IMG/VR virus record: IMGVR_UViG_3300023223_000141
Span: 1-37,187 of that record
DNA: 37,187 nucleotides
Source of the DNA: a virus
Direction: 5' to 3' (one strand)
This document shows, piece after piece, positions 1 through 37,187 of the stretch. The notes below the pieces were generated by a model. The model was not told where the DNA came from. It made no database searches and saw only the letters and a program-made list of their open reading frames with translations. Each line of letters starts with the position of its first letter. Positions within the stretch are counted from its first letter, which is position 1. The position numbers and the translations under genes are program-made.

Positions 1-144
1 ATGAGATTGTTATGTGTGGGATGGAGCCTTTAGCGATAGCCTCTATGGTCGTTTGAGCCGTTTTTTTGTCGAGCCCTATAGAGACGAGACCAGCTAAAGC
101 TGCGCTATTGATAGAATGGTAATGTTTTTTATCGGCTGCACGTT
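1..144. repeat. Terminal direct repeat, left copy
   Basis: These 144 bases are identical to 37044-37187. Joining the two copies gives a circle of about 37,043 bp, and the minus-strand gene crossing the join stays in frame. This can be true terminal redundancy, as in headful-packaging P22-like phages, or the overlap an assembler leaves on a circular contig. Confidence 0.97.
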
Positions 145-1078
145 TTCTTCCAGCCTTTATCTCGGCTTGGCTCTTGGTCTCAATGCGCTCCCGTTCCCTG
201 AGGACAGCCAGTTCTCTATCTTGCTTGGCTCTCTCTTCTGCCTCCAGTCGGTCCTGTTCAGCCTTCTTAACGGCGGCAATGCGGTCTTGTTCCGCCTGTT
301 TTGCTGCACGCTCTTGCAGGAGTTCTGCTTCCTTAGCGCGGGTTTCGGCCGCTTCCCGAGCCTCTATCTCTACTTTGCGCTTGGCTTCTTCCTCGGCACG
401 GACCTTTTCAGCAGCTTCTTTAGCAATACGGTCTTCATGGTCGCGCTGTTCCCGCTCTTCGGCTTCCTTGCGAAGTTTGGCGAGATCAGCCTGTTCTGCT
501 TCATGCTTTAACTTGGCTTGATATTGGTCGCGAAGGGAAATTGAAACTCTGTCCTTTACACTCGCAGCCTCAGCCATGAATTCTTTCCAACTATCGTCAA
601 TGGCAATATTTTCAATGAGTAAGATTTGAACAAATATTTCTGACGATGGAAGATTGTGACACTCGTCTTGTGTGTCAAGGTCATTCAAACGGTCTTTAAG
701 TTTGGCTACACGTTCTTTCTCAGCATCTTCATAATCGGTGAGAGGTTTCCGTGCGGTTTCTTTTAGGGTATCAAGTCGGTCGCGCATAGCCTTGCGCTCC
801 GCATCAACCTTTTGGGTCTGGGCCTTCATGCCAGCAATGAGGTTTTTGCCCATGTCATCCAAGCGTACTTTTGACTGCGCTACTCTGTGAGCAAGCGAAG
901 CAATTTTCTTGCGGCTTTTGGTTGTTGTCAGATCTGGCACGAAAGACCTCACTTGTTCCTCAATCTTTAAGAGAAGCGGTTCGAGTTTTTTGCCGGTAAA
1001 TAAATCAACGGCGTTTACACTCTGTTGTGTGATAACTTCTATTTGTTGGTCTTCGTTGATTTGATTTATATCGTCCAT
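1..1078 (-). CDS. Coiled-coil recombination-operon protein (continues across the genome join)
   Basis: The ATG is at 1078, with AAGGAAA about 8 bases upstream. The frame is open to base 1 and continues at the right end to a TAA at 37039-37041, giving 360 residues on the circle. Residues about 180-310 are a long Glu/Lys/Ala/Arg-rich coiled coil. The last 40 or so residues form a small domain ending in the motif IPHITISY. This C-terminal type (small helical domain ending xGxIPHVxIxY) recurs in phage genes next to ERF/RecT annealing proteins, and here the ERF gene lies directly upstream. It probably assists the annealing protein or links it to DNA ends, but its activity is unknown. The family assignment is from memory of the motif. 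Confidence 0.85.
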   Translation of the reverse strand, partial: MDDINQINEDQQIEVITQQSVNAVDLFTGKKLEPLLLKIEEQVRSFVPDLTTTKSRKKIASLAHRVAQSKVRLDDMGKNLIAGMKAQTQKVDAERKAMRDRLDTLKETARKPLTDYEDAEKERVAKLKDRLNDLDTQDECHNLPSSEIFVQILLIENIAIDDSWKEFMAEAASVKDRVSISLRDQYQAKLKHEAEQADLAKLRKEAEEREQRDHEDRIAKEAAEKVRAEEEAKRKVEIEAREAAETRAKEAELLQERAAKQAEQDRIAAVKKAEQDRLEAEERAKQDRELAVLRERERIETKSQAEIKAGRKRAADKKHYHSINSAALAGLVSIGLDKKTAQTTIEAIAKGSIPHITIS

Positions 1079-1132
1079 TGTAGGATTTCCTTTTTCATTA
1101 ACCTTGATAAATTTAATTCGATTTTACTAGTA

Positions 1133-1993
1133 TTATACAGCCGCTAACTGTTTGCATTGGTCTTTAAATACCTGCGTTAGTTCCTGGTGGTAGTTTGAAC
1201 CGTGTTGTATGCCGTTGTCTTTCAAAAACTTCTGTGCTGTCTGCAGAATTTTGCCGCATGTTTCAGCGTTTTTCTCTGACTGAATTTCACCGATGTACCA
1301 ATCAACTCGCTGGTCAATTTCTTCTTGCGACAGATCTGGCTTTTTGTTCAGGCGCTCAAATTCATCAATAACTGTCTGCAATGTATCCATGTCTTCAAAC
1401 TCTTTGCAGTCTGCTTTAAATTTCTGCACCCGCTCAGACTTCATGTATGCGCCAAGGTTGGAACTAGCTTTCATTTCCTTGATAATTTCCCGCGCTTCTG
1501 TGTTCATTGCAGAGCGTGATTTACCCTTGGGGCGCTCCGCCGGCTTGTGATTTACGTTATCCCGTTCTGGATCATCACCAGTTCCAAGACAGAACACTTG
1601 CAGGAATGCGTATTTCTTAGCATATGAGAAAGCCTTACCGGGCCCCTTGTCTTGTTCATCGATCCCATATCCAAAAAATTGAACATCAAACTTATCTTCA
1701 GGATCATCAATGTTAACAAATGATACATTAATATCTACGCTGGTAAAACCACGCCATTTGATTTTTGTCTGACCGTTATAAGTATCATCATATTGTGTCC
1801 ATTCCTGATCATGAGATATTACTGAAGGTATGACAACAACACCGTGCTCGACAAGTTTAGGCTGTACTGCCATTGTTACCGCATCATGTGAAACGAATGT
1901 ATATTGATTGTTGACCTTCTCTTTCTCTTTCTGGATGTAAGATAGGTCTTTCATGATAGCGTTAATTCTCTGATGTATGTTTAGTTTTGTCAA
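1133..1993 (-). CDS. erf: ERF-family single-strand annealing protein
   Basis: This 286-residue protein anneals complementary single strands for phage recombination and, in P22-like phages, for circularising terminally redundant DNA. The ERF core is recognisable: a helical N-terminus, then the conserved block at residues 108-145 with GYGIDEQDKGPGKAFSYA and LQVFCLGTGDDPE. The C-terminal half (residues 155-286) is charged and variable, as in other ERF proteins. The start is a TTG at 1993, chosen because AGGAGG sits 5 bases upstream and the conserved N-terminus fits. The small membrane ORF upstream ends two bases before this start, so translation is probably coupled. It fits a genome with a 144-base terminal repeat. 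Confidence 0.92.
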   Translation of the reverse strand: MTKLNIHQRINAIMKDLSYIQKEKEKVNNQYTFVSHDAVTMAVQPKLVEHGVVVIPSVISHDQEWTQYDDTYNGQTKIKWRGFTSVDINVSFVNIDDPEDKFDVQFFGYGIDEQDKGPGKAFSYAKKYAFLQVFCLGTGDDPERDNVNHKPAERPKGKSRSAMNTEAREIIKEMKASSNLGAYMKSERVQKFKADCKEFEDMDTLQTVIDEFERLNKKPDLSQEEIDQRVDWYIGEIQSEKNAETCGKILQTAQKFLKDNGIQHGSNYHQELTQVFKDQCKQLAAV

Positions 1994-1994
1994 T

Positions 1995-2081
1995 TCATCC
2001 TCCTATAATCATTCCGAAATAAATCAATACCGCCCACACAAACCAGCCTAAGCCTGTTAGTATGTGGTCTTTCAATGTCAT
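1995..2081 (-). CDS. Small membrane peptide (28 aa)
   Basis: A 28-residue ORF (MTLKDHILTGLGWF start) is almost entirely one hydrophobic helix, so it is a predicted single-pass membrane peptide. It overlaps the end of the upstream gene by 4 bases (ATGA) and ends just before the ERF TTG start; its own last codons (GGAGG) supply the ERF ribosome site. The tight spacing suggests it is translated, at least as a coupling peptide. The function is unknown. Confidence 0.5.
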   Translation of the reverse strand: MTLKDHILTGLGWFVWAVLIYFGMIIGG

Positions 2082-2413
2082 TTGTCTTCACCCTTGGCTT
2101 TGGCTATGGCTTTACGCATTTGAATTACGTTTTCATCTTCGTCCACATCCCAAAATCCAGCATCACCACTCGTAATAAGCTGGACAGTCCATTTTAAAGA
2201 GGCCTCCAGAGCCTCTAGCATTTCAGGGGCTGCGGCTATGAGACGGGCGTTTGCACTTTCCTCATCCCTCTTGTGTTTAAATCCAGGATAGTCCGAAAAT
2301 ATTCTATATTTAGCTACAGTTGGCGTTGGACCATTTGGAGTAGCCAGAGATTTGATGTGCCCAGCAGTTTCGAGTGCGTCAACAACCCAAGGCCCTTTTG
2401 TAAAATCAGTCAT
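2078..2413 (-). CDS. Small phage protein with AAPEMLEALE motif
   Basis: This 111-residue protein is chosen to start at the ATG at 2413, which overlaps the upstream gene's stop (ATGACTGA). The N-terminus MTDFTKGPW is typical of a widespread family of small phage proteins with a 'KGPW' start and an 'NARLIAAAPEMLEAL' block, here at residues 67-81. No biochemical function is known for this family. A gene in the rightward operon (6754-6999) carries a related YAAPIMLAAL block, so the phage has two members on opposite operons. Confidence 0.75.
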   Translation of the reverse strand: MTDFTKGPWVVDALETAGHIKSLATPNGPTPTVAKYRIFSDYPGFKHKRDEESANARLIAAAPEMLEALEASLKWTVQLITSGDAGFWDVDEDENVIQMRKAIAKAKGEDK

Positions 2414-2687
2414 AATGCCCGTCCTCCACCTTTGTTGTGTATTGCTCGACTTCATACTTAACGCCCTCAAATATCTGATCCATGTATTCGCGGATTTCTT
2501 TTTGCTGGTAGTCAATGTCGTCCTGCTGAAGAAAGTCCATATTCTCGACAGCCTTCTCAAGCTTGCCCTCAAATTCAACCACAAGCTTGCGGAACGTTTC
2601 TGTTGCAGTCGCAGCATCTATACAAAGTTGTTCTTGGTGTGGGCTCTGCCACTCTTCGTTAATATTCTCTGTGTGTATGTAGCTCAT
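2406..2687 (-). CDS. Hypothetical acidic helical protein, first gene of leftward operon
   Basis: This 93-residue protein starts at the ATG at 2687 (MSYIHTENI), chosen because AGGAGGG lies 6 bases upstream. A longer frame to 2711 lacks a ribosome site and would begin almost at the promoter. The protein is acidic and predicted mostly helical. No family was recognised. It is the first gene after the leftward promoter at 2714-2741, so it should be expressed early. It overlaps the next gene by 8 bases. Confidence 0.75.
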   Translation of the reverse strand: MSYIHTENINEEWQSPHQEQLCIDAATATETFRKLVVEFEGKLEKAVENMDFLQQDDIDYQQKEIREYMDQIFEGVKYEVEQYTTKVEDGHYD

Positions 2688-2713
2688 TTTGTTTCCCTCC
2701 TGTTGATACATCT

Positions 2714-2741
2714 AATATAGTACGTCTGAAACAGAATGCAA
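2714..2741 (-). promoter_or_regulatory. Leftward early promoter
   Basis: On the minus strand, TTGCAT (2741-2736), a 16-base spacer and TATATT (2719-2714) form a sigma70-like promoter. Transcription would begin near 2707, about 20 bases before the first leftward ATG. The spacer contains TTCTGTTTC, whose plus-strand reading GAAACAGAA resembles the TTTACAGAA found inside two rightward promoters. Confidence 0.6.
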
Positions 2742-2771
2742 ACACTTTTTTGAATTAAAATAAAAATAACT

Positions 2772-2799
2772 CTTGATTATGTTTACAGAAGAATATAAT
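2772..2799 (+). promoter_or_regulatory. Rightward early promoter
   Basis: CTTGAT/TTGATT at 2772-2778 and a consensus TATAAT at 2794-2799 (15-16 base spacer) precede the rightward operon. Transcription would begin near 2806, essentially at the ATG at 2808, so the true first start is more likely the ATG at 2835 with its AAAGGAGG. The same promoter pattern, including TTTACAGAA in the spacer, recurs at 32634-32661. Confidence 0.65.
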
Positions 2800-2834
2800 G
2801 TAAGGGTATGAATAAAGAACAAAGGAGGTTAATC

Positions 2835-3008
2835 ATGATTTACGCAGCAATATATCTAGCAATTGGCCTAGTTTTAGGACTGGTGGCGCTTTTACAAACT
2901 ATACCATCTGAAAGGTGGGCTGTTCCGTTCTGGACACTGTTTTTACTTTGGCCTTTCCTTATAATAAGGGGGTTATTCGGGAACCTTTATGATGCATTGC
3001 GGAAGTAA
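2835..3008 (+). CDS. Small two-helix membrane protein
   Basis: This 57-residue protein starts at the ATG at 2835, chosen because a perfect AAAGGAGG lies 6 bases upstream (2821-2828). An in-frame ATG at 2808 would fall at the transcription start. Two hydrophobic segments (IYAAIYLAIGLVLGLVAL and FWTLFLLWPFLII) predict two membrane passes with a short loop. It is the first gene of the rightward early operon. The function is unknown; superinfection exclusion or membrane modulation is possible but unsupported. Confidence 0.7.
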   Translation: MIYAAIYLAIGLVLGLVALLQTIPSERWAVPFWTLFLLWPFLIIRGLFGNLYDALRK

Positions 3009-3032
3009 AATTTTAGGAAGGTATTACTAAGT

Positions 3033-3215
3033 ATGAAAAGAGAGCAAATCATAAAACTAATTGAGCGACTGGCTGTGAAATACGGTTACACGCCCTCCAC
3101 GATCTGCCTGTATGCGGGTTGTTCTGGTCACTTATATAAAAACCTGCTTGCCGGCAAAGGGTGCATGACAACATCCATTGAAAAGCTGCAGGCTTACAGG
3201 GGTGGCAGCAAGTGA
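3033..3215 (+). CDS. Small HTH-like protein (60 aa)
   Basis: This 60-residue basic protein has a short helix-turn-helix-like layout: a helix near residues 3-15, then TPSTICLYAGCSGHLYKNLL, which resembles the small 'STICxxAxGSGxxYxxL' HTH proteins common in phages and prophages of Gram-negative bacteria. It is probably a DNA-binding regulator. The next gene's GTG start overlaps its TGA stop (GTGA). The assignment is a motif impression only. Confidence 0.55.
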   Translation: MKREQIIKLIERLAVKYGYTPSTICLYAGCSGHLYKNLLAGKGCMTTSIEKLQAYRGGSK

Positions 3216-3565
3216 TTTATCTGATAATACCAGTTCCCAAACCGCGCATGACCAGAGGCGATAAGCGCCAGAAAAGGCCACGTGGCACACATTACCGTGC
3301 GTTCAAACAAGAATGTCAGCTTAAACGGGTGCGGTGTTATTCTGGTGATAATGTTACCTTCATAATGCCAATGGCTAAAAGCTGGTCAAAGAAGAAGCGT
3401 GATGAAATGTTAGGGCAACCACACACACAAACACCAGACTTGGATAATTTACTAAAGGCACTATGGGATGCCTGTTTAGATGATGACGCCCATATTCACA
3501 CGATAACCGCCCGAAAGATTTGGGGACTATCGGGAAAAATTGAAATCAAGAGGGGAATAACATGA
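3212..3565 (+). CDS. rusA: RusA-like Holliday junction resolvase
   Basis: This 117-residue protein matches RusA, an endodeoxyribonuclease that cuts Holliday junctions as a dimer. Diagnostic features are the N-terminal beta strand with IPVPKPRMTRGD (residues 6-17) and the catalytic block TPDLDNLLKALWDAC (about 74-88) followed by DDDAHI, which supplies the acidic metal-binding residues. The length is close to E. coli RusA (120 aa). The start is a GTG overlapping the previous stop. It would resolve branched DNA made by the ERF pathway before packaging. Confidence 0.88.
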   Translation: MIYLIIPVPKPRMTRGDKRQKRPRGTHYRAFKQECQLKRVRCYSGDNVTFIMPMAKSWSKKKRDEMLGQPHTQTPDLDNLLKALWDACLDDDAHIHTITARKIWGLSGKIEIKRGIT

Positions 3566-3861
3566 ACTTAGACGCACAAATATCAGACTTAGGGTTTGTC
3601 GTCGATCGGTTAACAATTGATAGATACGATATGTCTCTCAAGGTTAAGAAGGCACAACGCCAGCACAAGAAAAGCTCACACATGCAGGACAACCTTTACA
3701 TGATGACAGCCGACCAGCTTATGGCAGAAGCCGCGCTTGAAGACCTACAGGCAGAACGGCGCAGGCAAGAGACAGACAAGGACACACTTGCAGCTGCCGG
3801 CATGGATGATGAGCAATCATTACTAGTTAAATTATGGAACTGGTGCAGGGGGTTGGTATAA
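3562..3861 (+). CDS. Hypothetical charged helical protein
   Basis: This 99-residue protein overlaps the resolvase stop by ATGA and the next gene's ATG by one base (TAATG), so it sits inside a translationally coupled chain. It is highly charged and predicted helical, with a Glu/Arg-rich stretch at about residues 60-75 and a Trp-rich end (LWNWCRGLV). No family was recognised. Confidence 0.65.
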   Translation: MNLDAQISDLGFVVDRLTIDRYDMSLKVKKAQRQHKKSSHMQDNLYMMTADQLMAEAALEDLQAERRRQETDKDTLAAAGMDDEQSLLVKLWNWCRGLV

Positions 3862-4028
3862 TGAGAATATTTTTATCCAAATGGACAACCCTTTCTATTG
3901 CCTTGTTTAATTTTGCGGTAGCTTTGCTTCCTCCTGTTTTCAGTCTAATGAGTTTGGGAAACTTAGTCGTCGGCATATTGCTGTTTGCTTTGTTTATATA
4001 TGAAGTTAAGCAGGAGAAATCATCATGA
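3861..4028 (+). CDS. Small membrane protein (55 aa)
   Basis: This 55-residue protein starts at the ATG at 3861, which overlaps the previous stop (TAATG). Two hydrophobic segments (ALFNFAVALLPPVF and LGNLVVGILLFALFIY) predict two membrane passes. The charged C-terminus is EVKQEKSS. No function can be assigned. The following ORF starts at 4025 by ATGA overlap. Confidence 0.6.
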   Translation: MRIFLSKWTTLSIALFNFAVALLPPVFSLMSLGNLVVGILLFALFIYEVKQEKSS

Positions 4029-4183
4029 ATGACCTCATTATTGCAAACACAGCAATATGCTGACGCTGGAGACGCTTACCTGAAAAGGAAATAGAAAACT
4101 ACATCATCAGGGAATTCATGGGCGATACTGTGTTATTAGCACGTGAGATATTGAAACTACGGAGGGAGAAGAACAATGGTTAG
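4025..4183 (+). pseudogene. Small ORF interrupted by an in-frame TGA
   Basis: The ATG at 4025 overlaps the previous stop (ATGA), as expected for a real gene in this operon, but the frame meets TGA at codon 13 (4061-4063). It then stays open for 39 more codons to TAG at 4181-4183. The downstream part (LPEKEIENYIIREFMGDTV, then LLAREILKLRREKNNG) looks like a genuine small helical protein. The TGA falls in a CxRWRR context where Trp would fit, so a TGG to TGA change is the simplest history. The stop is followed by C, a context known to be leaky, so readthrough is possible. Sequencing error also remains possible. Confidence 0.5.
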
Positions 4184-4493
4184 TGATGAAATGGCGCAAG
4201 CGGCGTTAGACAACATCAGTAAGGACTTCATGGTTGATGGAGATGCCACGGCACAAGCTGTCATAGACGCAGCATGGAAGCCCTTTGACAAGGACGATGA
4301 AAGCACATGGCCTAAAGCTACAAAAAACTATTATGTCAGGGCAGGAAGTGCTCTTACATCTTGCTGGATTGACGAGGATAAAAGGCGGATATTTTCAGCA
4401 AAGCATTGGGAACTTAAATCTGTAACTGAATATGCAGACCCTCAAAACTTAAGGTCGGGCCCCCAAGACCTAATGCCGGGAGACAGCAAATGA
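4176..4493 (+). CDS. Hypothetical protein, possibly DUF551-like
   Basis: This 105-residue acidic protein starts at the ATG at 4176, with GGAGGGAG about 8 bases upstream. The central part (STWPKATKNYYVRAGS then SCWIDEDKRRIF) and the end (KSVTEYADP) have the layout of small phage DUF551-like proteins, where a Trp-rich beta domain ends with a 'VTHWxP' strand. The match is weak. Its TGA overlaps the next ATG (ATGA). Confidence 0.6.
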   Translation: MVSDEMAQAALDNISKDFMVDGDATAQAVIDAAWKPFDKDDESTWPKATKNYYVRAGSALTSCWIDEDKRRIFSAKHWELKSVTEYADPQNLRSGPQDLMPGDSK

Positions 4494-4819
4494 CTGATCT
4501 TAAGCCATGTCCGCATTGCGGAGAATATGGACATGCAATCGTTAGCTTCAATGATGTTTTTTGGGTTGAATGTGGATCATGTGATGCGCAAGGTCCAAGA
4601 ATAATCACAGAGAAAAGCGCCGTCGAAGCATGGAACACCAGACACACCACAAAAGCACAGATAGACGCGGCAACCCGTGCAATAAACGAGGCATTTATGG
4701 CTAAGGGGGTAATTGATTATATGCCGAATAATCTACCTAGTAACGAGCTTTATTATAGAGGTTCACTATCTGAAAGATGTTTAGCCAAAGCAGCACTAAA
4801 GGCCGCGCAAGATGTCTGA
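4490..4819 (+). CDS. Lar-like restriction alleviation Zn-ribbon protein
   Basis: This 109-residue protein begins with the Lar-type zinc ribbon: LKPCPHCG (residues 4-11), then VECGSCDAQGP (about 26-36), and AVEAWNTR (44-51). That order is characteristic of the Lar restriction-alleviation family; Rac prophage Lar modulates type I restriction. The C-terminal half (52-109) is an extra helical extension not found in minimal Lar proteins. Most phage members of this family are untested, so the restriction-alleviation role is an inference. Confidence 0.78.
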   Translation: MTDLKPCPHCGEYGHAIVSFNDVFWVECGSCDAQGPRIITEKSAVEAWNTRHTTKAQIDAATRAINEAFMAKGVIDYMPNNLPSNELYYRGSLSERCLAKAALKAAQDV

Positions 4820-5285
4820 CCTATTCAACCACACAGACCCGTTCATAGAGTTCTGGAAGGTTTACCCCCGTGCAGGAAAGAGCAACGGACGACCCGGGAA
4901 AGCTCTGGCAAAGAAACGGTTTGATGCTTTGATAAAAAGCATAGATGCTAGCGTGATCATTGAGGCAGCTAAAAGATACGCGGCTGAAAGAGAAGGCGAA
5001 GACCCTGAATTTACCATGCACGCCTCTACTTGGCTAAACAGACGCATGTTCGAAGACGAGGCACCAGCAGTCACAGCGACACGCGCAGCACCAGAGACAC
5101 CAGATGAATGGAGGCAGGTGCTAAGCAACGGCGACAAGCCGGTGTATAAATCATGGTATCGCCAGTATTGCCAGAACCACTGGCCCAACGGTGGCAAGAT
5201 CGGGCCGAACCCGTGGATTGAGTTTAACCAGTATATACCGGAGGAAATTTACAATGAATATGGAGGGATATGGTTATGGAAATAG
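4812..5285 (+). CDS. Replication-protein-like DNA-binding protein
   Basis: This 157-residue protein contains, at residues 12-80, the pattern FWKVYPRAGKS, ALAKKRFDALIK, IIEAAKRYAAE, HASTWLNRRMFED. The order FWxxYPR...A...W...STWLN...W/F-ED is typical of the C-terminal domain of phage replication initiators (O/GpO-type) and of stand-alone small proteins related to it. No N-terminal origin-binding winged helix is present. It is the only replication candidate in the genome and may recruit host helicase or primase. It overlaps the previous gene by 8 bases. Confidence 0.55.
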   Translation: MSDLFNHTDPFIEFWKVYPRAGKSNGRPGKALAKKRFDALIKSIDASVIIEAAKRYAAEREGEDPEFTMHASTWLNRRMFEDEAPAVTATRAAPETPDEWRQVLSNGDKPVYKSWYRQYCQNHWPNGGKIGPNPWIEFNQYIPEEIYNEYGGIWLWK

Positions 5286-5557
5286 AAAAAATTGAATGGG
5301 TAGACAGTTTTGGAGTTAATAGTGATTGGACTGAATTTGATAAAATAAGCAATGATATTGTTATTACGTGCACTTCTGTGGGTTATGTTATTAAAGAAAC
5401 CGAAACATATATTATTGTTGTTCCTCATTTACACGGCGACACGCGCAGTATTGGAAATGGGAAAGAAATAAGCGCTTCAGGTTGTGGTGATATGGCTATA
5501 CCAAAATGTTCAATAACTGAGAGATATGTTCTAACAAAGGACAAAACCAATGAATAA
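5276..5557 (+). CDS. Hypothetical small beta protein
   Basis: This 93-residue protein starts at the ATG at 5276, chosen because GGAGGG lies 8 bases upstream; an ATG at 5270 is too close. It contains IEWVDSFGVNSDW near the start and SVGYVIKETETYIIVVPH in the middle. This layout is shared by a common phage family of unknown function (VxWxDS...GW...SVGYL...YIxLxP). It is predicted mostly beta. The next small ORF overlaps its stop. Confidence 0.65.
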   Translation: MEIEKIEWVDSFGVNSDWTEFDKISNDIVITCTSVGYVIKETETYIIVVPHLHGDTRSIGNGKEISASGCGDMAIPKCSITERYVLTKDKTNE

Positions 5558-5657
5558 CTTCCACCCCTACAACGACAGAGAAGAGGCAGCCAGGAAACAG
5601 TTGCGGGATGAATGGAAAAAGGAGAAGACAACATGGGTGATTGCGTCACAAAAATAA
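5550..5657 (+). CDS. Small charged protein (35 aa)
   Basis: The ATG at 5550 overlaps the upstream stop (ATGAATAA). The product is 35 residues, highly charged and helical (DREEAARKQLRDEWKKEK). It contains the ribosome site for the next gene (AAGGAG before 5633). The start position and composition favour a real small gene, but nothing about function can be read. Confidence 0.45.
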   Translation: MNNFHPYNDREEAARKQLRDEWKKEKTTWVIASQK

Positions 5658-5854
5658 AACCTGTGAGGAATGCTGTAGTCATACAGTTTTTGCCGAATGG
5701 GAAGAAAGTTGTCTGCATTGAGTGTATGGATAAAGAATGTCTTGACGACTTGGTAGCAGAAGCGCGAACTATCGACATTTTTCTGAGTATAAGTGAGAGA
5801 TGGGTAGACTATGACCTTTTGGTAAATAAACGATATAAAGATAAAACCGATTAA
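5633..5854 (+). CDS. Hypothetical protein
   Basis: This 73-residue protein starts at the ATG at 5633 (MGDCVTKIK), chosen because AAGGAG lies 8 bases upstream; an in-frame ATG at 5612 lacks one. It has three cysteines (C4, and the VCIECMDKEC segment) and a charged end. Metal binding is possible but no standard knuckle spacing is seen. No family was recognised. Confidence 0.6.
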   Translation: MGDCVTKIKPVRNAVVIQFLPNGKKVVCIECMDKECLDDLVAEARTIDIFLSISERWVDYDLLVNKRYKDKTD

Positions 5855-5866
5855 TAGGAGAATGGC

Positions 5867-6106
5867 ATGAGCGATGTAATTAAATTTGTTCCAAAAACGC
5901 CAGAAGATATTAACTATTTGGTTGATAATGATGGTGAAATAAAAGGTGTATCGGGTAAATATTTTGATATGGAATTTCTAACCGGTGGGGACGGATTTCT
6001 TTTTAATGGATCGTACATCAAACGAGAAGAGTTAATTGCTTTTGTGTTGGTGTCTGGTCTTTGGCAAGATGTCCAGGATGACGAAAAGGAGAAATCACAT
6101 GATTGA
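5867..6106 (+). CDS. Hypothetical acidic protein
   Basis: This 79-residue protein starts at an ATG preceded by AGGAG (TAGGAGAATGGC). It is acidic, with a predicted beta-rich middle (DMEFLTGGDGFLFNGSYI) and a hydrophobic helix (ELIAFVLVSGLW). It overlaps the start of the following XRE regulator gene by 8 bases, so the two are probably made together. No family was recognised. Confidence 0.6.
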   Translation: MSDVIKFVPKTPEDINYLVDNDGEIKGVSGKYFDMEFLTGGDGFLFNGSYIKREELIAFVLVSGLWQDVQDDEKEKSHD

Positions 6107-6323
6107 TAAGAGAAGCTTAGGAATAATTTTTGCATCCTACAGAAAACAAAAAAACCTCACTCAGGTGGCGCTTGCAAAACAAATTGGACTTGTACCTTCA
6201 GCTATAGCACACTTTGAGGCTGGGAGACGCGCACCTTGCCTAGAGAATTTCATAAAACTTGTTCGTGGGCTTGATATGCAAGAGGACGCTATAAAAATAC
6301 TTGACGTTGTGGTAGGCGACTAG
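6099..6323 (+). CDS. XRE-family HTH transcription regulator
   Basis: This 74-residue protein starts at the ATG at 6099, preceded by AAAAGGAG. It is a complete Cro/C1-type HTH domain: IFASYRKQKNLTQVALAKQI (residues 10-29), then VPSAIAHFEAGRRAPCLENF, with recognition helix around PSAIAHFE. There is no oligomerisation domain, so it resembles Cro or CII-sized regulators rather than a full CI repressor. It is the last gene before a 430-base non-coding region. A leftward promoter and terminator lie directly downstream and would make RNA ending at its stop codon, reminiscent of lambda cII and OOP RNA. Confidence 0.85.
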   Translation: MIDKRSLGIIFASYRKQKNLTQVALAKQIGLVPSAIAHFEAGRRAPCLENFIKLVRGLDMQEDAIKILDVVVGD

Positions 6324-6324
6324 T

Positions 6325-6418
6325 ATAAAATAATGAAGCCCCAAAGACGCTAGGCGACTCTAGGGCTCCAATATAGGATGTTACTTTGGACTGGATCATC
6401 CTAATAAATAAACAAAGG
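6325..6418 (-). ncRNA. Candidate OOP-like antisense small RNA
   Basis: A leftward promoter (TTGACT, 17 bases, TATATA; 6453-6425) would start RNA near 6418. About 50 bases on comes a GC-rich hairpin (6368-6336) followed on this strand by TTCATTATTTTATA, an intrinsic-terminator-like end at the stop codon of the XRE gene. The predicted RNA of about 95 bases also has a 5-bp GGATG/CATCC hairpin near its 5' end. In lambda, OOP RNA (about 77 nt) sits at the same kind of place, leftward at the 3' end of cII. The match is in position and architecture, not sequence. Confidence 0.45.
6336..6368 (-). terminator. Intrinsic terminator-like hairpin (leftward)
   Basis: On the minus strand, GAGCCC at 6368-6363 pairs with GGGGCTT at 6343-6337, with inner pairs AGA/TCT and CGC/GCG around a CTA loop. 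The T-rich run TTCATTATTTTATA follows. On the plus strand no U-run follows the stem, so it works as a terminator only leftward, though it could protect the 3' end of rightward mRNA. Confidence 0.5.
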
Positions 6419-6424
6419 ACTTTA

Positions 6425-6453
6425 TATATACCTTCTACTTTATTTATAGTCAA
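6425..6453 (-). promoter_or_regulatory. Leftward promoter in the 6324-6753 gap
   Basis: The minus strand reads TTGACT (6453-6448), a 17-base spacer and TATATA (6430-6425), close to the sigma70 consensus. No leftward ORF follows, only the hairpin terminator near 6336, so it should drive a short untranslated RNA. Confidence 0.55.
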
Positions 6454-6473
6454 TAAAAAACATCCCAACTGAC

Positions 6474-6735
6474 CTGATCAAACGTCATTGCACAAAACTG
6501 ATCATCTGAAGCAGCCCTTGCTTAGTAGGGTAAAACAAATGTTCCGGCAATGCTTCACCTTGTACCCGGACACCTTGGCGACAGAAATGTTGTAGGCACA
6601 AAAGGTCCAGTGAGTTGATGACTTCATTGGATGTATTAGAGCCTAAATGCTGATACGGGGACAGCCTACTACCCTGCCTTAACCGGCACCGCTTAATCAG
6701 CGGCTTGGTCTATACCAAGGGGGAAAGGGAAAGAG
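6474..6735 (+). ncRNA. Candidate structured RNA in the 430-base non-coding gap
   Basis: This stretch has no convincing ORF but many hairpins: CCCT/AGGG (6515-6530), TCCGG/CCGGA (6543-6570), CGACA-GAAA-TGTTG (6579-6592), CCGCT-TAATC-AGCGG (6689-6703) and CTTGGT-CTAT-ACCAAG (6704-6719), the last two stacked head to tail. The 6579-6592 stem contains a G-U pair and a GNRA loop only when read as plus-strand RNA, favouring that strand. Two CTGATCA copies (6474, 6498) lie at the start. It is either a structured leader of the 6754 gene, a stand-alone phage RNA, or both. No known RNA family was recognised. Confidence 0.4.
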
Positions 6736-6753
6736 CTATGAACGGAGAAGATT

Positions 6754-6999
6754 ATGAGGAATAAACAAATGAGTGACGAATGGATTTTGGCTGCGGACAG
6801 AGTAAGAATACCCATTGATGAAGAACGATATGCGATGGCTTATTGTGGGAGCCGTAAAAATGCTGCTATTGTATATGCTGCCCCCATAATGCTTGCTGCA
6901 TTAAAACGGATAGTAATTCTCGGTGAAGCAGATAACGGTGATGCAATGGAGGTTGTTATCGCTAAAAGAGCAATTCTAAAAGCGGAGATTTCCTTATGA
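6754..6999 (+). CDS. Small phage protein with AAPxMLxAL motif
   Basis: This 81-residue protein starts at the ATG at 6754 (GGAG 8 bases upstream); an in-frame ATG at 6769 (MSDEWILAADR) is also possible. It contains IVYAAPIMLAALKRI at about residues 38-52 and ends with AKRAILKAE, matching the 'AAPEMLEAL...AIAKA' family also found at 2078-2413. The function is unknown. It is the first gene after the structured non-coding region, and its TGA overlaps the next ATG. Confidence 0.65.
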   Translation: MRNKQMSDEWILAADRVRIPIDEERYAMAYCGSRKNAAIVYAAPIMLAALKRIVILGEADNGDAMEVVIAKRAILKAEISL

Positions 7000-7256
7000 A
7001 TTATCTAAGTAATAACAAAAAAATCATGTTTATGTGGGGGGTCCAACACCCAGACGGCTATATTAATTGTTGGTCTGTAAAACCAACAAGGGTTCAATCA
7101 ATGGAGTGGCTTACATCTGGTCACTATGGTGTAGACCCGTCTTCAAATTGGAGGTGGTGGTATAACCGGGGATGGAGGGCTGTCAAAGTTGAAGTTAGAT
7201 TAATGCCACACTATGCACCAATTGATAGTTGTTATCATGAAAACCTCTCATTTTAG
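6996..7256 (+). CDS. Hypothetical Trp/Tyr-rich protein
   Basis: This 86-residue protein starts by ATGA overlap with the previous gene. It is rich in aromatic residues (MWGVQHPDGYINCW, NWRWWYNRGWRAVKVEV), suggesting a compact beta domain. No family was recognised. Confidence 0.6.
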   Translation: MNYLSNNKKIMFMWGVQHPDGYINCWSVKPTRVQSMEWLTSGHYGVDPSSNWRWWYNRGWRAVKVEVRLMPHYAPIDSCYHENLSF

Positions 7257-7279
7257 AGCTATGGATAAAGGAGAGAGAG

Positions 7280-7522
7280 ATGGCTAACACAGGAACATTC
7301 TCTTTAGACGGATATCGCCAGTGGTGGTTCGAGTTGTTCGAATACGACGATCGAACACATGAAGACTACAACATAAACCACCTACCCCTTACACAGATCG
7401 TGGAGAAAGCCAGGCGAGCTGGCTACACGGTACGGCTAGAGGTAACAGAAGCACCAAAGCCCATGAACGAGGCAGAGCATAGATATTTGCAGGAAAATAA
7501 AGAAAACCCTTGCAATAAGTGA
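7280..7522 (+). CDS. Hypothetical acidic protein
   Basis: This 80-residue protein is preceded by AAAGGAGAGAG. The predicted fold is a short aromatic segment (YRQWWFELFEYDDRTHEDY) followed by a helix-strand pair (LTQIVEKARRAGYTVRLEV). No family was recognised. Codon use and operon position match its neighbours. Confidence 0.6.
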   Translation: MANTGTFSLDGYRQWWFELFEYDDRTHEDYNINHLPLTQIVEKARRAGYTVRLEVTEAPKPMNEAEHRYLQENKENPCNK

Positions 7523-7565
7523 GATATGGCTTATATTAGATAATATAGAAACAGGGAGAGAAAAC

Positions 7566-7826
7566 ATGGGTGAGATAGCAGACATGATGTTGGACGGAAC
7601 GCTTGATTGTGTCACTGGTGAATATCTTGGTGCTGATACGGGGTATCCTGTTACAACGGAGCGAGGGCATCCAAATTCTCTATATACAGAGGATGAGCGC
7701 CGGGAGATGTATGGCCCCCGTGGACAAGGAAGACGCAACAAGAAAGATCGAAATTGCCCGATTTGCAACAAGGCTGTTCGAGGTACTGAAGGTCTCAGGA
7801 TGCACACCAAAGACAGACATAATTAA
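7566..7826 (+). CDS. Zn-binding protein with C2H2-type finger
   Basis: This 86-residue protein starts at an ATG preceded by a GGGAGAG ribosome site. The N-terminus (IADMMLDGTLDCVTGEYLG) matches a common phage family that usually has CxxC here ('MLDGxxCxxCGxxL'); in this copy only one Cys remains. The C-terminus has CPICNKAVRGTEGLRMH then TKDRH, a C-x2-C-x12-H-x4-H finger. It may bind nucleic acid, but the function is unknown. The partial loss of the N-terminal Zn knuckle is the odd feature. Confidence 0.7.
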   Translation: MGEIADMMLDGTLDCVTGEYLGADTGYPVTTERGHPNSLYTEDERREMYGPRGQGRRNKKDRNCPICNKAVRGTEGLRMHTKDRHN

Positions 7827-7845
7827 ACGCCCGGAGGATATAGGG

Positions 7846-7965
7846 ATGAAAAAAGAGCACCAAAAACTGATTGAAATACTACTCACTAAAGATGAGAGCC
7901 AGATCAGGAAAGAAATTGAAGCCATGCAGATTATGAACCGTTTCAAGCAGGCAAATAAAAAGTAA
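7846..7965 (+). CDS. Small helical protein (39 aa)
   Basis: This 39-residue protein starts at the ATG at 7846, with GGAGG upstream in CCCGGAGGATATAGGG. It is entirely charged helix (IEILLTKDESQIRKEIEAMQ). A longer frame upstream overlaps the Zn-finger gene and has no ribosome site. The function is unknown. Confidence 0.5.
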   Translation: MKKEHQKLIEILLTKDESQIRKEIEAMQIMNRFKQANKK

Positions 7966-7993
7966 CACAAATGCCCTAGCAAAGGAGGATGAA

Positions 7994-8137
7994 ATGGCTA
8001 ATGAAATGGAAGTTGTAGACGAGTATTATTTTTCGTCATCTATGTACGAGGAGGATGCTATACTTTTATATCACTCGACTACGCAAGATGATCTTCAAGA
8101 GATTAATGAGACGCACGATTATGACGATGGTAATTAA
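7994..8137 (+). CDS. Very acidic small protein (47 aa)
   Basis: This 47-residue protein starts at an ATG preceded by AAAGGAGGATGAA, one of the best ribosome sites in the region. About a third of its residues are Asp or Glu and there is almost no Lys or Arg. Such charge is seen in DNA-mimic anti-restriction or anti-nuclease proteins, but 47 residues is short for one and no motif supports it. The function is unknown. Confidence 0.55.
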   Translation: MANEMEVVDEYYFSSSMYEEDAILLYHSTTQDDLQEINETHDYDDGN

Positions 8138-8193
8138 TTCATAAACAAACTCCCACAAGAGGAGACTTAACCAATGGACTAATTCCTGAGCCG

Positions 8194-8219
8194 TGTAGCA
8201 CACAAGCCCCGGTGCTACA
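8194..8219 (+). promoter_or_regulatory. 8-bp hairpin upstream of the alpha-CTD-like gene
   Basis: TGTAGCAC (8194-8201) and GTGCTACA (8212-8219) form a perfect 8-bp stem with a 10-base loop. It lies between a well-spaced GAGGAG followed by a two-codon ATG GAC TAA ORF (ATG at 8174) and the real start at 8245. There is no T-run, so it is more likely an mRNA structure than a terminator. Confidence 0.5.
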
Positions 8220-8244
8220 TACTGAGAAATTAGAGGAGGATAGA

Positions 8245-8589
8245 ATGGACGACAGACAATTACATAAAAACATCCGTAAGGCGGTTGGTGACTTTAACGA
8301 GGCCCACAGGTTAATGGGGCAAGCCTATGCAAGAATGACCATGTTGAGGGATAAGCTATTTTCCCCTCCATATGTATCAAATGATGATATCCCGTTTGAT
8401 TGCCTTGATCTAACCACAAGGGCAAAGTATTGCATAAAAAACCATGGCATTGAAACTTGGGGCGGCGTTGCAGCACTAACAAAGAAAGAATGGTTAAGGG
8501 TTCCAAACTGCGGGAAGGGAACTGTTGATACTATTGAGGCGGCTTTATGTTTGCGGGGATGGAAATTCAAGGATAATGCCAATGACTAA
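8245..8589 (+). CDS. RNA polymerase alpha-CTD-like helix-hairpin-helix protein
   Basis: This 114-residue protein starts at the ATG at 8245, chosen because GAGGAGG lies just upstream. Residues 50-105 match the C-terminal domain of the RNA polymerase alpha subunit: LDLTTRAKYCIKNHGIETWG, ALTKKEWLRVPNCGKGT, VDTIEAAL. The order parallels bacterial alpha ('LSVRAxNCLKxxxIxTIGDLVxLxExELLxxxNxGKKSLxEI'). Residues 1-45 form a separate charged helix and the alpha N-terminal domain is absent. Alpha-CTD binds UP elements and activators, so a free copy could compete for or bridge such contacts, but plain DNA binding is equally possible. Confidence 0.75.
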   Translation: MDDRQLHKNIRKAVGDFNEAHRLMGQAYARMTMLRDKLFSPPYVSNDDIPFDCLDLTTRAKYCIKNHGIETWGGVAALTKKEWLRVPNCGKGTVDTIEAALCLRGWKFKDNAND

Positions 8590-8629
8590 ATACCGTGGAT
8601 ACACAATAGATATGTTGGAGGATGAGTGA
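8582..8629 (+). CDS. Possible 15-aa coupled peptide
   Basis: An ATG overlapping the previous stop (ATGACTAA) opens a 15-codon ORF (MTKYRGYTIDMLEDE) whose TGA overlaps the next ATG at 8629. It fills the gap between two genes exactly, as a reinitiation relay would. It could equally be a decayed gene or chance. Confidence 0.3.
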   Translation: MTKYRGYTIDMLEDE

Positions 8630-8790
8630 TGGCTAATAGATTTGCGACAAAAAAAGAATTTGAGCGCAGGTTAAGAGAGAATGTGGCTAAGTCATCAAAG
8701 GAACAAAATCTGTCTGCTGAAGACGAAGAAAAGGTCTATGTCGCAGCGTGTGCGTCGTTAAGAATTTCACCTAACAAGGAGGATGATTAG
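8629..8790 (+). CDS. Small charged helical protein (53 aa)
   Basis: This 53-residue protein starts at the ATG at 8629, preceded by TTGGAGGATGAG. It is charged and helical (KKEFERRLRENVAKSSKEQ) and ends KEDD. No family was recognised. Its last codons contain an AAGGAGG. Confidence 0.5.
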   Translation: MANRFATKKEFERRLRENVAKSSKEQNLSAEDEEKVYVAACASLRISPNKEDD

Positions 8791-8826
8791 TATTATGTGT
8801 TGGTGTGTATCAGCGAACGCGTTTAA

Positions 8827-8916
8827 ATGAAGCTGACGGCGAAGAAAAAGGGTGTATTTTTAGAAATGTCATATATCTGCACACCTACAGATAATATTAA
8901 CGGGAGGAAGAAATGA
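8827..8916 (+). CDS. Possible 29-aa ORF
   Basis: A 29-codon ORF (MKLTAKKKGVFLEMSYIC start) ends by ATGA overlap with the next gene. It lacks a clear ribosome site; the nearest AAGGAGG is 12 bases before another short ORF at 8795. Reported only because the overlap with the next start is exact. Confidence 0.2.
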   Translation: MKLTAKKKGVFLEMSYICTPTDNINGRKK

Positions 8917-9242
8917 AGAGATTTGAAAATTCAAGTGTCGGGATTTTGTTTTTAGTTGTTGGCTATGGGTTGGGTGTGTGGACCGGTTATGATGTTGCCG
9001 GTGATTTTAATGAAAAAGACATAGTATATGCCTATGACCAAGGATTTGAGGCTGGTGGCCAAGCAACCCATGAAGGTACTACAGCAATATCACACAAGAC
9101 CCTGATTGGTGTATGTGGGGTTAAGGACATAAGCCAAGTACTCATTCGTGATGGTGGTATATACTGCCTTAACGGTGCGGATTATATACGGATACAGCCA
9201 GAGTTTACGTTCGAGTATACTGGCGGGACAGATGATAAATAG
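8913..9242 (+). CDS. Membrane-anchored hypothetical protein
   Basis: This 109-residue protein is preceded by GGGAGGAAGAA. An N-terminal hydrophobic segment (VGILFLVVGYGLGVWTGY, about residues 9-26) predicts a membrane anchor or uncleaved signal. The remainder is soluble, with two Cys (GVCGVKD and YCLNG) about 20 residues or more apart that could form a disulphide if exported. No family was recognised. Confidence 0.6.
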   Translation: MKRFENSSVGILFLVVGYGLGVWTGYDVAGDFNEKDIVYAYDQGFEAGGQATHEGTTAISHKTLIGVCGVKDISQVLIRDGGIYCLNGADYIRIQPEFTFEYTGGTDDK

Positions 9243-9253
9243 GAGATTGAACG

Positions 9254-9499
9254 ATGGATAAGAAACCAATGAGAGGTTTTAGCCTTCAAGAGATTATTGA
9301 GCCTATCGCGGCATCAGAATGGGAAGCCAAACTGAAGATGACCAATGTGCAAAGAGCGTCCTTGAAAGCTGTGGAAACCAGAACTACCAGAACCCTAGAT
9401 GCTGCTAGATGCAGGATGTTTATTTGTGGCAATGCTGGGGATATGACAAGCGATAACTTTTTAAGGTGTGTTGAAGACTTCGCACACGTCAAGCTTTAG
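9254..9499 (+). CDS. Hypothetical helical protein
   Basis: This 81-residue protein is preceded by AGGAG (TAGGAGATTGAACG). It is predicted helical (FSLQEIIEPIAASEWEAKLK), with a small Cys/Met patch (AARCRMFICGNAGDM). No family was recognised. Confidence 0.55.
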   Translation: MDKKPMRGFSLQEIIEPIAASEWEAKLKMTNVQRASLKAVETRTTRTLDAARCRMFICGNAGDMTSDNFLRCVEDFAHVKL

Positions 9500-9507
9500 G
9501 ACAGTTA

Positions 9508-9735
9508 ATGGCGATTTTGAATTGGAAAAAGCTATCACCAAGAAAAGGCGATAAGCATCACTGGTATGCACATCTGTTTGGCGAAAAGGAAGCAAATGAT
9601 GTCTCGTTTGATATTTATCAGGTTGATGGGAAATATTTAGCGAAGAAATCCAATAATGAGGAAACCAAAAAGATTGGCTGGTTTAAGACACTCGAAATCG
9701 CCAAAGGTGCTGTTGAAGCAAACATAAAATTTTAG
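9508..9735 (+). CDS. Hypothetical small beta protein
   Basis: This 75-residue protein starts at ATG 9508 after TTTAGGACAG. Its pattern (HHWYAHLFG, FDIYQVDGKYLAKKS, IGWFKTLEIAKGAVE) is a beta-hairpin domain ending in a helix, like small phage proteins that resemble single-domain DNA-binding or AP2-like folds. The resemblance is structural guesswork. It is the last gene before a 141-base gap with a new promoter. Confidence 0.55.
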   Translation: MAILNWKKLSPRKGDKHHWYAHLFGEKEANDVSFDIYQVDGKYLAKKSNNEETKKIGWFKTLEIAKGAVEANIKF

Positions 9736-9780
9736 ACAGATTGAATACACACACAAACAATGGTAGAATAACTCATGATA

Positions 9781-9807
9781 GTCAAACAAGGCACTATGTA
9801 ATTTGAC
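9781..9807. promoter_or_regulatory. Inverted repeat upstream of the 9877 promoter (possible operator)
   Basis: GTCAAA (9781-9786) and TTTGAC (9802-9807) form inverted 6-base arms about two helical turns apart centre to centre, just upstream of the promoter at 9824-9852. That geometry suits a dimeric regulator, but 6-base arms also arise by chance. Confidence 0.3.
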
Positions 9808-9823
9808 AAACCAAGAAAAAATA

Positions 9824-9852
9824 TTAATGTTCTTCCTGTTAGGGTGTATAAT
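9824..9852 (+). promoter_or_regulatory. Promoter upstream of the 9877 gene
   Basis: A consensus TATAAT (9847-9852) lies 25 bases before the ATG at 9877, with a weak -35 (TTAATG, 9824-9829) at 17-base spacing. A TTGACA at 9803 is too far away for this -10. The weak -35 suggests activator dependence, or the alpha-CTD-like protein could help; that is speculation. Confidence 0.4.
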
Positions 9853-9876
9853 TCATTATGTTATGTGAGGTAAACA

Positions 9877-10080
9877 ATGAGACTTTCAGTTATGACACGA
9901 GACAAAAATGGCAAAGAGTGTATGTATGGGCAGTTAAGTCTTGCTGGGCACTTTACCTCTGGAACTCAAGAGATAGAGTCAGGGCACACTGGAAAAGCTA
10001 CAATGATGCTTATAGGTGATTTGTTTGCAAGCATAGCAGAAGTTGAGAGGGGTGAAGATGAAAAGCTTGAAAGAACATAA
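9877..10080 (+). CDS. Hypothetical protein
   Basis: This 67-residue protein is preceded by GTGAGGT. Its layout is a beta hairpin, then a Gly/Thr-rich turn and a helix (TMMLIGDLFASIAEVERG). The short 'MLIGDLFASI' helix is hydrophobic but too short for a confident membrane span. It overlaps the next start by 23 bases. Confidence 0.55.
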   Translation: MRLSVMTRDKNGKECMYGQLSLAGHFTSGTQEIESGHTGKATMMLIGDLFASIAEVERGEDEKLERT

Positions 10081-10249
10081 CAAAGAGGCCCGTAAGCCTG
10101 TCGCTGTTGTAATAAATAACGCCGGCGTTTTATGTGATAAGTGCGGTGAGCCAATGGTTTATTCTGATCCCGGTCAAATGTGTGCTAGTATGCCACCATG
10201 CTACAAGGTTCACTGTCCTGAATGTAAACTCTTTGGGCTTAAGTATTAA
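10058..10249 (+). CDS. Small Zn-ribbon protein (63 aa)
   Basis: This 63-residue protein starts at the ATG at 10058, chosen because GAGGGG lies 6 bases upstream; an upstream TTG frame has no ribosome site. Two knuckles, CDKCGEP (residues 26-32) and CYKVHCPECKLFG (about 48-60), form a likely four-Cys zinc ribbon. It may bind nucleic acid or a protein partner. Confidence 0.6.
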   Translation: MKSLKEHNKEARKPVAVVINNAGVLCDKCGEPMVYSDPGQMCASMPPCYKVHCPECKLFGLKY

Positions 10250-10292
10250 AATGACTGTAACCTACAGAAATGCAGGGGATAAGGGGAATAAC

Positions 10293-10403
10293 ATGACATG
10301 GTTTGTAGCGATGATATTTTTCGGAGGGTTTTGTTCCTGTTGGGTTTTCCTGTCATATATTATAATCTTACTGACCACAAAACACAGAAACAAGCACTCA
10401 TAG
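10293..10403 (+). CDS. Small membrane protein (36 aa)
   Basis: This 36-residue protein starts at the ATG at 10293, chosen because AAGGGGA lies 6 bases upstream; an in-frame ATG at 10251 is less well placed. Residues 3-27 are hydrophobic (FVAMIFFGGF then WVFLSYIIILL) with a basic tail (KHRNKHS), predicting one membrane helix. The function is unknown. Confidence 0.5.
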   Translation: MTWFVAMIFFGGFCSCWVFLSYIIILLTTKHRNKHS

Positions 10404-10473
10404 TTGTACCAAGTGCGGCTATATACGGGGTTAAGACAAAAACCCACACCATTAAATTGAAAAGGGGGTGAAA

Positions 10474-10626
10474 ATGGCTGAAGATGACGAAAATAGCTAC
10501 TGGTGTTTATATTGTGGAAGAATGTTGTTGGCTGAGTTTCAAGATGATGACGAAAGAGTTTTTGTGCACGATGAGGTTTACCACCCACCAAATGAAACAT
10601 ATACTGAAGAAGACAGCCCCCAGTGA
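10474..10626 (+). CDS. Small Zn-binding acidic protein (50 aa)
   Basis: This 50-residue protein is preceded by AAAGGGGGTG. CLYCGRM (residues 11-17) and the His residues near 32 and 37 (VHDEVYH) could form a C2H2 site. The rest is strongly acidic. The next gene starts at GTG overlapping its TGA. The function is unknown. Confidence 0.55.
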   Translation: MAEDDENSYWCLYCGRMLLAEFQDDDERVFVHDEVYHPPNETYTEEDSPQ

Positions 10627-10952
10627 AAAAGCCTGACTTAGATGAGCCGCAGCAAAGAACGGCAATGTACTTTTTAATAGCAGAAAAAATAAAATCTATT
10701 TGTGTTGATAACGGTTATACAGCGGCGGTTCATGGAAGCCTAGTCAATGATTTGGATATTATTGTAATTCCGTGGACTAACAAGGCTATTGAACCTAAAG
10801 ATATGCATTCTAAAATTATCAATGGAATTAAAGGATACATTAACCAATCGGATAGCGAACCAACAGAAAAGCCACACGGCAGACTATGTTGGACAATTAT
10901 TATGGACTGGCACGCTTATATTGATTTGTGTATAATGCCTCACACTAACTGA
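10623..10952 (+). CDS. Minimal nucleotidyltransferase-like protein
   Basis: This 109-residue protein starts at a GTG overlapping the previous stop. The block AAVHGSLVNDLDIIVIPW (about residues 34-51) resembles the Pol-beta nucleotidyltransferase signature (GS followed by DxD), and KPHGRLCW and YIDLCIMP follow. The same block order occurs in many short phage proteins of unknown activity. The GS-to-DxD gap is shorter than in active enzymes, so catalysis is uncertain. Confidence 0.55.
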   Translation: MKKPDLDEPQQRTAMYFLIAEKIKSICVDNGYTAAVHGSLVNDLDIIVIPWTNKAIEPKDMHSKIINGIKGYINQSDSEPTEKPHGRLCWTIIMDWHAYIDLCIMPHTN

Positions 10953-10996
10953 AAGTAACGAGTGACAATAACCCTAAACATTAACAGGACTGAGCA

Positions 10997-11272
10997 ATGT
11001 ACATATTACCGCAGAAACATAAATGCAATGAGTGCGGCCACGAACAAATGTATGGGCCACACGATGGTCACAACGTGCCTTTTTTCTCTACAGGTGATCC
11101 TATGTGTCCAAATTGTTGGGATAAGTTTTTAAAAGAGCATGTAGGCAAGCTAGAGTATATCAAGGGTGCAGAGACCAAGGCTAAAGACGCTGATATTACT
11201 GCAAGTCTAAGAGGCCAAGGTAGTATCACATGTGAGGATATTGACTACGTAATAACAAACAGGATTGAGTAA
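10997..11272 (+). CDS. Small Zn-ribbon protein (91 aa)
   Basis: This 91-residue protein has two knuckles, CNECGHEQ (residues 9-16) and CPNCWDKF (about 37-44), forming a zinc ribbon, followed by a charged helical tail. Its stop overlaps the small terminase ATG (TAATG), so it may be co-translated with the packaging genes. The function is unknown. Confidence 0.6.
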   Translation: MYILPQKHKCNECGHEQMYGPHDGHNVPFFSTGDPMCPNCWDKFLKEHVGKLEYIKGAETKAKDADITASLRGQGSITCEDIDYVITNRIE

Positions 11273-11694
11273 TGCCAGCAGGTAGACCAACAGACTACAA
11301 GGAAGAGTACAACGAGCTTGCACATAAGCTTTGTTTGCTTGGCTGTACAGACAAAAGACTAGCCGAATTACTTGAGACATCAGAACCAACATTGAACAAA
11401 TGGAAGAGAGACTTTCCAGAATTTCTTAAGTCCATCAAAGAGGGAAGAGATATTGCAGACGCTGAAATAGCCCACGCAACATACCATAGGGCCAAAGGAT
11501 ATAGTCACCCAGAGGACAAGATATTCAATGATGGTGGTGAGCCTATGATAGTTCCAACAACCAAGCATTACCCACCAGACACACAAGCAGCAAGACTTTG
11601 GTTAATGAACCGTCATCCTGATAAGTGGCGGGACAAACAAGAGACCGAACATACAGGGGAATTAAAAATAAGGGTAATTCGTGACGGAGATTAA
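11272..11694 (+). CDS. terS: Terminase small subunit
   Basis: This 140-residue protein begins with the typical small-terminase HTH: MPAGRPTDYKEEY, then LLGCTDKRLAELLETSEPTLNKWKRDFPEF (split by the turn near residue 36). The conserved middle HATYHRAKGYSHPEDKI and the end LWLMNRHPDKWRDKQ occur in many phage small terminases. It recognises the packaging site as an oligomeric ring and recruits the large subunit, whose gene overlaps it by 14 bases. This marks the start of the late region. Confidence 0.9.
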   Translation: MPAGRPTDYKEEYNELAHKLCLLGCTDKRLAELLETSEPTLNKWKRDFPEFLKSIKEGRDIADAEIAHATYHRAKGYSHPEDKIFNDGGEPMIVPTTKHYPPDTQAARLWLMNRHPDKWRDKQETEHTGELKIRVIRDGD

Positions 11695-12922
11695 ATTAAA
11701 CCTTCAGAAACTTCATGATGCACAGCGTACAGTAAAGAACAACGCTTCCAGGTTTAACGTGCTGGCATGCGGCAGACGTTGGGGCAAGACACATTTAGGC
11801 ATAGATCTGCTAACAGATGAGGGATGCATACTAGACGGCTACCCCTGTGGATGGTTTGCCCCTAACTATAAATTCCTTATGGGGGCATGGCGGGAAATAC
11901 ATTCAACGTTGCATCCAATTATTGCAGAGAGTAACAAATCAGAGAAGATTATCAAGTTCGTCACTGGGGGTATATTGGAGTTCTGGTCGCTTGAAGATCC
12001 AGACGCCGGACGTTCAAGAAAGTACAAGCGTGTCATTATTGATGAGGCTGGACTTGCCAGATTTTTAGAGGATGCGTGGACGGAATCGCTGAGAGCTACA
12101 CTAGCAGACTATAAAGGCGACGCATGGTTCTTATCCTCTACCAGGGGCAGGAACTATTTTTATAACCTCCATCAGAAGGGCAAAGACCCTGAGCAGCCAT
12201 CTTGGAGTTCTTGGTCGTTTCCCACTTCAAGCAATCCATTTATTGATGCTGAGGAAATAGCGGCTGCTCGCCTTGAATTACCAGAAAGAGCCTTCAGGCA
12301 GGAATGGCTTGCCGAGTTCCTCGATAACGGTGGTACAGTCTTCAGGTTCATCAATGAAGCAGCAACAGCCAGCATTCAGGAGGTGCCTGACCCAGGCGCT
12401 GTGTATGTTATGGGTCTTGACTGGGCCAAGGATAATGACTTTACGGTTATCACGGTAATGGATGCCGTAGAGAGACGGGAGGTGTACAAGGATAGGTTCA
12501 ATAAAATTGATTGGCATTTGCAACGGCAACGCATTAAGGCTGCGCAAGACCGGTATAAATGTGTTACTATCCTTGCGGAAGAAAATTCTATTGGGTCGGT
12601 TAATATTGAGGAACTGAGACGCGAAGGGTTGCCAGTTGAGGGTTTTATGACTACTAATCAGAGTAAGCGTGAAATCATTGACCATTTAGCTATTGCATTT
12701 GAACGCTTTGAAATTTCAATAATTGATGATAATGTGACCAAATATGAACTTGAGAGTTTTGACGTGGAAATATCCAAGGCTGGAAATGTGATATACGGGG
12801 CTCCGATAGGTGGACATGATGATACAGTTATCTCGCTAGCTTTAGCATACCAGGCATGTAAGAGAGCCCCAATGGCACAGATGCATAAACCGTTAAACTT
12901 TACAGGAGAAGGCTTTGCATAA
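11681..12922 (+). CDS. terL: Terminase large subunit
   Basis: This 413-residue protein is the packaging motor. The ATPase has a Walker A-type CGRRWGKT at residues 30-37 and Walker B RVIIDEA ending at D121-E122. The C-terminal RNase H-like nuclease shows the acidic triad context: MGLDWAKDND (about 243-252), LAEENS (near 298) and GGHDDTVISLALAY (about 376-389). The start is GTG at 11681 inside the small subunit gene. The length is short but complete. It hydrolyses ATP to fill the procapsid through the portal and cuts the concatemer, consistent with headful packaging. Confidence 0.95.
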   Translation: MTEIKLNLQKLHDAQRTVKNNASRFNVLACGRRWGKTHLGIDLLTDEGCILDGYPCGWFAPNYKFLMGAWREIHSTLHPIIAESNKSEKIIKFVTGGILEFWSLEDPDAGRSRKYKRVIIDEAGLARFLEDAWTESLRATLADYKGDAWFLSSTRGRNYFYNLHQKGKDPEQPSWSSWSFPTSSNPFIDAEEIAAARLELPERAFRQEWLAEFLDNGGTVFRFINEAATASIQEVPDPGAVYVMGLDWAKDNDFTVITVMDAVERREVYKDRFNKIDWHLQRQRIKAAQDRYKCVTILAEENSIGSVNIEELRREGLPVEGFMTTNQSKREIIDHLAIAFERFEISIIDDNVTKYELESFDVEISKAGNVIYGAPIGGHDDTVISLALAYQACKRAPMAQMHKPLNFTGEGFA

Positions 12923-14918
12923 GAAAAAGAAAAGTACCGGCCCTGATTTTATGGCTGTGCGTGAGTCACTAAGCAAGGCACAGAACGCAGAAGAAAAACA
13001 ACGTGAAGAAGCTACCGAAGATTTCAACTTTGCCTTTGCTGACAAAAACCAGTGGGACAAGACCGCAATCGCATTAAGGGGCGATAGGCCTAGATACACA
13101 GTAAACAAGCTTAGAATACCGCTCCTGCAGCTAGTTGGGGAAGTACGCCAGAATGATATTTCAATCAAGGTGAGGGCAACAGGTGGTGGCGCTACGGAGG
13201 AAGTCGCTAACACATTCCAGGGATTAATCAGAAACACAGAAAACGTATCGAACGCCAAGGATGCATACTGTAACGCCTTTCTCTATTCCAGTTCAGCTGG
13301 CTTTGGTGCATGGCGCATAACGACAGAGTTTGAAGAAGACAGTTTTGACCAGTCGGCCAAGATTAAAAAGATTGATAGTCCTTTATCGAGTGTTTACTTT
13401 GACCCTGACGCCACCGAATATGACAAGAGGGACGGTCATTTTGCTTGGATAATTTCCCAGATGACCCTTGAGGAATTCAAAAGGAAATACCCTAAAGCCA
13501 AAGCAAGTTCCATTGATTTGAATATGAACGATCCTAAGCCAAACTTTTGGTCGGACAAGGAAACTGTAAGGGTTGCTGAATACTGGTATAAAGTTCACAC
13601 ACCAATAGAATATATCAAGATGTCCAATGGCAAGGTTTACTCCAGTGACAAACTTGCTGACGTGACAGATGAACTTGCACTCGCTGGTGTAACTGAAGTA
13701 GAGCGTAGAGACGGCGTTAAAACTAATGTATTTCAGCAAGAAATGTCTGGTGCTGAATTCCTCACAGACCCAAAACCGTTTCCGTCTAAGTTCATTCCTA
13801 TTATTCCTTGTTACGGATTGGATTTTTACACAGAAGGCCAGCATTCATACTCTGGTCTGGTCAGGGTGGCGCGTGACCCCCAAAGAATTTACAACTATAT
13901 TGTTACCACGTTAGTGGAAACCACAGCCCTCACACCAAAAGACCCTATTTTCATCACAGCGGACCAGATGGCGGGATTTGAGAAAGATTACACTAACTTT
14001 AACAATCGTCCTTTGCCGTTTATGAGATATAATGCTGATCCTAAAACTAAAGCACCTCCTTATAAGGTTGGTGCTCCTTCCGTCCAGGCCGAACTATCAA
14101 ACCAGTCCTTTAAGATGGAGGGTGATATTCAGCAAACACTAGGCCGTACTGGTCAGAGCGTTGGTGATGATCCCAGTGTAAGATCAGGCCGGGCAGTGAT
14201 GGCGCTACAGAACCAGGCAGACAGCGCCAGCTTTCTCTATATGGATAATCTATCCAGGTCGGTTCAGTACACTGGTGAAATACTAGTAGATATGTATCCA
14301 CGCTTTATCGACGCCGGCCAACAGGAACGGATTATAAAACCTGACGGGCAAGAAGAATTTGTAACAATTAACGAAGAAACTACAGACAGTCAAACCGGCA
14401 AGAAGGTTATACTTAATGATATTATGCAGGGTAAATATGATGTTAGTGTTGATACCGGCCCTTCCTTCCAAACCAAACGAACTGAAGCCCTTAATTTCCT
14501 CACCACACTCGCACAGGCTAACCCGTTGGTTAATGAGTTGGCGGCGGATTTAATCGCCAAGAATGCTGATTTTCCTCAGGCGGAAGAGCTTGCCGCAAGG
14601 TTAAGGAAAGTAGGGATTTCTCAAGGCTTCATAGAACCCAATGAAGAAGAACAGCGAGAACTAGAAGAAAACGCACCGCCGCCTGATCCATTACAACAGG
14701 AACTAGCAGCACAGAACATGATTACTCTTCAACTTGCCAATGAGAAGAGTGCCGCTGAAGTTGATATTCTGGTCAAAGAACTTGAAAAGCTTGATGTTGA
14801 AATAGAAAATATACGGAGTGAAACAAGAGAGAATTTAGCTGATGCCGATAAGACAGAGGCTGAAACGACAGAGACAGTTGTAAAAACCACACAGTCATTG
14901 ATTAACGGCAACCAATAG
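12915..14918 (+). CDS. P22-like portal protein
   Basis: This 667-residue protein matches the P22 portal family (P22 gp1 is 725 aa). Recognisable blocks are DRPRYTVNKLRIPLLQLVGE (about 57-76), VRQNDISIKV, the SAGFGAWRITTE region, and SVYFDPDATEYDKRDG. The C-terminal part (about 560-667) is a long charged helix like the P22 portal barrel. It forms the dodecameric ring at one capsid vertex through which DNA enters and leaves. The start is a TTG overlapping the terminase stop by 8 bases, with CAGGAGAA upstream. Confidence 0.92.
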   Translation: MHKKKKSTGPDFMAVRESLSKAQNAEEKQREEATEDFNFAFADKNQWDKTAIALRGDRPRYTVNKLRIPLLQLVGEVRQNDISIKVRATGGGATEEVANTFQGLIRNTENVSNAKDAYCNAFLYSSSAGFGAWRITTEFEEDSFDQSAKIKKIDSPLSSVYFDPDATEYDKRDGHFAWIISQMTLEEFKRKYPKAKASSIDLNMNDPKPNFWSDKETVRVAEYWYKVHTPIEYIKMSNGKVYSSDKLADVTDELALAGVTEVERRDGVKTNVFQQEMSGAEFLTDPKPFPSKFIPIIPCYGLDFYTEGQHSYSGLVRVARDPQRIYNYIVTTLVETTALTPKDPIFITADQMAGFEKDYTNFNNRPLPFMRYNADPKTKAPPYKVGAPSVQAELSNQSFKMEGDIQQTLGRTGQSVGDDPSVRSGRAVMALQNQADSASFLYMDNLSRSVQYTGEILVDMYPRFIDAGQQERIIKPDGQEEFVTINEETTDSQTGKKVILNDIMQGKYDVSVDTGPSFQTKRTEALNFLTTLAQANPLVNELAADLIAKNADFPQAEELAARLRKVGISQGFIEPNEEEQRELEENAPPPDPLQQELAAQNMITLQLANEKSAAEVDILVKELEKLDVEIENIRSETRENLADADKTEAETTETVVKTTQSLINGNQ

Positions 14919-14928
14919 GAGTAGTAAT

Positions 14929-15237
14929 ATGGCCCATACAACAGGGCGCAGACCCACAAAAACAACTTCGAGATTAAGGAGGCCCATTGGGAAGCGAGCA
15001 GTTCAATCCACCAAAGCAAAGCGTGCTGTTGGCAAAAAGAAGTCGTTGGCCGTACCGGGGCAAAAGAGTAGAACGGGACCCAGCTTTGCATCTAAGCTTG
15101 GTGTAAAAAAAGCTTCAGCAGGAACTCCTAAACGAAGACCTACCACCCCTACCCGCTCTACGGGTAGACCGGCGCGTACCAGTAGACGGCCTGTTGGTGC
15201 AAGGGCTAGGCCAGCCGCAGGGCGTGGCCGTAGATAG
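14929..15237 (+). CDS. Very basic, low-complexity protein between portal and scaffold
   Basis: This 102-residue protein is about one third Lys and Arg, with Thr, Pro, Ser and Gly making up most of the rest and only two acidic-free stretches; no Asp or Glu is seen. Runs such as KRAVGKKKSLAVPGQKSR and RPARTSRRPVGARARPAAGRGRR resemble histone H1 tails or protamine-like peptides. It has a good ribosome site (AGGAG). It lies between portal and scaffold genes, so it may be a virion or procapsid protein that binds DNA. No homologous family was recognised. Confidence 0.75.
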   Translation: MAHTTGRRPTKTTSRLRRPIGKRAVQSTKAKRAVGKKKSLAVPGQKSRTGPSFASKLGVKKASAGTPKRRPTTPTRSTGRPARTSRRPVGARARPAAGRGRR

Positions 15238-15284
15238 GTTAAAAAGATAAAACTCAAACATTGATTAACGGAGAATTATAGGTT

Positions 15285-16076
15285 ATGACAGAAGAGCAAG
15301 CCGCAACAGAAAAAGTGGACCCGGCCCCCACGCAAGACGCACCCTCCCCGGATTCGTCACCGGACCAGCAAGTCGCAAATGAAGAAGTAGTTTCGACACC
15401 TACTACAGAGCCAGTCACCGAGGAACCTGTTGTTCCAACCGTGCCACTGGATCGTTTTAACAGGATTTATGCGCAAGATAAGGCGAAAGACCGAAGGATA
15501 GCAGAGCTAGAGGCACAGATTAAGCCCGAAGTTAAGCCAGAACCGACGTTAGAAGCCTTTGATTATGATGAAGCCAGACATCAAGAAGCTATGATAGCCT
15601 TTAAGGCAGAGAAAATCGTAGATGAAAGGATGGCGGCGAATGCACAACAGGCAAAGCAGAATACAGCAGACAATGAATGGCAACAAAAGATATCTGAGTA
15701 TGGGGGCAAATATGCAGAGTATTCGAAAGAGCACCCTGAATTTGCAAATCTAACCACTCAATATCAAAACGTTGAATTTCCAAATGTTGTTAAGAATGCT
15801 CTCTTTAATGCAGATAGTGGAGTAAAACTACATCATCATATTCTTGAAAATCCAACTATACTGCTTGAGGTTGATTCAATGACTAATGATCAAGCCGTGG
15901 CACATTTAGCCAAGTTGGATGCAAGACTAAGCATAGGCCCTATTGTAAGTAAATCGAAGGCCCCGCCGCCGATTGAGCCGCTTAAGGGTAATTCGGGATC
16001 CAGCATGGACCTGCAGACAGCAGCCACCAAGCTATCATCCGAAGAATACTACAAGCTAACTCAGGAGCAGCGCTAG
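15285..16076 (+). CDS. Scaffolding protein
   Basis: This 263-residue protein sits directly before the coat gene, as scaffold does in P22. Residues 1-60 are disordered and rich in Pro, Glu and Thr. LDRFNRIYAQDKAKDRRIAEL (split near residue 60) leads into helices, and the C-terminus is helical (QTAATKLSSEEYYKLTQEQ). This acidic, helical composition fits scaffolds, which direct procapsid assembly and leave before DNA enters. The assignment rests on position and composition. Confidence 0.82.
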   Translation: MTEEQAATEKVDPAPTQDAPSPDSSPDQQVANEEVVSTPTTEPVTEEPVVPTVPLDRFNRIYAQDKAKDRRIAELEAQIKPEVKPEPTLEAFDYDEARHQEAMIAFKAEKIVDERMAANAQQAKQNTADNEWQQKISEYGGKYAEYSKEHPEFANLTTQYQNVEFPNVVKNALFNADSGVKLHHHILENPTILLEVDSMTNDQAVAHLAKLDARLSIGPIVSKSKAPPPIEPLKGNSGSSMDLQTAATKLSSEEYYKLTQEQR

Positions 16077-16099
16077 GGTCATCTTAAATAGGTGATAAA

Positions 16100-17332
16100 A
16101 TGGCAAACGTCTTTGAAACCCCGGAACTAATTGCTAAAGAAGCATTAGCCGAAATGAAAAATGAAATGGTGCTTATGGATAAAGTCGATAAGCAGCTTAA
16201 CCCATTTCCTCGTGCTGTGGGCCAGAGCATGGATATCCGCAGGCGCGTAAGATTAACCGCAGGTGATGGTCGTGATGTAACTTCTACTATTAACGATGTT
16301 GAAGAAGGTAAAACCCAGCTTGTAATGAATAAGCAAAAGCACGTTGCTGTAGAACTAACTTCCGAAGATTACCGTTTGGAATTAACTGATGTGCGTGAGC
16401 AGATCATTCGTCCTGCGATGATTGAGCTTGTGCAGAAGGTAGAGGACGAGATTGCTACAGAAGGCAAGAACCACTTCTTTAATTTCACTGGCACACCAGG
16501 CACTGAGCCTGCTACCTTCCTCGATATTGCTCGTAACCGTGCACTTCTTAATCAGGAAGCGGCTACACTGAGTGACCGCGCAGCCTTCTATAACCCAGAC
16601 GCGTCTATTAGTCTGGCAAACAGTTTGCAGAACGTGTTCCCGCGTGAAATCGCCAAGCGCGCTATTGAAGCTGCTGAGATTACCCGGTATGCAGGTTTCC
16701 CGGTAATTGAATCTAATTCACTAGTTTCCCATACTGTGGGTGCTTATGCTGGAACACCACTCGTAGACGGTGCAACTCAGGATGTAACTTATCTGTCTGT
16801 TAAGGATGGTAAGTATCTAACCCAGACGCTTATTACTGACGGTTGGACTGCTAGTATCGCTGGTCTGTTGTTGCAAGGGGATGTGATTACTATTGCTGGT
16901 GTGTTTGCGGTTAACCCGCGTACCCGTCAATCTACTGGCCGTCTCCGTAACTTTGTTATTGGTGCAACAGCGGCTTCAAGTGCTGGCGGAAACTCCACTC
17001 TTGTTATTGAGCCTGCCATAATTGCCTCTGGTCCTTACCAGACTGTAAGCAATGCGCCTGCAGATGATGCAGTTATTACAGTGGTAACCGGTGCGGCTAA
17101 TGCTGTTCATACTCAAAACCTGACATGGCAGCGTAACGCCATTACTTTGGGTAATGCTCCTCTTGATGTGCCACAAGGTGCAGGCTGGGGAACTACCGAG
17201 AGTATGGATAATATCTCGATCCGAGTGGTTAAAGACTACAACGGTGTTACCGATAAGGAAATCATGCGCTTTGATATTCTATTTGGTCTTACCGCGCAAA
17301 ACCCATTCTCTGGAACTCGTCATACATCTTAA
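16100..17332 (+). CDS. P22-like major coat protein
   Basis: This 410-residue protein matches the P22 coat family (gp5, 430 aa). The N-terminal arm with IAKEALAEMKNEMVLMDKV and the conserved DIRRRVRLTAGDGRD and KQKHVAVELTSEDYRLEL blocks are diagnostic of the HK97-fold P22-type coat. Residues about 220-340 are a beta-rich insertion comparable to the P22 I-domain. Several hundred copies form the icosahedral shell. A UUCG hairpin follows the stop. Confidence 0.93.
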   Translation: MANVFETPELIAKEALAEMKNEMVLMDKVDKQLNPFPRAVGQSMDIRRRVRLTAGDGRDVTSTINDVEEGKTQLVMNKQKHVAVELTSEDYRLELTDVREQIIRPAMIELVQKVEDEIATEGKNHFFNFTGTPGTEPATFLDIARNRALLNQEAATLSDRAAFYNPDASISLANSLQNVFPREIAKRAIEAAEITRYAGFPVIESNSLVSHTVGAYAGTPLVDGATQDVTYLSVKDGKYLTQTLITDGWTASIAGLLLQGDVITIAGVFAVNPRTRQSTGRLRNFVIGATAASSAGGNSTLVIEPAIIASGPYQTVSNAPADDAVITVVTGAANAVHTQNLTWQRNAITLGNAPLDVPQGAGWGTTESMDNISIRVVKDYNGVTDKEIMRFDILFGLTAQNPFSGTRHTS

Positions 17333-17338
17333 AACGGT

Positions 17339-17354
17339 GGGGACTTCGGTCCCC
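17339..17354 (+). promoter_or_regulatory. UUCG tetraloop hairpin after the coat gene
   Basis: GGGGAC-TTCG-GTCCCC is a perfect 6-bp GC-rich stem with the very stable UUCG loop, 7 bases after the coat stop. No T-run follows, so full termination is unlikely. It would block 3' exonucleases and lower downstream expression, which suits a highly expressed coat gene. Confidence 0.7.
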
Positions 17355-17374
17355 TCCTCACATTGGAGAATGTT

Positions 17375-17602
17375 ATGAAATACAGATGGCACCCCAAAAC
17401 TGGCGAAGAGTTTCTTCTTGAAAGCGATGATCCCGCTGAGGGTTTAGTTGATAGCCCTGCTTTAATTGAAAAGCCAGAAGAGGCTACTGAATTCACAGAT
17501 ATGACACGGGATGAACTTAAGACCTATCTTGACGAACATGAGATTAAGCACAACAAAAGGTGGGGCAAAGAGAAGCTCATCACCGCCTGCATAGAGGGTT
17601 AA
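17375..17602 (+). CDS. HeH/SAP-like small structural-region protein
   Basis: This 75-residue protein starts at the ATG at 17375, with TTGGAG 6 bases upstream. The N-terminus (MKYRWHPKTGEEFLLES) resembles small head proteins. The C-terminus (residues 44-75: MTRDELKTYLDEHEIKHNKR then KEKLITACIEG) is a helix-extended-loop-helix (HeH/LEM-like) domain, which often appears in small phage head-region proteins. It probably binds DNA or a head protein. The next gene starts one base after its stop. Confidence 0.65.
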   Translation: MKYRWHPKTGEEFLLESDDPAEGLVDSPALIEKPEEATEFTDMTRDELKTYLDEHEIKHNKRWGKEKLITACIEG

Positions 17603-18106
17603 ATGCCAAAGGCTATAGACATAGTAGAGGGTGCTTTCCGGAGGTTAAATATTAACCCTGCAATCACCACAATACCCAAAGGGCAAATTACAGAAGCCAT
17701 AATAAGGCTGAATGATTATATGTTCCAAAAGGCTCAAGTTGGTAAAGACATAAACTATAATGAAGCCACCAACAGTAGCGACGAGTTGAGAACGCCGGCC
17801 TTTGCTACTAACTGGATGAAACTTTCACTAGCTACGTTAATCGCTCCTGATTATGGCCGCGCTATATCGGTAGAACTGGCAGCGGCTTTAAATGACGCCG
17901 AACGGGATATAAGTATAATCCTGTCCGATGATAATATTGTTTACTACCCGGCTAACATGCCTGTTGGTGATGTCAATACACTACCCAATACCCAGCGGGT
18001 TATATGGGGTGATACATCCAGAAATCTTCTTGAAGATACTCGCCGCATTCTAGCAGATACGGACGGTGAGGCAATTTCAACAGAAAGAAGCAGAGACGAT
18101 GAGTAA
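17603..18106 (+). CDS. P22 gp4-like head completion/adaptor protein
   Basis: This 167-residue protein has the size and features of P22 gp4 (166 aa), which binds beneath the portal and closes the filled head. IVEGAFRRLNINP near the start, ITEAIIRLNDYM and the central NWMKLSLATLIAPDYGRAIS block match the family. Position after the coat and before the gp10-like gene also matches P22 order. The last codons overlap the next ATG by 8 bases. Confidence 0.85.
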   Translation: MPKAIDIVEGAFRRLNINPAITTIPKGQITEAIIRLNDYMFQKAQVGKDINYNEATNSSDELRTPAFATNWMKLSLATLIAPDYGRAISVELAAALNDAERDISIILSDDNIVYYPANMPVGDVNTLPNTQRVIWGDTSRNLLEDTRRILADTDGEAISTERSRDDE

Positions 18107-18521
18107 AGCCACCAATGAGATAGTCGTAACGGACAATATGTCGGGGAATGATACCCTGCTTATCGTTAAAGGGTCCAAAACCCAACGAATCACAGCCAAT
18201 AATTTTCTTAATACATTTGGGATTGGTTCGGCTGAAATCCAGGAACGCAAGTCAAGAAAGGTAACATCAAGCGGTGACATAACATCTGATGACCAGATTA
18301 TATTGGCAGATAGTTCCAGTGCCAGTTTCAATTTGAGTCTTCCCCCTGCTAATACGGTAGAAAACCGAACTTACACCATTAAAGAAATAACCGTGTCTAC
18401 CTTTACAATAAATATTATCCCGGATGGCGCGGATTTGATTGATAACGATGCTGCTTTAAGTATTGGTGGAACGCCTAATCTGGTTGTGGTCGACCTGTAC
18501 AGTGATGGTTCTAACTGGTGA
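18099..18521 (+). CDS. Small tail-region beta protein A
   Basis: This 140-residue protein starts at the ATG at 18099 (ATGAGTAA overlap). Its C-terminal half (from about residue 70: ILADSSSASFNLSLPPA, YTIKE, DLYSDGSNW) is the beta module often found in phage tail fibre and spike proteins. The same module makes up the protein at 19965-20342, on the other side of the gp10-like gene. P22 has no genes in these places, so the pair may be virion decoration or tail assembly proteins specific to this lineage. Confidence 0.65.
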   Translation: MSKATNEIVVTDNMSGNDTLLIVKGSKTQRITANNFLNTFGIGSAEIQERKSRKVTSSGDITSDDQIILADSSSASFNLSLPPANTVENRTYTIKEITVSTFTINIIPDGADLIDNDAALSIGGTPNLVVVDLYSDGSNW

Positions 18522-18528
18522 CGTCTGG

Positions 18529-19968
18529 ATGGCTAGAATTCCATATAACATTGCTACCGGTTTTTATGAGAGCGAGAGCTTAGACCTTGCTGCACAGAGA
18601 TGTGTTAACTGGCGTCCACAAGTCGCACAGACTGAAGGGGCTACTTCCGGTAATGTTTTATTTACCACTGACGGCATTGATAACTTTGGTTCAGTAGGAA
18701 GGCGTTCCACGTCTCGCGGTGGGATTGTGTTTAAGAATGAATTACATGTGGTCAATGATACCACGTTGTTTAAGATTGACAGCGGCGGACTGTCGACAAG
18801 TATTGGCACAATCGAGGGAACTGACAGATGTTCATTTGCTACCAACGGGTTAAATATATTTATCTGTGACCCTAATAATAAGAGCTATTTCTACGACCCT
18901 GGCTTTGGTGACTTGCAGGAAATCACTGTAGTAGATGCTGACTGGTCTTCTTTGGGGCAAATCCGTTCGGTTACTTATATTGATTCCACTTACATAGTGA
19001 ATAATGATACCGAACTGGCTCAAGGATCGATCACAGACGATAACCGGGGCAAGGATTTCAAACTACTGGATTTTGGTACAGCAGAGATTAGTCCTGATCC
19101 TATTAGAAGAGTTATGAACATAAGGAACCGCCTGCACGCACTTGGTGAAACCACCATTGAAGCCTTTACTAATGTCGGAGGTGCTGGATTTTCGTTTCAA
19201 CGGCTCAACGGATCAAATGTAGATAAAGGTATCGCGGCACGATTTGCAGTGACTTTGTATGATGACGGCTATGCTTATCTAGGGGTTGGATTGAAGCGTG
19301 GTTATAGTGTGTATTTTTCTCAGGCAACAGGACAACCAAAGCCAATTTCTACCAGTGCGATTGATGTTGCATTAAATCGATATACGGAAGCGGAGATTGC
19401 CACTGCATTTATGTGGACATATGAAATTACCGGTAACAGTTATGTAGGGTTATCACTGCCGGATCGTACTTTTGTGTATGATTCCTTTGTTTCTGCCTTA
19501 AAGGGCCGTCCTATGTGGCATGAACGCCTTACAGACGGCGGCACATGGAGCGTAGTAGACTGTCTAAGGGCTTATGGTAAGACACTATGCCTGGAGGACG
19601 AGACAGGCCTTATAGGGGCTTTAAATACGGACATAGCAAGTGAATTCCAGCGGGATATCAACAGAATCGCAACTGGTGCTTATATAAATGCTCAGGGAGC
19701 ACCAATCAGTGTGTTTGAATACGAGCTTTTAATGAATGTTGGCACTGGGACTTTTCAAGAATCTGATGAAATATCTCTGTCATTATCTGATGACGGCGCG
19801 CAGTTCTTTACCGAGATTGAAACCCAGACTTTAGGTATTGAGGGTGATGATTTGAGACGTATCAGGTTTTTCCAGTTGGGTACTTTTGAGAAAACCCGCG
19901 TTTTTAAAATTGACTATAATGGTAAATTCAAGACCTCTATATTGGATGGATGGTTAAACGCAGCATGA
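18529..19968 (+). CDS. P22 gp10-like tail hub (packaged DNA stabilisation) protein
   Basis: This 479-residue protein is close in length to P22 gp10 (472 aa). The ATG at 18529 is chosen because the conserved start is MARIPYNIATGFYES, followed by LAAQRCVNWRPQ, the block typical of the phage stabilisation family. Repeated beta-blade-like segments follow (GGIVFKNELHVVNDTTLFKI, HERLTDGGTWSVVDCLRAY). In P22, gp10 forms a hexameric hub under gp4 and holds spikes and needle. Confidence 0.85.
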   Translation: MARIPYNIATGFYESESLDLAAQRCVNWRPQVAQTEGATSGNVLFTTDGIDNFGSVGRRSTSRGGIVFKNELHVVNDTTLFKIDSGGLSTSIGTIEGTDRCSFATNGLNIFICDPNNKSYFYDPGFGDLQEITVVDADWSSLGQIRSVTYIDSTYIVNNDTELAQGSITDDNRGKDFKLLDFGTAEISPDPIRRVMNIRNRLHALGETTIEAFTNVGGAGFSFQRLNGSNVDKGIAARFAVTLYDDGYAYLGVGLKRGYSVYFSQATGQPKPISTSAIDVALNRYTEAEIATAFMWTYEITGNSYVGLSLPDRTFVYDSFVSALKGRPMWHERLTDGGTWSVVDCLRAYGKTLCLEDETGLIGALNTDIASEFQRDINRIATGAYINAQGAPISVFEYELLMNVGTGTFQESDEISLSLSDDGAQFFTEIETQTLGIEGDDLRRIRFFQLGTFEKTRVFKIDYNGKFKTSILDGWLNAA

Positions 19969-20342
19969 TAGTAGCATTAGACAGACGCTTTGATATTACA
20001 GTAGAGGGTATGCCTACTGATTTAACTTCGGCATTCTTTGAGGATGTTGCTGACCAGATAAACACAGGGCGTCTTGATAATCAGGTCAATACAGCAGATT
20101 TTAGTATTTTATTGTTTAACATGGTTTTCCTGGTTGATTCCAGTAGCGGGAATATTACCGTGACTTTACCTTCGGCGGCTGATGTTACCGACCAGAATGT
20201 AACGATTAAGAAAACCGACGCCGTAAATATAGTTACAATTTCAGGGTCGGAGACAATTGATGGTTCTGCAAGTTTTGTTTTGTCTTCACAGGAATCTGTA
20301 GTATTATATTCTACAGGTTCTGAGTTTTTTAGTATAGGATAA
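19965..20342 (+). CDS. Small tail-region beta protein B (paralogue of the 18099 gene)
   Basis: This 125-residue protein is read from the ATG at 19965 (ATGA overlap with the hub gene); an ATG at 19950 is also possible. The C-terminal half (FLVDSSSGNITVTLPSA, VTIKK, GSETIDGSASFVLS, VVLYSTGSEF) aligns with the 18099 product: D-SSS, LP-A, TIK, ID and LYS-GS recur in order. This module occurs in fibre C-termini of other phages. It is probably a virion component. Confidence 0.65.
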   Translation: MIVALDRRFDITVEGMPTDLTSAFFEDVADQINTGRLDNQVNTADFSILLFNMVFLVDSSSGNITVTLPSAADVTDQNVTIKKTDAVNIVTISGSETIDGSASFVLSSQESVVLYSTGSEFFSIG

Positions 20343-20346
20343 CAAT

Positions 20347-21405
20347 ATGGGATTTTTGAATATATTGGGAACCGTGGCTGGAGGCATAGGTGGCTTTTTA
20401 ATTGGTGGGCCCGCCGGTGCTGCTGCTGGTGCTAGTCTCGGTGGTAGTATTACAGGGGCTATTGAGGGTGAAAGCACAGCTAGAAAGGCTATAAGGGAGG
20501 CTACACAAGCTCAAGTACAAGGATTCCAGCAAGGCCGCGAGGATATTCTAGGGTTTATCCCACAACAACAGGAATTTCTAGCACAGGGTCTTGAGGGGGC
20601 GCTAGGAGCCCTTCAGGGTGTTCCTGGTATTTCTCGTGCGGGTGTTGGTTCGGCATTTGGACGGGCCAGACAAGATGTGGCACAGGGTTTTGGATTGGCC
20701 AGGGAAGCACAGACCCCATTCGCCGCTGGTGACGTGTCACAATCATTTGAATTGCAGCAAGCGCTCTCGGGAGCCTTAGGCCCCGAAGCACAAGCGCTGG
20801 CATTTGCTAATTTCCAGGAAAGTCCGGGAGTTCAGTTCCTTCGAGAACAGGGATTGGCCGGCATTAACAGAAATACGGCGGCTCTTGGCGGGGTTGGTGG
20901 TGGTGAGCGGCTAAAAGCCCTGTCTGCGTTCAATCAAGGTTTGGCATTACAAGATTTTAACAATCAATTCGCCCGATTGGGACAAATCACCGGTGTGCAA
21001 CAAGGTGCTGCTAATGTTTTATCAAATCTCGGAGCACAGCAGGCAGGGATAGGGGCGCAATTAGGGACTAGCCAAGCCGGTATCAATGCTAATCTTAATA
21101 TTGCGCAAGGTGGTCAAAATACAGCGCTTGCACAAGCTATCGCGAATGCTTTCGGCGGCACTGCCACACAGCAGGCCGGCGTGTTAAGTGGGGTAGGCAC
21201 TAATTTAGCAAACTTAGCTACTGGTATAGGAGGAGCGCAAGGTGCAGGAGCTATTGGCCAGGGACAAGCTACATTGGGTGGTATTCAGGGTATAACAGAA
21301 GGTCTGGGCGCATTCTTTGGTAGCCAAGCAGGGCAAGAGCTTTTAGGTGGTTTATTTGGCTCCAGCGGCACAACAGCACCAGCCGGTGTAGGATTAGTAA
21401 TATAA
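20347..21405 (+). CDS. Ejection (DNA transfer) protein 1
   Basis: This 352-residue protein is rich in Gly, Ala and Gln. It begins with a Gly/Ala membrane-active segment (GTVAGGIGGFLIGGPAGAAA, residues 8-27), as in P22-type ejection proteins that leave the virion with the DNA and form a channel across the cell envelope. The central LQQALSGALGPEAQALAF and ESPGVQFLREQGLAGINR blocks occur in this family. It is the first of three consecutive ejection genes, matching the P22 gp7-gp20-gp16 set, though which P22 gene it corresponds to is not clear. Confidence 0.75.
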   Translation: MGFLNILGTVAGGIGGFLIGGPAGAAAGASLGGSITGAIEGESTARKAIREATQAQVQGFQQGREDILGFIPQQQEFLAQGLEGALGALQGVPGISRAGVGSAFGRARQDVAQGFGLAREAQTPFAAGDVSQSFELQQALSGALGPEAQALAFANFQESPGVQFLREQGLAGINRNTAALGGVGGGERLKALSAFNQGLALQDFNNQFARLGQITGVQQGAANVLSNLGAQQAGIGAQLGTSQAGINANLNIAQGGQNTALAQAIANAFGGTATQQAGVLSGVGTNLANLATGIGGAQGAGAIGQGQATLGGIQGITEGLGAFFGSQAGQELLGGLFGSSGTTAPAGVGLVI

Positions 21406-22553
21406 TGGTACATATTCCAAACTTTGGCCCGCAAATAGTACAGGCAGCTGGTGGTGTATCCCAAGGGATAGCCCAAGCACAGGCGCAGGATATAAACAGG
21501 TTTAACTTGCAGCAACGCCAGGCACAAGCACCGTTGCAGCTTCAAGGGTTAGACTTGCAGAACCAAGCTACTCAAACTAACATTGACACCACACAAAGAA
21601 AACAAGTGGTTATTGATCTTCAGAGACGTCTGGCATTTTCCAAGTCGCTTAGGGGCCCAGAAAGAAAAGCATTCTTAAGGGGGCAAGTTGAACCGCTTAT
21701 GCAACAGGTTCTTGGTGGGGGTCTAGACGTGGGTTTTGACCAGGATACTGATGAAACACTAGATATTGAGACTGATCAATTGCAAGCAGCGATTACTGGC
21801 GCGGTTGCTCAAGAGACCTTAACACCAGAACAGATTGCTGGTCTTGGTGCAGCACCGGGTTCTGTTATACAGCGTGCACCTGGTACTGGGGCACTTACTA
21901 GTATTCAGAAGGGTCAGTTTGCTGATCCTAATGCCGCGGCTGCTCAACAGCAGAGGGAAACTGCCGCAAGATTGAAGGCTGAAGGTGTTGCGAGGGATAT
22001 TACGCAGAGAGAACTTGAGAACCTAAATAAATTAATTACAGACGCCAAAAAAGACAAGCGTGTTGACAATTTCATCCAAGTATCGTCTTCATTTGACAGG
22101 GTGAAATCAGCGTCACCTACAGCAGCTGGTGATTTGTCTATTGTGTTCTCATTCATGAAGATGCTTGATCCTGGTTCAGTAGTGAGAGAAGGCGAGCAGG
22201 CGCTTGCCAGAAATGCAGCCGGTGTTCCAGATCGTATAAGAACAACTTATAACAATATCCTGGCTGGTGAAACGTTAGCGCCGGAACAAAGAAAACAGTT
22301 TGTTAATGAAGCTAAAAAAGTATTTGACGCATCACGCGCCAATGCTGAAAATGTTGTTAAAACCTTCGAAAAACGTGCTAAAAAACAAGGGCTAGACCCT
22401 ACTGTAATAAGGGAAAGCATCTTTAGCACGCCTGCGCAGCAATTACCTGAAGGCATTCCACAAGGTTCTGTTCCAGTTGGTACAAATGCCCAAGGTGAAC
22501 AGATGTTTAGAACTCCTGAAGGCCAGGTATTGGTGGTGACTAATGGCAGTTAG
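21405..22553 (+). CDS. Ejection (DNA transfer) protein 2
   Basis: This 382-residue protein starts by TAATG overlap. Residues 15-70 are Gln/Ala-rich (ISQ-like helices such as QRQAQAPLQLQGLDLQNQAT). Residues about 205-300 hold the block FSFMKMLDPGSVVREGEQ and NAAGVPDRIRTTYN, common in ejection proteins of marine and enteric podoviruses. The C-terminus (PVGTNAQGEQMFRTPEGQ) is a short SH3-like or beta tail. It is expected to be packaged in the virion and ejected. Confidence 0.75.
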   Translation: MVHIPNFGPQIVQAAGGVSQGIAQAQAQDINRFNLQQRQAQAPLQLQGLDLQNQATQTNIDTTQRKQVVIDLQRRLAFSKSLRGPERKAFLRGQVEPLMQQVLGGGLDVGFDQDTDETLDIETDQLQAAITGAVAQETLTPEQIAGLGAAPGSVIQRAPGTGALTSIQKGQFADPNAAAAQQQRETAARLKAEGVARDITQRELENLNKLITDAKKDKRVDNFIQVSSSFDRVKSASPTAAGDLSIVFSFMKMLDPGSVVREGEQALARNAAGVPDRIRTTYNNILAGETLAPEQRKQFVNEAKKVFDASRANAENVVKTFEKRAKKQGLDPTVIRESIFSTPAQQLPEGIPQGSVPVGTNAQGEQMFRTPEGQVLVVTNGS

Positions 22554-24297
22554 ACCGGCAACACCAGAAGAATTGCAGCAATTGCAGGGAGCACGCCCGG
22601 CAACACCAGAAGAATTGCAGGCATTACAGGGAGTTAGTTCAGAATTTATACCGGAAGGCCCTCTTGCGCCACAAGTAGAACCTCAAGGAGCGTTCGCGGC
22701 GGCTGGTGAGGCCTTCCGCGAGGTCGCAGGTGAAAGGTTTGGCTTCGACGACCCTCTAGAAGCACAGAGATTTTCAGAATTCGCAGGACCATTCCAACCG
22801 ATTGTACGGCCAGCCCTCGATTTGGGTGTGGCCGCTCTTGAAGCCTTGGGAGGTCTAGGTGTAGCAGAGGCTTCACTGGCTGGTGATGTAGCGGCAAGAT
22901 TAACAGGCACAGACCCAAGGGCTGCACGAAGGGAATTTAAAGCCATACTTGAAACGCCTATTACGGGTGGTATTTCACGCGTGTCGAGAAGGCCTGCGCG
23001 TCGGGCTGATGATGTCGTTGAGGCAGGAATACAAGAAGGTGTACCCGTCTTAACCACAGATGTTATTCCACCCACTACCCGTGGCGGAAGATTTGCACAG
23101 CAAACCGCTGAAACGTTGCCTATTGTAGGAACTGGTGGCGCTCGTTCACAACAACAGGTCAAGAGAATTGAAGCTGTTGAAAATTTAGCAAATGATTTTG
23201 ACATCACAATCGATGCGACATTTGAAAAACAAATTATACAATCGCTTGATGCCAAAAAGCTTGAAAATTTAAGTAAAGCCGTTTCGGTTAGGAATGAAGC
23301 TTTAAACGCTCTTGGTATTTTAGGCGATGTTCCAACTATCAATGCTAATAGAGCTATCACCAATCAAATTGCTAAACAGCAGGCGCTTAAGGGCCGAGCT
23401 AATCAAGGCTTAATAAAACTTCTTGATGATACACGTTCTTCATTATCGGGCAATTTTGTAAATATCAAAAATATTCGCACTCAGGTTATCAAAGACATTA
23501 AAGAATTACAACGTGGAGAACATGTTGTATTGAGCAGTCAAGATGAGGCTGCATTACAGGCGGTTAAATCTGCAATTGATAATGACTTGCTGGCATTTGC
23601 TCGTAAGAATGATCGTCAGGCAGCGGCTAAATGGTTGCAATCCAATAAATTATTTGCCGACGAATTCACCAAGTTTAAAGGTACTGAACTTAAAAGGCTT
23701 TTAGACAAAGGACAGGTTACTCCTGAAATAGTTGGCACTACTCTCCGTGGCGGCAAACCAAGTGAATTAAACAGGCTTGTTAATAACCTGACAACAGAGG
23801 GAAAAGCTAATGCAAGAGCAGCTATTTTAAAAGGTATTTTTGAAAAAGCAGGGTTAGGAACAGAAGCGGGGTTAAATCCTAACAGATTTATAACCGAACT
23901 TGAGCGACCCAATACACAAAGAGCAATCAATATTTTCTTTAAGGGAACAGACAAGACCCGAATTGAGGGGTTGAAAAAACTATTAGCAGCCACTCGCAGG
24001 GCCCAAGAAGCTTCGGTTACAACACCAACAGGCCAACAAATGGTACTTCTTACTGGTGGTGCGGGGGTTGGTTTTGGCGCTGCTGTGGCACCGTTAGAAA
24101 CCTTTTTCGCCGTTGGCGGCATAGGCGCAGCATCAAGGGCGTATGAAAGTCCGGCTGTAAGAGATTTTTTGCTGAGAGCTGCCAGAGCAAAAGAAGGGCC
24201 TGTTATTGACCGAATGGCAAGACAGTTTGACACACTTATTAAACAAATCCAAGCCAGCACAGTAGGAGTTATCGCCGATGGCAACCAAGAACAATAA
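22543..24297 (+). CDS. Ejection (DNA transfer) protein 3
   Basis: This 584-residue protein starts inside the end of the previous gene. Its N-terminus carries a 14-residue tandem repeat (PATPEELQQLQG / PATPEELQALQG; DNA period 42, 22555-22620). The middle (220-470) is long helix. A hydrophobic Gly/Ala segment (VLLTGGAGVGFGAAVAPL, about residues 500-517) may insert in membrane. Size and position match P22 gp16 (609 aa), which enters the cell with the DNA. No lysozyme motif was seen. Confidence 0.7.
   Translation: MAVRPATPEELQQLQGARPATPEELQALQGVSSEFIPEGPLAPQVEPQGAFAAAGEAFREVAGERFGFDDPLEAQRFSEFAGPFQPIVRPALDLGVAALEALGGLGVAEASLAGDVAARLTGTDPRAARREFKAILETPITGGISRVSRRPARRADDVVEAGIQEGVPVLTTDVIPPTTRGGRFAQQTAETLPIVGTGGARSQQQVKRIEAVENLANDFDITIDATFEKQIIQSLDAKKLENLSKAVSVRNEALNALGILGDVPTINANRAITNQIAKQQALKGRANQGLIKLLDDTRSSLSGNFVNIKNIRTQVIKDIKELQRGEHVVLSSQDEAALQAVKSAIDNDLLAFARKNDRQAAAKWLQSNKLFADEFTKFKGTELKRLLDKGQVTPEIVGTTLRGGKPSELNRLVNNLTTEGKANARAAILKGIFEKAGLGTEAGLNPNRFITELERPNTQRAINIFFKGTDKTRIEGLKKLLAATRRAQEASVTTPTGQQMVLLTGGAGVGFGAAVAPLETFFAVGGIGAASRAYESPAVRDFLLRAARAKEGPVIDRMARQFDTLIKQIQASTVGVIADGNQEQ
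22555..22620 (+). repeat. Tandem 42-base repeat in the ejection protein 3 gene
   Basis: The 24 bases at 22555-22578 recur exactly at 22597-22620, a period of 42 bases (14 codons), encoding PATPEELQ twice. Near identity at DNA level points to a recent duplication. Confidence 0.9.
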
Positions 24298-25015
24298 TGG
24301 CGGAGACGCCACCATATTTCCCGATAACAGGTTTAGCGGAGACATTAAAGCTGGTGTAGACGCTGGTATAGGCTATGGCTCTACAGATCAAGTCACAGGC
24401 ACAATCAAAGATCAGGGCAATTCCCTCAGATATGTTGCCGGGACCGGAGGTATAGGCGGTACATTCACAGGTGTTTACGCTAATGGTACGCCTGCCAGTC
24501 CAACTTATGTTAATCAGAATGATGTTTTGGCTAGGCTTGTTGGTAATGGCGCTAACGAAACAGGTGAGTTAGACGAGTCCACTTCTGTGGGTATTATCCA
24601 ATATAAGGTATTTGATACTGACCCAGTCAGCGGCGGCGGTGGTGGTGGTTTTCTTGGTCAATGGGAAGTGCAGTACGGGTTTAAAATTCTTGCCAGGTTC
24701 TTTTACACCGGAGACTTTTTACTAGGTCCCGGGAATGCGTGGCAATCTCCAACGCTATTAGATTTTGAACCTGAATTAGTTGTAAGGGGTGGTGGTGCGG
24801 CCATTACAATTCTTGACAATATTATCAATGATAGATGGACCATGTCGACTACAGATGGTGATTTGGTGTTTAGGCATGAAGAACCAGACGACACAGTAAC
24901 TATCTGGATGCGGGTAGATAAAGATACTAACGAAATATTCCTTGACTTACCAACAGTTGCAGGAACGACGGGCTCTCTCTTTAATGACAGCGGCACAGTA
25001 AAGGTAGCACCATAA
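24278..25015 (+). CDS. Tail fibre-like protein 1
   Basis: This 245-residue protein starts within the end of ejection gene 3. The N-terminal NGGDATIFPDN (residues 7-17) is shared with the protein at 25457, suggesting a common attachment tag. A Gly run (VSGGGGGGFLG) splits two beta-rich halves. The C-terminus LPTVAGTTGSLFNDSGTVKVAP resembles the 'LPT...G.LwNDgGTlkv' ends of many phage fibres. It is probably a structural tail component; the receptor role is inferred. Confidence 0.65.
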   Translation: MATKNNNGGDATIFPDNRFSGDIKAGVDAGIGYGSTDQVTGTIKDQGNSLRYVAGTGGIGGTFTGVYANGTPASPTYVNQNDVLARLVGNGANETGELDESTSVGIIQYKVFDTDPVSGGGGGGFLGQWEVQYGFKILARFFYTGDFLLGPGNAWQSPTLLDFEPELVVRGGGAAITILDNIINDRWTMSTTDGDLVFRHEEPDDTVTIWMRVDKDTNEIFLDLPTVAGTTGSLFNDSGTVKVAP

Positions 25016-25473
25016 TGTTTGAATTAACCAATGAAATGAAGAAAATTCAAGGCCATTATGCATACCGCATTAAGGCCACGGAAGATTTTGAAGATGTTAA
25101 GTCTGGTGATCTGGGCGGGTTTGTTAGCACAAAAGATAATCTTGATGGTGGTTGGGTTTATGATGATGCGGCATGTTTAGGAAATGCCAGATGCTCAGGA
25201 GCCATACGAAATAATGCTATTGTAATGGATAGGGCCATTGTGTCCGGTGAAGTATCCGAGAATGCAATAGTATACGGCCTTGCTGTAATAGAAGGATTAG
25301 TAAAGGGCACTTCAAAAGTATTCGGGCATATAATAGTTAAAGGGTCTATTGATGGTGATTTATCAGTTCGGGGAGCACGCACTATTGAAGGTGACGAAAA
25401 AGGTGAAGGTGTTAGAGGTGATCCTGTAGAAAAACCAAAAGAAAAAGGACGCAGACGTGGTAGACAAGCTTAG
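25015..25473 (+). CDS. Left-handed beta-helix repeat protein
   Basis: This 152-residue protein starts by TAATG overlap. After a start typical of this phage family (ITNEMKKIxGH-like, ATEDFEDVKSGDLGGFV), residues 50-120 are hexapeptide-like repeats (WVYDDAACLGNARCSG, AIVMDRAIVSGEVSENAIVYG) forming a left-handed beta-helix. The C-terminus is charged and basic (EKPKEKGRRRGRQA). Such proteins are widespread in prophages with no proven role; the position among fibre genes suggests a structural or chaperone role here. Confidence 0.7.
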   Translation: MFELTNEMKKIQGHYAYRIKATEDFEDVKSGDLGGFVSTKDNLDGGWVYDDAACLGNARCSGAIRNNAIVMDRAIVSGEVSENAIVYGLAVIEGLVKGTSKVFGHIIVKGSIDGDLSVRGARTIEGDEKGEGVRGDPVEKPKEKGRRRGRQA

Positions 25474-26365
25474 TAACGGCGGCGATCAGTCGATATTTCC
25501 AGAAAATATTAATGTAAACACGACTGTTACATATGAGGATGGTTGTGTAGTTACTTCAGAAATAAACACTACATTTGATTATAGCCTTGCTACAAGTTTC
25601 AAGGTTCCGTCATTGGTTGCTACGGGCCAAATCTCGTCTACAGTTGCGACAGGTACACCTGGAGAGTTTGGAACCACTGCGGCTGGTCTTCAGATAATAA
25701 ATAATAGTTCTAATGGTCGCGTTAGTATTGTACCAGCTACTGCCGGTGCTTTTGATGCCGCACAATCTTTACAGTGGAACGAGGCAACGATAAGATGGCG
25801 CGCCTTGATGGATTTCGAAGTTGTTGGTGATTTTATCGCGACTAAAATAACTACGTCTGATTTGGTTGAAATTAACAAAGGCACTGCGCTTACAACAGAT
25901 GTAAATACAGTTCTTTCTGGTTCACAAATAGGACAAGCAAACAATGTTCAATTAAAGTTTGGCGTTGATAGCGGCTCTACATGGGACCTTGATATAGTCG
26001 ATAGTTCAAATGTAACAGTGGGATTAATTAAACATAACCAGACAGGCGGTGGGTCAAGTAATGGTGTGTTGAACTTCTTCCCTAGAGATAATGTGCTTTC
26101 TTATCAATTGGATGATTTAAAGTTTGGGCCATCTGCTGGCTCGTTCAATCCAAATCTTGGAGCAATGGCAACATCATGGAACATAGGTTTTATCGACACC
26201 ATGCAATATGCCAACGCAACAACCCACACAGATGGAAGCGGCACGCCTGAAGCTGTTATAACCGCTCCTGTGGGTTCTACGTTTTCACGAACAGATGGTG
26301 GTGCCGGTACATCGTTTTATGTTAAAGAATCTGGTGCTGGCAATACAGGCTGGATAGCAAAATAA
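25457..26365 (+). CDS. Tail fibre-like protein 2
   Basis: This 302-residue protein starts at a GTG at 25457, overlapping the previous gene by 17 bases; the start is supported by LSNGGDQSIFPENINVN (residues 5-21), matching the N-terminal tag of fibre-like protein 1. The rest is beta-rich with Thr, Ser, Gly and Asn repeats. The C-terminus (GSTFSRTDGGAGTSFYVKES, GNTGWIAK) is the 'fxRtDGGaGtslYvKesGtGnTGW' motif found in many phage tail and structural proteins. It is probably part of the tail. Confidence 0.7.
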   Translation: MVDKLSNGGDQSIFPENINVNTTVTYEDGCVVTSEINTTFDYSLATSFKVPSLVATGQISSTVATGTPGEFGTTAAGLQIINNSSNGRVSIVPATAGAFDAAQSLQWNEATIRWRALMDFEVVGDFIATKITTSDLVEINKGTALTTDVNTVLSGSQIGQANNVQLKFGVDSGSTWDLDIVDSSNVTVGLIKHNQTGGGSSNGVLNFFPRDNVLSYQLDDLKFGPSAGSFNPNLGAMATSWNIGFIDTMQYANATTHTDGSGTPEAVITAPVGSTFSRTDGGAGTSFYVKESGAGNTGWIAK

Positions 26366-26375
26366 GGAGAGTAAA

Positions 26376-26675
26376 ATGGCTAGTAAATTTGATGTAATAT
26401 TACCTTTTGACGGGCAATACCTGTCAATTCATGACGAAATTAGTGAAGCCGCTGGTGTTGCACTTATCTTGCAGATGCAAGAGTTTGGCACAGTTCGTTC
26501 TACTGAGGAAAGTGTAGCGCCAGGACCTGATAAAAATTTTGGTTATGGCACACGTACTAGAATTGATGGTTCGTCAGAGCAAAACGGACAATGGGAATCT
26601 GCGCCAGCTGCGGGTGAGAAGACATACGTTCGAGCAATGGACGGAAAGAATGTGTTAACAGTACAAACTGCATAA
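26376..26675 (+). CDS. Hypothetical small structural protein
   Basis: This 99-residue protein is preceded by AAGGAGAG. It has no signal peptide or membrane segment; its C-terminus is beta-like with SAPAAGEKTYVRAMDGKN. It lies between fibre genes, so a tail or chaperone role is possible. No family was recognised. Confidence 0.55.
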   Translation: MASKFDVILPFDGQYLSIHDEISEAAGVALILQMQEFGTVRSTEESVAPGPDKNFGYGTRTRIDGSSEQNGQWESAPAAGEKTYVRAMDGKNVLTVQTA

Positions 26676-26712
26676 TTATGGGGGTCGTTCATGGGGGTCT
26701 GAAAGGCTATGA

Positions 26713-27945
26713 ATGACTATTACATCACCACCAGGCGGCGACGCATTAACTGGCACTAATCTAACCGAAGCCGCTATCCCGCAAATATCTGGCGGAAAAC
26801 TGATTGACTCTGGTATGAGAGTACTTTCTGACGGTACTATTCAAAGTGATAAGTCAATCGAACTTCCTAATAATTCCTTAGATTTTGCTGATGTCATTAC
26901 TCTATCGGAAGGGACAAGTTCAATTATTCTTCGTGATAAAATTAATGACAAAAATAGCACTGGAATTATGAGCGTATTTACGAATTCTGGTTCTCAAAAT
27001 CCTTCTTATTTCAAACTTGCTGCGCAAACAAATTTCGTTGTTAATTCAGATTTCAGTCAAAATCTCACAGCAAACCCACTTACATTCCAACTCACTGCCG
27101 TCAATGATGCACAGGTGAATGTGCTACATTTCAAAACTGGTTCTGCCATGACGAATGTTCGCATCAGAGTTGCTGATAATGCCACCGGCATTGTTCTTCG
27201 TTATTTGCCAAGTAAAGCAACATGGAATTCAGACACTGGTGGTTTTTCCTTTGTCTCTGGGGATAATATCATTGATCTCATTAGTGTTGCTGCAGATACC
27301 CCCGGCGTGATTAATCTAGGCGTTACACCATTCCGCTTCACTTCTACTGAACTTCTGGACATCGAAATTCGGGCCGATACTGTTGATCTTTTAGGTGAAA
27401 GTGGCGGCATCCCCTTCCTGAATGTTGATGATCAGATTGGTGTTGATACAACCGTCCTGGAAACAGAAACTCTTGTTGCGGAAAGCTTTGATGCAAATGA
27501 CGTTATTTACCCTCCTGTTAATCCTGCCGTTGCATCATCGAGGAATGGTCATCCTATCATCTCATTTGACGATACAGTAGCAGAGAATGTGACACGAAAG
27601 TTAACCGTATCTTCAAATTATAGTAACACAGATATTTCAGTAGACATTGACTGGGTAGCTGAAACTGCCACGACAGGCGGTGTTACTTGGGGTGTTGAAT
27701 TTGAGCGTAAGGCACCCGGCGGCACAGATATTGATTTGGATTCATTTGCCGCGCAAAAAACCGGAACCAGCACAACCAACGGAACTAGCGGGATTATCAC
27801 TCGAACCACCATTATATTAACTCAGGCTGAGGCAGATGCAATTCAAGCCTTAGATTCATACAGAATTAGGTTGCAAAGAGTTGTCGGCGATGTGGGGGAT
27901 GATATGATAGGTGATGCACAAGTCCTTAAAGCGGGAGTGCGGTAA
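26713..27945 (+). CDS. Tail fibre-like protein 3
   Basis: This 410-residue protein starts at ATG 26713 after GAAAGG. Its N-terminus (SPPGGDALTGTNLTEAAIPQ) carries GGD like the tags at 24278 and 25457 but lacks the IFP part. Long stretches of alternating Ser, Thr, Asn and hydrophobic residues predict an extended beta structure. The C-terminus (SYRIRLQRVVGDVGDDMIGDAQVLKAGVR) resembles the closing jelly-roll strands of phage fibre domains. It is inferred to be a tail fibre or receptor-binding part. Confidence 0.6.
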   Translation: MTITSPPGGDALTGTNLTEAAIPQISGGKLIDSGMRVLSDGTIQSDKSIELPNNSLDFADVITLSEGTSSIILRDKINDKNSTGIMSVFTNSGSQNPSYFKLAAQTNFVVNSDFSQNLTANPLTFQLTAVNDAQVNVLHFKTGSAMTNVRIRVADNATGIVLRYLPSKATWNSDTGGFSFVSGDNIIDLISVAADTPGVINLGVTPFRFTSTELLDIEIRADTVDLLGESGGIPFLNVDDQIGVDTTVLETETLVAESFDANDVIYPPVNPAVASSRNGHPIISFDDTVAENVTRKLTVSSNYSNTDISVDIDWVAETATTGGVTWGVEFERKAPGGTDIDLDSFAAQKTGTSTTNGTSGIITRTTIILTQAEADAIQALDSYRIRLQRVVGDVGDDMIGDAQVLKAGVR

Positions 27946-27947
27946 TT

Positions 27948-28613
27948 ATGGCTAGAAATTTTGTAGCAGCAAACAATGATTTCATTGAGGTTGGTGATAT
28001 AGCCGCTTTGGACATCACAGGGGATCAAGTCACTTTATCAGCGTGGGTAAGAATAGCATCAAAGACCGATGAAATGAAAATGCTGGCCAAATGGTCAGAC
28101 TCAGCCGGGGCGTTCAGCTATCTCTTGTCGTCAGACGCAGTAGGGAACGACAAAGTCTTGTTTGCTGTCCGCACCAGCTCGCAGGTTTCCACAAGTGGAA
28201 CAACATCGATGGTTGTTGGGCAATGGCACCATCTTGCGGGTGTTTATGACGGCTCGGATATACGAGCTTATCTTGACGGAATAGAAGAAAATTCAGCTGC
28301 GGCAAGTGGAAATATTCCATTGAACACGGCACCCGTTAGAATTGGTATGGGGTCGGGTGCAGTCGGAGAAGAGCCTATGGATGGTGATATCGGACATTGT
28401 GCGATATACGATGCTTCTTTGACCCCCGGCGAAATAGCATCACTTGCAGCTGGTATCAGTCCTCTACAAATCCGCGCCGATAATTTACTATTTTATGCTC
28501 CATTAAATGGGCAAAATCCAGAGTATGATGTAATCGGGGGTTTAGATTTAACCGTTACGGGAGCTACCAAAGAAGAAGAGCCGCCGATACCAAATAGCAT
28601 AGTGGCACCGTAA
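27948..28613 (+). CDS. LamG/concanavalin-like lectin domain protein
   Basis: This 221-residue protein is almost one LamG (concanavalin A-like) domain at residues 1-165: VTLSAWVRI, MVVGQWHHLAGVYDG, IRAYLDGIEE and PVRIGMGSG are the classic strands. The remaining part ends IPNSIVAP. LamG domains in tails commonly bind cell surface glycans, so a receptor-binding role is likely. A second LamG domain occurs at the C-terminus of the 28674 spike. Confidence 0.75.
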   Translation: MARNFVAANNDFIEVGDIAALDITGDQVTLSAWVRIASKTDEMKMLAKWSDSAGAFSYLLSSDAVGNDKVLFAVRTSSQVSTSGTTSMVVGQWHHLAGVYDGSDIRAYLDGIEENSAAASGNIPLNTAPVRIGMGSGAVGEEPMDGDIGHCAIYDASLTPGEIASLAAGISPLQIRADNLLFYAPLNGQNPEYDVIGGLDLTVTGATKEEEPPIPNSIVAP

Positions 28614-28626
28614 AACAAACACACCA

Positions 28627-28654
28627 TTGAAAGAATAGTTAATTATGCTATATT
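28627..28654 (+). promoter_or_regulatory. Promoter before the spike gene
   Basis: TTGAAA (28627-28632), a 16-base spacer and TATATT (28649-28654) precede the ATG at 28674 by about 20 bases. Its TTGAAAGAAT is identical to the start of the promoter at 32635. It could give the spike its own transcript. Confidence 0.5.
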
Positions 28655-28673
28655 ACAACAAAACGGGGTCGAC

Positions 28674-31229
28674 ATGATACGTAAGAAACAAAAACCTGAA
28701 TTAACCGGCAATACTATTAAGCGGAGAAGGCGTAGAAGTGTAGGCTTCTCTCTTATTGCCGACAGTGTGCCTGTTGTGCTGAATACTGCAGAAGATTTTG
28801 GGGCGCTTACGTTAATCAATGATGGTGACTTACAACTGTCTGCTACTGGCTCGCCTACCTCTTGGGCTATAGTTGGAGGCACAGCGTCGACACAGTATCA
28901 AATCGATAATTCTGGTATTGTCACAGCGCAGGTTGGAGCCCCTACTGGCGGAACCATTGATGTCACGGCTACAAATTCAACTGGTACAAGCCCAACAAAA
29001 GTTATTACAATTACGTCTCTCGCCAATACATATTCAGCTGGTGAAGACAATTTAGACGCTATTATTGCTGTTGGTGCTGCAGTTTCAGGCAAAACTGTCT
29101 TAGGCCGGCCGGGAGCAGAAATAGGTGGTACTGTTGCAGGTGACACAGTTGTGATTACTGTAGACTATGTTGCTACGGTTACAATCACTTCTGAAGACCC
29201 ATTAATCCCTGCTACTATCCGTAGAATTCAGTTCAATACTGGCGGTAATGTGTTGTTTGAAGATATTACGATTTCAGATAATTTCCGCGACACCATCGAT
29301 GTATCTGACAATACCGGTCTTATAACCATGACGAGTACATGCGGGTTTGTTTCCTACAACCGCGCTGATATTTCAAGTGTTCCTGTGACCGGACAATATC
29401 TTAAGGGCATCAGGGCTGATTCTGGGTCTACCATGACAGACCTGCTTATTAATAACTGTATAATTCATGATATTTCTCGCCTTGGGCCTCCACAGGTCTT
29501 TAATCAACTTATCATGAACGATAACGAGTTCTTTAATATTCTGGTTGACGGTATCACCCAAACACAAATTGGCACAGAAACAGCAGATTGGGAATTCAAA
29601 CGCAATAAGTTTGGTAAGTTCTTTGACAGTGGCGCACATTCTGACTGCGTCCAGATATTTACCGACAACATGACCCAAGACAGAACCACACGTGTATTTA
29701 TATGGGATAACTGGATAGATCCATCCGAGAACCTTGGGCTCTTTCCTAACGGTGTGCAGTTTATTTTTATCAGTGGGGCTACAAGCTTTACTTTCCAGGT
29801 AGATATCAGGGGCAACGCTTATCTTGGGGATATGGGCCAGTTTATCGGTGTCAATAATGGCGCTGGTTTTGTTGGATTTAATACTGGTATTCAAGGATTA
29901 GATAGTGGTGGTACACCAATCGGAAACAAGGCTCAGTTAACGTCTTCAGGTACTTGGGCGGCTGCTTACAATTGTACCAACGGCAAAACACTGGCAGGCC
30001 CTATATTAATTGGTCATATAGACATTAGCACAGTAAACCAAACCAATTATGAAGCAGCATTTACCGGCACAGAATTCGACAGTGACGCAACAGACAGCAG
30101 AGTTGTTTGTACACCTAAAGTCTCCGGCACACTTGACACAAGTCCTATCCAGACTGGTTTTGACTGGTACACAACTGGTGATGAGCCTCCAATATTATGG
30201 AACATTGCGTACAGTAATGTTTTGGCGACTACTATTGATGTAGGCGTTGAGACTTCGATTGCAAACGGTACGCTTTCTGGGGTGGCCACACAATCGTCTG
30301 ATGCACCGTCAGCGGCACAGATTATTGCGGGGCAGGATGAATTTGGGGCTGCCGCAGACTGGGCCGGATCTATAACTGTAACAACCCTTGGTGTTCAGTC
30401 TCTTTCATCAACTGGCTTGGTGGCAGACACAGCATACTTCTTCTATACCACACAGGTAAGCTCTTCATTTACCGGCAATGTATCTGAAGGTGGGACTGTG
30501 ACAACTGCTGCCGGGTTTACAGCCAATGCTGTTGACTTTGATGGTTCTACAGGAGTTGCTTTGACTACCGGCTTCACAGGCGGCGGCAATTCCAAACAAG
30601 GTGTATTCTCCCTGTGGTTTTATAACGATAACGCGACATGGCAGGGAACAGGAAACATATATGAGTTTGCCACATCATCAGGGACATTTGTAGACAGATT
30701 AAACTTAGCATCCAGTGGTAGGATGGTATGGACTGTTAGAACCAGTGTTCCGGCAACTATATTCACTATAACTACCTCAAATGATGCGCTAGGTAATCAG
30801 ACATGGCAACACGTCACAGGTTGGTTCGATACCACATCAGGCGTCACTACGGCAGAAATATTTGTTGACGGGGTATCTGTAGGAACAGCAACGCCAACTA
30901 CTGACGCGCTTATTGGCACTATTGGTAGAGGTGGTGTGGGGTCAAACTCATCAGGAGGATCATCCTTCCTACATAATGGAGGACAGCTTTCAGAGGTATG
31001 GGTAGAAACTACCGAAACCCTAGACATGGGGGTATCCACCAATCAGGATAAATTCAGACTTGCTGGTAAACCTGTGAGTTTGGGCGCTGACGGTTCTACA
31101 CCAACCGGAAACCAGCCAGAAGTATATTTGACAAATCCAACAGCAACGTGGCAGACTAATCAAGGAGGAGCCGGTGGTTTTACAGAATTCGGAACATTAA
31201 CTACAGCGGGCACAAGTCCAAGCGATTAG
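28674..31229 (+). CDS. Tail spike with beta-helix core and C-terminal LamG domain
   Basis: This 851-residue protein, the largest in the genome, has a basic N-terminus (IKRRRRRSVGF, about 15-25). An Ig-like segment follows at 35-110 (LQLSATGSPTSWAIVGGTAS). Residues about 115-450 show the short-strand, Asn-rich pattern of a right-handed parallel beta-helix (VLFEDITISDNF, LLINNCIIHDIS, LIMNDNEFFNI). A fibronectin III-like part follows near 510-600, then a LamG domain (about 615-800: QGVFSLWFYNDNAT, TWQHVTGWFDTTSG, EIFVDGVSVG). Beta-helix spikes usually bind and often cut surface polysaccharide; no catalytic residues can be assigned. It lacks the P22 spike head-binding domain. Confidence 0.8.
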   Translation: MIRKKQKPELTGNTIKRRRRRSVGFSLIADSVPVVLNTAEDFGALTLINDGDLQLSATGSPTSWAIVGGTASTQYQIDNSGIVTAQVGAPTGGTIDVTATNSTGTSPTKVITITSLANTYSAGEDNLDAIIAVGAAVSGKTVLGRPGAEIGGTVAGDTVVITVDYVATVTITSEDPLIPATIRRIQFNTGGNVLFEDITISDNFRDTIDVSDNTGLITMTSTCGFVSYNRADISSVPVTGQYLKGIRADSGSTMTDLLINNCIIHDISRLGPPQVFNQLIMNDNEFFNILVDGITQTQIGTETADWEFKRNKFGKFFDSGAHSDCVQIFTDNMTQDRTTRVFIWDNWIDPSENLGLFPNGVQFIFISGATSFTFQVDIRGNAYLGDMGQFIGVNNGAGFVGFNTGIQGLDSGGTPIGNKAQLTSSGTWAAAYNCTNGKTLAGPILIGHIDISTVNQTNYEAAFTGTEFDSDATDSRVVCTPKVSGTLDTSPIQTGFDWYTTGDEPPILWNIAYSNVLATTIDVGVETSIANGTLSGVATQSSDAPSAAQIIAGQDEFGAAADWAGSITVTTLGVQSLSSTGLVADTAYFFYTTQVSSSFTGNVSEGGTVTTAAGFTANAVDFDGSTGVALTTGFTGGGNSKQGVFSLWFYNDNATWQGTGNIYEFATSSGTFVDRLNLASSGRMVWTVRTSVPATIFTITTSNDALGNQTWQHVTGWFDTTSGVTTAEIFVDGVSVGTATPTTDALIGTIGRGGVGSNSSGGSSFLHNGGQLSEVWVETTETLDMGVSTNQDKFRLAGKPVSLGADGSTPTGNQPEVYLTNPTATWQTNQGGAGGFTEFGTLTTAGTSPSD

Positions 31230-31256
31230 GGGTCATTAATTTAGAAAGGAAAGACT

Positions 31257-31355
31257 ATGCCTAAACATACAAAATCTGAGAGACTGAAGAAAAAAGGTAG
31301 AAAAAAACCTTCTACAAAATCTGGGGGTACTCCCACACCACCAAAGAAAGAATAA
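31257..31355 (+). CDS. Small basic protein (32 aa)
   Basis: This 32-residue protein is preceded by GAAAGGAAAGACT. It is Lys-rich in the first half (TKSERLKKKGRKKPSTK) and ends in Pro/Thr/Lys. It overlaps the next ATG closely (TAAATG). It may be a small nucleic-acid-binding or virion protein, but nothing more can be supported. Confidence 0.5.
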   Translation: MPKHTKSERLKKKGRKKPSTKSGGTPTPPKKE

Positions 31356-31805
31356 ATGTTAACTTCCTACTTCATTTTGACATTAGCACTGCTTGCCCTT
31401 CGATCAGACTTATGGCGGAGGGCGGCTGCTTTTGTGGCTGTGAATGAACTTTTTGAAATTATTTTTTATGACGAAATGGTTGCGATAGTACAGCACCCAG
31501 ACACAAATGCGTTTTTATATTTTGCGGCCAAAGATAGTTTGCTCCTTCTTTGCTTGCTTTATTTTTGCCTTAACAAAGAAGCTGAACTATCAGAAGAACC
31601 ACCCACTGAAAGATTTATGGTAGCTTTTGGCTTTATGATACTACTCAACATGAATATTCACATATGTGTCCAGACAGGAATGTACAACTTCATCTTTGAT
31701 AATTACCAAAATATATATATGGGTATGCAAATACCACTTTGTGTAGTATTATCGATAGGTGTAGATGATGGATTTAACAGCACGAAACGGGGTCTTTATG
31801 AGTGA
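31356..31805 (+). CDS. Multi-pass membrane protein
   Basis: This 149-residue protein has about four hydrophobic segments (ILTLALLALRSDL, FAAKDSLLLLCLLYFCL, FMVAFGFMILLNMNI, MQIPLCVVLSIGV). It begins the lysis region, just before a short coiled-coil membrane protein and the endolysin. A holin or exclusion role is possible, but this size and topology are not diagnostic. Confidence 0.6.
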   Translation: MLTSYFILTLALLALRSDLWRRAAAFVAVNELFEIIFYDEMVAIVQHPDTNAFLYFAAKDSLLLLCLLYFCLNKEAELSEEPPTERFMVAFGFMILLNMNIHICVQTGMYNFIFDNYQNIYMGMQIPLCVVLSIGVDDGFNSTKRGLYE

Positions 31806-32019
31806 TAAAGCAATGGAACTTGCAAGAAAAGCACACGATTTAGCTTTGAAGGTACAAGGTGATCTAGCGGCATACCAAGTCCTTAGTTCGGAAAGACATG
31901 AAACCATAACAGAAGCCCTTAAGAATGTTACCACAAAAATTGACACTGGTAAGAATTCAATTATAGGCCTATTACTCACGGTGGTTGGTCTTATGGCGTA
32001 TGAACTGCTGATAAAGTAA
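31798..32019 (+). CDS. Holin-like/XhlA-type membrane protein
   Basis: This 73-residue protein starts at the ATG at 31798 (overlaps previous stop by 8). It has a charged helix (MELARKAHDLALKVQGDL and following) and a C-terminal membrane segment (IIGLLLTVVGLMAYELL). This N-in coiled coil plus one C-terminal membrane helix is the layout of XhlA/haemolysin-like lysis accessory proteins. The next gene, the endolysin, begins at TAATG overlap. The identification is by layout. Confidence 0.55.
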   Translation: MSDKAMELARKAHDLALKVQGDLAAYQVLSSERHETITEALKNVTTKIDTGKNSIIGLLLTVVGLMAYELLIK

Positions 32020-32399
32020 TGTTTAGCCCTCATTTCTCCAAACGTGAACTGGCTTGTCCTCTAACGGGCGAAATAAAGCTTCAGGACGGCTTTATAGACG
32101 ACCTAGAAGAGCTTCGTGTTGAATATGGTCTTCCTATGCCAGTTACTAGCGGATGCCGCTCACAGGCTCACAATGCCGTTGTAGGGGGCCATCCCCATTC
32201 CTTACACATGATAGACAACGAACATCACAACACTGATACCTGCGCGGTTGACATTTCCCGCCCTCGTGGTCCTGATTTACTTAAGCTCGTGAAGATAGCA
32301 ATTAACAAAGGCTGGAGCATTGGCGTTGCTAACACGTTTATTCATTTAGATATGAGATCAAAGTATACGAACCGACAACCAACAATATATACATACTAG
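32019..32399 (+). CDS. M15-family endolysin (peptidoglycan peptidase)
   Basis: This 126-residue protein matches phage M15 (VanY/DacC-like) peptidases. FSKRELACPLTGEIKL at the start, VTSGCRSQAHNAVVGG (42-57), HSLHM (60-64), CAVDISRP (75-82) and WSIGVANTFIHLDMR (99-113) are in family order, with H63, D78 and H109 as the likely zinc ligands. The H63 to D78 gap is longer than usual because of a short insert. It cuts stem peptides in the cell wall at the end of infection. No signal peptide is seen, so a holin must release it. Confidence 0.85.
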   Translation: MFSPHFSKRELACPLTGEIKLQDGFIDDLEELRVEYGLPMPVTSGCRSQAHNAVVGGHPHSLHMIDNEHHNTDTCAVDISRPRGPDLLKLVKIAINKGWSIGVANTFIHLDMRSKYTNRQPTIYTY

Positions 32400-32871
32400 T
32401 TGGCGGGAACAATGATTTGTTTAAAGGATAAAAACTTGTTCCCACCTCTCAATCGAGAATGGCATAACCAGCCATTAAACCCCATTGCGAAAGGCCGTGA
32501 AGCCGTGTCCCGGGGGGTGGTCCATGATAATATAACCATGTGAGTTGTTGGGGCGTTTGCGCAGACTGGTACTCTGTCATTCGCCTCAATCAACGTAAGC
32601 TCATTATTGCTTTTTATTATACAAACGTCAAGTCTTGAAAGAATTTACAGAATAATATAGTATACGCTTGATTATAGAGTTTGTGTGCGGCATGGCGGCT
32701 ATTGAGCAACCAACAAAATGCTGAGCAATGCAGGGTGGAGCGCCCTGCCATACAAATATTGTTTAGAGGTGGGAATGGCCTCCCCACGCACCAGAAATGG
32801 TATAGTAGCTTAAACAGCGAAGAGATCAAGGAACAGGGCAGCCTTGCTAAATGATTAAAGGAGAGACACAA
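32400..32871 (+). other. Non-coding gap with multiple hairpins and a promoter
   Basis: No ORF here has a ribosome site. Hairpins include GGGAACAA/TTGTTCCC (8 bp, 32405-32443), AATGGC/GCCATT (32458-32476), GCAGGG/CCCTGC (32730-32748) and GTGGG/CCCAC (32769-32787). A promoter lies at 32634-32661. The endolysin 3' end could be terminated or processed here, and the promoter's transcript begins with a structured leader of about 200 bases before the ATG at 32872. No known RNA family was recognised. Confidence 0.55.
32634..32661 (+). promoter_or_regulatory. Rightward promoter for the second lysis operon
   Basis: CTTGA (32634), TTTACAGAA (32644-32652) and TATAGT (32656-32661) occur at exactly the same offsets as in the early promoter at 2772-2799. 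Transcription should start near 32668 and read through the 32872-34844 genes. Confidence 0.6.
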
Positions 32872-33084
32872 ATGAACGAAAGAGATTTTGCGTATTGGTT
32901 GCAGGGATACTTCGAGATTAACGGAGTTGACAAGCTTTCCAAGAAACAAGTACAGGTTATCCAAAATCATCTGTCTCTTGTTATGGAAAAGAAAACGCCA
33001 GAACGACAAGGTGTTTGGTCGCCTAATTCAGTCCCTGCCTTTGGGCAGCTGCTTGGTCCACACGAAGTAACTATGACCTGCTAA
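32872..33084 (+). CDS. Small phage protein (WLQGYFE family)
   Basis: This 70-residue protein starts at ATG 32872 (AAAGGAG 9 bases upstream). The first 40 residues (RDFAYWLQGYFEINGVDKLS, QVQVIQNHLSLVM) match a common short phage and prophage family ('FxYWLQGFFE...LxxxQ...IxxHLxLV') of unknown function. It is the first gene of the second lysis transcript. The C-terminal 25 residues are variable. Confidence 0.7.
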   Translation: MNERDFAYWLQGYFEINGVDKLSKKQVQVIQNHLSLVMEKKTPERQGVWSPNSVPAFGQLLGPHEVTMTC

Positions 33085-33098
33085 AATGGAGAGACACA

Positions 33099-33320
33099 AT
33101 GAACAACAAATGGTTTATTAAATCCAAAACAATACATGGAATACTCGTGGCTATGTTGCCTGAAATCGTGGCGTTGTTCGCCGTGGTTGGTGTTCCAATG
33201 TCTGAGGATGTTATGAGTATGTTTCAGGAAACTGGCGAAATAATGTTTAGAACTATTGGCTCGCTTTATGCGGTATACGGCAGGGTGAAAGCCGATACTA
33301 GTTTAACGCTCGAAAGGTAA
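33099..33320 (+). CDS. Putative holin
   Basis: This 73-residue protein starts after GGAGAGACACA. A hydrophobic segment (GILVAMLPEIVALFAVVGV, about 15-33) and a second amphipathic one (IMFRTIGSLYAVYGRVKA) resemble the short holin family with start 'WxxSKTIWGxxV' and end 'iGxxLaiyGRvka'. It would permeabilise the inner membrane to release the endolysin. It is the best holin candidate in the window. Confidence 0.6.
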   Translation: MNNKWFIKSKTIHGILVAMLPEIVALFAVVGVPMSEDVMSMFQETGEIMFRTIGSLYAVYGRVKADTSLTLER

Positions 33321-33324
33321 AACA

Positions 33325-33687
33325 ATGAAATTCTTCTTAATGGCTGTATTGGCCTTTTCTTTAACTGCATGCGCTGGTGCTGTGCCGTGGAATGCACAGA
33401 ACTATGCTGGTATCACAGAATGGAAGCTTAAATATAAAAAGAATAATGACGGGAACTTCCAGCTTGCCAGCGTAACTTATGTTAATGGTAAAGAGTTCGG
33501 CGCTGATACTATTAAGATTGCGCTACCCGATGGTTCTATTCTTAATTTCTCTGCAGAAGATGTGAAAGCATTCCAAGGTCAGGAAGTTCGTGCTCGTGTA
33601 GAACAGGCAGTTGCTGAACAGTTTGGCGAAGTTGCCCCCGGAGTGGTAGATGCTATTCTTAAGGCTATAATCCCAGGTACTGACTAA
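33325..33687 (+). CDS. Lipoprotein
   Basis: This 120-residue protein has a lipoprotein signal: KFFLMAVLAFSLTAC with lipobox L-T-A-C and Cys16. The mature part is small and beta/helix (YVNGKEFGADTIKIALPDGS, VRARVEQAVAEQFGEVA). Spanin (Rz1) lipoproteins are usually shorter and Pro-rich, so this is not clearly one. Its location, after the holin, suggests a role in lysis or envelope change. Confidence 0.7.
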   Translation: MKFFLMAVLAFSLTACAGAVPWNAQNYAGITEWKLKYKKNNDGNFQLASVTYVNGKEFGADTIKIALPDGSILNFSAEDVKAFQGQEVRARVEQAVAEQFGEVAPGVVDAILKAIIPGTD

Positions 33688-33830
33688 TGAAAAAACCGCG
33701 CAAACCAAGAAAGGCTAAAGACTTGATCGGGGATAAAACATTCCCCGATATGCCAGAACGCCCAGAAATGCCGGACATGCCAGAACGTCCAGAAGATCCA
33801 AGGAAACCGAAAGATGTGGAAAGCTCTTAG
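33687..33830 (+). CDS. Small Pro-rich repeat protein (47 aa)
   Basis: The ATG at 33687 overlaps the previous stop (TAATG), and the stop lies inside the next gene. The product is basic, then repeats PDMPERPEM/PDMPERPED (27-base units at 33744-33770 and 33771-33797), ending PRKPKDVESS. It has no signal or membrane segment. It may be a linker or disordered binding peptide; it lies between two lipoprotein genes. An 8-bp hairpin (33726-33749) lies inside it. Confidence 0.5.
   Translation: MKKPRKPRKAKDLIGDKTFPDMPERPEMPDMPERPEDPRKPKDVESS
33726..33749 (+). promoter_or_regulatory. 8-bp hairpin inside the Pro-rich ORF
   Basis: ATCGGGGA (33726-33733) and TCCCCGAT (33742-33749) form a perfect stem with an 8-base loop. 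It lies about 65 bases before the lipoprotein start at 33814 and could tune translation or stability of that mRNA. Confidence 0.4.
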
Positions 33831-34521
33831 TATTTTGTTGCTAGTGACGGGTTGTGGTGGCGATGGTCCCTCCACCAGACCTCCACCCCCGCCTAGTGGC
33901 AAGCTGTTTGTCTTTACAGATGCTCATATTAAGAGCCTGAAAAACAGTCAATTGGTAACACCTCAGACTTGTGATATTGGACACTGTTACAAAGTCAGAT
34001 ACATTCCCACCAAAACAGGAAGCATGCATATAGGCAAAGATTTTTTACTTTCCAGAAAAGTAATGAATGCCACACTTTCCTACAAGATACGCATTCCTAA
34101 AGATTTCCAATTTACCTTTGGTGGTAAAGCTCTTGGGGTACGTCCTGAAAAAGCATCAAAGGCCGGCGCTGGTAAACCGCCTCTTGGTAGATGGAGCGCC
34201 CGGGTAATGTGGAGTAAATGGAAGGGATTAAGAACCTATACTTATCACCAGGCCATGAAAGGTCCGTTTGGAGATCATGGTCCGCGTATTAGTGAACCTG
34301 TAATCAATGATGGTAAATGGCACAATGTTGAACTGAAAGTATCTGTTGGAAATTATACGCGATTAAAAATAGATGGCGTTGTGGTTTCAGAACAAGTTCC
34401 TTTTGTTACATCATCAGCCATCGCTAAATTCTCATTCACAACATTCCACGGTGGAAATTCACTTAAGTATGCACCAACCAAAACACAGGTTTTATATTTT
34501 GCAGATATTGAGGTCAAATGA
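33814..34521 (+). CDS. Lipoprotein resembling PL14-type polysaccharide lyase
   Basis: This 235-residue protein has a lipoprotein signal (KALSILLLVTGC, Cys14) and a Pro-rich linker (STRPPPPPSGK). The body matches the beta jelly-roll of PL14/PL20-type polysaccharide lyases: LSYKIRIPKDFQF, GGKALGV, GRWSARVMWSKWKG, TYTYHQA, NDGKWHNVELKV, LKIDGVVV, FHGGNSLKYAPTKTQVLYFADI. That strand order, especially W-S-A-R-x-M-W and F-x-G-G...W/Y-A-P-x-K, is typical of the family. As a lipoprotein it would sit in the envelope, not the virion. It may cut capsule or alginate-like glycan during exit; activity is inferred. Confidence 0.65.
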   Translation: MWKALSILLLVTGCGGDGPSTRPPPPPSGKLFVFTDAHIKSLKNSQLVTPQTCDIGHCYKVRYIPTKTGSMHIGKDFLLSRKVMNATLSYKIRIPKDFQFTFGGKALGVRPEKASKAGAGKPPLGRWSARVMWSKWKGLRTYTYHQAMKGPFGDHGPRISEPVINDGKWHNVELKVSVGNYTRLKIDGVVVSEQVPFVTSSAIAKFSFTTFHGGNSLKYAPTKTQVLYFADIEVK

Positions 34522-34844
34522 CCAAAAAGCAGAAAAATATAACATGGCTTCTAGGCGTGCTGGTTAGTGTATCTGCCCTTCTGACATTCTTCTCTCAGTA
34601 TGACAGCCCCCTTGCTATGGACAGCGATATACAGGCCGTACAGGAGGAAATAGGAGAAGTCAGGCAGTTAGCCGAGGGTAACCGTATGAGGATGCTGTGG
34701 GATGATCTTAAGATACTTCAAACTAAACGCGCTATTGCCAAGATTGAAAAGAACCAGAAAATGGTTATTGACCTTGATGGACAAATATTAATGAAGAATG
34801 CTGAAATCAAATATGAGATGAGTAAGAAGAAAAGTACTGGCTGA
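34518..34844 (+). CDS. Membrane-anchored coiled-coil protein (spanin-like or regulator)
   Basis: This 108-residue protein overlaps the lyase-like gene by ATGA. One N-terminal membrane segment (ITWLLGVLVSVSALLTFF, about 8-25) is followed by a coiled coil (QAVQEEIGEVRQLAEG to KYEMSKKK). This is the layout of i-spanins such as Rz, but also of many short phage proteins; no adjacent Rz1-type overlap exists. It is the last gene of the rightward late/exit operon. Confidence 0.55.
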   Translation: MTKKQKNITWLLGVLVSVSALLTFFSQYDSPLAMDSDIQAVQEEIGEVRQLAEGNRMRMLWDDLKILQTKRAIAKIEKNQKMVIDLDGQILMKNAEIKYEMSKKKSTG

Positions 34845-34892
34845 CGCGGTGTGGGAGGTAGAGGAGGGGATACTAATCGCGCCAGCAATGCT

Positions 34893-34920
34893 ATTATATA
34901 CTAAAATATGCTTATTACAA
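34893..34920 (-). promoter_or_regulatory. Possible leftward promoter at the convergent end
   Basis: The minus strand reads TTGTAA (34920-34915), a 16-base spacer and TATAAT (34898-34893), overlapping the stop of the leftward operon. RNA from it would run antisense through the end of the rightward lysis genes. No clear bidirectional terminator is seen in the 70-base gap. Confidence 0.3.
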
Positions 34921-35286
34921 GTCTTCGCGTATTCTCAGGTAAAACCCAAGCTCACCAACATAGCGCTGGTAAATACGTGTAAGCATTTCTGAGAACTCTT
35001 CTGTTGTTAGCTTAGATGTCTGCTTTGTCCACACTTCTCTACCCATTGTAACATGAACTTTAGACGGGCAAAACTCATCCCTAAATAAATTCTCCATTTC
35101 ATTCTTGCTGTGTCCTGTAGCGTTAGACATATCCTCGGCCCACATGTGGAAGGTGCTGTTTTGAGTTATTGTGCGGCTGTTTTTCTTTTTACGCCATTCA
35201 ATGACCCAAGCATGTTTGCAGTCAAGTGCAATAATTTTGTTAGCAATGCCGCGCAGGTCTTCTGGATTTCTGGCCGTCTGTTTCAT
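34915..35286 (-). CDS. NinB-like recombination protein
   Basis: This 123-residue protein resembles lambda NinB/YbcN: SRTITQNSTFHMWAEDMS (about 37-54) parallels 'RSLxQNxxLWxxLxDVS', and TSKLTTEEFSEMLTRIYQ (near 90-107) parallels 'TSxMxxxEFAELLELI'. NinB (Orf) takes part in recombination mediator functions, helping load annealing or RecA-type proteins. As the last gene of the ERF operon it fits. Overall identity is low, so this is a motif-based call. Confidence 0.6.
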   Translation of the reverse strand: MKQTARNPEDLRGIANKIIALDCKHAWVIEWRKKKNSRTITQNSTFHMWAEDMSNATGHSKNEMENLFRDEFCPSKVHVTMGREVWTKQTSKLTTEEFSEMLTRIYQRYVGELGFYLRIREDL

Positions 35287-35546
35287 AGCTCACCTTGGCA
35301 ATGTGGACATACTTCCCGCTTGTTAGTCGTCCTGCCCAGTGGCGTTAGTATAATGTTTCTGCTGCCACCTTTGGCCCATTCACGCATTAAATACCCACGT
35401 TCAATCAGTCCGTTGACCAAGCGGAAGATATTTGCTTTTGATTTATGCCCAGTGTATGCCATGATTTCCTCATAGCTTGGGCTGTATCGCTTTTCTTGCA
35501 GCGTATCGCAGATGAAGGCGAATACCTCTTGTTGTTTAGGTGTCAT
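35283..35546 (-). CDS. LexA-type winged-helix protein with Zn knuckle
   Basis: This 87-residue protein matches the LexA N-terminal DNA-binding domain: MTPKQQEVFAFICDTLQE, YSPSYEEIMAYTGHKSKANI, FRLVNGLIERGYLMRE. It lacks the S24 peptidase domain, so it cannot be self-cleaved by RecA. The C-terminus adds a CPHC knuckle (residues 82-85). It probably regulates phage or SOS-type genes. Its ATG lies inside the end of the upstream small Zn gene, and it overlaps the NinB-like gene by 4 bases. Confidence 0.8.
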   Translation of the reverse strand: MTPKQQEVFAFICDTLQEKRYSPSYEEIMAYTGHKSKANIFRLVNGLIERGYLMREWAKGGSRNIILTPLGRTTNKREVCPHCQGEL

Positions 35547-35706
35547 GATCTGCCTTCCATTCGTTTGCCGCTTTCATCATATCAGGGCCAATTACCTTTT
35601 TCTCTCTCCCACATTTTGCGCAGGTTTTATATTGTTCAACCATGACAATTGGTCCGGTGTCTTTGAAGACATATGCTCCGTATTCCCATTTATGCCAGCA
35701 CATCAT
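35536..35706 (-). CDS. Small Zn-binding protein (56 aa)
   Basis: This 56-residue protein starts at the ATG at 35706, which overlaps the YopX stop (ATGA). MMCWHKWEYGAYV near the start and CAKCGREKKVIGP in the middle match a common short phage Zn family ('CxxxHKWEYG...CxRCGk'). It ends inside the LexA-type gene. Its role is unknown; the operon context suggests nucleic acid metabolism. Confidence 0.65.
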   Translation of the reverse strand: MMCWHKWEYGAYVFKDTGPIVMVEQYKTCAKCGREKKVIGPDMMKAANEWKADHDT

Positions 35707-36077
35707 GGCAACAAGTCCTCATTTTCGTGAATATTACCTATTACACGCAACATATCTGTGTATTGAAAAAGATACTCGAACTTCTTCCATCCTCCCCAAA
35801 ACATGGCGAGCCCTTCATGCCATTCAACAACACAACGACCGCCGTTAAGGTCGACAATATCACCCTCATATATATTTGTGCCATTCTTATCCTCTAAGCC
35901 TGTAAATTGTTCTATTACTAAATCTGGTTGAAAAGGGATAAACACTCCCGTTACTCCCATATGTGCCATTTGTGTGTTCATGCCGTCACTCAGAGCAAGA
36001 GGTGTGATCTTGTGAAGATCAATCATTTTCTTCGTATCTTCGTGCCAAGCCCTAAATTTATACCGTGAATTTTTCAT
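35703..36077 (-). CDS. YopX family protein
   Basis: This 124-residue protein matches the YopX family: FRAWHEDTKKMIDL (about 8-21), IEQFTGLEDKNGTNIYEGDIV (split near 65) and the end LRVIGNIHENEDLL. YopX proteins are widespread in phages and prophages, form decamers, and have no assigned activity. The gene overlaps the Ref-like gene upstream by 20 bases and the small Zn gene downstream by 4. Confidence 0.85.
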   Translation of the reverse strand: MKNSRYKFRAWHEDTKKMIDLHKITPLALSDGMNTQMAHMGVTGVFIPFQPDLVIEQFTGLEDKNGTNIYEGDIVDLNGGRCVVEWHEGLAMFWGGWKKFEYLFQYTDMLRVIGNIHENEDLLP

Positions 36078-36381
36078 TCCATAATCCCTTCGCTATTTCA
36101 GGCAAATCAATGCCGTGTGTTTCATTAAACAGTTCTTCGCTACCAAGGCCGTGTACGCCTGTCTTGCCCTGATGGTGCTCTCTACACAACGGAACCACGT
36201 ATCGATGGTCACGCCTCCTCATTTTGCCCTGCATGTGCATAATATGATGTAATGAGGCTGGTTGACCACATACCAGGCACCCTATCCGCGCTACTCTGTC
36301 CATATGTGCCCATTCTTCTGGTGTTGGTGGTGCTTTGGCTCTGGGCTTAATTCGAATATGTTTGGGTGCTTTTGGGCGCAT
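36058..36381 (-). CDS. Ref-like HNH-type nuclease
   Basis: This 107-residue protein resembles the phage Ref family, whose P1 member is a RecA-dependent nuclease. RVARIGCLVCGQPASLHHI (about 29-47), DHRYVVPLCREHHQGKTGVHGLG (split near 62) contain the CxxC, HH and LCxxHH residues of a Zn-bound HNH fold. In this operon it would act with ERF and RusA in recombination. Its short length is typical of phage copies. Endonuclease activity is inferred from the motif. Confidence 0.75.
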   Translation of the reverse strand: MRPKAPKHIRIKPRAKAPPTPEEWAHMDRVARIGCLVCGQPASLHHIMHMQGKMRRRDHRYVVPLCREHHQGKTGVHGLGSEELFNETHGIDLPEIAKGLWNEKFTV

Positions 36382-36764
36382 TACAAATCAGACAATTTGG
36401 ACATAGTATCGCTCCAAGCTTTGTTAAATTCTTCGTGTGATATTTCACAAGACAAATCAACTGACATAAGCATATTATTCAATTCTATTGTTGTTTTCCC
36501 ATACTGGTCAGTTTGAAACATTTTAACTTTGAGAAATGTTCCTTCTGTGCTGTCTACCCTCTTGTATAGCCACCAATAGTCACTTGGTTTTTCAGGGCAA
36601 GAATAACAATTCTTAACTTTGAAACATTTCCCTATAAGCTTTTTATTTGCTTTTTCCCTTACGTCCTCCTCAATTTCGTTTTGTCTATCATGCAGAATAT
36701 TTATTTGTGAGCGGATATCTTTAAGCTCTTTAACGGTTTTGGGGTTGTCTATTTTAATTGGCAT
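36381..36764 (-). CDS. Hypothetical coiled-coil and beta protein
   Basis: This 127-residue protein starts at the second of two adjacent ATGs (36764), 6 bases after AGGAGG; the first ATG at 36767 is only 3 bases from it. Residues 8-45 are a charged coiled coil (TVKELKDIRSQINILHDRQN), followed by a beta-rich part with two Cys (VKNCYSCPEKPSDYWWLYKR). No family was recognised. Confidence 0.6.
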   Translation of the reverse strand: MPIKIDNPKTVKELKDIRSQINILHDRQNEIEEDVREKANKKLIGKCFKVKNCYSCPEKPSDYWWLYKRVDSTEGTFLKVKMFQTDQYGKTTIELNNMLMSVDLSCEISHEEFNKAWSDTMSKLSDL

Positions 36765-37036
36765 CATTCACCTCCTATGATAAGCTTTGGTTTCTCTACA
36801 GGGTATCCGTCCGGGTTAGGGAAATAATACCCCCTGAAGTATGTCTTGAGATAGTCACGTGTCTCTGTGCTTTCCCCTTTGTTTTTACCGCCTGAAAGAG
36901 CAAGGTTCATTACGGTGCATCTATGCTCAACGGCTAATTGGCTTTTGCCTGTCTGCAGAGAAATCTGGTGCATGGACACGCCCTGTTTAACGAGCTTGGC
37001 AATAAATACATCCATATTATCACGTGGTCCACTCAT
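36764..37036 (-). CDS. HTH-like hypothetical protein
   Basis: This 90-residue protein starts just after the coiled-coil gene's stop (TAACG ATG). Residues 11-40 (IAKLVKQGVSMHQISLQTG, KSQLAVEHRC) read as a helix-turn-helix of the kind found in small phage and homeodomain-like proteins. The C-terminus is Tyr/Pro-rich (GYYFPNPDGYPVEKP). It is probably DNA-binding. Its end overlaps the next gene's ATG. Confidence 0.6.
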   Translation of the reverse strand: MSGPRDNMDVFIAKLVKQGVSMHQISLQTGKSQLAVEHRCTVMNLALSGGKNKGESTETRDYLKTYFRGYYFPNPDGYPVEKPKLIIGGE

Positions 37037-37038
37037 CG

Positions 37039-37187
37039 TTAGTATGAGATTGTTATGTGTGGGATGGAGCCTTTAGCGATAGCCTCTATGGTCGTTTGAG
37101 CCGTTTTTTTGTCGAGCCCTATAGAGACGAGACCAGCTAAAGCTGCGCTATTGATAGAATGGTAATGTTTTTTATCGGCTGCACGTT
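37039..37187 (-). CDS. C-terminal end of the coiled-coil protein (second copy across the join)
   Basis: This is the 3' end of the gene that runs from 1078 down to base 1; the TAA lies at 37041-37039. Bases 37044-37187 repeat 1-144, so only one gene exists on the circle. The encoded tail ends IPHITISY. Confidence 0.9.
   Translation of the reverse strand, partial: RAADKKHYHSINSAALAGLVSIGLDKKTAQTTIEAIAKGSIPHITISY
37044..37187. repeat. Terminal direct repeat, right copy
   Basis: Identical to bases 1-144; see the left copy. The repeat contains no terminator or obvious packaging signal. Confidence 0.97.

Follow-up and report, generated by a model that had tools for sequence, protein, structure and literature searches.

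A candidate antisense small RNA beside the XRE regulator gene of an uncultured P22-like phage

The stretch of DNA analysed here, referred to as the window, corresponds to positions 1 to 37,187 of the IMG/VR virus record IMGVR_UViG_3300023223_000141. A 144-base direct repeat is present at the ends of this 37,187-base record, and the sequence is therefore probably one full turn of a closed circle. The late genes belong to the P22 type and include a portal (phrog_156), a coat protein (phrog_283), a scaffold, a gp10-like head closure protein and a DNA transfer protein. No record similar to the window was recovered in a DNA-level search of the phage collection, and the portal shares no more than 35% identity with any portal in that collection. 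Between 2808 and 34844, every called gene is oriented rightward, in the order RusA, a Lar-like protein, an O-like replication fragment, the XRE gene, small unknown genes and the late genes. The gene for the ERF recombinase is located on the left-pointing side of the window. No CI-like repressor or integrase was identified among the scanned proteins, which were a subset of all ORFs.

Several other segments of the genome deserve mention in their own right. Two proteins, encoded at 4812-5285 on the plus strand and 35283-35546 on the minus strand, match positions 177-262 and 45-110, respectively, of phrog_270, which is one replication initiation family, as if the initiator had been divided between two operons. 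The leftward operon also encodes a YopX-family phage protein (35703-36077, minus strand; PF09643, E 1.6e-19). A charged ORF of at least 359 aa, probably a coiled-coil protein, occupies positions 1-1078 on the minus strand and reaches the junction of the record, beyond which another, separate minus-strand ORF follows in the circle. At 8212-8589 on the plus strand, the genome encodes a phage protein of 125 aa that contains a C-terminal domain of the RNA polymerase alpha type (PF03118, E 2.9e-8); it has no PHROG match and no relative was found in phage records or IMG/VR, and such a phage-borne domain could redirect transcription of the host. Finally, a skipping-rope RNA (RF02924; 54.7 bits against a gathering score of 36.7) is located at 32759-32854 on the plus strand, in a 451-bp gap 3' of the gene for an endolysin-like M15 peptidase.

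The XRE gene ends with a stop codon at 6321-6323 and is followed by a spacer, in which a small RNA is predicted on the minus strand (Table 1). A distance of 329 nt separates the -10 hexamer of the leftward promoter from the next gene, whose start is at 6754, and no ant-like ORF starts near 6420. Because all called genes between 2808 and 34844 point right, a rightward transcript across the spacer is plausible, and the small RNA is a perfect complement of such a transcript directly 3' of XRE.

Table 1. Positions of the genes and sequence features at the XRE locus of the window.
Feature	Position	Strand	Basis and remarks
XRE regulator, 74 aa, single HTH_3 domain	6099..6323	+	PF01381, E 1.2e-10; SD-like AGGAG upstream
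Promoter-like TTGACG-17-TATAAA	6301..6329	+	PWM rank 9/74,322; no other support
Spacer, 430 bp, no recognisable gene, contains the small RNA	6324..6753	+	No family match for a hidden protein
T-rich tail ATTATTTTA	6325..6333	-	Sequence; interrupted by an A
Predicted small RNA, ~93 nt	~6418/6419 to 6326	-	Ends inferred to within a few nt from promoter and terminator positions
GC-rich terminator hairpin	6334..6370	-	Hairpin scan, shuffles, strand comparison
5' stem-loop	6374..6403	-	Fold; perfect 7-bp stem UAGGAUG/CAUCCUA, 16-nt loop
-10 hexamer TATATA	6425..6430	-	Sequence; spacer of 17 nt; no T at -7
-35 hexamer TTGACT	6448..6453	-	Sequence; PWM 9.8 jointly with the -10 hexamer

The most exceptional of these features is the terminator hairpin. 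With a folding energy of -25.8 kcal/mol, it is the strongest combination of hairpin and T-tail in a scan of both strands of the window, and 72 dinucleotide-shuffled versions of the genome all fell short of this value (best shuffle -24.5). Folding of the same hairpin separately for each strand yielded -25.8 kcal/mol for the minus-strand RNA and -12.3 kcal/mol for the plus-strand RNA, three G-U pairs of the minus-strand hairpin being A-C mismatches in the plus strand. This preference suggests that the minus-strand RNA is the functional one. The small RNA as a whole (94 nt in this computation) folds at -32.1 kcal/mol, with a z-score of about -5 (-5.3) that was equalled by none of 200 shuffles; the same computation yielded z-scores of -3.9 for lambda oop, -5.7 for P22 oop and -5.3 for P22 sar. 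Only two tiles in the region 5600-8800 had z-scores below -4, and both are located at the small RNA locus on the minus strand. The tail of the terminator scored 3.0-3.5; that of lambda oop scored 4.4 and that of P22 oop 3.4. A search of Rfam at the locus produced sub-threshold noise alone.

The promoter is less exceptional. It ranks 29th by PWM score among 74,322 sites in the window, and shuffled genomes contained 21-38 sites with scores as high, compared with 29 in the window; by itself, the leftward promoter is at chance level. Its score of 9.8 lies between 10.1 for the oop promoter of lambda and 9.1 for that of P22, on a matrix that may not fit the sigma factor of the host, and a stock promoter scanner did not include the site 6453-6425 in its list. 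The initial annotation, made from the sequence alone, had called this a good promoter. The two hexamers and their 17-nt spacing are indeed present and score like real oop promoters, but the term was overstated given the missing T at -7 and the chance-level score. The layout that it described, with a promoter followed by a GC-rich hairpin and a T-rich tail on the minus strand, was confirmed, and no genome shuffle matched the hairpin. Likewise, an RNA of about 95 bases ending at the XRE stop codon agrees with our estimate of about 93 nt and a 3' end at about 6326, beside the stop codon, although the XRE coding sequence is not overlapped. The statement that no ORF lies in between needs to be modified, since a 59-aa minus-strand frame with a TTG start (6468-6289) and an internal ATG crosses the small RNA region. 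A family search of the frames in the spacer for a hidden protein, this frame included, gave no match.

To calibrate these observations, we applied one set of thresholds for promoter, hairpin, tail and distance to the window, P22, Sf6 and shuffled windows. The thresholds were chosen with the window already seen, and the scan is thus a calibration and not a blind test. Exactly one cassette was recovered in the window, namely the small RNA locus. P22 yielded two cassettes, oop and the late leader RNA, and Sf6 also yielded two, the late leader and one that is unannotated, so that three of the four correspond to known RNAs (P22 oop and both late leaders). The remaining Sf6 (L166) cassette is a promoter-terminator pair at 26984-27077 on the plus strand, just upstream of the right operator. 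Any cassette at all was found in 4 of the 60 shuffled windows, under looser thresholds, which together with the chance-level promoter is what could be expected if an A+T-rich promoter-like stretch happened to lie next to an inverted repeat. Such a coincidence is nevertheless very improbable in view of the hairpin, which was not reached in the 72 shuffles, and of its strand asymmetry. The combination of promoter and terminator weighs more than either part. From the strength of the hairpin, the oop-like score of the promoter and the cassette scan, it is likely that the small RNA gene is real; it would be ordinary in kind and new as an instance.

If the hairpin alone were real, it would be an ordinary terminator that blocks antisense transcription. 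The locus would then consist of a bare leftward terminator that shields the rightward early genes from antisense transcripts, with either no discrete small RNA or an RNA of about 420 nt starting from about 6745. That the hairpin is far above chance and the promoter at 6453 is not fits such a terminator, as does a further promoter-like site at 6779-6751. However, the minus strand 5' of the small RNA (6425-6744) contains no extra structure (z -0.1), and a 5' stem-loop followed by a terminator looks like known phage small RNAs. We consider a bare terminator unlikely, while giving it real weight.

Another explanation involves the promoter-like site at 6301-6329, which could start a separate rightward leader RNA near 6336. 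The small RNA would cover the first 80 nt of this leader and control the gene at 6754 rather than XRE, in the manner of RNAI/RNAII or CopA/CopT. This site outranks the leftward promoter, transcription from it would begin where the small RNA has its 3' end, and the spacer is long (430 nt). On the other hand, its -10 hexamer also lacks a T at -7 and may be no more than a by-product of the A+T-rich terminator tail, the plus strand of the spacer has no unusual structure as a leader or as a long RNA (z -1.2 to -1.4), and the protein encoded at 6754 belongs to no known family. Control of such a separate leader is in our estimate decidedly unlikely.

The small RNA might also act mainly in trans on other mRNAs of the phage or host and not as an antisense RNA at its own locus. 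It overlaps no called coding sequence, and other sequences could pair with its free 5' tail and its 16-nt loop, but no translation start in the phage exceeds the pairing obtained with shuffled RNA by more than about 2 s.d., and we regard a primarily trans-acting role as improbable.

We also searched for relatives that keep the region of XRE and the spacer, and none were found in the phage collection, IMG/VR or cellular genomes, from which records very close to the window may be missing. The best identities in IMG/VR were at most 41% for the portal and 48% for the terminase, and the contigs with a related portal or terminase contained no match to XRE or the spacer. A scan of IMG/VR for the exact hairpin pattern recovered nothing. 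Relatives of the XRE protein in cellular genomes were at most 51% identical, with no comparable antisense hairpin at the equivalent place.

The reading that we tentatively prefer, at somewhat short of an even chance, is that the locus encodes a new phage antisense RNA, non-homologous to those known, that is directed against the transcript 3' of XRE and lowers the level of the regulator by pairing and RNase III. Transcription would start leftward near 6418 and yield an RNA of about 93 nt that folds into two hairpins and ends at the strong one, just past the XRE stop codon. We infer that pairing downstream of XRE would create a target for RNase III and that the mRNA would be cut there, which would make the XRE message shorter-lived and uncouple it from the downstream genes. 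By analogy, the net effect would be a lowered regulator, comparable to the action of OOP on cII and of sar on ant. The action of OOP on cII depends on RNase III (PMC5869508, PMC12197685).

A broader version of this proposal is that the RNA is independent of both OOP and sar, having arisen by convergent evolution in a P22-like phage without a recognised CI/CII module, where it would exert antisense control over a solitary XRE regulator with one domain, encoded in the middle of the early operon. We hold this broader version to be unlikely. To our knowledge, antisense small RNAs beside regulators have been characterised in just a few model phages. If real, the small RNA described here would be a case from an uncultured phage without sequence kinship to OOP and would suggest a repeated origin of antisense control over early regulators. 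A calibrated scan that combines promoter, hairpin energy, tail and strand asymmetry could reveal more such genes in uncultured phages.

For the comparison with OOP, 11 oop loci from lambda and P22-like phages were measured by one common script. The sequence features of the oop-type layout, that is, a leftward promoter, a 5' stem-loop, a terminator and an RNA of roughly 60-100 nt opposite the transcript of a small HTH regulator, were all found in the window. The OOP RNAs of lambda and the P22 group are 63-80 nt long, leftward, and consist of a 5' stem-loop and a terminator, as does the longer RNA of the window. As with OOP, a small HTH regulator on the opposite strand adjoins the RNA, and the promoter scores are alike. 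Local alignment of the window RNA with P22-group oop revealed the shared segments TGATCCAGTC and GGGGCTT. For SEN22, Sf6 and BTP1 oop, none of 1000 shuffles and none of 1350 window tiles aligned as well, Sf6 oop was the best of 1948 Sf6 tiles in three of four gap settings, and only 0-13 of 544 terminator-matched segments were as good as P22-group oop. Yet this similarity varied with gap costs and query length, and it was weak or absent for the oop sequences of lambda, HK629, Ehr49 and RCIP0114. The unrelated sar RNA was as similar to the window RNA as oop was. Profile searches gave E 5 with nhmmer, and 5.7-6.1 bits (cmsearch E 8-10) with an oop covariance model that found better chance matches elsewhere in the window and that assigned 65.8 bits to GZ7 oop, which had been excluded from the model. 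The local similarity was thus not accepted as proof of descent from OOP.

The surroundings of the RNA also differ from those of oop, contrary to the claim of the initial annotation that the arrangement is the same as for lambda OOP. A terminator could be called in 10 of the oop loci (not in GZ7), and in 9 of these it lies 34-48 nt inside cII or c1 (35-48 nt in lambda and P22); lambda OOP overlaps cII by 52 nt (PMC5869508). The stem in the window, by contrast, ends 11 nt past the XRE stop. In the tenth of these oop loci, that of Klebsiella phage RCIP0114, CII is short and the hairpin is located 21 nt past its stop, and non-overlap by itself therefore does not disqualify the window RNA. Ten of the 11 oop loci, all except that of Sf6, have a LexA-like site (CTG-N10-CAG) at the RNA start; the window RNA has none. 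The distance from the -10 hexamer to the next start codon is 3-7 nt in oop loci, with overlap in lambda and P22, as opposed to 329 nt. The O gene adjoins oop in the replication module, whereas the O-like gene of the window (4812-5285) is located upstream and not downstream of the small RNA. The XRE protein matches HTH_3, HTH_31 and HTH_19 but not Phage_CII (PF05269), a family that P22 c1 and two short Klebsiella CIIs did match in the same profile library. What stands of the OOP-like interpretation is a leftward small RNA feature beside XRE; it may possibly act like OOP, but the sequence comparisons do not support membership in the OOP family. The part in a lysis or lysogeny switch that the initial annotation suggested would be a conjectural one.

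Among plasmid systems, the window RNA may be likened to ColE1 RNAI/RNAII or IncFII CopA/CopT. If the promoter at 6301-6329 is real, the RNA would, like these, lie opposite the first part of a leader transcribed the other way; unlike in these, no replication gene or known leader follows that promoter.

For the layout beside the regulator, P22 sar is a closer geometric parallel than OOP. Sar is about 70 nt and the window RNA about 93 nt, and both are leftward, with a 5' stem-loop ahead of a strong terminator hairpin. Both terminator stems end in ...GGGGCUUCA and are followed by a poor U tail, and the fold z-scores are alike (-5.3 for sar and about -5 for the window RNA). The regulator is Arc in one case and an HTH_3 protein in the other, and sar extends to the start of ant, whose translation it blocks, whereas the window RNA misses the ribosome site of the next gene, more than 300 nt away. 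The 3' end of sar (15021-15090) is located within the stop codon of arc (14861-15022), and that of the window RNA, at about 6326, is similarly placed beside the XRE stop codon.
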